NCBI GenBank assembly: GCA_030425385.1 | Contig: JAUIAH010000047.1 | Coordinates: 1 to 41,806, forward strand | From: Verrucomicrobiia bacterium | Lineage (GTDB): Bacteria > Verrucomicrobiota > Verrucomicrobiia > Verrucomicrobiales > DEV007 | DNA length: 41,806 nt | Direction of reading: 5' to 3' | Shown: piece after piece, positions 1 through 41,806 of the stretch | Position numbering within the stretch: the stretch's first letter is position 1 | Layout: every line of letters starts with the position of its first letter | The notes under the pieces: generated by a model | What the model saw: the letters and a program-made list of their open reading frames with translations, nothing else | What the model was told of the DNA's origin: nothing | The model's database searches: none | Made by a program: the position numbers and the translations under genes

Positions 1-1414
1 CGTCCTTGAGGGAAGCGACCTTGGTGCGCCCGACTTCGGTGATGATGTCTCCGGCTTTGAGGCCTTTGGTGGCGGCTTCCGAATCGGGAGCCACTTCCGT
101 GATGACGATGCCTTCGATTTCTTCCGCATTTAATTGCTGACGATAGCGTTCCTTGAGGTCGTCTACCTTGAGCCCTTCAATGAAGGGTTCGGGTCCATTG
201 GAAGGTGTGGTATTCCGTGAGGGGAATCCGTTTTGTGCCAACTGCCCTTCTTCTGGTAGACGGCCGATGGTGACGGCGATGGGCGTTTCCTTGCCGTCAC
301 GCATGACGGTGAGGTCGAGTTTGGAGCCTGGACGTTTGCTACTGACATAGAGGCGAGTCTTCTGCATGTCCTTGGCTGGTTGGTTGTCGACTCTGACAAT
401 GATGTCACCGTCCTCAAGACCGGCTTCTTTGGCGGGCGTGTTGTCGAGGACTGTATTGACGAGGACCCCATCATCTTTCACACCCATGGCTTCGGCCAGA
501 TCGGGCGTGAGGTCGCCGAGCATGACGCCTAGATACCCGCGCTGGATCTCACCGGTGGTGATGAGTTGGTCGACGATGTTCACGACCATATTGATGGGAA
601 TGGCGAATCCGATGCCAACGTTGCCGCCAGTCCGCGAGAGGATGGCGGTGTTGATGCCCACTAGGCGTCCTTTGTTGTCGACCAGCGCGCCGCCGGAGTT
701 GCCGGGATTGATGGACGCGTTGGTTTGAATGAAGTTCTCGTAGTCAACAATGGACATATTCGAGCGGCCGAGGGCGCTGACGATGCCAGAGGTAACCGTT
801 TGGCTGAGGCCGAAGGGATTACCGATGGCCAAGACAGTATCGCCGACTTTCATGACGCTGCTATCTGCCACGGAAATGGTGGGGAGGTCAGTGGCGTCTA
901 TCTTGAGGACGGCCAGGTCTGTCTTGGGATCGGCTCCCACGACTTCGGCGTCGTAGGTCTTCTTGTCGTTGGGGAGGGAGACCTTGATCTCGGTGGCTCC
1001 ATCGATGACGTGATTATTCGTCACCAAATAGCCATCGCTCGTCAGTATGACCCCGGACCCCATGCCTTCGCGTCTGGGAATGGCCCCTTGTGGGAGTCGC
1101 CCATCGGGAATACCGAAGAACCGGCGGAGTTCGTCGGCGTAGGGATCCTGGGATGCCGCTGCGGTGGCTACCTTGGTGGAGGTGGCGATGCTCACGACAC
1201 TCGGAGCCACCCGCTCGACGATGTCGGCGTAGCCGCCGAGAGGCCCCTCGCGATCGGGCGGGCTGGCGTCACGCTGGATCATGGAGGAGAGGGGCTTTGC
1301 CGTCTCGCCTTGCAGCGCCATGGTGCCGAAGAAGGCCATGGAGGCTCCGGCGCCAAGGGCTGCAGCGAGTTTCAGGGAGGATTTGAGGCGATGTGGAGTT
1401 GCTGTTTCTGTCAT
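1..1414 (-). CDS. HtrA/DegP-type periplasmic serine protease with PDZ domains (C-terminus cut by window edge)
   Basis: This is a trypsin-like protease of the Do/HtrA family, which degrades or refolds misfolded envelope proteins. Reading from the ATG at 1414, about 471 codons are present and no stop occurs before base 1, so the C-terminus is missing. The catalytic triad is visible: H135 in LVTNNHVIDG, D166 in DLAVLKID and S240 in NPGNSGGAL. The spacings of 31 and 74 residues match the family. A PDZ domain follows (from about residue 285, 'GYLGVML'), and a second PDZ begins near the window edge ('GIVITEVAPDSEAA'). The first ~45 residues contain a hydrophobic, alanine-rich stretch consistent with an export signal. 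It is transcribed away from the KR-DH gene, with 251 bp between them. Family assignment is very secure; which paralogue (DegP, DegQ or DegS) is not decidable. Confidence 0.95.
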   Translation of the reverse strand, partial: MTETATPHRLKSSLKLAAALGAGASMAFFGTMALQGETAKPLSSMIQRDASPPDREGPLGGYADIVERVAPSVVSIATSTKVATAAASQDPYADELRRFFGIPDGRLPQGAIPRREGMGSGVILTSDGYLVTNNHVIDGATEIKVSLPNDKKTYDAEVVGADPKTDLAVLKIDATDLPTISVADSSVMKVGDTVLAIGNPFGLSQTVTSGIVSALGRSNMSIVDYENFIQTNASINPGNSGGALVDNKGRLVGINTAILSRTGGNVGIGFAIPINMVVNIVDQLITTGEIQRGYLGVMLGDLTPDLAEAMGVKDDGVLVNTVLDNTPAKEAGLEDGDIIVRVDNQPAKDMQKTRLYVSSKRPGSKLDLTVMRDGKETPIAVTIGRLPEEGQLAQNGFPSRNTTPSNGPEPFIEGLKVDDLKERYRQQLNAEEIEGIVITEVAPDSEAATKGLKAGDIITEVGRTKVASLKD

Positions 1415-1625
1415 GGATTGGTGGTTATAAAGGTTCAATCAGGAGAATCAGCGCCCGTGCCTGAGGGGTTTGTTTGCAGGCGAAGGGTTCTTACATCGCT
1501 GTAATTTCTGTGTAATGCCCGTGTTAGGATAGCTGCGAGCGCGACGATTCGGAATGCTGAGAATCATGCGCGCGAGGATGAATTCGCTAGCTTTTCTATA
1601 TTGATTCTATGGTAATTAGGAGTAT

Positions 1626-1653
1626 TTGAATAAATCGCTCCAATTTCTATAAT
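1626..1653 (+). promoter_or_regulatory. Candidate sigma70-type promoter (TTGAAT - 16 bp - TATAAT)
   Basis: A perfect TATAAT (1648-1653) lies 16 bp after TTGAAT (1626-1631), in an AT-rich stretch between two divergent genes. Transcription would begin near 1660, only about six bases before the ATG at 1666. The message would then be leaderless or nearly so, unless translation starts at a later ATG such as 1717. No convincing ribosome binding site precedes either ATG. I see no clear promoter for the divergent protease gene in the rest of the 1415-1665 gap. Confidence 0.5.
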
Positions 1654-1665
1654 CATCTTTAGAGA

Positions 1666-4600
1666 ATGAATCCATCGACCACGGCCCCCGAAGACGCTCC
1701 TCAGACAGGCCCTGAAATGAATTTGCAGCACCTTGATGCGCTCTTCGAGGCCTTCCGGCGGGAGTGTGAGCAGGCCTATGTGGCCTATCAGGAGGCGGTG
1801 AACGCGGGCTATGCGGGATTGCAGCAGCGCGCTCAGGAACTGCGTGTGGGGCTTGGGGAAGAATTGCGATCCACGCATGATGAGGTGTGGACACGGGCGC
1901 GTGCCGAGGCGGAACAGGTGGTGGTGCAAGCGCGTGGCGAGGCCGAGCAGGTGGCCGCCCATGCACGGGGAGAGGCGGAGCAATTGGCGAATCGCGCTCA
2001 ATCGGAGGCTGAGAATCTTCTCGAAACCGCGCGTGCTCAAGCAGAGGAAGCGCTTGAGCGAGCGAAGACCGAGGGCGACGGGCTGATTGGGAACGCGCGC
2101 TCCGAAGCGGATGAAGTGGTGGGGCAAGCGCAGGCTGAAGCCGAAGCGTTGCTGGCTCGTGCCAATGCCGAGGCCGACGTGATCATTGCGAGAGCGAACA
2201 CCACCGCAGCTGAGAAAGTCTTGGCGCATCGGTCAGGGAGCCCTGTGGCGCCTACCCGGACGGCCCAACCCACGGAGACGGCTCAAGCGGTGCTCTCGCC
2301 TGCGGAGAGTGCGCCAGCGGAAGAAGCTCCAAAGGCAGAGGAGGCAGTCGAAAGCCCCTCACTGCTCGGGCTGGCGGCCACGGGAGCCTCTCTCCTTGGC
2401 AGCTCCATGGGCACGGGCAAGCTGGGCCTCTCTCAGAGTCTCTTGGCTCCCAAGCCCAGTTCGATCCCGAGTGGGGAAGGAAGTCTGTTAGGCAAAGTTG
2501 AAACGGCGAGCACACCTGTCGCCGAAGCCCTGACGCCTTCACCAACAGCGGAAACGATTTCTCCTGTGGCGGAAACGCCCGTCTTGCCTCCCAAAGAGCC
2601 AACTGGGCCGGTGGTGGAAAGCACGCCTCTTCCCCTAGCGGAAACGCCACCCTCAGTGCCTGTTCCCGTTGTGTTGGAGACGCCTCCTGTTGCGGAGGCT
2701 CCCGCCGAAACGGCTCCTGTGCCCGAGCCCGCGGCCCCTGTGGTGACCGAATCTCCTTCAGCGGAAGTGGCGACTCCTGAGGCGCCCGTGTCGCCGGTAA
2801 ACTTGCCCCCGTTGCCATCGATGCCGCCTGCGCCGGAGGCTGTATCGATACCGCCGGTGAGTGCTCAAGAGGTGACCCCCGTCATTCCTGAGCCTGTCCA
2901 AGCAGTCGCGCCGGTTCAGGACCAGGAGCCCGAACCTGAACCCGTGGTTGAGACGCCGCCGTCGCCGCCATCCGATGAACCAGAGTTGGTGGAGCGGTCG
3001 AGCATGTTGCGGATTGTGTCGTCGAAGACTGGGTATCCTGTAGAAATGTTAGAAGAGCATTTGGAGAGTGGTCGCAAGCTCCAACTCACGCCTCCCAAGC
3101 TGATTGATATCTTTGCCGAAATGACAGAGCGCTTTCCCAAAGCGCCCGCTTTGGACTTGGCGCGTATTGGAGAATTGGTCGATCTCCACCGCCTCTTTGG
3201 CTACACGAGCAAGCCTGATGAGCCCAAACAGATCGAGGTGGAAGTGGTAGAGCCCGCGCCTGCCCCTCCTGCGGAGACGCCAGAAGCTTCCAACGCTCCA
3301 AGTTCTCCCTTTCAAGTAGCCGAGGAAGCGCCTAGCAAACCGGTCATCCCACCCGATTCGCCCTTTCGTGAGGCCGCGCCCTCCTCGCCCTTTACGGTTG
3401 CGGATGAGGGACAAGCAGAGGCTTCTGCTCCGGTGGAATCCCCTTTCCAAGCGGTGTCTAACGATGTGGTGAGTCCTTTCCAACCGGCGGGCGATCCCGG
3501 TCCAGTGGCCTCTCCGTTTCAAGCGGTGGAGGAAGAGGTGCCTCAGGCTGTAGAGGCTGCACCCGTGCCTGAAACGCCCCCTGCACCAGCACCGACGCCT
3601 GAGCCTGCCGAGACGGAAATCTCCGTGGATCGGCATGTGCTCCGGGGACACGTGGCCCCGCCCTGCGGACTGGGCCTTCCCCAATTGCACGATGTGGACA
3701 AGATCTACATCGTGCCGGATGGGCGGCGCGTCGCGGAGGCGTTGAAGGGATTGTTAGTCGCAGACGGGTTCGACGCTGAGGTAGCCAAGACCGTGCCGCC
3801 CGAGGCGCGCGGGGTGATCTTTCTGGGAGGACTACAAGATGTTTCCAGCGCCGAGCAGGCTCTGGCCATCCAGATGGAAGCCTTCCAAGCCGCGCGGTCA
3901 GTCATGCAAGGCCTGGCCGATCGGCGTGGGCTCTTTGTCACGGTGCAAGACACGGGAGGAGACTTTGGCCTCAGTGCGCAGGGACAGAAAGAGGCCTGGA
4001 TTGGAGGGTTGCCAGGACTGGTGCGGACGATGGCAGCAGAGTGTCCCGATTTGGGAGTGAAAGCGTTAGATGTGGAACGCGAAGGGCGTTCGGCTGAAGC
4101 CCTGGCACGCCGAATCCTCCGCGAATTGACGGCTGGTGGTCCCGAAGTCGAGATTGGCTTGAGTGCCGATGGGACGCGCCTGACGCAAGCGTTAGATCTG
4201 ACAGAACGATCGGAATGCTCTCTGAGCGTGGACGAGAATGGCGTTGTGGTCGTGCACGGTGTGGGGCAGGGGATCATGACCATGCTAGTGTTAGAAATGG
4301 CGAAGCGAAAGCGGCTGCGCTTTGTCTTGTTAGGCTCGGTCATCTTCCAGGAGGAGGCGGAGGACCCCTTCGCGGCGCTAACGGATACCGATGATTTACG
4401 GAAAGCGCTCGTCGAGCTCAGTCAGCAGCAGCCCGATGGCACAAGCCCAGAAGCGATCGAGCAACAGCTGCATACGCTTCTGGCCCAACGTGAGGTGCGT
4501 TTCCTCATGAAAGAACTCCGCGCCGTGGGATCGACGGTGTGTTACTTCGCAGTGGACTCGACGGATGCCATGGCTCTGGAAACGATCCTGACACAGGTGC

Positions 4601-5898
4601 GTGGTGAGTGGGGAGGTCTCTCCGGGATCCTCCACAGCAGCAACACGCGAGAGGAGAGCCGGATCGATTCCAAATCGGAAGAAGAGTTCACCCAGGTGAT
4701 GACGGCGAATCTCACGGGAGTGAAGAATTTACTCAAACTGACGCAGCAGGATCAGCTTCAACTGATCGGCTTTCTCTCGCCGTCGCTTCACGAAAGTGGA
4801 TCAGCTGGCAACGCGGACTATGCGATGGCGAACGAAATTCTCAACCGCATCGCGTGCGCAGAAGCGCATCGTCGCGGAGGACAGTGTGTGGTCCGCTCAG
4901 TGAATTGGGCCTTCTGCGATGATGGGACGGTTGGCCAAACTGCTAGAGATGCGCTGAAATCCCAAGGCATCGATCTGGTGCCGCGTTGGCAAACGGGCCG
5001 TGTCTTGGTCGACGAACTCGGACAGGATCCGCGTGGCGATGCCGAGGTGATCATCGGTCCTCGTCGAGCCCAGGGCCTTGCGAATCTGCATACCTCCTAC
5101 TTCAATGGGATGTCGGAGGTCCTGGTGAATCGCAAGAAAGTGCCCCAGCTGGAAGATCATCAGATCCAAGGAGTGGCCGTCGTGCCAGGGGTCATGGTGA
5201 TGGAATGGTTCCTCCGCCATGCTCGCCAGTTAGCCGGTCCCAAGACGTTGCTGCGCTGCCGTGAATTTCAACAGTTACAAGGCATAGCTCTACCAGAATA
5301 CGATCAGGGGAGCGTTCCCTTCTCTGTAGTGATGGATTCTCTCAACGGCTTTCAGTGGGGCGGGCAGACGTCCATGCGTTTGTTAGATATGGATGGGCAG
5401 TTGCGCTATGGCGCGGTGTTAGAGAAGGTCGAAGACGAGGAAGCGCTCGGCTTGACGCGGGCGCCCGAGTTGGAGTTGGAGCGCACGGCCTGGACGGGAA
5501 GTCACGTTTATGGACCCGGTGCGCTTTTCCATGGGCCTGCCTTCCAAGTGATTCATCGTGTGGAAGGGGTCTCGCCTCAGGGGGCCTTGGGACGTCTCGT
5601 CCCGCCAGAAGAAGGTGGCTGGCCCGAGGACACCTACCTCTTCCATCCGGCCATGATCGATGGGGTGACGCAACTCGCCTTCGTGTGGGGGCTCTTCACT
5701 CAGGATAATGAATATCTCGTGAGTTCGATCGGGGAATTTGTCACCAAGCCGAATGCAAACTTCAATCAAGCGCTGCGCTGTGTCCTTGAAGGAGTGGATT
5801 CCTCCCTTGAGCAGCTTCGGCTCAATGCCTATTTGGAAACGGACGCTGGAGACACCATTGCCGTCATGCGCAACGTGGAATGTCTGCCCCGCACGTAA
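1666..5898 (+). CDS. Orphan multidomain protein: 11-residue-repeat helix, Pro-rich linker, degenerate ACP-like domain, PKS-type ketoreductase and dehydratase
   Basis: This 1410-residue protein resembles the C-terminal half of PfaA-type polyunsaturated fatty acid synthases, but lacks ketosynthase and acyltransferase domains. In order it shows: a charged N-terminal region with nine 11-residue repeats (81-179); a Pro/Glu/Ala-rich linker; an ACP-like segment (about 445-512, 'SSKTGYPVEMLEEHLE') in which the usual GIDSIK pantetheine site reads LQLTPPK, so no serine; six SPF motifs (547-621); a ketoreductase-like region (about 656-1130) with an unusual nucleotide loop (GVGQGI at 865) but the Tyr and Asn of YAMAN (Y1052, N1056); and a dehydratase-type double hot-dog fold with HxxxGxxxxP (H1165) and HPAMID (D1332). 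Two lipoprotein genes follow. The dehydratase looks catalytically competent and the ketoreductase is uncertain. The substrate is unknown. The start could be a later ATG, because a strong promoter lies only 12 bases upstream. Confidence 0.8.
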   Translation: MNPSTTAPEDAPQTGPEMNLQHLDALFEAFRRECEQAYVAYQEAVNAGYAGLQQRAQELRVGLGEELRSTHDEVWTRARAEAEQVVVQARGEAEQVAAHARGEAEQLANRAQSEAENLLETARAQAEEALERAKTEGDGLIGNARSEADEVVGQAQAEAEALLARANAEADVIIARANTTAAEKVLAHRSGSPVAPTRTAQPTETAQAVLSPAESAPAEEAPKAEEAVESPSLLGLAATGASLLGSSMGTGKLGLSQSLLAPKPSSIPSGEGSLLGKVETASTPVAEALTPSPTAETISPVAETPVLPPKEPTGPVVESTPLPLAETPPSVPVPVVLETPPVAEAPAETAPVPEPAAPVVTESPSAEVATPEAPVSPVNLPPLPSMPPAPEAVSIPPVSAQEVTPVIPEPVQAVAPVQDQEPEPEPVVETPPSPPSDEPELVERSSMLRIVSSKTGYPVEMLEEHLESGRKLQLTPPKLIDIFAEMTERFPKAPALDLARIGELVDLHRLFGYTSKPDEPKQIEVEVVEPAPAPPAETPEASNAPSSPFQVAEEAPSKPVIPPDSPFREAAPSSPFTVADEGQAEASAPVESPFQAVSNDVVSPFQPAGDPGPVASPFQAVEEEVPQAVEAAPVPETPPAPAPTPEPAETEISVDRHVLRGHVAPPCGLGLPQLHDVDKIYIVPDGRRVAEALKGLLVADGFDAEVAKTVPPEARGVIFLGGLQDVSSAEQALAIQMEAFQAARSVMQGLADRRGLFVTVQDTGGDFGLSAQGQKEAWIGGLPGLVRTMAAECPDLGVKALDVEREGRSAEALARRILRELTAGGPEVEIGLSADGTRLTQALDLTERSECSLSVDENGVVVVHGVGQGIMTMLVLEMAKRKRLRFVLLGSVIFQEEAEDPFAALTDTDDLRKALVELSQQQPDGTSPEAIEQQLHTLLAQREVRFLMKELRAVGSTVCYFAVDSTDAMALETILTQVRGEWGGLSGILHSSNTREESRIDSKSEEEFTQVMTANLTGVKNLLKLTQQDQLQLIGFLSPSLHESGSAGNADYAMANEILNRIACAEAHRRGGQCVVRSVNWAFCDDGTVGQTARDALKSQGIDLVPRWQTGRVLVDELGQDPRGDAEVIIGPRRAQGLANLHTSYFNGMSEVLVNRKKVPQLEDHQIQGVAVVPGVMVMEWFLRHARQLAGPKTLLRCREFQQLQGIALPEYDQGSVPFSVVMDSLNGFQWGGQTSMRLLDMDGQLRYGAVLEKVEDEEALGLTRAPELELERTAWTGSHVYGPGALFHGPAFQVIHRVEGVSPQGALGRLVPPEEGGWPEDTYLFHPAMIDGVTQLAFVWGLFTQDNEYLVSSIGEFVTKPNANFNQALRCVLEGVDSSLEQLRLNAYLETDAGDTIAVMRNVECLPRT
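1906..2202 (+). repeat. Nine tandem 11-residue (hendecad) protein repeats within the KR-DH protein
   Basis: Residues 81-179 fall into nine consecutive units of exactly 11 residues, most beginning EAE or EAD and ending with a small or charged residue. Examples are EAEQVVVQARG, EAEQVAAHARG and EAEALLARANA. The DNA repeats are diverged, so the periodicity is maintained at protein level. Such hendecads form long helices, either coiled coils or amphipathic lipid-binding helices. Confidence 0.85.
3304..3528 (+). repeat. Six SPF motifs in a Pro/Glu-rich linker
   Basis: Residues 547-621 of the KR-DH protein contain six SPF triplets at irregular 8-25 residue intervals (SPFQV, SPFRE, SPFTV, SPFQA, SPFQP, SPFQA). 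The background is disordered and rich in Pro, Glu and Ala. It looks like a set of short linear binding motifs rather than a folded domain. Confidence 0.75.
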
Positions 5899-5942
5899 GC
5901 GGGCTTTACAAGGTCGTGGTCAGCTTCCATGCTAGGAAATTC

Positions 5943-6572
5943 ATGGATCTTCTCCGCCTGCTCCTGTGTTCGGCCTGGGTCGTTGCCCTGGCTAGCTGCT
6001 CCACGTTGCCCATCCTGGGGCCGACGGAGGATCCTACGACGACGCCTGCCGCTCTCAAGATCCTGAATGCGGAGGCCTCCTTGCACCGGGTGGCGACAGA
6101 GGATGGTGGGGATGATTTCGCCGAGGAGGAATATTTCATCTTGCGAACGATGTGCCGGCTGCGGGTGGAGAATCGCTCAGGAAAGACTCAACAGGTGATG
6201 AGCTTCTTTGGGTCAGCCTACGATGACCTGAGATTGCGTGTGCGCAATGAGTCGGGCCAACGCTTGGCCACGACCACCCACACACTTTGGGTGACCCCGC
6301 TGTTGGAAGGCCAATGGTTTCCGCTTCCAGAAGGGGCCTCGGTAGTCGAACTGAGTTGTGCGACCCTGGTCGGTGCCCCGTTGCCGGATGACGACTTGCC
6401 CGTAATTTCGCCCTCACAATTGACTCAAACGATTCAGTTAGAGTATTTCGGAGGCTTTCCAGGGAGTGATTTTACCAGAGCGTTCCAATCGGATTCCATC
6501 ACCGTGAAGATCAGTGATCGCACGGCAGAAGTGCCTCGACGTTCTGTTCCCGTTCCTCAAGATCATGTCTAG
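5943..6572 (+). CDS. Hypothetical lipoprotein
   Basis: A 209-residue protein of unknown function. I chose the ATG at 5943 because AGGAA lies just upstream (5934-5938) and the protein then begins with a lipoprotein signal: MDLLRLLLCS, a hydrophobic core, and the lipobox ALASC. An in-frame ATG at 5880 exists but overlaps the previous gene. The mature part has the look of a small beta-sandwich lipoprotein of the YcfL/DUF1425 type ('RLRVENRSGKTQQV', 'LRVRNESGQRL'), but the resemblance is weak and I do not claim it. It lies 44 bp after the KR-DH gene and overlaps the following LysM lipoprotein gene by 8 bp, so the three are probably cotranscribed. Confidence 0.75.
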   Translation: MDLLRLLLCSAWVVALASCSTLPILGPTEDPTTTPAALKILNAEASLHRVATEDGGDDFAEEEYFILRTMCRLRVENRSGKTQQVMSFFGSAYDDLRLRVRNESGQRLATTTHTLWVTPLLEGQWFPLPEGASVVELSCATLVGAPLPDDDLPVISPSQLTQTIQLEYFGGFPGSDFTRAFQSDSITVKISDRTAEVPRRSVPVPQDHV

Positions 6573-7023
6573 CGTTGTTCTCATAGTCAAGCGACTGCAG
6601 CGCACCGTGTTCGTGGTCGCCGGGATCGTGGCTCTAGCAAATTGCGCAAGCCCCCCGCCCAAGAATTATGGTCGGAAGATGCCACGTGAGGTGCAGCGTC
6701 AGTTAGGGCGTTTGGCTCCATCGGGGATTGAAGACACGTTAGCCACACCACCGCACCGCATGTCTCGTTCGGATTATCCTTTCGATCCGAGTGGCAACTA
6801 TCGAGAGGATTGGGTCCAAGGAAGCCGGTCCTCTGGGATTGTGGCGAGCACTGGTAGTAGTAGTCGTTCTGGGGGTTCAGAAAGACGATTCCACATGGTC
6901 AAGGAAGGGGATACCCTCTTTGGATTGAGCCGGCGCTATGATGTGAGCCTCTATGACTTGCGTCGAGTCAATTCCCTTTCGAACTACACCATCCGAAAAG
7001 GCCAAGTGCTTCGGATCCCTTAG
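6565..7023 (+). CDS. LysM-domain lipoprotein
   Basis: A 152-residue protein starting at an ATG that overlaps the end of the previous gene, which suggests translational coupling. The N-terminus is basic and then hydrophobic, with a lipobox (VALANC), so the mature protein should be lipidated. A Pro/Ser/Gly-rich linker follows. The C-terminal ~46 residues form one LysM domain ('HMVKEGDTLFGLSRRYDVS', ending 'RKGQVLRIP'), a peptidoglycan- or chitin-type glycan-binding module. It probably binds the cell wall from the outer membrane or periplasm. No catalytic domain is present. An upstream in-frame ATG at 6514 would destroy the signal peptide and is unlikely. Confidence 0.85.
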   Translation: MSSVVLIVKRLQRTVFVVAGIVALANCASPPPKNYGRKMPREVQRQLGRLAPSGIEDTLATPPHRMSRSDYPFDPSGNYREDWVQGSRSSGIVASTGSSSRSGGSERRFHMVKEGDTLFGLSRRYDVSLYDLRRVNSLSNYTIRKGQVLRIP

Positions 7024-7067
7024 TCTCTAGTTGACACCGGGGTGGGCGTGAGTCGGTTACGCCTTGT

Positions 7068-10000
7068 ATGAAAGCTCTCCGCTACTCTTCTTGGTTAGGC
7101 GGGGTCTTGCTTGCTGCTTGTCCTGTTCTCGCTGTCGACCTACCAGAAGACATCGCGGGAGCTCCTGGAAGCGGGCGCGATCCTGGATTCATTGTTAGAA
7201 CCGCTCAAGGCTACGAGTCCGATGGGCAGCCCTTGCCGCCGACGTTCAATCGTGGCGTGTTTCAGCTGAACGGAACCTTGCGTGATGAACTCGGTGTCCT
7301 CATCGAGAATGAGGCGACCCCGGGACCCAACCCGGATGGTTCATTCAGCGTGAGCGTCATCAACTTCGAGCGTGATGCCATTGTGGAAGAACCCATGGAG
7401 CCCATTGATGGCGAGGAGCCCTTGCCCACCACGAATTTCCAGCCCAACGCGCTCTTTCCGGGCATTCCGGGTGAGAATGGGCACACCACGAATTTCGTCG
7501 CCGAAGTGGTGACGTATCTAGAACTCGCCGCGGGCGAATACACCTTTGGTGGACAGGTCTGGGTGGAGCGGACCGATGTCGGCGGGGACGATTTCTTCGT
7601 CGTCACGGCAGGCACCCATCCTCGCGACTATCTCAATCTGGAAGTGGCGGAATATATCAAGGTGGACGCTCCAGCCTTCTCCTCCGTGCCTAACGATTTC
7701 ACCTACACGGTGACCGTGCCGCAGGATGGGCTCTATCCCTTCCGCCTCGTCTTCCTGCAGGATGTCCTTGGCGCTGCTCTGGAGTGGTATTCTGTCGATG
7801 CGGCCACGGGCGACAAGATTCTGATCAATGATCCCGATGACGCCCGTGCGATCAAGGCCTTTCAATCGAGCACGTCGACCAATCACAATCACCCTTACAT
7901 TGCCGAAATCCGGCCTCAGCCTGGATCGAAAGGCATTCCGGCCTCTGACAAATTAGAGATCGTGTTAGAAGACGATGCCTCTCTCGTTGATCAAGGGACT
8001 CTGCAGATCTTTCACAATGAGTTGGAGATCACAGGGGAAGCCGACATCGCCTCGGCTAACGGACGCACCACGATATCCTATCAGCCCAATCCTGCTCGCG
8101 TGGATCTCGCCAATGCCGTGCGCGTGGTGTTTCAAGACACCGCTGGACGTGACTATGAGCGCACCTGGGACTTTGAGATCTCTGCCGGAGCAGGAGTGAC
8201 TCGCGTCACCGGACAGTGGGATTTCAATGGCGATCTCTCAGCCACCGTGGGGCGCGACATGGAGTATTTGTCAGAGGGCTTAGAAGCCCGCACAATGTTT
8301 AGCACGACGACGGCCCTGGGCATTCCCGATGTCAATGGTGAGCCAGCTGAAGTGATGGTGGTTCCTGAAGCGGAGGGTGCCGATACGAGCATCGGGTATG
8401 TGATGTATCACGGCATCGATCCCAACGGTGGGGGCACACGAGTGAATCAGTACACGCTCATTGCCGATGTGATGCTCTTTGAAACAGGTCGGAGCGCGGC
8501 GGGAATCATCCAAATTGATTCGCCTCGGCCAGGTGCGGATGGCGTGATCCCGAACTCTGGGGATGGCGATTTCTTCTGGCAGGGGAATAACATGGGTCAA
8601 GGTGGTGGCGGCTACGTGGGCGATGGAAGCTTCACGCCATTTGAATGGCATCGTATCGTCTTCGCGGTGGATCTCGCCGGTGATCCTCGTCTCGTGACCA
8701 AGTATGTCGATGGTGTGAAACAGGATGACTGGGTGCAGAACAGCCTGGATCAGCCCCGTCGGGCATTGTTAGACGAATACGCGATTCTCTTCACGGATGG
8801 GGATGATGGTGAGCAGCGCGGTTGGTATGTGAACAGCGTGCAAATCCGTGAGGGCAAGATGTCTGACGTGGAAATCGAATTGTTAGGCGGGCCCACGGCT
8901 GCTGGCATTCCCGTGTCTTTCTTTGATGATCCCAACGCGACCATTTCCAGTCGGAATGTCTTTGGGGATCTTGGGGGGCAACGTGGCAAACAAGAGCGGC
9001 GATTGGCCGTCTTCAATAGTGGGGAAACACAGGACCTCGTCATCGAAAGTGTGACACCGGTAGGACCTGAAGCCGATTTCTTCCAGGTCGTCACCTTTCC
9101 TGAAACGCTCGCTTCCGCAGAGGAAGGCGTCATTGTGGTTGAGTTTGATCCTCAGGGAACCACTGGCTTGTTCGAGGCTGCTCTCGAGGTGCGAAGCAAT
9201 GACGGGGGCGAAGCGTTGCTCACCATCGATATCTCCGCGCGGATCGACAATGGTTCCGGACTCGTGGCTCACTATCAGATGGATGAGACAGAAGGCGACG
9301 TGATGGTAGACGCTTCCGGTCAGCGTTACCATGGCACCTACGGCGCTGCTGGGACGGGGAGTTTCGCGCTCGGGCAGACAGGCTTGGCCACGGGGCAAGC
9401 GGTTCGTTTCGATGACGGTGGTTCCCCGGCTGCGGGAGGCGGGGGCTTTGGACAATTGGACGCCGAAGCCAGCATCCCATCCTTACAGAATCTCACGATT
9501 TCCATGTGGGTGCAGCCAGATGCGGCCGATGCAGGTGCCTCTATGCTGCTGGCCAAAGGCACGGCTGCGGGCGATCCTTTCGCACTCGCGACCAATGCAG
9601 TAGGCGATACCAATCCGCTGCTGTGGTTCGTGCAGGAAGAGCCTGAAATCGAGAGCGACCCCGTCCTCGTCGTGGGCCAACCGCATCACGTGGTGATCAC
9701 TCAATTGGACGAGAATGGGATTGAGTTAGGCTCTACACGCACGCGGATCTATGTGGACGGTGAACTCTTCACGGAGACAGAAGGCGGGAATGGCTATGAG
9801 GATCTCAAGCCCTCCGTCATCCAGATTGGCGCCTTGAACGGTGGCTTCGGCTTCACGGGTATCATCGATGACGTGCAGATCTACTCCCGTGAATTGACCG
9901 CAGAGGAAGTGAGTTTCCTCCATGCCAATCCAGGAGAATCGGTCGCGGAACCAGATCCACCTGTGGTCGATCCCGAGTTGGCTAAAGATGTGACCGATCC

Positions 10001-11243
10001 GTTAGACACCATTCTTGTCTTCAATGGTGAGGACGATGGTGACGGCGATGCCGGGGCACCGCCCGCTGCCGAAGGAGTTTCCAACGCTATCAATGATATC
10101 GGTCAGAAGTATCTGAACTTCCTCGATTTGGGTTCGGGATTCACGGTGGTTCCCCGTGTCGGACCTACTGTCGTCACGGGTCTGCGGCTTTATCCTGCCA
10201 ATGATGTCGAAGAGCGAGATCCTGCGAGTTATGAACTGTGGGGATCCCTGATCGGACCACGGGCTGACGACTTCGTGTTGATCTCCTCAGGTGATCTCGC
10301 CCTGCCTTCAGAGCGCAATGAAGGAGGCAATTTGGCCATCACGACAGACCTTCCGCATCAGGAAGTGAGCTTCGAGAACGAGGTCGCCTATGTAGCCTAC
10401 CGGCTTATCTTCCCCACGCTCAAGGATGCAGGCGCGACCAACAGCATGCAGATTGCTGAGGTGGAGATCTTAGGTGTGGAAAGTAGCGGGACAGGTGGTG
10501 ACCCGCGTGCGGAAGCGGTGGCCCAGGGTGGTCCCTACACGGAGCCGACCGTGGTCGACTTCGGTGAATTGACCGGAGATAGCACCTTTGAATTCTCTTT
10601 CAATGCCGTGAAAGGAGGCGCTTCCACGGCGATTGCCGGAAGTGAGCTCTGGGGGTTGAAACTGGATCAATGGAACGAGCAGGGCATCTTTGGCACCACC
10701 AACTTTGGTGTGGCTGACAATGTCTTCACTGCTGTGGATGGCCAAAGTGTTGCCTCAGTCTTCGATCAAGACGTTCATGTGGTCTTTGTTAGTGACACGA
10801 CAGCCAATGAGACGCGGCTCTATGTGAATGGCGCCTACGTGGGCCGCCACGATGGGGCGCTGGGACTCTCAGGGGAAGCCAATCTCATGGCAGCCCGGGT
10901 AGCGAGCCCCGTCGATGCCATGGGCGATGGCTCGATCATGTATGGCTGGGCCGCCTATGACACCGCCTTGAGTGAAGAGGCGATAGCCATCCTAGCAGAC
11001 ACGCCGTTCGACGAGCGCGAAGTGCCGGGAGACGCACCAAGCATCACCGGAGTCTCGCGCACTGCGGAAGGCTTGGCCCTGCAACTGCCAGATGGGGTCA
11101 CCTATGACGTCGAGTACTCGACCGACCTCCAAACTTGGGCGCCGATCGCAACTGATGTGACGGGCACTTACACAGACACGGATGCTGCGCGCGCGTCTGG
11201 CAATGTCGGCTATTACCGCGCCGCAGTGCAGAGTGCGCGTTAG
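7068..11243 (+). CDS. Giant secreted LamG/choice-of-anchor D protein
   Basis: A 1391-residue exported protein with a signal peptide (MKALRYSSWLGGVLLAACPVLA). Approximate domains: PA14-like beta region (60-270); a first LamG/concanavalin A-like region (380-610); a choice-of-anchor D (ASH-like) domain around 620-735 ('FNSGETQDLVIESVTP'); a second LamG (about 738-960, 'LVAHYQMDETEGD', 'ISMWVQPD'); a discoidin-like region (about 985-1140); a third LamG-like region (about 1150-1310); and a C-terminal beta domain with 'VEYSTDLQTW', frequent at the ends of verrucomicrobial secreted proteins. Such proteins usually bind glycans or stay on the surface, but no enzyme active site is evident. No good ribosome binding site precedes the ATG. 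A strong terminator follows, so it is probably monocistronic or the end of the 1666-7023 unit. Confidence 0.85.
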   Translation: MKALRYSSWLGGVLLAACPVLAVDLPEDIAGAPGSGRDPGFIVRTAQGYESDGQPLPPTFNRGVFQLNGTLRDELGVLIENEATPGPNPDGSFSVSVINFERDAIVEEPMEPIDGEEPLPTTNFQPNALFPGIPGENGHTTNFVAEVVTYLELAAGEYTFGGQVWVERTDVGGDDFFVVTAGTHPRDYLNLEVAEYIKVDAPAFSSVPNDFTYTVTVPQDGLYPFRLVFLQDVLGAALEWYSVDAATGDKILINDPDDARAIKAFQSSTSTNHNHPYIAEIRPQPGSKGIPASDKLEIVLEDDASLVDQGTLQIFHNELEITGEADIASANGRTTISYQPNPARVDLANAVRVVFQDTAGRDYERTWDFEISAGAGVTRVTGQWDFNGDLSATVGRDMEYLSEGLEARTMFSTTTALGIPDVNGEPAEVMVVPEAEGADTSIGYVMYHGIDPNGGGTRVNQYTLIADVMLFETGRSAAGIIQIDSPRPGADGVIPNSGDGDFFWQGNNMGQGGGGYVGDGSFTPFEWHRIVFAVDLAGDPRLVTKYVDGVKQDDWVQNSLDQPRRALLDEYAILFTDGDDGEQRGWYVNSVQIREGKMSDVEIELLGGPTAAGIPVSFFDDPNATISSRNVFGDLGGQRGKQERRLAVFNSGETQDLVIESVTPVGPEADFFQVVTFPETLASAEEGVIVVEFDPQGTTGLFEAALEVRSNDGGEALLTIDISARIDNGSGLVAHYQMDETEGDVMVDASGQRYHGTYGAAGTGSFALGQTGLATGQAVRFDDGGSPAAGGGGFGQLDAEASIPSLQNLTISMWVQPDAADAGASMLLAKGTAAGDPFALATNAVGDTNPLLWFVQEEPEIESDPVLVVGQPHHVVITQLDENGIELGSTRTRIYVDGELFTETEGGNGYEDLKPSVIQIGALNGGFGFTGIIDDVQIYSRELTAEEVSFLHANPGESVAEPDPPVVDPELAKDVTDPLDTILVFNGEDDGDGDAGAPPAAEGVSNAINDIGQKYLNFLDLGSGFTVVPRVGPTVVTGLRLYPANDVEERDPASYELWGSLIGPRADDFVLISSGDLALPSERNEGGNLAITTDLPHQEVSFENEVAYVAYRLIFPTLKDAGATNSMQIAEVEILGVESSGTGGDPRAEAVAQGGPYTEPTVVDFGELTGDSTFEFSFNAVKGGASTAIAGSELWGLKLDQWNEQGIFGTTNFGVADNVFTAVDGQSVASVFDQDVHVVFVSDTTANETRLYVNGAYVGRHDGALGLSGEANLMAARVASPVDAMGDGSIMYGWAAYDTALSEEAIAILADTPFDEREVPGDAPSITGVSRTAEGLALQLPDGVTYDVEYSTDLQTWAPIATDVTGTYTDTDAARASGNVGYYRAAVQSAR

Positions 11244-11273
11244 GAAGCGGCGCAAACCATAACACGTATTCAG

Positions 11274-11310
11274 AGCCTCCCGTATAGACGTGCGGGAGGC
11301 TTTCTTTATA
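11274..11310 (+). terminator. Rho-independent terminator after the LamG gene
   Basis: A 9-bp perfect stem AGCCTCCCG (11274-11282) / CGGGAGGCT (11293-11301) encloses a 10-base loop and is followed by a T-rich run (TTTCTTTATA). It lies 31 bp after the LamG stop codon, in the 121-bp gap before the convergent DUF2200 gene. Confidence 0.9.
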
Positions 11311-11364
11311 TTCAGAGCGCTCGATAACGAAGCTGAGCGAAGATGCTGATGCCAATTGGTAGGG

Positions 11365-11715
11365 CTACGCTCTCAGGATCTTCTCCATGGCCTTCCCCTT
11401 GGCAAGCTCATCGATCAACTTGTCAAGGTAACGAATGCGCTGCATGAGCGGGTCCTCGACGTTCTCGACGCGAACACCGCACACCACACCTTTGATAAGG
11501 GTGCTGTTAGGGTGAAAGGCGGGAGATTCATCAAAGAAAGTGCGAACATCACATTGGCAATCGCATTGTTCTTGTAGTCCCTTCGCGTCATACCCCGTGA
11601 GCCAGCAAATGATCTCATCAACTTCCGCCTGAGTCCGATCCTTGCGTTCGGCCTTCTTGACATAGTGCGGATAGAGTTCCGCAAAGACCATGGAGTAGAT
11701 GGGATGATCGGGCAT
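11365..11715 (-). CDS. DUF2200 domain protein
   Basis: A 116-residue cytosolic protein of the DUF2200 family, which has no established function. Characteristic segments are '[19 protein letters not shown]', '[13 protein letters not shown]', '[12 protein letters not shown]' and the C-terminal '[17 protein letters not shown]'. The reading frame is open further upstream, but family members begin just before the 'HxIYxMxFAxxYPHY' segment, so I place the start at the ATG at 11715 (MPDHPIYSM). The cysteine-rich CDCQC stretch in the middle is unusual compared with what I remember of the family. It converges on the LamG gene and is separated from it by a terminator. Confidence 0.85.
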
Positions 11716-11797
11716 GGGGTGTCCATTCGATTTGATGAAGCGAGCCTTCGCCAAGGCTAAGGGAAGAAGCATACCGAAAGACGGCAGTGGAATCAAG

Positions 11798-11915
11798 CGG
11801 CCTGAAGGGCAGAGGGAGTGAAGCCCGGGGCTTCAGCCCTGGGTGTTGTTCGTCCCAAGTGAAAGCCGCCCTGAAGGGGCGGGAGAATCATGGTGGCAGA
11901 GTGAAGCCCTGGACG
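11798..11915. repeat. REP-like interspersed palindromic element
   Basis: The stretch contains a perfect palindrome, GAAGCCCGGGGCTTC (11820-11834), and a second stem, CGCCC-TGAA-GGGGCG (11868-11879). Partial copies of 'CCTGAAGGGC' and 'GTGAAGCCC' recur on both sides. The words 'GGGCTGAAGCCC' and 'CCCTTCAGGGCGG' on the reverse strand resemble extragenic repeats I recall from Verrucomicrobia and Planctomycetes. Only one copy is in the window, so genome-wide repetition is inferred. Confidence 0.65.
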
Positions 11916-11968
11916 ATCTCTATGGTGTCTGGGTTGAAATGGCGCACATGCTAAGAGGGCCAGCTTCC

Positions 11969-11995
11969 AATAGGGCCACAATGTCCCTATTGTGG
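11969..11995. promoter_or_regulatory. Two overlapping, mutually exclusive dyads upstream of clpB
   Basis: AATAGGG (11969-11975) pairs with CCCTATT (11985-11991), and CCACAAT (11976-11982) pairs with ATTGTGG (11989-11995). Both are perfect 7-bp inverted repeats, but their right arms overlap, so only one hairpin can form at a time. The function is unknown; an operator pair or an RNA switch would fit. Confidence 0.45.
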
Positions 11996-11999
11996 GTCA

Positions 12000-12026
12000 T
12001 GCTAATGATTTCATAACTCGTTAGCA
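12000..12026. promoter_or_regulatory. Inverted repeat TGCTAA-N15-TTAGCA upstream of clpB
   Basis: Perfect 6-bp arms lie at 12000-12005 and 12021-12026. The word TTAGCA occurs in CIRCE heat-shock operators, but CIRCE begins with TTAGCACTC and ends with GAGTGCTAA, the opposite arrangement. It is therefore not a CIRCE element. It may bind a different repressor or be chance. Confidence 0.3.
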
Positions 12027-12085
12027 AACAGTTATTTAAGTTGGAATAAGGGTCGTGGCACGCGGAATGCTTGATTGAACGGCAA

Positions 12086-12098
12086 TTGAATCATTCAA
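12086..12098. promoter_or_regulatory. Palindrome TTGAATCATTCAA just upstream of clpB
   Basis: A perfect 13-bp palindrome (6-bp arms around one base) ends 22 bp before the clpB start codon, in the region where a promoter or operator would be expected. No known regulator is assigned. Confidence 0.35.
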
Positions 12099-12106
12099 AC
12101 CTAAGA

Positions 12107-12113
12107 AAGGAAG
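12107..12113 (+). promoter_or_regulatory. clpB ribosome binding site
   Basis: AAGGAAG lies six bases before the ATG at 12120. It is one of the few strong Shine-Dalgarno sequences in this window and fixes the clpB start. Confidence 0.8.
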
Positions 12114-12119
12114 CATTTC

Positions 12120-14717
12120 ATGAATCCACAGAAAGTTACCGTAAAGATGCAGGAGGCTCTCCACGAAGGGCAGAGTCTGGCTGCTGAATGGGGCCATAGC
12201 GATATCCTGCCCGCGCACGTGTTCTCGGCGGCGTTGGATCAGGCGGATGGGGTCGTCCGTCCGCTACTGCAGGCTGTTGGCATCCCGCCTGAGCAGATGG
12301 CTGCCCGCGTGAAGGATCTTCTCCAACGTCAGGCCAGCGTGCAAGGAGGGACGGACCCTAGCATTGGCCGTGAGTTATCGGAGACCCTCCGGCAAGCTGA
12401 GAAAGCCATGAAGGCGCTCGGCGATGAGTTTCTCAGTGTGGAACACTTCGTCCTCGCCGTGGCAGATTCCAAATCAACGCTTGGCGACACCTTGCGCAGT
12501 CAGGGACTGACGAAGAAAGCGTTAGAAGATGCGCTGCGTTCCGTGCGCGGGAGTCAGAAAGTGACCGATCAGGATCCAGAGGGGAAATACCAGTCTTTGG
12601 AAAAGTACGGTCAGGACCTGACGGCGCGCGCCCGCGAAGGCAAGATCGATCCTGTCATTGGACGTGACGATGAGATTCGTCGCATCATGCAAGTGTTATC
12701 GCGGCGGACGAAGAACAACCCGGTCTTGATCGGAGAACCCGGTGTCGGGAAGACCGCCATCGTGGAAGGCTTGGCTCGACGCATTGTGAGTGGGGACGTG
12801 CCCGATTCACTCAAGAACAAGCGCGTGATTACCATGGACCTTGGAGCCATGATCGCGGGAGCGAAGTATCGTGGTGAATTCGAGGATCGGCTCAAAGCGT
12901 TCCTCAAAGAAGTCACCGATTCCAATGGTGAGATTGTGCTCTTTATTGATGAGCTCCACACCATTGTGGGAGCTGGCAAGACGGAAGGGGCGGTCGACGC
13001 GTCGAACCTCCTCAAGCCACAGCTTGCCCGTGGAGAACTGCGGACCATCGGCGCGACGACGCTGAATGAGTATCGCCAATACGTGGAGAAAGACGCGGCC
13101 CTGGAACGTCGTTTCCAGCCCGTCTACGTGGAAGAGCCCAGTGTGGAAGATACCATCGCCATCCTGCGAGGATTGAAGGAACGCTATGAAGTGCACCATG
13201 GCGTGCGCATTCAGGACAATGCCATCATTGCGGCAGCGCAAATGTCAGACCGCTACATCAGCGATCGCTTTCTCCCTGACAAAGCCGTTGATCTGGTGGA
13301 TGAGGCCTCTTCGCGTCTGAAGATCGAGCTCGACTCCATGCCGACGGAGATCGATCAGCTGGAGCGTCAGGTGATGCAGTTGGAGATGGAGAAACGCGCG
13401 CTTTCCAAGGAGAAAGATGACGCCAGCAAGCAGCGCTTGGCCAAGATCGAGGGTGAGATGGCGAATCTGAAAGAGCAGAGTCATCAGCTCAAGACGCAGT
13501 GGCAGAATGAGCGCAACGCGATCCTGGAAGGGAGCAAATTGCAGGAAGAGATCGAAGCCCTGAAGGTGGAATTGGAACAAGCACAGCGTCAGGGGAATCT
13601 GGCGCGCGCAAGCGAGATTCAGTATGGTCTCATTCCTAACAAGACGGCTGCTTTGGCAGAGCATCAGAGCCAGTTGGCAGCGGTGCAGCAGGGGCAACAG
13701 CTCTTGCAGGAAGAAGTGACTGAAGAGGACGTGGCCAAGGTGGTCGCCAGTTGGACAGGCATTCCCGTGGCGCGTCTGCAAGAAGGCGAACGCGAGAAAC
13801 TGGTGCGCATGGAGGAGCGGCTCCATGATCGTGTGGTGGGCCAGGAGAAAGCCATCACGGCTGTTTCCAACGCTGTCCGCCGTGCGCGAGCGGGTCTCCA
13901 GGATGAGAATCGACCCATCGGCTCCTTCATCTTTCTGGGCCCTACTGGCGTCGGCAAGACGGAGTTGAGCAAGGCCCTCGCGGAGTTTCTCTTCGATGAC
14001 GAAAGTGCCATGGTCCGTATCGACATGAGTGAGTACATGGAGAAACACGCCGTGGCACGCCTCATTGGAGCGCCTCCGGGTTATGTTGGATACGAGGAAG
14101 GTGGCCAGTTGACCGAAGCGGTGCGGCGTCGTCCCTACGCCGTGATTCTGCTAGATGAAGTGGAGAAGGCGCATCCAGAAGTCTTCAATGTGCTTTTGCA
14201 AGTGCTGGACGATGGTCGCATCACCGATGGCCAAGGTCGCACGGTCGACTTCACCAATAGCGTTGTCATCATGACATCGAACATTGGGAGCCAGTTCATC
14301 ACTGAGGAGAATGATCCCAAGGAGCGCGAGAAACGCGTCACGGAAGCGTTGCGGAGCCACTTCCGCCCTGAGTTCCTCAATCGGATCGATGAAACGGTGA
14401 TCTTTGATCGGCTTGATCGTGAGGTGCTCAACAAGATCGTGGAGATCCAGCTTGAGCAGGTGCGGAAACGGGCTGAGAAGATGGGCATTGCCTTGCAACT
14501 TGGTGAGGACGCCATCCAGCTTCTGGCCAATGAAGGCTTTGATAGTGTCTATGGTGCTCGCCCACTCAAGCGGGCCGTTCAGCGGCTCCTGTTGGATGAA
14601 CTCAGCATGCAACTGCTGGAAGGCAAGATCAGCGAAGGGGATACCGTCCACGTGGGCGTGCAGGGTGATCAGCTCACCTTCGCCACTGCTGAGACGGAGA
14701 ATGGAAAGGCAGCCTAA
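12120..14717 (+). CDS. clpB: ATP-dependent protein disaggregase ClpB
   Basis: ClpB is a hexameric AAA+ chaperone that, with DnaK, threads and resolubilises aggregated proteins in the cytosol. At 865 residues it has the usual length and all expected parts. These are an N-terminal Clp repeat domain (1-145), a first AAA module with Walker A GEPGVGKT (K211) and Walker B VLFIDELH, and a long middle coiled coil (about 400-540) rich in Glu, Lys and Gln. The second AAA module has GPTGVGKT (K613) and [12 protein letters not shown], followed by the C-terminal small domain ('[13 protein letters not shown]'). A strong ribosome binding site supports the start. lon follows 12 bp later, so the two proteostasis genes likely form an operon. 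The gap upstream holds dyads that may carry stress regulation. Confidence 0.98.
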
Positions 14718-14729
14718 CAGACAACCGAT

Positions 14730-17102
14730 ATGACGATGAGTAATCTTGTCCCCCTTAACCGTGGTTCGGGCCCGTCCAGTGACGGGCCCCTGCCGGAAGC
14801 GGCCCCCGTCATTCCATTGCGGAATGTCGTGGTTTTCCCTGGAACAATCACGCCCTTGCGTTTTAACAAGCCCGAGAATGTCGCAGCCATTGAAGCGGCT
14901 GTGAATGGGCACCATCATGTCGTCTTCGTATGGCAGGAAGATCCAGAACTGGAGACGATCACCCCGGAAGCGCTCCCTGAAGTGGGCACGCTCGTGCGCC
15001 TGGTGCGCGTGGCTCGTCAGGGGGACGACCTCACGGTGGTGGCCCAAGCCCAGGAGCGCGTGCATTTAGAAACATTCGATCAGACAGAGCCATTCCTCAA
15101 TGCGTCCTTCCGCGTGATGCTCAATCATCTGCCCAAGGATGATGGCGCCTATTGGGAGGCCGCCATGCGTAATCTGCGAGACTCTGCCTTCCAGCTCATC
15201 GCCCTCGATGACGATATTCCAGACGAGGCTGAACAGGTCTTGCGACAGATCGAAGATCCGGTTCTTCTAACAGATGTCCTTGCGGCCAATCTCAAGTTCG
15301 AGATGGCGGATCGTCAGCGCTTGTTAGAGCAGCCGAATGTCCAGGCGCGATTCGAGCGTGTGCAAACCTTCATTGAGGATCAATTGCACATTGCCAATCT
15401 GCAGAAGAAATTGAAGGACGATCTTCAGACGGAGTTCACGGATTCGCAGAAGAAGGCGTATCTCCGCGAGCAGATTCGTACCTATCAGAAGGAACTCGGT
15501 GAGGATGACGGGAGTGAAGAGCAGATCGATGATCTGCGGCAGCGTCTGGACGCGGCTCAACTACCCAAGGAGGCCCGTGCCCAAGCGGATCGCGAGTTGA
15601 AGCGCCTCGGAATGATTCCACCCGCCAGCCCAGAGCACTCTGTCATTGTGACCTATCTAGAGACTCTGGCAGAATTGCCATGGGCAAAGCTGAGTGACTC
15701 GAAAGTACACCTCAAGAAAGCGCGCAAGATCCTTGATCGGGACCACCATGGTCTTGAGAAAGTGAAGAAGCGCCTCATCGAGTACCTCGCCGTCCGAAAG
15801 CTCAAGCCCGATGGCCAGGGAGCCATTCTGTGCCTATCAGGACCTCCAGGCGTTGGTAAAACAAGCCTTGGGAAGTCCATTGCGGAAGCATTAGGCCGAG
15901 AATTCGTGCGTATCAGCTTGGGCGGACTGCGAGATGAATCCGAGATTCGAGGTCATCGACGCACCTACATCGGATCCATGCCTGGTCGACTCATTCAAGA
16001 ACTGCGACGGGCCGGAACGCGTAACCCAGTCGTCCTGCTGGATGAAGTCGACAAGCTCGGTTCCGATTTCCGCGGGGATCCTGCGAGTGCGCTCCTGGAA
16101 GTGTTAGATCCCAATCAGAATAGCACTTTTGTCGATCGCTACCTCGATGTGCCATTCGACCTCTCGCAAGTGGTCTTCATCACAACAGCAAACTACCTGG
16201 ACGCCATACCGGCTCCCTTGTTGGATCGCTTGGAGGTGATCCAACTGCCGGGTTATACGGCTACAGAGAAACATCACATCGCGAGAAAGTACCTGACGGT
16301 GAAACAACGTGAGGCTCACGGATTGAAGCCGGCTCAGATCCGGTGGACAGACACCGCCATTGATACGGTGATCGAGTTCTACACGCGGGAGGCTGGGGTT
16401 CGAAACCTGGAGCGCGAGATCGGTGCGGTCACCCGCGGCGTGGCAGCGTCGATCGCTGAAGGCGAGCGCAAGTCCGTCAAGGTGACGCCTAAAGTGGTGA
16501 AAGATCGGCTTGGAGCCAAACGGTATGTCCGTGATCAGAAGGTCGCGCGGAGTGAGCCCGGAATCGTCAATGGCCTCGCTTACACGGCTGTCGGCGGCGA
16601 TGTCCTCCACATTGAAGCCATCGCTTACCCGGGCTCGGGGCGGGTCAAACTCACGGGGCAGTTAGGCGACGTCATGAAAGAGTCCGTTGAAGCTGCCTAT
16701 AGCTTGGTGCGCAATCGCGCGAAAGCGTTAGGCATCTCGAAGAAGATCTTCCAAGAGCAAGACGTGCACGTGCACGTTCCCGCGGGAGCCATTCCTAAGG
16801 ACGGCCCATCAGCCGGACTCGCCATGTTCACGGCGTTAGCATCTTTGTTAAGCAATCGACCGGTGCGTCATGACGTGGCCATGACAGGGGAGGTCACCTT
16901 GCGAGGCTTGGCTCTACCGATCGGGGGATTGAAAGAGAAGACAATCGCCGCCCTGCGCGCCGGTGTGAAGACTGTTCTCATTCCACATGGGAATGCCAAG
17001 GACGTGCCGGAACTGCCGAATGAGGTGCGCGAGAAATTGGAGATCATTCCCGTCAAAACCATCGACGACGTTCTCAAACATGCGCTTGAGGACAATCGTT
17101 AG
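14730..17102 (+). CDS. lon: ATP-dependent Lon protease
   Basis: Lon degrades misfolded and regulatory proteins in the cytosol. The 790-residue sequence has the LON substrate-binding domain (from 'VIPLRNVVVFPGTITPLRF'), a coiled-coil region, an AAA+ module with Walker A GPPGVGKTS (K377) and 'VVLLDEVDKLG', and a C-terminal protease domain. The Ser-Lys dyad is visible: S694 in PKDGPSAG and K737 in GGLKEKT, 43 residues apart as in E. coli Lon. The gene begins 12 bp after clpB without a clear ribosome binding site. An alternative ATG two codons downstream gives almost the same protein. Its stop codon overlaps that of the convergent epimerase gene by 3 to 4 bases, with no terminator between. Confidence 0.98.
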   Translation: MTMSNLVPLNRGSGPSSDGPLPEAAPVIPLRNVVVFPGTITPLRFNKPENVAAIEAAVNGHHHVVFVWQEDPELETITPEALPEVGTLVRLVRVARQGDDLTVVAQAQERVHLETFDQTEPFLNASFRVMLNHLPKDDGAYWEAAMRNLRDSAFQLIALDDDIPDEAEQVLRQIEDPVLLTDVLAANLKFEMADRQRLLEQPNVQARFERVQTFIEDQLHIANLQKKLKDDLQTEFTDSQKKAYLREQIRTYQKELGEDDGSEEQIDDLRQRLDAAQLPKEARAQADRELKRLGMIPPASPEHSVIVTYLETLAELPWAKLSDSKVHLKKARKILDRDHHGLEKVKKRLIEYLAVRKLKPDGQGAILCLSGPPGVGKTSLGKSIAEALGREFVRISLGGLRDESEIRGHRRTYIGSMPGRLIQELRRAGTRNPVVLLDEVDKLGSDFRGDPASALLEVLDPNQNSTFVDRYLDVPFDLSQVVFITTANYLDAIPAPLLDRLEVIQLPGYTATEKHHIARKYLTVKQREAHGLKPAQIRWTDTAIDTVIEFYTREAGVRNLEREIGAVTRGVAASIAEGERKSVKVTPKVVKDRLGAKRYVRDQKVARSEPGIVNGLAYTAVGGDVLHIEAIAYPGSGRVKLTGQLGDVMKESVEAAYSLVRNRAKALGISKKIFQEQDVHVHVPAGAIPKDGPSAGLAMFTALASLLSNRPVRHDVAMTGEVTLRGLALPIGGLKEKTIAALRAGVKTVLIPHGNAKDVPELPNEVREKLEIIPVKTIDDVLKHALEDNR

Positions 17103-18100
17103 TCAAATTCGTACTCGACCCATCCACGGCGTTTCTCGCCAGGTGGGCATTCTTGCAGGTGCGCCACCTCTCCGGCCCCTTGGTCGGAGAGGTTGTGTGC
17201 GTCCGTGGAGCAAGTTTGGTTCTCAATGCTCATGAAAGGCTGATTGGGAGTCCACACGACAAGGTGCGTGAAGGCTTCCGAGGTATGGAAACGGACGTGA
17301 CGCCCCACGTCTCGAAAAGTGACAGTGGTGGGTTTGTCAGGCGTCATGCCGTAGAACACATCGTCCGCCTGATAACCGTGCAAGGACACCGGTTCGCGAG
17401 CGTCGAGCGGATGCCCATCGAGGCTCAAGAGCTTTCCGTTAGGCAATTGATGCTCCGCTGCCATGAGCGCTTTGGCGGGAACGTGTAAGAAGGCCTGTTC
17501 CCGAGTGCCTTGGTAGAGAAGGTAGGGGTGAAAGGCGACGCCGAAGGGCAGGGTCCGGCCGCTCGCGTCGTTGTCGATCTCATAGTCCCACCGCACGCGT
17601 CCTTCTCGGACCGTCACCGTGATGCGGAAGCTGTGTTCCCATGGGAAAAGGCGCCCCCACTCCTTGGTAGCGTCAAATCGGAGCGCCACCGTGACCGCAA
17701 CAGAGTCTGCGGTGACGATGCTAGAGTGATAGGTGAACGGGGCGCGATTCACGAGCCCATGGATGTGATTTCCCGGTCCTTCTCGAAACACATAACGCTT
17801 TCCGCGATAATGGAACGCGCCTCCGCGGATGCGGTTCGGAGTGGGATAGAGAATGGGATTGCCCGCACGGACACCGGGGAGATCTGAGAGCTTCGTGGGC
17901 TGATGGAAATATTCCACACCACCGCGGATGACCGAAACCACGTTGGCACCCGCAGCAGGAACGAGCGTGGCTTTGGTGTCACCCTGAGTGAGTTCGTAGA
18001 TATCCCAGCCGGTTTCGGAATCCCTTTCGACGGTCAGCATGCCGCCGTAAAGTGGTAAGGAGAGAAGGGCTAACAGAGCAAGAACCGTGGGCGCGCGCAT
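17099..18100 (-). CDS. Exported aldose 1-epimerase (galactose mutarotase family)
   Basis: This 333-residue protein belongs to the aldose 1-epimerase family, which interconverts alpha and beta anomers of sugars. Family segments include 'GNPILYPTPNRIRGGAFHY', 'NHIHGLVNRAPF', 'LPFGVAFHPYLLY' (with the catalytic-type His) and 'VVWTPNQPFMSIENQTCSTDA' (with the conserved Glu). I start it at the ATG at 18100 because the next residues form a signal peptide (MRAPTVLALLALLSLPLYGG), whereas the longer frame would bury it. Export is unusual for this mostly cytosolic family and suggests action on periplasmic oligosaccharide breakdown products. Neighbours give no specific sugar. It converges on lon with overlapping stop codons. 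Confidence 0.9.
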   Translation of the reverse strand: MRAPTVLALLALLSLPLYGGMLTVERDSETGWDIYELTQGDTKATLVPAAGANVVSVIRGGVEYFHQPTKLSDLPGVRAGNPILYPTPNRIRGGAFHYRGKRYVFREGPGNHIHGLVNRAPFTYHSSIVTADSVAVTVALRFDATKEWGRLFPWEHSFRITVTVREGRVRWDYEIDNDASGRTLPFGVAFHPYLLYQGTREQAFLHVPAKALMAAEHQLPNGKLLSLDGHPLDAREPVSLHGYQADDVFYGMTPDKPTTVTFRDVGRHVRFHTSEAFTHLVVWTPNQPFMSIENQTCSTDAHNLSDQGAGEVAHLQECPPGEKRRGWVEYEFD

Positions 18101-18192
18101 GCACCGGTCTAAGAAAAGTTCGGCTTCCTCGTCAATCTCGGCTAGAAACTTTAGGCTCGCTCCCCTCTGGATTTCTGCCAGCATCCAGGCCC

Positions 18193-19575
18193 ATGAAGCC
18201 TTGCATCTTACTCATCTTGATGGTCTTAGGGGTTCCGTGCGTCGCGCAATTCGACGCCTTCGACGATGGGAACGCTGAGGGCTGGACTGTCCTGGATGTG
18301 TTGGCTGAAGTGGGGGCACCTCCCTCGACGATCACTTTCCCAGAGGGGAATCAGATTCGCTTGCAATCCGCGCCGTCGCCCAATCCGGAGGCAGTGGGCC
18401 CATCCCGCATTGGCCTGTTTCACGGATCGACTTCATACACGGCGGTCACGACCTTGATCGATATCGTGGCCTGGGATCCGGCTTTGGAACAAGACATTGG
18501 GTTGATTGCTAGGGGGACCACCCTTGGGCTCGGCACCACAGGGGGGTATGCGTTGACGTTAGACACAGACGAGTCTGCTGCCTACCTCAGTCGCTTGGAC
18601 AACGAAGCCAATGCGACGCTTGCGTCTGGTCCGGTCGTCATGGAACCCGGCAAGACCTATCGCTTTCGGCTCACCGCGATTGGAAACCAGATCTCTGCAG
18701 GCATCGCCAATGCCGCCATCCCTGAAGAAGAATTGATCATCTTGGAAGCCGAGGACGATGGGTATCCAGAAGGGGTGAGTGGGTTCTTCAACAATGCGGG
18801 CACAGCTGCGGGGTCCACGGATGCGACCTATGATCGCTATCTGGCCTTTGATCCTAGCGGACCGATCGATCGTCCCCAAGTGGTGTCCTGGCAGGTCGAT
18901 GACACTGAGACCCTGACACTGGACTATCAGGTGTCGTTGCAAGCAGGTGGTCGTTATGTGCTAGAGACAAGCGAGGATCTGCGTGATTGGGCGGTGATTG
19001 CTCAGGGATCCGTGCCGTTAGGCTTCACGGACGGGCAGTTTGCCGTTCTCGTGGGTGCTCCGGGAAAGGGGTTCTACCGAGTGGCTCCAGCGCCTCCCTT
19101 GTTTCGCGAAGACTTTGAGCGCGATGCCGATGGGTGGACGACGGAAGTGTTCGCCGGGGATACCACGTGGGAGTGGGGCACGCCGATGGCTCCAGATCTC
19201 GATGCAGCCCATTCCGGTGGCAAAGCTTACGGAACCCTGTTAGGACAGTCCTACACGGATGGCGCTAATGTCGCCCTGCGCAGTCCTCTCATTGATCTTA
19301 CGGATAAAGCGCGTGCGACACTAAGTTTCTGGTATCACGTTGATGTCACGGAAGGGCAAGAGGGGGTGCAAGTTAGTTTCCTTAGCGAGAGTGGCGCGAC
19401 TCTCGCCTCGATCGACGAGATTCTGTGGACGAGGACGGACGGGTGGACGTTTTATCAGACGCCGATCTTAGAAGAGCTGCTAGGGCAACAGGTGCGTTTG
19501 GAGTGGCTGTTTCGCTCTGACAATGAAGCGCCCAATGGAGCCGGATTCTTCCTCGACGATATCGTATTAGACTAG
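18193..19575 (+). CDS. Secreted protein with C-terminal choice-of-anchor J (MAM-like) domain
   Basis: A 460-residue exported protein. The ATG at 18193 gives a clear signal peptide (MKPCILLILMVLGVPCVA). The N-terminal half ('FDAFDDGNAEGWTVLD', residues 20-215) looks like a concanavalin A-like beta sandwich. A short 'YVLETSEDLRDWAVI' beta domain follows. The last ~155 residues match the choice-of-anchor J pattern ('FREDFERDADGWTTE', 'ALRSPLIDL', 'LSFWYH', ending 'GFFLDDIVLD'). These are adhesion or glycan-binding modules with no visible catalytic residues. The SDR gene starts 7 bp after it, but a functional link is not obvious. The start is 92 bp from the divergent epimerase start. Confidence 0.8.
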   Translation: MKPCILLILMVLGVPCVAQFDAFDDGNAEGWTVLDVLAEVGAPPSTITFPEGNQIRLQSAPSPNPEAVGPSRIGLFHGSTSYTAVTTLIDIVAWDPALEQDIGLIARGTTLGLGTTGGYALTLDTDESAAYLSRLDNEANATLASGPVVMEPGKTYRFRLTAIGNQISAGIANAAIPEEELIILEAEDDGYPEGVSGFFNNAGTAAGSTDATYDRYLAFDPSGPIDRPQVVSWQVDDTETLTLDYQVSLQAGGRYVLETSEDLRDWAVIAQGSVPLGFTDGQFAVLVGAPGKGFYRVAPAPPLFREDFERDADGWTTEVFAGDTTWEWGTPMAPDLDAAHSGGKAYGTLLGQSYTDGANVALRSPLIDLTDKARATLSFWYHVDVTEGQEGVQVSFLSESGATLASIDEILWTRTDGWTFYQTPILEELLGQQVRLEWLFRSDNEAPNGAGFFLDDIVLD

Positions 19576-19582
19576 AGATGCT

Positions 19583-20500
19583 ATGAAAAGACCGCCTTTC
19601 CGATACGCCAACCGTGTTGCCATCGTTACCGGTGGGGCAGGGGACATTGGCAGTGCCGTCGTACGGCATGCGCACGCCAATGGGATGCGCGTGGTGATCG
19701 CGGATGTGGATCTTCGGCGTGGAGAGGCCTTGGCGAAAGAGTTGGGTGAGGAGCGTTGTGTTGCTCTCGGAGGCGATCTTACTCAAGAATCTGTCCTCGT
19801 GCAGTTGTTAGAGCAAACGGAGCGGCACTTTGGAGGGTGTGATGTCCTTATCAACAATCTTGGGATGACCAATACAACGCCGTTTGAAGAGCGGTCGACT
19901 GCCTGCATTGAACGGGAGTTGGCTGTGGTGATGCAGTCGCCCATTCTTCTCACGCGCCTGGCCTTTCCCATGCTTCAGCGCGCCGACGATCCTCGCATCA
20001 TCACCATCACGTCGCTGGGCGGGATCACCCCGCTCAAAGAGACGCCGATCTACAGTGCCGCAAAGTTTGGTCTGCGGGGCGCCATGCTAGCGCTCGCCTT
20101 GGATGAGGCCAGGCATGGGATCTCCATCAGTTGCGTGCTGCCCACCGCGACGGACACTTACATGTTGCGGCAAGAGGCTCTGGATGGCGGGTCGGTGTTG
20201 AATTTCATTGATGAGCCACAGCCCGTTTCCGCCGTCTTGAAATCGGTCATTCGGCAATTGGAACACCCGCGATTGGAGTCTTACCCCAAGACGAGTGATT
20301 CCTTCATTGCCCGCTTTGGCATGCTCTTTCCAAATCTGCAGCGGCGCCTGGTGCCCCTCTTTGAGAAACTGGGGAAACGCGGCATGGAGAAGTATCTGCG
20401 TGGATTAGAAGAGCGTGGCTTGGTGGAATGCCACGAAGGCACGCTGCGACAGAAGGCACGCCAACACTGGCATCACTCTCATCCCAACCAGGTGCCCTAG
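19583..20500 (+). CDS. Short-chain dehydrogenase/reductase
   Basis: This 305-residue NAD(P)-dependent oxidoreductase has the classical SDR Rossmann fold: 'VAIVTGGAGDIGSAV' (TGxxxGxG), 'LINNLG' (NNxG type), catalytic S144, and Y157 with K161 in YSAAK. The Asp at the end of beta-2 ('VVIADVD') favours NAD over NADP. The C-terminal ~80 residues form a long tail with predicted amphipathic helix ('FPNLQRRLVPLFEKLGKRGMEKYL'), reminiscent of lipid-modifying SDRs. The FMO-type monooxygenase begins 10 bp downstream, so the pair probably acts in the same oxidation/reduction pathway. The substrate is unknown. Confidence 0.92.
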   Translation: MKRPPFRYANRVAIVTGGAGDIGSAVVRHAHANGMRVVIADVDLRRGEALAKELGEERCVALGGDLTQESVLVQLLEQTERHFGGCDVLINNLGMTNTTPFEERSTACIERELAVVMQSPILLTRLAFPMLQRADDPRIITITSLGGITPLKETPIYSAAKFGLRGAMLALALDEARHGISISCVLPTATDTYMLRQEALDGGSVLNFIDEPQPVSAVLKSVIRQLEHPRLESYPKTSDSFIARFGMLFPNLQRRLVPLFEKLGKRGMEKYLRGLEERGLVECHEGTLRQKARQHWHHSHPNQVP

Positions 20501-20510
20501 CATCCATGCC

Positions 20511-21815
20511 ATGACGGATTCGGACGTTTGTATCATCGGGGCTGGACCGGCAGGATTGGCCACGTCACGAGCGCTTCAGGACGGTGGGATCTCCCACACC
20601 ATCCTTGAGAAGCACCTGGACGTGGGCGGGATATGGGACCCAGACAATGAAGGATCTCCCATGTATGAGAGCGCCCATTTCATCTCGTCTAAGACAATGT
20701 CAGGTTTCAAGGACTTTCCCATGCCGGACGCGTATCCTGACTACCCATCGAATCGGCAGATTCTCGCCTACATTCGAAGTTTCGCGGATGCCCATGGCTT
20801 GCGAAAGCACATCCAGTTCAATACGCGGGTGCAATCCACACGTTACGAGAATGATCGGTGGTCCATTGAGACTGACAAAGGCACGTATGCGGGATTCCGC
20901 TGGCTCGTTGCCGCCAATGGCGTCACGTGGATACCCAAAGTAGTGTCCTTGCCAGGGCAAGAGACGTTCGCGGGCAGAATCATGCATGCGGTCGGGTATC
21001 GTCGTGCAGAGACGTTCCGAGGGAAACGCGTGCTGATCGTGGGCGCGGGAAATTCCGGGGTCGATATAGCCTGCGATGCCGCTGCCAATGCCGAGGCGGC
21101 GGCCATCAGTCTGCGACGAGGGTACCATCTCCTGCCGAAACACCTCTTTGGCACGCCGATCGATGTCTTTGGGGAGCAAAGTGCGTGGATGCCGCTACGC
21201 CTGCAGCAGTTCACCACAGCGATCTTGCTTCGCATCTTGTTAGGCGATCTTCGTCGGCTGGGACTCGCCAAGCCTGATCATCGAATTCTCGAAAGCCACC
21301 CCATCATCAACTCGCAGCTCTTGCATTATCTCCAACATGGGGATCTTCAGGCCAAGCCGGACATTGCGCGTTTGGATGGGAGATCGGTGCACTTCGTGGA
21401 TGGCACTCACTTGGAGGTGGACTTGATCGTCCTGGCGACGGGCTATCATCGTTCCATCCCTTACTTGCCTGAAGGCATGGTTTCGTATGAGGGTTTGCAT
21501 CCCAAAGCGTATCTGAATGTGTTTCTGCCCGATCATCCGGAACTGTTTCTCAATGGTTTCATCGAGACCAATGGTGGCGCCTACAAGTTCTTTGATCAGA
21601 TGGCTCAGTTGATCGCCCAGGGGATCATTGCGCAGAAGGAAGATGGTGAGGCCTGGCAGACACTCCAAAGGATCCTTGCCGAGCCCGAACCTGATCTCAC
21701 CGGGGGCGTCCGTTACCTGGACTCTGATCGCCATAGCCTTTACGTCAATGCGCGTGCTTACCTGAAGGCTGTGAAGAAGCTTTGCCGAACCATGGGTTGG
21801 CCTAACATGGAGTGA
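20511..21815 (+). CDS. FMO-type flavin-containing monooxygenase
   Basis: A 434-residue flavoprotein with two dinucleotide-binding motifs, GAGPAG (residues 10-15, FAD) and GAGNSG (from 178, NADPH). Between them is the FMO signature FxGxxxHxxxY (F153, H159, Y163). Other FMO/Baeyer-Villiger features are 'VGGIWD' and 'LIVLATGYHRSIPYL'. Such enzymes insert one oxygen into soft nucleophiles or ketones. I use the ATG at 20511, because the longer frame overlaps the SDR gene and adds an unrelated N-terminus. The SDR-FMO pair suggests sequential oxidation of an alcohol or ketone, perhaps lipidic, but this is inference. Its TGA stop directly abuts the stop of the convergent HTTM gene. Confidence 0.93.
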   Translation: MTDSDVCIIGAGPAGLATSRALQDGGISHTILEKHLDVGGIWDPDNEGSPMYESAHFISSKTMSGFKDFPMPDAYPDYPSNRQILAYIRSFADAHGLRKHIQFNTRVQSTRYENDRWSIETDKGTYAGFRWLVAANGVTWIPKVVSLPGQETFAGRIMHAVGYRRAETFRGKRVLIVGAGNSGVDIACDAAANAEAAAISLRRGYHLLPKHLFGTPIDVFGEQSAWMPLRLQQFTTAILLRILLGDLRRLGLAKPDHRILESHPIINSQLLHYLQHGDLQAKPDIARLDGRSVHFVDGTHLEVDLIVLATGYHRSIPYLPEGMVSYEGLHPKAYLNVFLPDHPELFLNGFIETNGGAYKFFDQMAQLIAQGIIAQKEDGEAWQTLQRILAEPEPDLTGGVRYLDSDRHSLYVNARAYLKAVKKLCRTMGWPNME

Positions 21816-23804
21816 TCAGTTGGGTGCGCGAACCCGGCTGCGAATCACCTGGGCAGGGGTGACAATGTCGAGGAATCCATCGCGATGCATCCCGTCGACC
21901 GAGTGACCGGCATAGTGCAACGCTGCGAGGATGAGCGTGGAGCAGGTGTACTCATGATGCAGTTCTTGAAGGGTGTTAGGCTCGATACTGGCATTGTTGT
22001 AGAAGCCGAAAGCGCCGCTGTAGTCATAGGCCTTGCGCCGGTCATGGGCCTTGGCCAAGACGTGCGTGACAAAGATCTGCAGCCGTTTGCGATGCACGGT
22101 TTGGGTGGGGCGATAAGCGATCCAATGCTTGTCGGCGAGGTAACGGAGATCCTCGTCGATATGGGCGGGCTGTTTCATGGCGAGTTGAAGCAGGCGAAGC
22201 GACCCGGGTTGATGCGGATCGTCGACCACGAGCGCGAGGTGACCAAAGCGAAAGAGTTCGTAAGGGAGCTTCTGAATCTTGCCTCGCAGCAGGTAGTCCC
22301 TCCGTTCTTTGCGGGGCATGTGAAAGGCAATGACGTCTCCCGGACGTAAGGACGCCATTTGAGAATGATAGGATGTGGAATCGTTTGCCGCGAATTGGCT
22401 GATTTCTTGGAATGCTGCCATCTCGCCTCGTTGGGGTGCGCGCTCCATGAGCGTGAACGGGAACCACGCACCTTGCGCCGGTTGATAGAGCACGGTAGCG
22501 CCAGCCGCGATGACGAGAACACTTCGCATGCCGATGCCCCAGGGTGCGGTGACATGGCGCGCTAGAGACGTTTCGGAGAGCGAAGGCAGTTCATCAGTTA
22601 GGCGGCGCTGCACGGCGGGGTCGGGAAGTCCACAGGTGGCGTCTGCTCTCTGCAGGGCTGTGCGGAATCTGGCGACGAGTCGGTAGAGCGGATTTCGGAT
22701 GACCCGCGGAACCAGTTTCATGAGCATCGCCAAGGCGCGCCAGTGGCCTCCGAGAGTTTCTAATAGAACAATGACGGCGGAGGAGTGGCGATAGGTCCGG
22801 CCATCACACCACACGAGCATGGTGGGCGACGTCGATAGATGAGAGTGCTCCTGGAGAGTCGTGAAACGAATGAGGTCAGCGTGATCCTCTGCGGCTACCA
22901 TGCGAACCCAACGCTGGCACAAGAGACATGTGCCATCGAAGGCCGCGATCAGCTTGCCGCGCTGCGGCCGTTTCGGCCGGAGCCATCGAGGATCGAACAC
23001 GAACAGATGAACGATGAGCATTCCCAGACTGAGGTCGGCAAAGTCGATGACGAGTATGAGAGTGAGGTGCATCAGCAGGAGCGCGAGCCAGATCCACGGA
23101 CGCATCTTGCGGAAGACTGCTAGGGGGAGAAAGAGCAATTCGGCGAGGAGCGCTCCCCACGTGCCTATCATTAAGGTGAGATCGGGCAAGGCGAGAAGCA
23201 GGTCTCGCGCCAGACCGGGCCGAGCGAGGGGATTCTCCAGCACGAATCGGAGCGCGGTGCCATCTAGCCAGCTCGGTGATTGGAGCTTGGTCCAGCCGCT
23301 GAAAGAGTAGCCTGCGGCCAGCAGCCACCATGCCGCGTGGTAGACCCAGATGGGCATGTACCAGTGGGAATCAGGTGGTCGGGAAGCTCGGCGCCAGCAC
23401 CACGGTTCTCCAGTCGGCACCAAGGCGCACAACCCTAGCAAAAGTCCTATGTAGGGAATGGAAGGATTGGCGGTGAGATTGTTGCGATGGAAGAGCGCCG
23501 TCCACACGAACCAAAGCACCACTGCCATCCAAGGGCGTTTCAAACCTGCCGTGAAGAAGGTTGCGGCAACAATGCCGAGCATCAGGAAGGCCTGCACGGC
23601 CAGCGGACTGTCCCAGTGCGCGAGGGGATTGGGAAAGAGCCCGTACGCAGGATTCAGAGAAGGATCACTGAGAAAGCCGTCACGCGAGAAGACCTCGCCC
23701 GCCCACGGGAACAGTTGCAGGAAATGGATGAGAAGGTAGAGGCCAAAGACAATGCGGAAGAGAGCAAAGTGCCAGGGGGAGACGGGAGCCGTGGACGCAT
23801 TCAT
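21816..23804 (-). CDS. Triple fusion: HTTM (gamma-carboxylase-like) membrane domain, DCC thiol-disulfide domain, permuted papain-like (YiiX) domain
   Basis: A 662-residue membrane protein. Residues about 10-275 are a multi-helix HTTM domain, related to vitamin K-dependent carboxylase ('FALFRIVFGLYLLIHF', 'HRNNLTANPSIPYIGLLL', 'YHAAWWLLAAGYSFSGWTKL'). Residues about 285-400 are a DUF393/DCC domain with DGTCLLC (C293, C296), a thiol-disulfide oxidoreductase-like motif. After a further hydrophobic segment, residues about 485-655 form a permuted NlpC/P60-like domain ('RPGDVIAF', 'FGHLALVVDD' with H522, 'YTCSTLILAALHYAG' with C621), a fold used by amidases, peptidases or lipid acyltransferases. 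I start at 23804: its ATG overlaps the previous gene's TGA (ATGA). HTTM plus DCC is known; adding the papain-like domain is not something I recognise. The product is unknown. Confidence 0.85.
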   Translation of the reverse strand: MNASTAPVSPWHFALFRIVFGLYLLIHFLQLFPWAGEVFSRDGFLSDPSLNPAYGLFPNPLAHWDSPLAVQAFLMLGIVAATFFTAGLKRPWMAVVLWFVWTALFHRNNLTANPSIPYIGLLLGLCALVPTGEPWCWRRASRPPDSHWYMPIWVYHAAWWLLAAGYSFSGWTKLQSPSWLDGTALRFVLENPLARPGLARDLLLALPDLTLMIGTWGALLAELLFLPLAVFRKMRPWIWLALLLMHLTLILVIDFADLSLGMLIVHLFVFDPRWLRPKRPQRGKLIAAFDGTCLLCQRWVRMVAAEDHADLIRFTTLQEHSHLSTSPTMLVWCDGRTYRHSSAVIVLLETLGGHWRALAMLMKLVPRVIRNPLYRLVARFRTALQRADATCGLPDPAVQRRLTDELPSLSETSLARHVTAPWGIGMRSVLVIAAGATVLYQPAQGAWFPFTLMERAPQRGEMAAFQEISQFAANDSTSYHSQMASLRPGDVIAFHMPRKERRDYLLRGKIQKLPYELFRFGHLALVVDDPHQPGSLRLLQLAMKQPAHIDEDLRYLADKHWIAYRPTQTVHRKRLQIFVTHVLAKAHDRRKAYDYSGAFGFYNNASIEPNTLQELHHEYTCSTLILAALHYAGHSVDGMHRDGFLDIVTPAQVIRSRVRAPN

Positions 23805-24298
23805 AGGTGTTGGGGTGTGAGGGGATAGAGCCATTCTGTGGGGGCGCCTTCTCCACCTGCGGTGATGCGGACGTGGAGATCTCGCCAGGTTTCCGGAATG
23901 CCAAGCTCCTCGCGGAGTGGCGAATCAACGTTCATCATTTGGGTGTAGAGCCGTTCCCGAAGCTTGTCCGGTAGTCGGGGTCCATAGGCCAGAGCAGCTC
24001 CGATCACGTTGCGGCGTTGGTAGGGACCTTGGAGTCCGGCGTAACGCTCGGCCGTGAGAGGCATGGTCTGGGTTTTCCCCTGTGCATCGGTGGCTTCAAT
24101 GGCGAAGCGTGCCGCGAAGGGCTCGTAACCATCACTTTCACAGAAGACCTTGGGGAATGGGGCAATGCCAGAGGCCAGACCAATGCCACGCAGCGCGCGA
24201 TGCCCACTGAGATAGCCAATCATTTGCAGGAGGCCCACAAGGAACAGGGTGAGAGCGATGACATTGCGGTGACGCAGATTGAGGGAGAAGGATTTCAT
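23801..24298 (-). CDS. Small membrane-anchored protein of unknown function
   Basis: A 165-residue protein with an N-terminal basic stretch and one transmembrane helix (about residues 13-30, 'VIALTLFLVGLLQMIGYLS'), followed by a soluble ~130-residue domain, probably outside the cytoplasm ('FCESDGYEPFAARFAIEATD', 'RRNVIGAALAYGP'). I do not recognise the family. Both ends are fused to neighbours by 4-bp ATGA overlaps: its ATG overlaps the stop of the hydroxylase gene and its TGA overlaps the start of the HTTM fusion. It is thus almost certainly translated together with them and may be a subunit of the same complex. HTTM proteins often have a small companion gene, which would fit. Confidence 0.8.
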   Translation of the reverse strand: MKSFSLNLRHRNVIALTLFLVGLLQMIGYLSGHRALRGIGLASGIAPFPKVFCESDGYEPFAARFAIEATDAQGKTQTMPLTAERYAGLQGPYQRRNVIGAALAYGPRLPDKLRERLYTQMMNVDSPLREELGIPETWRDLHVRITAGGEGAPTEWLYPLTPQHL

Positions 24299-25092
24299 GA
24301 GTCTGTCAGGGGTTGGCGTCGTTGATGCATGCAAGCCCAGCGTTTGCGGCATCCCATACAAGTGAGCGGCAATTTGGTCGGCTGGTGGACGTCTTGGAAA
24401 CAAAGCATCTGGCCGATTCGCTGTTCTTTCGCCGCATCGAATCCACACTGTTTCGGTGATTCATGCGGATTGTGATAGGTGCCGAAGAGGAGGTCCCACA
24501 CGGGCAAGTCCGCATAGTTCTGGGTGTGATGTTGGTAGCGGTGATGGACCCGATGAGATTCTGGTCGTTGAAACCAAGGGCCGAGCCAGCGAGGCGTGCG
24601 GATATTCCAATGATAGAAGTATTCGGCCACGGCCGTCATGCCGGTGTAAAGAGCTGCCGCTTCAAGCGAGCAGCCTAACAAGAGGTAGATGAGGCTCGAG
24701 CTGATCAGGGCATTCAGCGTGATCTCCACGGGATGCTTGTAGAAGCTTGCGAGGACCTCGATGCGTCGTGGTGAGTGGTGCAACTGATGGCACAGCCGCC
24801 AGAAGAAATCGGACTCGTGCCGGACCCGATGCCACCAGTAGTAGACGAAGGTCGAGATCAGATAGGCCAGGCTCGCTTCTGCCCACACAGGCCACGCACG
24901 AACGGACAAGAGTGACCACGCTCGGAACCACTGATCCCAGGTCTGGCCCGCGAGGAGAACGATCCCTAACTGCGTCAGGTTCACCAGAGCAATGCGAAGC
25001 CACCACCCGCGAGAGGATGGCAAGGCTTGCCCCGGCCAGAGACGTTCTACCATCAGCATGAGCCCCGCAATGATCGCTAATAGAATGAACAT
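24295..25092 (-). CDS. Sterol desaturase/fatty acid hydroxylase family di-iron membrane protein
   Basis: A 265-residue integral membrane enzyme with the three histidine boxes of the fatty acid hydroxylase superfamily: HRVRH (H88, H92), HQLHH (H102, H105, H106) and HRVHHRYQHH (H180-H189). These bind a di-iron centre that hydroxylates or desaturates a lipid chain. At least three to four hydrophobic segments are visible, including the N-terminus (MFILLAIIAGLMLM). A short cysteine-bearing tail ('TCMGCRKRWACM') is unusual. It is the first gene of the coupled operon with the small membrane protein and the HTTM fusion. A perfect inverted repeat lies 36 bp upstream of its start. The lipid substrate cannot be told. 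Confidence 0.92.
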   Translation of the reverse strand: MFILLAIIAGLMLMVERLWPGQALPSSRGWWLRIALVNLTQLGIVLLAGQTWDQWFRAWSLLSVRAWPVWAEASLAYLISTFVYYWWHRVRHESDFFWRLCHQLHHSPRRIEVLASFYKHPVEITLNALISSSLIYLLLGCSLEAAALYTGMTAVAEYFYHWNIRTPRWLGPWFQRPESHRVHHRYQHHTQNYADLPVWDLLFGTYHNPHESPKQCGFDAAKEQRIGQMLCFQDVHQPTKLPLTCMGCRKRWACMHQRRQPLTDS

Positions 25093-25127
25093 GGGAGAGT
25101 CTTGTCATGGATCTCAGCGTGTTTGAA

Positions 25128-25153
25128 ATCGATGTTTATTCGAAAACATCGAT
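25128..25153. promoter_or_regulatory. Perfect 10-bp inverted repeat between divergent genes
   Basis: ATCGATGTTT (25128-25137) and AAACATCGAT (25144-25153) are exact inverted copies around a six-base spacer (ATTCGA). It lies 36 bp before the hydroxylase gene and 67 bp before the FG-GAP gene, in the 128-bp divergent gap. No T-tract follows on either strand, so an operator for a dimeric regulator is more likely than a terminator. Confidence 0.6.
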
Positions 25154-25220
25154 GACATCAATGAACGGGAGTTCGCGACAGGGCTTGTCGCCGTCGCTGA
25201 CTTCTCTTAGCGTGCCGGTC

Positions 25221-27284
25221 ATGAATCGATGTTTCCTCTTTGCGTTGCTGACCGGGGCGGCCGTTGCCCAGGATGTCCCCATCTTCGAACGTCATCAGCT
25301 GTCTGCTGAGTTTCACGCTGAAGGGGCCGCAGCTGGAGATTTTAACAAAGACGGCAAGATGGATGTGGTTGGTGGGCCGTTCTGGTATGCAGGACCGGAT
25401 TTCAAAGAGCGGAAGCGCATCTATGAGGCGGATGCCTTCCCGGTGAAAGGCTATTCGCGAAACTTCAATACCTGGGCGCATGACTTCAATGGCGATGGCT
25501 TCGACGATGTCCTCCGGGTGACCTTTCCCGGCGAGCATGCGGCATGGTATGAGAATCCAGGGGAGGGCGAGGGACCGTGGAAGGAGCACCGAGCCACCGA
25601 CGTCGTGGACAACGAATCGCCTCAGTTTGGAGATTTGACAGGGGACGGACAACCCGAACTGGTTTTCTCAGTGGGTGGTCGATTTGCCTACGCCGCATAT
25701 GACCCTGACAAACCGACCGCTCCCTGGAAGGTGCATCTGATTTCGCCGGAAGGCAGTACTGGAGGAAAGTTCACCCACGGCTTGGGCTTGGGCGATGTGG
25801 ATGGTGACGGTCGCGTGGATTTGTTAGAGAAAGAGCGCTGGTGGCGGCAACCGGAATCTCTGGAAGGCGATCCTTTGTGGAAGGGCAATCGCTTCCAGTT
25901 CTCGGGACCAGGCGGGGCTGACATGTTTGCCTACGATTTCGACGGTGACGGCGATCAGGACATCTTCACCAGCGCCGCAGCACACGCTTATGGGCTCACG
26001 TGGTTTGAACGCGCGCTGGACGAGACGGGGCGTCGGACTTGGGAACGCCATATCATCACGGGCGACAAGCCGGAACAGAATCCGCATGGAGTGGCCTTCA
26101 GCCAGGCACACGCGGCACAGTTGGTGGACGTGGATGGTGATGGTGTCAAAGACCTCATCACGGGCAAACGCTGGTATGCGCATAACGGCAAAGATCCAGG
26201 GGCAGAAGAACCCGCCGTGCTCTACTGGTTTAAGGTCAAGCCAGGAGGAGAGTCTGGTCAGGCAGCCTTCATTCCCTATCAGATTGATACGGACTCTGGC
26301 ATTGGTACGCAATTTATAGTTGCTGATCTTAACGGAGATGAACGCCCTGACATCGTCACTAGTAATAAGAAAGGAACGTTTGTGCATCTCCAGAAAGCGG
26401 CAAGGCAGAAGGGAGCGGACGCCGCTCCCCTCATTCAAGATGGCGACCACGTGGTCATGTTAGGCAACACCTTCATTGAGCGCGACGTCAACTACGGGTA
26501 TGTGGAAACGGCGCTGACGCAGGGACTCGCCGCCAAGGGGATTCGCGCCACCTTTCGCAATCTCGGGTGGAGCGGCGACACCGTCTTTGGGCACGCGCGC
26601 TCCTACTTTGGGCCGCCGCAAGAAGGCTTCGAACGCCTACAGCGACACTTGGAAGAGATCCAGCCGACTGTCATTGTGGCGAACTATGGAGCTGTCGCTG
26701 CGTTTGAGGGAGAGTCAGGTCTTTCAAACTTTCTCAAGGGCTATGCCCGACTTCTCAAGATGGCAACGAAAGCGAGCGGCGGGGCGCGAATCGTCCTGCT
26801 TTCGCCGCCTCCCTGCGAAACCCTAGGGGCACCCTTGCCGGACATGGACGCTCAGAATAAGCGCTTGGCTCACTATCGTGATGCTTTGCGAGCGTTTGCC
26901 GACGAGAATGGCTACCCATTCCTCGATCTCTTCGCAGCGCTGGGCAGTGGCAGAGCATCGCGGTCAACGCCATGGACGGATAATGGGGTGCATTTCACTG
27001 AGGAAGGTTACCGCCAACTGGCCCCATCCCTTGCTGCCCTCTTCGGTTGTGATGCTCCCTGGGACTTCTCATCGGAACTTCACCAACACGTGCTCACAAA
27101 GAATCGCTATTTCTTCTATCGCTGGCGGCCGCAGAACGAGACCTACTTGCATGGGTTCCGCAAACACGAACAGGGGCAGAATGCGGTCGAGATCCCGCAG
27201 TTTGACCCTCTCATTAAGGCGAAAGAGCAAGCCATCGATTCCGTGCTCAGCCGGATTCAGGCCACTCTCCAACCCGGCGCCTAA
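25221..27284 (+). CDS. Exported FG-GAP repeat protein fused to SGNH hydrolase-like domain
   Basis: A 687-residue exported protein (signal peptide MNRCFLFALLTGAAVA; the longer frame from 25107 would hide it). Residues about 30-400 carry seven FG-GAP/VCBS-like calcium-binding loops ('DFNKDGKMD', 'DFNGDGFDD', 'DVDGDGRVD', 'DFDGDGDQD', 'DVDGDGVKD' and others), suggesting a beta-propeller. Residues about 407-620 resemble SGNH/GDSL hydrolases ('FRNLGWSGDTVFGHARS', 'TVIVANYGAVAAFEG', 'DNGVHF' with D587 and H591). The nucleophile position of block I reads GNT rather than GDS. As I recall, this variant is frequent in the PVC version of the domain, so ester hydrolysis is uncertain. The PVC cytochrome gene overlaps its stop codon (TAATG). 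In this phylum the two are often adjacent or fused. Confidence 0.88.
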   Translation: MNRCFLFALLTGAAVAQDVPIFERHQLSAEFHAEGAAAGDFNKDGKMDVVGGPFWYAGPDFKERKRIYEADAFPVKGYSRNFNTWAHDFNGDGFDDVLRVTFPGEHAAWYENPGEGEGPWKEHRATDVVDNESPQFGDLTGDGQPELVFSVGGRFAYAAYDPDKPTAPWKVHLISPEGSTGGKFTHGLGLGDVDGDGRVDLLEKERWWRQPESLEGDPLWKGNRFQFSGPGGADMFAYDFDGDGDQDIFTSAAAHAYGLTWFERALDETGRRTWERHIITGDKPEQNPHGVAFSQAHAAQLVDVDGDGVKDLITGKRWYAHNGKDPGAEEPAVLYWFKVKPGGESGQAAFIPYQIDTDSGIGTQFIVADLNGDERPDIVTSNKKGTFVHLQKAARQKGADAAPLIQDGDHVVMLGNTFIERDVNYGYVETALTQGLAAKGIRATFRNLGWSGDTVFGHARSYFGPPQEGFERLQRHLEEIQPTVIVANYGAVAAFEGESGLSNFLKGYARLLKMATKASGGARIVLLSPPPCETLGAPLPDMDAQNKRLAHYRDALRAFADENGYPFLDLFAALGSGRASRSTPWTDNGVHFTEEGYRQLAPSLAALFGCDAPWDFSSELHQHVLTKNRYFFYRWRPQNETYLHGFRKHEQGQNAVEIPQFDPLIKAKEQAIDSVLSRIQATLQPGA

Positions 27285-30200
27285 TGCTGATCAATTCGAA
27301 ATTGATGAAAGCCTTTATCAACCTCGCCATTCTGCTAGGTGCTAGCAGTGTCTGGGCTCAGAACAACCTGTCTCTCGACGCCATTCCCAAGCCCGACCCC
27401 GCGGCGCAAGAGGCGAGTTTCGTCCTCGACGAGAATCTTGAGATCAATCTCTTCGCGTCAGACCCCATGATCGCGAAACCCGTGGGGATGAACTGGGATG
27501 CGCAGGGTCGGCTGTGGGTGGTCAGTTCGCGCCTCTACCCGCATATCAAGCCGGGCCAGCGATCCGATGATCAAGTGATTGTGTTAGAGGATCGAGATCG
27601 AGATGGCAAGGCGGACAAATCAACGGTCTTTGCGGAGGACTTGCTGATTCCTACCGGTATCTTACCCGGGGATGGCGGCGTCTATGTGGCCAATTCCACA
27701 GAAATGCTCTTTCTCGAAGATACGGATGGCGACCTGCGTGAGGATCGTCGTCGCGTGATGCTCAGTGGTTTCGGAACGGAGGATACCCATCACATCATCC
27801 ATTCCTTTCGAGGCGGGCCCGAGGGACTCTTGTACTTCAATCAATCGATCTACATCCATTCTCATGTGGAGACGCCACACGGCGTGCGGCGCCTCATGGC
27901 TGGAGGCATCTGGCACTTTCGCCCCGAAACGATGGAGTTGGAAGTCTTTGCTAGGGGATTTGTCAATTCCTGGGGACACGCCTGGAACCGCTATGGCCAG
28001 AGCTTTGCGACTGATGGCGCCTATGGGGAAGGGATCAATTATGTCTTTCCTGGTAGCACCTTTGTCACCGCTTACAATGCCAAGCGCCTCCTTCGCGGCT
28101 TGAATCCCGGGCAGCCCAAGCAGTGCGGCTTGGAGGTGATCGACTCCACTCATTTCCCCGAGGATTGGCAAGGGAACTTGATCACGAATGACTTCCGTGG
28201 GCATCGTGTGAATCGCTTCGTGGTGAGTGAAAGTGGTAGTGGCTACACCTCGCGTCAGGCTCCTGATCTTATTCGCACGACCCACGGTGCGTTCCGCCCG
28301 ATTGATGTGAAGATCGGGCCAGATGGCGCTCTTTATATCGCCGATTGGTACAATCCGATCATCCAGCACGGAGAAGTGGATTTCCGTGATCCGCGGCGTG
28401 ATCATGTCCATGGGCGCATCTGGCGGGTGACCTACAAAGGGCGCCCGCTGTCGCCGCGCCCGGAGGTGACCCATCAGCCCCTGGAAAAGATTGCCGACCA
28501 GTTGCGATCCAAGGACGGGCTCACACGGCATTTCGCGAAGCGTGCTTTGCGAGAAGCTCCTCAAGACGCCGTCTTGCCAGTGTTGAAGGAAATGTTAGCA
28601 AACGTGGCGTTGTCAGAGGATAAATTAGAGCTGCTGTGGGCTCATCAAGCAGTCAATCATTTGCATGAGCCACTCCTTCGCGAATTGCTGGCAGATGATG
28701 ATCATCGGGTGCGCGCGGCGGCTGTTCGCGTGCTCTATCATTGGCACGATCAGGTGGAAGATGCACTTAGTCTGCTGGAAGTTGCCGTGGGGGATGCCCA
28801 TCCTCAAGTGCGATTGGAGGCAGTCAATGCCTTGCGAAACAAAGGAGGGCAACCTGCTTTCGAACTCGCCATGCGAGCGTATCAACAGGAGGTCGACGAG
28901 AACATCGACTTTGCTCTCTGGCTCACGGCACGTGAATTGGAGAAGGATTGGCTGCCTGCCTTGGAAGCTGGTGATCTGTCATTGACACCAAAGGTCCTGC
29001 AGTTCGTTCTCACCGCGGCAGAGAAGCCAGAAGCGATTCGCTTTCTCTACGAATCTTATCAGGAAGCCGAGGCGAGAAATGAAGACACCAGCGCGCTTGC
29101 AGCGCTGTTTGCAGAGGTAGGTGATGCCGCCGCGCTTGATATTCTGTATGCGGATGCGCTCACCGAGCCAGAAGTGGAGGCAGTCGATGCGGGATTGGCG
29201 CGATTGGTCGAAGCGGTAACGACGCGCAAGGTGCAGCCAACGTCGCTAGAGCCGGAGAAACTCGTCCTGCTGATCGAGAAAGGAATCCCGAATGCGCTTC
29301 TGTTAGGAGGGGCTTGGAAACTGGAGGATGCCCGGGCCGCCATTGAGAAACAGTTAGGCGAGCAGCCTGAGGTGGTCATTCGTGCGCTTACTTACTTTGG
29401 CGACGGCGCGGCCGCGACCACGTTGCAGGGAATCACCGCAGACCTCACACACAGCCCGGCGACTCGAGCAGCGGCAGTGGCCGGACTGGCGGCGATTGAT
29501 CTCGAGGCAGGAGCTGCCGCGGGGGCGGCTTGGCTCGCGTCTGCCAATTCAGAGGAGAGCGCTGACAGGGTTCTCAATGCCTTTCTTTCGCAGAAACAAG
29601 GGCCCGCAGCACTCAGCGCGGCTCTTGAGGAGCAGGAGAAGCCCTTGGCGTCAGATGTGGCGACCGCAACCGTGCAACAAGCGGGCACGAGTGGCGGGGA
29701 GACAACGGCCCTGGTGGCGTCGCTTTCGAAATGGGGCGAGCTCAAGCCGATTACCCAAGGACTCACTCCCGATGAGATGAAGGCGTTTGTCGGCAAAGTG
29801 CGAGAGCACGGCGATCCTGCCCGCGGGGAACGCGTCTACCGTCGTGAGGCGCTTGCCTGTCAGACCTGCCACGCTATCGGTGGGGGTGGGGGAGCCGTGG
29901 GCCCTGACATGCTCAGCGTGGGATCTAGTGCACCCGTTGACTACATCGTGGATTCCCTTCTGGAACCTAACAAGAAGATCAAAGAGGGCTATCACACGAC
30001 GGTCTTGACGACCAAGACGAATGAAGTGATCACCGGTGGTCTTGTGCGTGAGTCCGATGACGAGATCGTCCTTCGGCTCGCAGATGGAAGTGAGCAAACG
30101 GTGAAGGCGACCGCGTTGAGTAAGAAAGAGATCATTCCCATCTCACTCATGCCACCGGGCCTCACCGCGAGTTTGCGAGAAGACGAATTGGTGGATCTCG

Positions 30201-30697
30201 TCCGCTTTCTCTCAGAGCTTGGCAAGGAGGGTCCTTACAAAGTGCCTGCAAACCGCTTCGTCCGTCGCTGGCGCGTGCTGCCCTACGATGACAATGTGAG
30301 TCATTGGATTCGCCGCAATGGAAGTCAAGCCATGCTGGGCCGAGGCGAGGCGCTGCCATGGAGGTCGGCCTATAGCACGGTGGCTGGGCAATTGCCGCTT
30401 TCCGAGATCGGCATCAATAAGGGCTTCAACAATGACTTGAGTTTCGCCAAGTTCGATATCGATGTCGCCGCCGCTGGCGAGATTGGGTTGCGAATCGCGA
30501 ATCCTCAAGGCCTGCAGGTGCTCGTGGGCGATACCCAAGCCGCCGCGAAAGAGGTCTCCACCATCGCGCTCGAGAAAGGACGTCACGCCGTCGTCCTGAT
30601 CATGGATCGGGCAGTGCGTCGCGCCGGTGACCTCCAGGTGGAACTGATCGATATCGCAGGCTCGTCCGCGCGGGCATCTCTCGTCATGGGTTTGTAG
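27284..30697 (+). CDS. PVC-type membrane-bound dehydrogenase/cytochrome c with HEAT-like repeats
   Basis: A 1137-residue exported protein of the class typical of Planctomycetes and Verrucomicrobia. Residues about 30-390 form a six-bladed beta-propeller ('FASDPMIAKPVGMNWDAQGRLWVV', 'GPDGALYIADWYNP', 'HGRIWRVTYKG'), followed by HEAT-like alpha repeats (about 400-820). The cytochrome c domain has CQTCH (C859, C862, H863) and 'VDYIVDSLLEPNKKIKEGYH'. A C-terminal beta domain resembling a carbohydrate-binding fold ends the protein. It probably transfers electrons from oxidation of a carbohydrate-type substrate in the periplasm. The start is either the ATG at 27284, coupled to the preceding stop, or the ATG at 27305, which gives a neater signal peptide (MKAFINLAILLGASSVWA). 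No recognisable ribosome binding site helps to decide. Confidence 0.93.
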   Translation: MLINSKLMKAFINLAILLGASSVWAQNNLSLDAIPKPDPAAQEASFVLDENLEINLFASDPMIAKPVGMNWDAQGRLWVVSSRLYPHIKPGQRSDDQVIVLEDRDRDGKADKSTVFAEDLLIPTGILPGDGGVYVANSTEMLFLEDTDGDLREDRRRVMLSGFGTEDTHHIIHSFRGGPEGLLYFNQSIYIHSHVETPHGVRRLMAGGIWHFRPETMELEVFARGFVNSWGHAWNRYGQSFATDGAYGEGINYVFPGSTFVTAYNAKRLLRGLNPGQPKQCGLEVIDSTHFPEDWQGNLITNDFRGHRVNRFVVSESGSGYTSRQAPDLIRTTHGAFRPIDVKIGPDGALYIADWYNPIIQHGEVDFRDPRRDHVHGRIWRVTYKGRPLSPRPEVTHQPLEKIADQLRSKDGLTRHFAKRALREAPQDAVLPVLKEMLANVALSEDKLELLWAHQAVNHLHEPLLRELLADDDHRVRAAAVRVLYHWHDQVEDALSLLEVAVGDAHPQVRLEAVNALRNKGGQPAFELAMRAYQQEVDENIDFALWLTARELEKDWLPALEAGDLSLTPKVLQFVLTAAEKPEAIRFLYESYQEAEARNEDTSALAALFAEVGDAAALDILYADALTEPEVEAVDAGLARLVEAVTTRKVQPTSLEPEKLVLLIEKGIPNALLLGGAWKLEDARAAIEKQLGEQPEVVIRALTYFGDGAAATTLQGITADLTHSPATRAAAVAGLAAIDLEAGAAAGAAWLASANSEESADRVLNAFLSQKQGPAALSAALEEQEKPLASDVATATVQQAGTSGGETTALVASLSKWGELKPITQGLTPDEMKAFVGKVREHGDPARGERVYRREALACQTCHAIGGGGGAVGPDMLSVGSSAPVDYIVDSLLEPNKKIKEGYHTTVLTTKTNEVITGGLVRESDDEIVLRLADGSEQTVKATALSKKEIIPISLMPPGLTASLREDELVDLVRFLSELGKEGPYKVPANRFVRRWRVLPYDDNVSHWIRRNGSQAMLGRGEALPWRSAYSTVAGQLPLSEIGINKGFNNDLSFAKFDIDVAAAGEIGLRIANPQGLQVLVGDTQAAAKEVSTIALEKGRHAVVLIMDRAVRRAGDLQVELIDIAGSSARASLVMGL

Positions 30698-30745
30698 TCC
30701 GCGGTTTTCTCAATTCAGGGAGAGGCTCTCGCAAATGCGGTCGCG

Positions 30746-30801
30746 GTCGCGCAGGCGCGACAAAAGCGTGCGAATGACGAGGAAGGGCCAGAATCCTTCC
30801 T
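30746..30801 (+). other. Two small hairpins after the PVC cytochrome gene
   Basis: GTCGCG-CAGG-CGCGAC (30746-30761) and AGGAAGG-N8-CCTTCCT (30780-30801) are both perfect stems in the gap 30698-30877. Neither has a T-run after it, so termination is only a possibility. A TATAAT at 30825-30830 further along could belong to a promoter of the next gene, but no matching -35 box is seen. Confidence 0.35.
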
Positions 30802-30877
30802 TCAGCAAGAGGCATAGCATTCTCTATAATCTGGAAATTACGAAAAATCATGATTTCTTGAGTGTGTGACCCCCACG

Positions 30878-33724
30878 ATGACTCTCATGCTGGTGGCGTT
30901 TGAACTCGCCACCTTCGCCACGCCCGTTCGTCCTCCCACCAACTCGCCCCCGACTGTCGGGGACGTGACCGGTCCGACCACGCCTCACGCTGAGGTCGAG
31001 CTGGTGTATGAAGTGGCGGCGTCCGACCGCGACAATGATCCGCTCACCTTCGATTGGTATTTCTCTAATGGTGACGTCATCCGCACCGAGACCAATAGCG
31101 TCCAGTACTCTTGGCCTGCCGGAGGATCCTATCACGTGCACGTCATCGTCGACGATGGTGAGCCCTTCCATGCCACGACGTCAGAGACAATCGATGTGAC
31201 GGTAGCAGGTCCTCTCGCGTCCTTTACGGAAGGAGTCATCGATCCGCTTGTGGAGAGTGACTATCATTTCACCTTCGCAGACCATGTGGAAGGGCACTTC
31301 TTTGTAGGCGCCCGTGCCGGGGCGCTCGAGGATGATGACGGGGTGCTCTATTGGTCTTGGGATGGATTGTCCTGGATGGGGCCTGTGTTAGAAATTCCCG
31401 GTCTTCGTGTGACGGCGCTCTTCTGGGATGGCCAGCAGTTTGTCTTGGTGGGCGAAGCCTTTGTTGAGGAGGCGCTGGTTGGGGTGATCTATACGGCTCC
31501 AGACGGACGCCATTGGAAACGGCGACGCCTGGACGAGAGCGGTCGGGCCTATGAGGGAGCCGGATGGAATGGCCAGCAGTACGTCATCGCGCTCAGTGAC
31601 GGAAACATCTTGGTCACGGATGACCTGGTTACTTGGGACGAAAGGACCCTGCCCGAGTCCGCAACCTACGGAGGGGCGAGTGCGGCTGAGAGTCTACGTG
31701 TTCTGTCAGGACATTGGCGCTTACTCACGCCGAATGTTCTTTATGGATCAGAGAATGGCCGTGATTGGGAAATTGTGAGAGAATATGCGAATGCGCAGCG
31801 AGCCATGCTTGCCTTGCCAGAGGGCATCTTCGTGACAGCCGGGCGCGGACGCGAGACGCACGTGTCCTTTCCCGGCGATCCATGGGAAAAGCACGAGCTA
31901 CGGAATGGAGACGGGTCCTTGCTGAATGAAGCGGGGACTGTGGTGGGACTCTTCGATGTGAATGGCTTGGTGTGCGCCCAGTTTAGACCCGATACAGGAG
32001 AGGATCGCTGGCACGTTTGGCATGATGATACGGAACGCTGGACGCGGATTGCGAGTGCCCCACTGCCTGCTGACGGCGTCGTCGCCTATGGAGCCGGTCG
32101 GTTGCTTTCCGCTCAGGGACCACTTACCGCGACCTTGGTTTCGGGGTCTTTCTTCCCCGACAATGAAGCCCCTGCCGGTTCCATCCAAGGACCCACTGCC
32201 CGAGCGGCTCGCCAGACTGGGCTCTACCAAACGAACACATCGGATCCTGACGGTGACACCATGACGTTCTGGTGGGATCGCGGCGACGATACACCATGGG
32301 TGCGCGCCGATGCCCCTTCGCTCAATTGGCTCACGGCAGGACCTTTCTCCTTGCAACTACACGCCATCGACGGGCGCGGCGGCGTGCTTCTCACCGAGAT
32401 CACGGTAGAGATCACCGATCCTTTGGATCAATGGACGCAGATTGAAAGTCATAGCACCCAAATTCTCTTCGCCATTGCGCTAGGAAAGAATGGCGATCTC
32501 GTCACGGTGGGGAATGAGAGCACGGTTCTCTTCTCGGATGATGGAAAGAGCTGGGAAGGGCAAATGTTAGGTGTGGATCATGTCAGTGTGCGAGACGTCA
32601 CCTACACCGGGAGCCATTTCATCGCCGTGGGTGTCTTGGATGAGACCGCCTATGCATTCCGTTCCGCTGACGGAAAGCAGTGGTCGACCGTTTGGATCGC
32701 CGATAGGGCGCAGACGGATCTGCGAGCAGTGTGTTCCCACGAGAACGTCGCCGTTGCCGGGGGGCGGGGTGGCCTGATCATCCGCTCGATTGATCATGGA
32801 GCGACGTGGACGGAAGTCGCGCAGGATGTCTCTACCGCAACCCTTCGCCGCGTGACGCGTGGCGATGACTTGTTTGTCGCCGCGCATTGGGATGGCATCA
32901 TGACCTCGCCTGATGGCTTGCTTTGGTCCGCGGGCACGGTGGATACGTTAGGATGGAACCACCTCCATTGGGTGCACGATCGTTACATCAATTCGGGATG
33001 GACCTTCTCTGAAGGGTTGTGGACCTCTCCCGATGCCGCCACCTGGTCCAAGGCGACGGTCGTGCCAGATCGTAGTTATGAAATGCCCGCCCTCGCATTC
33101 GTTGACGGCGTCTATGTGGCCAAGGGAAACTTTGCCCAGGGTGCCAATCAATTGCTCTTCTCGGTCGATGGCGAATCCTGGTTGGCCAAGCCCGCGCCGG
33201 CACCCTGGAGTTGGCGGCTCGACCTCCAACCCTACGAAGGCAGTTTGATCAGCGTTGGCAACGGCGGGGAGATCTGGCGGAGTGAACGCCTCATTCCCGA
33301 GGAAACGGTGGATTCCTACGAGGCCTGGCGCCTGAGCCACGCCTTGGAAGGGGAGTTCTCCGACCGCGTCGCCGACTACGACAGCGATGGCTGGTCCAAT
33401 CTCATCGAATATGCCTTGTGGATGAAGCCGAACACCACTGAGTTAGTGGGCAATGATGGCACCACGGAGAACCCTGGCGTGCGACTCCTGCGTGATCTCG
33501 AAACGGGCACCCTGACATTGGAATATCTCCGACCAGAGATCTCTAACATCGAGTACCAGGTCTTTCACTCGATCGATGGAAAGACGTGGGAGGAGATCGA
33601 AGGCGAGGGCGAGACCATTCCCCTCGAAGGCACAGGCGCCCTCCGCGTGCGCCATGAAGGGCTGGAAGAATTGCCCGGTGTGGAAGCTGGGAATTGCCTC
33701 TTCCAAGTCACCGTTTCAGACTAA
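30878..33724 (+). CDS. Large PKD/BNR-like repeat protein
   Basis: A 948-residue protein from the ATG at 30878; a GTG at 30866 would add four residues. It has a PKD-type domain near the N-terminus ('ASDRDNDPLTFDWYFSNGD') and a first set of BNR/Asp-box-like motifs ('TAPDGRHWK', 'TDDLVTWDE', 'ENGRDWE'). A second PKD-like domain lies near residues 430-520 ('TSDPDGDTMTFWWD'), followed by a second propeller-like set ('SDDGKSWEG', 'SADGKQWS', 'SIDHGATWTE', 'SPDGLLWS', 'SVDGESWL'). The C-terminus ('DYDSDGWSNLIEYALWMKP', 'YQVFHSIDGKTWEEI') is a type common in Verrucomicrobia. The signal peptide is poor (MTLMLVAFELATFATP, no positive charge). Either the gene has lost its 5' end or export is atypical. 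No sialidase active site is evident. Confidence 0.78.
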   Translation: MTLMLVAFELATFATPVRPPTNSPPTVGDVTGPTTPHAEVELVYEVAASDRDNDPLTFDWYFSNGDVIRTETNSVQYSWPAGGSYHVHVIVDDGEPFHATTSETIDVTVAGPLASFTEGVIDPLVESDYHFTFADHVEGHFFVGARAGALEDDDGVLYWSWDGLSWMGPVLEIPGLRVTALFWDGQQFVLVGEAFVEEALVGVIYTAPDGRHWKRRRLDESGRAYEGAGWNGQQYVIALSDGNILVTDDLVTWDERTLPESATYGGASAAESLRVLSGHWRLLTPNVLYGSENGRDWEIVREYANAQRAMLALPEGIFVTAGRGRETHVSFPGDPWEKHELRNGDGSLLNEAGTVVGLFDVNGLVCAQFRPDTGEDRWHVWHDDTERWTRIASAPLPADGVVAYGAGRLLSAQGPLTATLVSGSFFPDNEAPAGSIQGPTARAARQTGLYQTNTSDPDGDTMTFWWDRGDDTPWVRADAPSLNWLTAGPFSLQLHAIDGRGGVLLTEITVEITDPLDQWTQIESHSTQILFAIALGKNGDLVTVGNESTVLFSDDGKSWEGQMLGVDHVSVRDVTYTGSHFIAVGVLDETAYAFRSADGKQWSTVWIADRAQTDLRAVCSHENVAVAGGRGGLIIRSIDHGATWTEVAQDVSTATLRRVTRGDDLFVAAHWDGIMTSPDGLLWSAGTVDTLGWNHLHWVHDRYINSGWTFSEGLWTSPDAATWSKATVVPDRSYEMPALAFVDGVYVAKGNFAQGANQLLFSVDGESWLAKPAPAPWSWRLDLQPYEGSLISVGNGGEIWRSERLIPEETVDSYEAWRLSHALEGEFSDRVADYDSDGWSNLIEYALWMKPNTTELVGNDGTTENPGVRLLRDLETGTLTLEYLRPEISNIEYQVFHSIDGKTWEEIEGEGETIPLEGTGALRVRHEGLEELPGVEAGNCLFQVTVSD

Positions 33725-33725
33725 C

Positions 33726-34976
33726 TCAACGCAAAGCCTGCCCCACATAGGTCGCCGCTTTGGCATCTTTCAGCAGCCCCTTCTCAGTCGTGTTGAACCC
33801 AGCCACGCGTGAGGCATGATCCTGCACGGGCCCGTATAGCTGCGTGGCAAGGGTTTGAGGGTTCTGATAGGCAAAGAGCAAGTGATGCTGAGTACTGGAT
33901 CCCTGACGGGCCGCCCGCAGTGAGGCGCTCCCCGAGCGGATATCCCAGGAGGCATGGGAACGGCGCACTTGTGAGGAAGTGACGGAAACGCCATTCCACG
34001 GGGTGCCCAGCGTGACCAGGCGTCGAGGACCTTTCCCGCCCCCGAACTGGCGGGCCGCACTGTTCGCGACGAGCCCTCCAGATCCTTGGCCCACGAAGTC
34101 CACCTGGGTGAAACGATAGCGCTTCTGCAAACCGCGCAGCGCATTGGTGAGCGTCACCGCTGCGTCCTCAATCGGCATTCCTGTCGGATAGTGAAAGATC
34201 AAGGGTTGGATCCGACCGCCATCGAGCCGGCCTACCAACGAACGCCATTCACTAGCGGAAGAACCAATGCCGTGGACAAAGACCACCGGACGCTTCCTCG
34301 AAACATAGGCATCGGTAAGGTAGAGCCCCATCCCGTGCCGGCTGAGGAACTCCTTGGGATTGGCATAGCCATACTCAGCAGCACTGGAAGAAAAGCGCCC
34401 ATCGTTCAGACTCACGATCGATCCCGAGGCGGGGTGACGCGGTTGAGGCGGTGCCGCCTGGGCAGCCGACGCTTTCTTCTCGGGAGGTGCGGCCTTCGCT
34501 TCTTCGCGATCCATCCGCGCGAGCTTCTTGGCTGCTTGCGGCGACAAGACCACAGGATTGGCAATCCGCTTGTGCCGCGGACGGAGGTAGATGTGTCGAC
34601 TCGCAATCACCGGGGCCTGACCTTTCGGCCCAGGACTGATCGCGGGAAATCGCGTATACCCCGCAGGCTCACCGATGTCTTGACGATAATTGCCGTTCAA
34701 ATCCTCAAAGGCCGCCACGCCATACTCACCACGCACTGGGCTGGGAAACTCAAAAGTGCGTGCCCGCCCCACTAACTGATCCACCATCGGCCGCGGGGGG
34801 CGCGCGGAGAGGTCATACAGCACCGCATACGTGCGTCCCTTCCCCGTGTGCCCGGTCACCTTCCCCTTCAGCATGGGAATCTTCACATCGGAAGGCACCG
34901 GTGGATCGCCCTCTTGAAGAGAGCACGAAGTGATGACAGCGAGAAGGGGTAGCGTGAGAAGAAGCGGCGATTTCAT
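33726..34976 (-). CDS. Alpha/beta-hydrolase lipoprotein with displaced nucleophile serine
   Basis: A 416-residue lipoprotein: the ATG at 34976 gives MKSPLLLTLPLLAVITSC, with a lipobox ending at Cys18. A beta-sandwich-like N-terminal region and an Ala/Pro/Lys-rich linker lead to an alpha/beta-hydrolase domain from about residue 225. It has the oxyanion-hole motif 'VVFVHGIGSSASEW' and 'RRLVTLGTPWNG', features of lipase- or acetyltransferase-type esterases such as PGAP1-like and EstA-like proteins. At the nucleophile elbow the usual GHSMGG reads GQGSGG: Gly298 replaces the serine and a serine appears one place later (S299). Catalysis may be lost or rearranged. It converges on the PKD/BNR gene with one base between stop codons. 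Function beyond fold is unknown. Confidence 0.8.
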   Translation of the reverse strand: MKSPLLLTLPLLAVITSCSLQEGDPPVPSDVKIPMLKGKVTGHTGKGRTYAVLYDLSARPPRPMVDQLVGRARTFEFPSPVRGEYGVAAFEDLNGNYRQDIGEPAGYTRFPAISPGPKGQAPVIASRHIYLRPRHKRIANPVVLSPQAAKKLARMDREEAKAAPPEKKASAAQAAPPQPRHPASGSIVSLNDGRFSSSAAEYGYANPKEFLSRHGMGLYLTDAYVSRKRPVVFVHGIGSSASEWRSLVGRLDGGRIQPLIFHYPTGMPIEDAAVTLTNALRGLQKRYRFTQVDFVGQGSGGLVANSAARQFGGGKGPRRLVTLGTPWNGVSVTSSQVRRSHASWDIRSGSASLRAARQGSSTQHHLLFAYQNPQTLATQLYGPVQDHASRVAGFNTTEKGLLKDAKAATYVGQALR

Positions 34977-35015
34977 GGGGTGAGATCGAGTCTTTTCCCA
35001 ATGGGATACCGCGCT

Positions 35016-35029
35016 GTGACCGAAGTCAC
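35016..35029. promoter_or_regulatory. Small dyad GTGAC-CGAA-GTCAC upstream of the hydrolase gene
   Basis: Perfect 5-bp arms around CGAA lie 40 bp before the lipoprotein start codon, within the 167-bp gap 34977-35143. They could be an operator or an RNA hairpin with a stable tetraloop. The rest of the gap shows no clear promoter. Confidence 0.3.
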
Positions 35030-35143
35030 GCTTCAATCAAAGGTCCAAATTCTTGTCAGTATGGTTGTATTGGAATGGTGCCAATTCCTCTACTCGATAC
35101 AAGGGCAAGTGAAGAAATCTCGTGATTTCCATGGCTCCAAAGG

Positions 35144-35929
35144 TCAGCCCAGAAGCTGAATGGCCTGTTCCGCCGTCGCATTCTCGTGCACCAGCGCATG
35201 CATCGCCTTGGCCATGGCCACAGGATCAGGTGCCTGCCACACATTGCGACCGATCGCGATGCCCGCAGCTCCCGCCTCCAAGGCATCCGCCACGTCGCGG
35301 AGCAAGGCGTGCGGATTCGAAGAGGCCGCCCCGCCCAGAATCACCACCGGGACATAGGCCTCGTCCACGGCTCTAGCAAAAGCCTCCTTATCGCCAGGGT
35401 AGGCCGTCTTCACGACATCCGCCCCCAGTTCGCAGCCTAACCGAATGCAGAAATGAATCTTCTCGGCAGTGTAGTCCCACGACTTGCCAAGCCCATAAGG
35501 CAAGGCCTCTAACATAATCGGATGTGGAGCTTCCAGGCACTCGGAAATGAGATCCGCGCAGTCGATCAGATTCGCCATTTCGCGAGGGTGCCCCGGAAAT
35601 GTCATGTTCATCAGCGCGTGCGCCCCCACCGCCTTCGCATCCTCGATCCCATAGATCCGGAATGAGCCATCCGTATGGTGGTTCTCAATGCACGTGTTGC
35701 CAGTATCGGTTCTCAGCACCACCCCTTTCCCTTCCAGTTGTTTCTGGAAGGCACGCGCCACCCCCAAGTTCACGATGAATCCATCGCAATAGGGCTTCAG
35801 TTCTTCAATAAGAGCGCCTGTGTCTTCCAAGCCGGGCACGGGCAACAAGGTGCCGTGATCGATCGGGATCATCACCGTGCGGTTCGTCGCAGGATGAAAG
35901 AAGTGTTTGAGATTCGTTTTGTCCGTCAT
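35144..35929 (-). CDS. Class I aldolase of the DhnA/DeoC-like family
   Basis: A 261-residue cytosolic TIM-barrel enzyme related to archaeal-type class I fructose-bisphosphate aldolases, LsrF and similar Schiff-base aldolases. Supporting segments are 'VMIPIDHGTLLPVPGL', 'ADVVKTAYPGD' with the likely Schiff-base Lys174, 'VVILGGAASSNP' and the phosphate-binding 'AGAAGIAIGRNVWQ'. I place the start at the ATG at 35929 (MTDKTNLKHFF), because the longer frame has no family-like N-terminus. The substrate could be fructose 1,6-bisphosphate or another sugar phosphate. It follows the thioredoxin gene on the same strand after 90 bp, possibly cotranscribed, but I see no functional link. Confidence 0.92.
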   Translation of the reverse strand: MTDKTNLKHFFHPATNRTVMIPIDHGTLLPVPGLEDTGALIEELKPYCDGFIVNLGVARAFQKQLEGKGVVLRTDTGNTCIENHHTDGSFRIYGIEDAKAVGAHALMNMTFPGHPREMANLIDCADLISECLEAPHPIMLEALPYGLGKSWDYTAEKIHFCIRLGCELGADVVKTAYPGDKEAFARAVDEAYVPVVILGGAASSNPHALLRDVADALEAGAAGIAIGRNVWQAPDPVAMAKAMHALVHENATAEQAIQLLG

Positions 35930-36019
35930 GGTTGGGCCGCAAGGCTGGCCCGCATCTCGCCCCTCTTCAAGAAACGAATCGTCCCGCACAGGGGAGACCT
36001 TCAGGCCGCGCCTGCCAGA

Positions 36020-36424
36020 TCACCCACTGTAGCGCAGCACCTGCGAGGCCATGCTCTTGCTGGGGCGCAATTGTTCCACCACTTGCCCATTCTTGAAGAC
36101 GAGGATCGTGGGAATACCCCGAATGCCGAAACGCGGCCCCAACGCCTGATTGTCGTCTACATTGATCTTGGCGACCTTCGCTCCCGCTCCCATCTCATCA
36201 GCTGCTCGTTCCACCAACGGTGTCACACGTTTGCAAGGACCTCACCACGGCGCCCAGAAATACGCGAGAACGGGCTCCCGACTCAAGATCACCTCACTCT
36301 CGAAATTCGCAGGCGTGATCACCACCGGCGCAGAGCCGCCCGTACGATAATCGCTCTCTCGCGGGAAGAGATAGTAAATCAACGCCGCGAGGCCGCAAAA
36401 GACCATGATCGATTCCTTGCTCAT
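36020..36424 (-). CDS. Membrane-anchored thioredoxin, probable selenoprotein (TGA at the first redox cysteine)
   Basis: Read from the ATG at 36424 to the TGA at 36020-36022, the frame encodes 134 residues if the in-frame TGA at 36242-36244 is decoded. The N-terminus is one hydrophobic helix (about 6-20, 'IMVFCGLAALIYYLF') that should anchor the protein. A thioredoxin fold follows: 'VLAYFWAPW', then the TGA at position 61, then GPC (C64), 'VAKINVDDN', and 'GIRGIPTILVFKNG' with the cis-proline. The active site is therefore W-[TGA]-G-P-C, where thioredoxins have WCGPC. Both halves are well preserved and in the same frame. This is the pattern of a selenocysteine-containing thioredoxin (UGPC); a single-base nonsense change or sequencing error is the alternative. 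Automated annotation would split it into two fragments. No selA, selB, selC or selD is in the window. Confidence 0.82.
36208..36226 (-). promoter_or_regulatory. Candidate bacterial SECIS hairpin downstream of the thioredoxin TGA
   Basis: On the minus strand, the RNA after the TGA can fold as CACC-GUU-GGUG (36222-36212), four perfect pairs with a loop starting with G, 24 bases after the TGA. Two G-A mismatches and two further pairs (outer G at 36226, C at 36208) can extend it. Bacterial SECIS elements are short hairpins in the coding region just after the UGA with a conserved G early in the loop, so position and shape fit. The stem is short and could be chance. Confidence 0.4.
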
Positions 36425-36543
36425 TTCTTTATACTTACCATAACTTCAACAAATGGAAACCACGTTCTTTCATCGGGTTTCTATCGGGGGAAAGCACGCT
36501 AATCTCTTTGCCCCCACGCGCTCGATTCTCTAAAGCTCAACTC

Positions 36544-37428
36544 ATGATGATGACGATGACGATGATAAAACCTTCTTGGATCCTCTGCCTGTTCACTACC
36601 ACCCTCCTCGTGCTCCCGCCCGCACGCGGAGAAGACAAGAAGGACGAGGACGCCAAGAAAGAGGAGAAGGTGGAAGTCTCCGCTTTCCCAGACAAAAACT
36701 TCGAAGCCGCCGTCCGCCAGCAGGTCTTCTCCAAACGCGGCACAGACAAGCCCGTCACGGCGGAAGACGTTCGCAACATATCAGTCATCCACGGGAACGG
36801 CTTGGGCATCAAAAGCCTGGAGGGACTTCAGCACTGTGTCAGTGTAGCGGAAATCCGATTGGCAGAGAATGAGATCGAAGATCTCACCCCCATGAAAGAC
36901 CTCAAACGCCTCCAATCGGTCAGCTTGGAAAAGAACAACATCACTGACATCACTCCCATCGGCACCCTCGCCGCCCTCCAATACCTCAACCTCGAGCACA
37001 ATCGCGTCAAAGACCTAACCCCCATCAAGGGACTGGTGAAACTCAACTCCCTCTACCTCACAGACAATCGCATCAAAGATATCAGCATGTTAGGCGACCT
37101 CAAAAAACTATGGTCCCTTTATGTTGGCGACAATGTGATCCAAGACATCTCCGTCGTAGGTCAGTTGCCATGGCTCCAAAGTCTGGAAATCCGCGACAAT
37201 GGGCTCTCCGATCTCAAGGGGCTAGACAAGATTCGCGACGTGCGCTTCCTCGACATGCGCAACAACAAAGTCGCGGATCTCCAACCACTCATTGAAGCCT
37301 GTGAGCGTGATGCTAAGGGAGACACCCGCTTTGCCCCATTTCTCCGTCTCTACCTCAAAGGCAATGACAGCTTGCAAGAAGAACAACTTAAACGCTTGCA
37401 AACCATCGGCGTGCGTATCGAAGGATGA
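36544..37428 (+). CDS. Exported leucine-rich repeat protein
   Basis: A 294-residue protein with a signal peptide ('IKPSWILCLFTTTLLVLPPARG') and a charged linker. About seven 22-residue leucine-rich repeats of the internalin type follow ('LAENEIEDLTPMKDLKRLQSV', 'LEKNNITDITPIG', 'LEHNRVKDLTPIKGL', 'LTDNRIKDISMLG'). Such repeats form a curved binding surface; the ligand is unknown. Five in-frame ATGs occur within 21 bases at the start (36544, 36547, 36550, 36556, 36562) with no clear ribosome binding site. The exact start is therefore open; the last one gives the tidiest signal peptide. Its stop overlaps the start of the NHL-repeat gene (ATGA). Confidence 0.87.
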   Translation: MMMTMTMIKPSWILCLFTTTLLVLPPARGEDKKDEDAKKEEKVEVSAFPDKNFEAAVRQQVFSKRGTDKPVTAEDVRNISVIHGNGLGIKSLEGLQHCVSVAEIRLAENEIEDLTPMKDLKRLQSVSLEKNNITDITPIGTLAALQYLNLEHNRVKDLTPIKGLVKLNSLYLTDNRIKDISMLGDLKKLWSLYVGDNVIQDISVVGQLPWLQSLEIRDNGLSDLKGLDKIRDVRFLDMRNNKVADLQPLIEACERDAKGDTRFAPFLRLYLKGNDSLQEEQLKRLQTIGVRIEG

Positions 37429-38522
37429 AAGCCAGCCTCCACGCATCTGTCCTGGCCTCCGTCCTCTTGTTAGGGCCGCTCTTCGCCCAAGAGACAGAGA
37501 TCATCTCCATCGCGGGCACCGGCGTGCCCGGCTACTCAGGTGACGGAGGCCCCGCCACCGAGGCTCAGTTAAACAACCCGTTCGGACTCGTCCGCGGCCC
37601 TGACAAAGCCCTCTACATCTGCGATACCGGAAATCACGTCATCCGCAAGATCTCGCCGCAAGGCATCATCTCGACCGTCGCTGGCACCGCAGGCGTCAGC
37701 GGCCATACGGGCGATGGCGGCCCCGCCACCCAAGCAACCCTCTTTGAGCCCTACGAAGTGCGCTTCGACAAAGCAGGCGACCTCTACATTGTCGAAATGC
37801 GCAGTCACCTCATCCGCAAAATCGATCAAAAAACCGGGCGCATCACCACCATCGCCGGCACCGGAGCACAAGGCTACTCAGGAGACGGAGGCCCCGCCAT
37901 CGCAGCCACCTTCTCCCGCCCCCATAGCATCCAATTCGGGCCCAAAGGAGACCTCTACGTCTGTGACATTGGCAATCACCGCCTCCGCAAGATCTCCATG
38001 GCGGATGGCACCGTCACCACCGTTTCCGGCACCGGAGAAAAACGCCTTCCACAAGACGGCCAAGCCTTCGCCAACGCCCCCCTATACGGACCTCGAGCCA
38101 TCGACTTCGATACCCAAGGGCAGCTCTGGCTAGCCCTCCGCGAAGGCAATCGCCTCTACCGACTCGACCTTGATAAAGGAACCCTCCACTGGGAAGGCGG
38201 CACCGGCCAAAAAGGATTCACCGGAAACGGCGGCCCGGCCAAGGAAGCCACCCTCTCAGGCCCCAAAGGCGTCAGCATCGGCCCCCACGGAGACGTCTTC
38301 CTAGCAGACACCGAAAGCCACTCCGTCCGCGTCTACAACCCTCACAAAGGCACCCTCGACCTCATCGCCGGCACCGGCGAAAAAGGCGACGGCCCCAACG
38401 GGCACCCTCACCAATGCGCCATGGCCAGACTCCACGGCGTCTATGTCGATCACGAAGGCAACATCCACATCGGCGACAGCGAAGCCCACCGTATCCGCCT
38501 CATCAAAAAGAAAACCCCATAA
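37425..38522 (+). CDS. Exported NHL-repeat beta-propeller protein
   Basis: A 365-residue protein starting at an ATG that overlaps the stop of the LRR gene (ATGA), so the two are coupled. A signal peptide (MKASLHASVLASVLLLGPLFA) is followed by five to six NHL-type blades. Each has a unit like 'GTGVPGYSGDGGPATEAQLNNPFGL' in short form (GYSGDGGPA, GHTGDGGPA, GYSGDGGPA, GFTGNGGPA) and a 'LYICDTGNHVIRKI' strand. NHL propellers bind proteins or act as lactonase-like enzymes; no metal-ligand set is evident. Pairing with an LRR protein suggests a secreted recognition module. The coding strand is very C-rich (for example GCC, ACC, CTC), unlike most + strand genes in the window. Confidence 0.88.
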   Translation: MKASLHASVLASVLLLGPLFAQETEIISIAGTGVPGYSGDGGPATEAQLNNPFGLVRGPDKALYICDTGNHVIRKISPQGIISTVAGTAGVSGHTGDGGPATQATLFEPYEVRFDKAGDLYIVEMRSHLIRKIDQKTGRITTIAGTGAQGYSGDGGPAIAATFSRPHSIQFGPKGDLYVCDIGNHRLRKISMADGTVTTVSGTGEKRLPQDGQAFANAPLYGPRAIDFDTQGQLWLALREGNRLYRLDLDKGTLHWEGGTGQKGFTGNGGPAKEATLSGPKGVSIGPHGDVFLADTESHSVRVYNPHKGTLDLIAGTGEKGDGPNGHPHQCAMARLHGVYVDHEGNIHIGDSEAHRIRLIKKKTP

Positions 38523-38537
38523 GACAAGCAGCCCCCC

Positions 38538-38565
38538 GGGCGCGCCGACGTCCCCGTCGGCGCCC
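38538..38565. repeat. GC-rich hairpin after the NHL gene
   Basis: GCCGACG (38544-38550) and CGTCGGC (38555-38561) pair perfectly around TCCC, extended by GGGC (38538-38541) and GCCC (38562-38565) after a two-base bulge. It lies 15 bp after the NHL stop. It could act as a terminator, although it is not followed by a T-run, and its sequence (GCCGACGTCCCCGTCGGC) resembles a dispersed repeat I recall from related phyla. Confidence 0.55.
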
Positions 38566-38640
38566 AAAGCAGCCCACCCAACCGCCGCAAGTCACGCCAC
38601 CATCGGCAAATCCAAGGGACTCCGTGTATCCATCGCGCTG

Positions 38641-38665
38641 CTTCGTGTCTTTGTGTCTTTGTGTG
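38641..38665 (+). repeat. Short tandem repeat CTTC(GTGTCTTT)2GTGTG
   Basis: Two exact copies of GTGTCTTT (38645-38652, 38653-38660) are followed by GTGTG. Very similar 'cttcgtgtctttgtgtctttgtg' strings recur in intergenic DNA of PVC and other bacteria as far as I remember. Only one copy lies in this window. Confidence 0.45.
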
Positions 38666-38887
38666 AGACACTACAGCGAGTATTTCGTTGAATCTGTTCG
38701 GACTAGGCAACGAAATAGTCTTCACTCATTTCTGGATGTGGCTTGATAGGAAAGAGCAGTATGTGGCTAGCGAATTATCTTGGAGTGATTCCTGAATTGC
38801 TGCTCTGATTGCCCTGGGGTGCAGTCTGGAGAGATGGTGATCCGTTAGGCTAACAAGATGTTCGCGTGATCTCTTGAGTCGAGTTAT

Positions 38888-38931
38888 CGTTGATCGTCAA
38901 TGGATCGCGGATGATCCACTTGAGATCAACG
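38888..38931 (-). other. Nested hairpins at the 3' end of the sulfatase gene
   Basis: CGTTGATC (38888-38895) pairs with GATCAACG (38924-38931), and within the loop GGATC (38902-38906) pairs with GATCC (38913-38917). The outer arm overlaps the sulfatase stop codon. No T-run follows on the minus strand, so this may protect the 3' end rather than terminate. Confidence 0.35.
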
Positions 38932-40380
38932 CTGTTCTTGAGGTGCGTTGCCTTTAGGCCGGATTGAGTTTCTTTGGTGAGGCGCTTGGCGTCGGTCTTT
39001 CTCGATCAGCTTGCGGTCGTAGACTTCGCCGGGACGGATCGGAGTGTGGGCGGCTTTTGCGAGGGCAATGAACTTCTTAAGTCTGTCAGGGTGAGCCTCC
39101 GCGAGGTCATGCTCCTCTTCGATGTCCTTGTTCAGGTCATACAATTCCCAATCGCCTTTCTTGCTACGACAGGCTTTCCACATCCCTTGTCGGACGGCGG
39201 TCTGGCCAGCGTACTCCCAGTAGAGATGATCGTGCTGGGCTTGCTCGCTCTGTTTGCCGGTTAGGGTTGGAAGGAAAGATATGCCGTCCGTCTTGGGGCA
39301 AGTCGCTCCGGCGGCTTCTGCTAGGGTGGGCATGACGTCTGGGTAGTAGAGCAAGTGGTCGCTCACAGAACCCGCCTTGATGTGGCCGGGCCAACGGACA
39401 AGGTATGGCACTTTCAAGCCACCTTCGTAGAGTGAACCTTTTCCGGCGCGAAAGCGTTCGCCAGTGGCAGGGTTGAGATTGGGGCCGAAGAAGCCGTGCG
39501 GGCGTTCGTCGGTCTTGAAGTAAGCCTGGCCGCCGTTGTCGCCGCAGAGAAAGATGAGGGTTTTCTCATCCAACTGGAGTTCTTTCAAGAGCTTCAGGAC
39601 CTCACCGAGTTGGCGATCGACCATGTGCATGAACGCGGCGTAAACCCGAGCGTCGCGATCAGTGCGTTGCCCGGCTTTCCATGGCTTGTCTTTGAACAAC
39701 TTCCATGAGGGATCGTCTTCATTGATTCCCCAAAGCCCATGCGGCGGCGTCCACGGCAGGTAGCAGAAGAACGGCTTGTCTTTGTTCGCCTCAATGAATC
39801 GGAGCGATTCCTTGAAGATCTCAACTTGGGCGTGCGTTTCGCCTTCGTAGAAACTCTCACTCGGATTGCCAGGGAGGGGCACTTCCTCGCTGTTTCGAAT
39901 CAGGTAACTCGGATAGAAGGTGTGGGCATGGACCTGATCGTAGTAGCCAAAGAACGTGTCGAAGCCATGCTTTTCCGGCACGCCGGAGGTGCCCCGACCG
40001 CCAATGCCCCATTTGCCAAAGCCTCCCGTGGCGTAGCCGAACGGTTTCAGCATGCTGGCCAAGGTCGGTTCATCCGCGCGGATGGGAGCAAAGCCGTTGT
40101 TCGAGCGCATAGATGTGTGACCGGAGTGCAGTCCTGTGAGGAGAACACTCCGCGTTGGGCCACACACTGGCGCGCCGGCATAGGCGTTGGTGAAACGCAT
40201 GCCCTCGGCGGCGAACTGATCGATGTTTGGCGTGAGCAGTTCCTCATGGCCCATGTGGCCAGATTCGAAGTAGCCCCACTCATCCAGCATGAGATAGATG
40301 ATGTTCGGTGGGGTGTCTTGCGAATGCCCCTGGGGAACGAAGCCGAACAGTGCCAGATAGGTGATTCGAAATAACGTCAT
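38926..40380 (-). CDS. Exported sulfatase (formylglycine-dependent)
   Basis: A 484-residue type I sulfatase that hydrolyses sulfate esters, probably from a sulfated polysaccharide, in the periplasm or outside. The ATG at 40380 gives a signal peptide (MTLFRITYLALFGFVPQGHS) and lies 2 bp after the stop of the upstream sulfatase fragment. Conserved parts are 'PNIIYLMLDEWGYFESG' (metal-binding acidic residues), C73 in CGPTR (the CxPxR site converted to formylglycine), 'GKWGIGG', 'LPWTPPHG', 'FLCGDNGGQ' and 'GLKVPYLVRWPG'. In this family the DDxG metal motif usually reads 'DDWG'; here it is LDEWG. A separate formylglycine-generating enzyme is required and is not seen in the window. The C-terminus ends in a basic, low-complexity tail. 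Confidence 0.95.
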   Translation of the reverse strand: MTLFRITYLALFGFVPQGHSQDTPPNIIYLMLDEWGYFESGHMGHEELLTPNIDQFAAEGMRFTNAYAGAPVCGPTRSVLLTGLHSGHTSMRSNNGFAPIRADEPTLASMLKPFGYATGGFGKWGIGGRGTSGVPEKHGFDTFFGYYDQVHAHTFYPSYLIRNSEEVPLPGNPSESFYEGETHAQVEIFKESLRFIEANKDKPFFCYLPWTPPHGLWGINEDDPSWKLFKDKPWKAGQRTDRDARVYAAFMHMVDRQLGEVLKLLKELQLDEKTLIFLCGDNGGQAYFKTDERPHGFFGPNLNPATGERFRAGKGSLYEGGLKVPYLVRWPGHIKAGSVSDHLLYYPDVMPTLAEAAGATCPKTDGISFLPTLTGKQSEQAQHDHLYWEYAGQTAVRQGMWKACRSKKGDWELYDLNKDIEEEHDLAEAHPDRLKKFIALAKAAHTPIRPGEVYDRKLIEKDRRQAPHQRNSIRPKGNAPQEQR

Positions 40381-40382
40381 TG

Positions 40383-41693
40383 CTAGGATTTGATCCAAGT
40401 GACGACGGTGTAGAAGGCGCCGACTTCGCCATCCGTGAGCTTGAAGATGGGCGCGAGTCTGTAGGATCTCGCCTTCAGTTCAGCCTCAAACGACACCTCA
40501 GCAGCGCCTTCGCTCACGGGTTTCGTTTCCAGATCCTTGCCATCAATACGCAACGTTCCGTGAGTGGCTTGAATGGCTTCTCCAGGCACAACGCGGAAGG
40601 CTTTGGAGGCACCTGGCACATTCGTTTCTGCAGGCAAGGCGGCGTTGATCGCCGCGCCGGATTCGGCGGGCCAGCGTCGTAGTGAAATGCGATACTTGCC
40701 ATCGCGGACCACTTTGACCGCCCAGTGTCCCTCGTGTATGGGATTGTCTTTCGCTTGTGACCGCTTGGCGCTGCGAATGGAGCCTTGATGCCACGGTGGA
40801 TAGATCTCCTGGATCCAGTCGTGCGCGGTGAGGGTGACCTCGGGATGGTCTGGATGGCCAAGATAGATTTCAGTGGTTTGTGAGAACGTGGGTTCAAGCT
40901 CGGCCCACCATTTCTCGTAGAAATCACGCATCTTCTCCACGACCATGGGATTGGTATCCGCGATGTCGGTCTTCTGTCCTGGATCGGCGTTGATGTCGTA
41001 AAGCTCTTTCCCTTTGATGAGCCGGTACTGTTCCGACATCACGGATGAACCTCGCCACTTGATAGGATCACGCACCCGCTGGGAGTCTGAGATGACATAG
41101 CGGTCGGGCCAATCCACCTTCTTGTTAGGATCCAACAAGCTAGCAATCGAGACGCCGTCGAAGGTCACTTCCTGAGGCTTCTTCACCCCCGTCATCTCTA
41201 GCAAAGTAGGGACAATGTCGACCATGTGCGTGAGTTCGGGCACATCATGCTGCTTTGTCAGACCACCGGCAGGCCAGTGCACGAAGAAGGGCACCCGGTG
41301 CCCGCCATCATAGGGACTGCCTTTCCCGCCACGCATGCCTGCGTTGAAGATCTTCCTGCCTGCCGCAGTACCGTTGTCGGTGGTGAAGATGAAGATGGTG
41401 TCCTTCTCGATGCCAAGGGACTTCAGCACCTCGCGCGTCTTCCCCACATTCTCATCGATGTTGGTGATCATGCCAAAGAAGGCTGCGATCTTGTCAGACT
41501 GATCCTTGTACATATCCAAGTACTTCTGCGGCGTGTGGAGAGGCGAATGCGGGGCGTTGAGCGAAATGTAAGCGAAGAAGGGCTTCTTCTCCTTGGCACA
41601 GTCAGTGATGAACTTGATGGCTTGGTCAAAGAAGACATCGGTGCAGAACCCTTTGGCCGGCACGATCTTGCCATTGTGAAAGGAATGGCGCAC
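40383..41693 (-). pseudogene. 5'-truncated sulfatase gene
   Basis: The 436-residue frame is the C-terminal two thirds of a sulfatase: 'GFCTDVFFDQAIKFI', 'FFAYISLNAPHSPLHTP', 'IFTTDNGTAAG', 'GGKGSPYDGGHRVPFFVHWP', 'GVSIASLLDP', and a C-terminal beta domain of the arylsulfatase type. The N-terminal ~130-150 residues, including the signal peptide, the first metal ligands and the CxPxR formylglycine site, are absent. An in-frame TAA (41697-41699) lies just beyond, so the frame cannot be extended. The only start available is a GTG at 41693. It cannot be an active sulfatase as it stands. The break lies next to an AT-rich dyad, suggesting an insertion or recombination event. The intact sulfatase follows 2 bp downstream and may have lost its original promoter. 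Confidence 0.85.
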
Positions 41694-41700
41694 AATTTAG

Positions 41701-41714
41701 TTAAGACATCTTAA
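41701..41714. repeat. AT-rich dyad TTAAGA-CA-TCTTAA at the sulfatase break
   Basis: Six-base perfect arms around CA lie 7 bp beyond the point where sulfatase similarity ends. It could be part of the end of an inserted element, or a promoter-region dyad of the gene that begins next. Confidence 0.35.
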
Positions 41715-41718
41715 ATAA

Positions 41719-41806
41719 ATGTGCGATATTGGGTGCATGAATGTAAACGATCATTGTCCCGGCCCTTACGACGATAACACGAACAGGCGCATGGTCACCT
41801 TTGCGT
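41719..41806 (+). CDS. Start of an unidentified gene running off the window (possible mobile element gene)
   Basis: An open frame begins at the ATG at 41719, or more likely at 41737 (MNVNDHCPGPYDDNTN), and continues to the window end with no stop. About 23-29 residues are visible. I do not recognise the family. Its position immediately beyond a truncated gene makes a transposase or other mobile-element protein plausible, but that is inference only. Confidence 0.3.
   Translation, partial: MCDIGCMNVNDHCPGPYDDNTNRRMVTFA

Follow-up and report, generated by a model that had tools for sequence, protein, structure and literature searches.

Does an in-frame TGA in the middle of a thioredoxin gene mark a dead gene, or is it read as selenocysteine (Sec)? 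The question is raised by a locus in a Verrucomicrobiia bacterium (assembly GCA_030425385.1), where the TGA occupies the codon of the first catalytic residue. The window, i.e., the whole stretch of DNA that was analysed, is the 41,806 nucleotides of contig JAUIAH010000047.1. Judged from sequence, the Sec reading is strongly supported. The gene (trx) very probably specifies a thioredoxin-fold oxidoreductase held in the membrane by one N-terminal segment, with Sec first in a UGPC motif and inserted by way of SelB and a hairpin.

A thioredoxin frame with one internal TGA

The trx frame runs from 36424 to 36020 on the minus strand and comprises 134 codons, including one TGA that is read through. 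The original prediction gave these coordinates correctly and left the strand unstated. The TGA at 36244-36242 is the sole in-frame stop inside the frame. Reading through it yields a product of 134 residues, MSKESIMVFCGLAALIYYLF...YFWAPW-U-GPCKRV...GIRGIPTILVFKNG..., and the standard code splits the gene into pieces of 60 aa (36242-36424) and 68 aa (36020-36226), the two fragments expected of standard annotation. The features of the gene and its downstream neighbour are as follows.

36020-36424, minus strand: predicted trx selenoprotein gene (ATG 36424-36422; terminal TGA 36022-36020)
36365-36409, minus strand: hydrophobic N-terminal segment, residues 6-20, IMVFCGLAALIYYLF, from hydropathy and alignment; probable uncleaved membrane anchor
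36242-36244, minus strand: in-frame TGA, predicted Sec residue 61, first of the UGPC active site; also TGA in four full-length relatives
36233-36235, minus strand: TGC, predicted resolving Cys64 of U-G-P-C; invariant in the five TGA members
36110-36112, minus strand: codon for proline 105 (in GIPT), at the thioredoxin cis-proline place; I104 and P105 invariant in the five
35144-35989, minus strand: DeoC/LacD-family aldolase-like gene, downstream of trx; also adjacent to trx in G003 and G002, genomes of the same genus

The TGA had been placed at the first catalytic cysteine of the thioredoxin motif, and it does align with the first Cys of CGPC in the solved thioredoxin 2yj7. The second cysteine (C64), the segment with the cis-proline (P105), whose role in thioredoxins is established, and the C-terminal half all follow in frame with no lesion other than the one internal TGA, also as foreseen. 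With Cys substituted for Sec, residues 34-121 match Pfam PF00085 at 90.5 bits, above the gathering cut-off of 23.5, and with the second Cys and the cis-proline present the protein belongs to that family. Under the same substitution it narrowly misses the cut-off of TIGR01068, the NCBIfam thioredoxin equivalog (92.5 vs 96.8 bits). The sole match among the NCBIfam selenoprotein models is to TsoB, at 21.5 bits, where the cut-off is 805.

The membrane anchor claimed for the N-terminal half corresponds to the hydrophobic stretch at residues 6-20, and anchoring is graded as probable from hydropathy and alignment. A similar N-terminal stretch is present in all five TGA members, where the best 17-residue window has a hydropathy of 1.78-2.14. 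This pattern suggests one membrane segment, with the thioredoxin domain perhaps oriented outside the cytoplasm.

Relatives that carry the TGA

In a protein search a lone TGA at the active-site codon was found, among the matches listed, in at least 5 of 141 genomes: the genome containing the window (G000), G003, G009, G011 and G016. They span four genera; G003 belongs to the genus of G000, and G009, G011 and G016 represent three others of the same family. TGA-containing homologues thus occur in four other organisms. A profile made from the five, whose scores favour the sequences it was built from, recovered the same five at 198-218 bits from 74 genomes of the family, with the remaining matches listed all at or below 121 bits. 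One profile match in that set, in G056, has one TGA and one TAA across a longer stretch. In G002, of the same genus as G000, the contig ends inside trx, just past the active site. Among 387 genomes from the phylum (up to 10 candidates scored per genome), there was no further lone-TGA match among the matches listed; one match, in G341, has one TGA plus two TAA.

Outside the TGA group the homologues have Cys at the site, save one divergent paralogue with Ser (L205). The alignment of homologues proposed as a check therefore gives Cys in relatives and TGA in a group of five. None of the five genes has a second in-frame stop before its end, and the further lesions in close relatives that would have counted against the prediction are absent from the four full-length TGA relatives. 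A chance nonsense mutation had been judged unlikely at the outset, and the occurrence of TGA at the same codon in four other genomes bears this out.

In a thioredoxin tree of 124 rows (112 different), a single branch with 98/98 support, recovered in 99% of 200 bootstrap trees, separates the five TGA members from all other rows; the tree has few columns, a bootstrap that had not settled and deeper forks left unresolved. The motif filter used for that tree removed several loci, including three N-terminally extended family proteins (L204, L205 and L206). Two of these, L204 (G006) and L206 (G029), carry Cys at this position and cluster with Cys rows in a second tree of 37 rows. The third, L205 (G003:C158, 1032-1394, minus strand), is an anchored paralogue, similar in length, that has Ser for the first Cys, then Ala-Ala, and retains the second Cys. 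In the 37-row tree a branch with 94/94 support, present in 93% of bootstrap trees, separates the TGA five together with L205 from the other rows; with L205 included, the five alone form a clade in just 26% of bootstrap trees. The branch leading to L205 is very long (3.0), and this protein is possibly either a copy in decay or a partner without catalytic activity. Another anchored protein, L188 (G446:C32, from another family of the same class), has an ordinary CGPC and a long branch outside the TGA group, and is possibly an independent anchored form. L061, from Opitutaceae, groups in the trees with G267, a genome of the same class, which fits a verrucomicrobial placement of the family.

Downstream of the TGA the sequence evolves as expected of a protein-coding region. 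The nearest pair, the window and G003, has 72 base differences in the 73 codons that follow the TGA, of which 25, 15 and 32 fall at the first, second and third codon positions; dN is 0.31 and dS 1.01. For the remaining pairs dN is 0.39-0.63 and dS 1.2-3.8, values too high to trust.

Genes around trx differ among these genomes. In the window, a divergently transcribed gene for a leucine-rich-repeat protein (36508-37428, plus strand) is followed by one for an NHL-repeat protein (37425-38522, plus strand). The leucine-rich-repeat and aldolase-like genes both flank trx in G003; none of the genes that surround it in the window was found next to trx in G011, G009 or G016. A common gene neighbourhood was considered as a clue to substrate and rejected, since the neighbours are not kept outside the genus; the aldolase-like gene, kept within the genus and not found beyond it, likewise says little about substrate. 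In G016 (C80, L141) two ORFs of about 440 aa, alike by eye, lie on either side of the TGA thioredoxin (636-1961 and 2611-3933), apparently a tandem duplication with trx between. Searches of the window gave no match to Rfam and, with ARAGORN, no tRNA. Elsewhere, 1511 plasmid records match the thioredoxin, all at less than 60% identity, and 10 viral loci do so at 32-39% identity.

Selenocysteine machinery and a SECIS-like hairpin

The genome containing the window (8.0 Mb, 74 contigs, 95.5% complete) encodes all four components of the Sec machinery for which a search had been proposed, and whose absence would have told against a selenoprotein. The tRNA-Sec scores 65.1 bits, and ARAGORN concurs (SeC with anticodon tca); selB scores 283.4 bits against a cut-off of 242.25, selA 490.6 bits and selD 361.2 bits. 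The selD gene (L134, G000:C23:120876-121799, minus strand) has one in-frame TGA, in TCGUAAK, which we take to be the Sec or Cys site of SelD proteins, and is itself a probable selenoprotein gene by this TGA. With trx, this genome thus has at least two genes with TGA at a catalytic position. The selD genes of G003 and G016 have one TGA each; those of G001, G002, G009 and G011 occur as a long frame (757-797 aa) with no TGA. In G000, in the region C41 (L143, 2456-3782), the tRNA-Sec gene lies just upstream of an ORF of 388 aa, by eye an NADH-dehydrogenase-type flavoprotein, with a glycosyltransferase-like ORF next after it. The flavoprotein-like ORF may resemble the half that is fused to SelD elsewhere.

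Among the four other TGA genomes, selD was found in all, selA in three (not detected in G009, a draft of 720 contigs) and a tRNA-Sec above 60 bits in three (not detected in G003, a draft of 680 contigs); the search for selB covered G000. The tRNA-Sec cut-off is lax. Control genomes of Caulobacter, Thermus and Thermotoga, which are not known to use Sec, also exceed it, and matches of about 46-52 bits were therefore excluded from the counts. Six family genomes chosen for missing selA have no detected selD (0/6) and no TGA among their thioredoxins listed. A selA match is present in 48 of the 74 family genomes, far more than carry a TGA thioredoxin. For example, G001, of the same genus as G000, has selA, tRNA-Sec and selD and no TGA thioredoxin among the matches listed.

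A SECIS-like stem-loop follows the TGA. Its elements in the window copy are given below, with column numbers from the alignment of the five.

36201-36234, minus strand: SECIS-like stem-loop, from the alignment of five and a hairpin search
36226-36219 with 36215-36208, minus strand: upper stem, columns 19-26 with 30-37; predicted pairing
36222-36219 with 36215-36212, minus strand: inner four pairs, the only uninterrupted ones in the window copy; from its own sequence
36218-36216, minus strand: apical loop GTT, three bases
Columns 11-16 and 40-44, minus strand: lower stem pairs, predicted from the alignment

In all five TGA members columns 23-26 (CACC) pair with columns 30-33 (GGTG), the three-base loop begins with G, and the spacing from TGA to loop is 23 nt. 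The uninterrupted stem is 4 bp in the window copy, 6 bp in G003 and 8 bp in each of the other three. Limits for bSECIS elements on loop, stem, spacing and energy (at or below -7.5 kcal/mol) are printed in a 2026 review (PMC13188914), and all five members (loop GNN, stems of 4-8 bp, spacing of 23 nt) lie within the first three. Against the limit on energy, the window and G003 copies are borderline. Folding energies are -7.4 (40 nt) and -8.9 kcal/mol (45 nt) for the window copy, and -6.2 (40 nt) and -9.2 kcal/mol (45 nt) for L105. Over +12 to +45 the window copy folds at -8.0 kcal/mol against a synonymous-shuffle mean of -10.0 (z +0.65), no better than the shuffles; z for the other four is -0.18 (L105), -1.10 (L106), -1.46 and -2.09. 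Over +3 to +51 the values are +1.43 for the window and -0.20, +1.07 (L106), -0.51 and -2.07 for the others.

Since single-sequence folding energies are uninformative, conservation of the register was used as evidence. A stem of at least 4 bp anywhere in the allowed range is found at 79 of 87 Cys sites, and one of at least 5 bp at 52 of 87, so that only the shared register is telling. A same-register stem of at least 4 bp is present in 5/5 TGA members vs 1 of 108 distinct Cys sites. The codon set common to the five occurs in none of the 17 Cys sites with a comparable S/T-P-x-V/L motif. The register was picked after inspection, and to compensate the shuffle test took in every register allowed. 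A joint score (least stem, then sum) as good as that of all five was reached by 0 of 5000 synonymous shuffles, a figure inflated because G000 and G003 are related; the counts were 4 of 5000 without L105 and 0 of 5000 without the window copy. By least stem alone, 92 of 5000 shuffles matched the five, 238 of 5000 the set without L105, and 0 of 5000 the set without the window copy. The shuffling treats codon choices as independent and draws on the codon usage of the window. Two-sided changes were seen in none of the upper-stem pairs, where the covariation score was matched by 296 of 500 shuffles, and in one lower-stem pair.

Readings of the TGA and known Sec-thioredoxins

A pseudogene, in which a Cys codon (TGC or TGT) became TGA by chance nonsense mutation or sequencing error, would need a single-base change, and loss of trx could be tolerated because G000 has two ordinary, stop-free CGPC thioredoxins (on C23 and C41). 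Such an event does not account for TGA at the same codon in five genomes of four genera, the grouping of these genes in trees, constraint on the sequence after the TGA, a hairpin register that Cys sites almost entirely lack, or a full Sec machinery in G000. It was rejected on these grounds as very improbable. A codon in frame with constrained sequence downstream would also be expected if UGA were decoded as another amino acid, by a change of code or suppressor read-through. Three of the five trx genes, however, use TGA as their terminal stop (the others end in TAG and TAA). Cys occupies this position in the homologues, and G000 has an apparatus dedicated to Sec; this reading was rejected too, its probability being close to nil.

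In a conditional selenium switch, UGA would mostly terminate translation to leave a membrane peptide of 60 residues, and the full protein would be made only when selenium is plentiful. Any Sec-UGA is in competition with release factor 2, and among the five hairpins that of the window is the shortest, both of which fit such a switch. Nothing points to a function of the truncated peptide, and the downstream constraint shows that the full product matters; a switch is rated as very unlikely.

With insertion of Sec as the preferred reading, trx would be a thiol-disulfide oxidoreductase tethered in the membrane by its single N-terminal hydrophobic segment. The hairpin, with its loop starting 23 nt past the UGA, would recruit SelB carrying Sec-tRNA-Sec, and at the UGA this complex would insert Sec in place of termination. 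As to chemistry, which like the reductant and substrate we infer, the selenolate would react with a disulfide of the substrate to give a mixed selenosulfide, which Cys64 would then resolve, like the two cysteines of an ordinary thioredoxin.

Sec at this position has precedents, as originally claimed. In the selenoprotein tables of two reviews (PMC13188914, PMC9312934) thioredoxin (PF00085, UxxC) stands before the 'predicted' entries, with WP_010956703.1 as the example; the text of PMC13188914 also deals with UxxC Sec-thioredoxins, and PMC9312934 refers to Kim et al. 2015. Sec-thioredoxins are listed by surveys in Geobacter, Anaeromyxobacter, Carboxydothermus, Treponema and marine metagenomes. 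Of the 'probable new selenoprotein' first proposed, the selenoprotein reading is supported and 'new' has to be tempered; the protein is a further member of the known UxxC kind. It shares with those proteins, as described in these sources, PF00085, Sec first in a UxxC motif and, by sequence, the bacterial Sec system; compared by description, it seems to differ in having an N-terminal hydrophobic segment, and it belongs to a group from a verrucomicrobial family. With ordinary bacterial thioredoxin (TIGR01068) it has in common the domain, the WxGPC motif and a proline at the cis-Pro place; it differs in scoring below that cut-off, in Sec for Cys and in the hydrophobic N-terminal segment. SaoT, the HUIPC motif, the UGC-containing TlpA family and Trx-like 1 of marine surveys are also thioredoxin-like with Sec in a redox motif, and by their labels are different families.

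A word search of the accessible text of PMC13188914, PMC9312934, PMC1794560, PMC2398784 and PMC12013277 gave no Verrucomicrob- wording. Titles and abstract openings on selenocysteine or selenoprotein with Verrucomicrobia or Verrucomicrobiota, in a search that most subscription papers fall outside, gave no description of such a protein. By titles, papers on selenocysteine with 'membrane-anchored thioredoxin' dealt with other subjects only, and a search on UGPC, again with most subscription papers outside it, gave nothing on such a protein.

The anchored TGA group, including the Ser paralogue L205, may be a distinct subfamily. A stronger version, which we hold tentatively and with rather more doubt than belief, is a distinct subfamily of anchored, probably extracytoplasmic thioredoxins whose active members use Sec and none of which has been seen with Cys. 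Because no active member seen uses Cys, Sec would be essential to the job and not interchangeable; finding L205 lowered our confidence in this slightly.

For the family, two discarded ORF fragments become one conserved redox enzyme, very probably a selenoprotein, and a probably anchored Sec-thioredoxin is added from a little-studied group of bacteria. The sister genomes with no detected selA or selD, and no TGA thioredoxin among the matches listed, provide a natural comparison on the cost of selenium in a thioredoxin.
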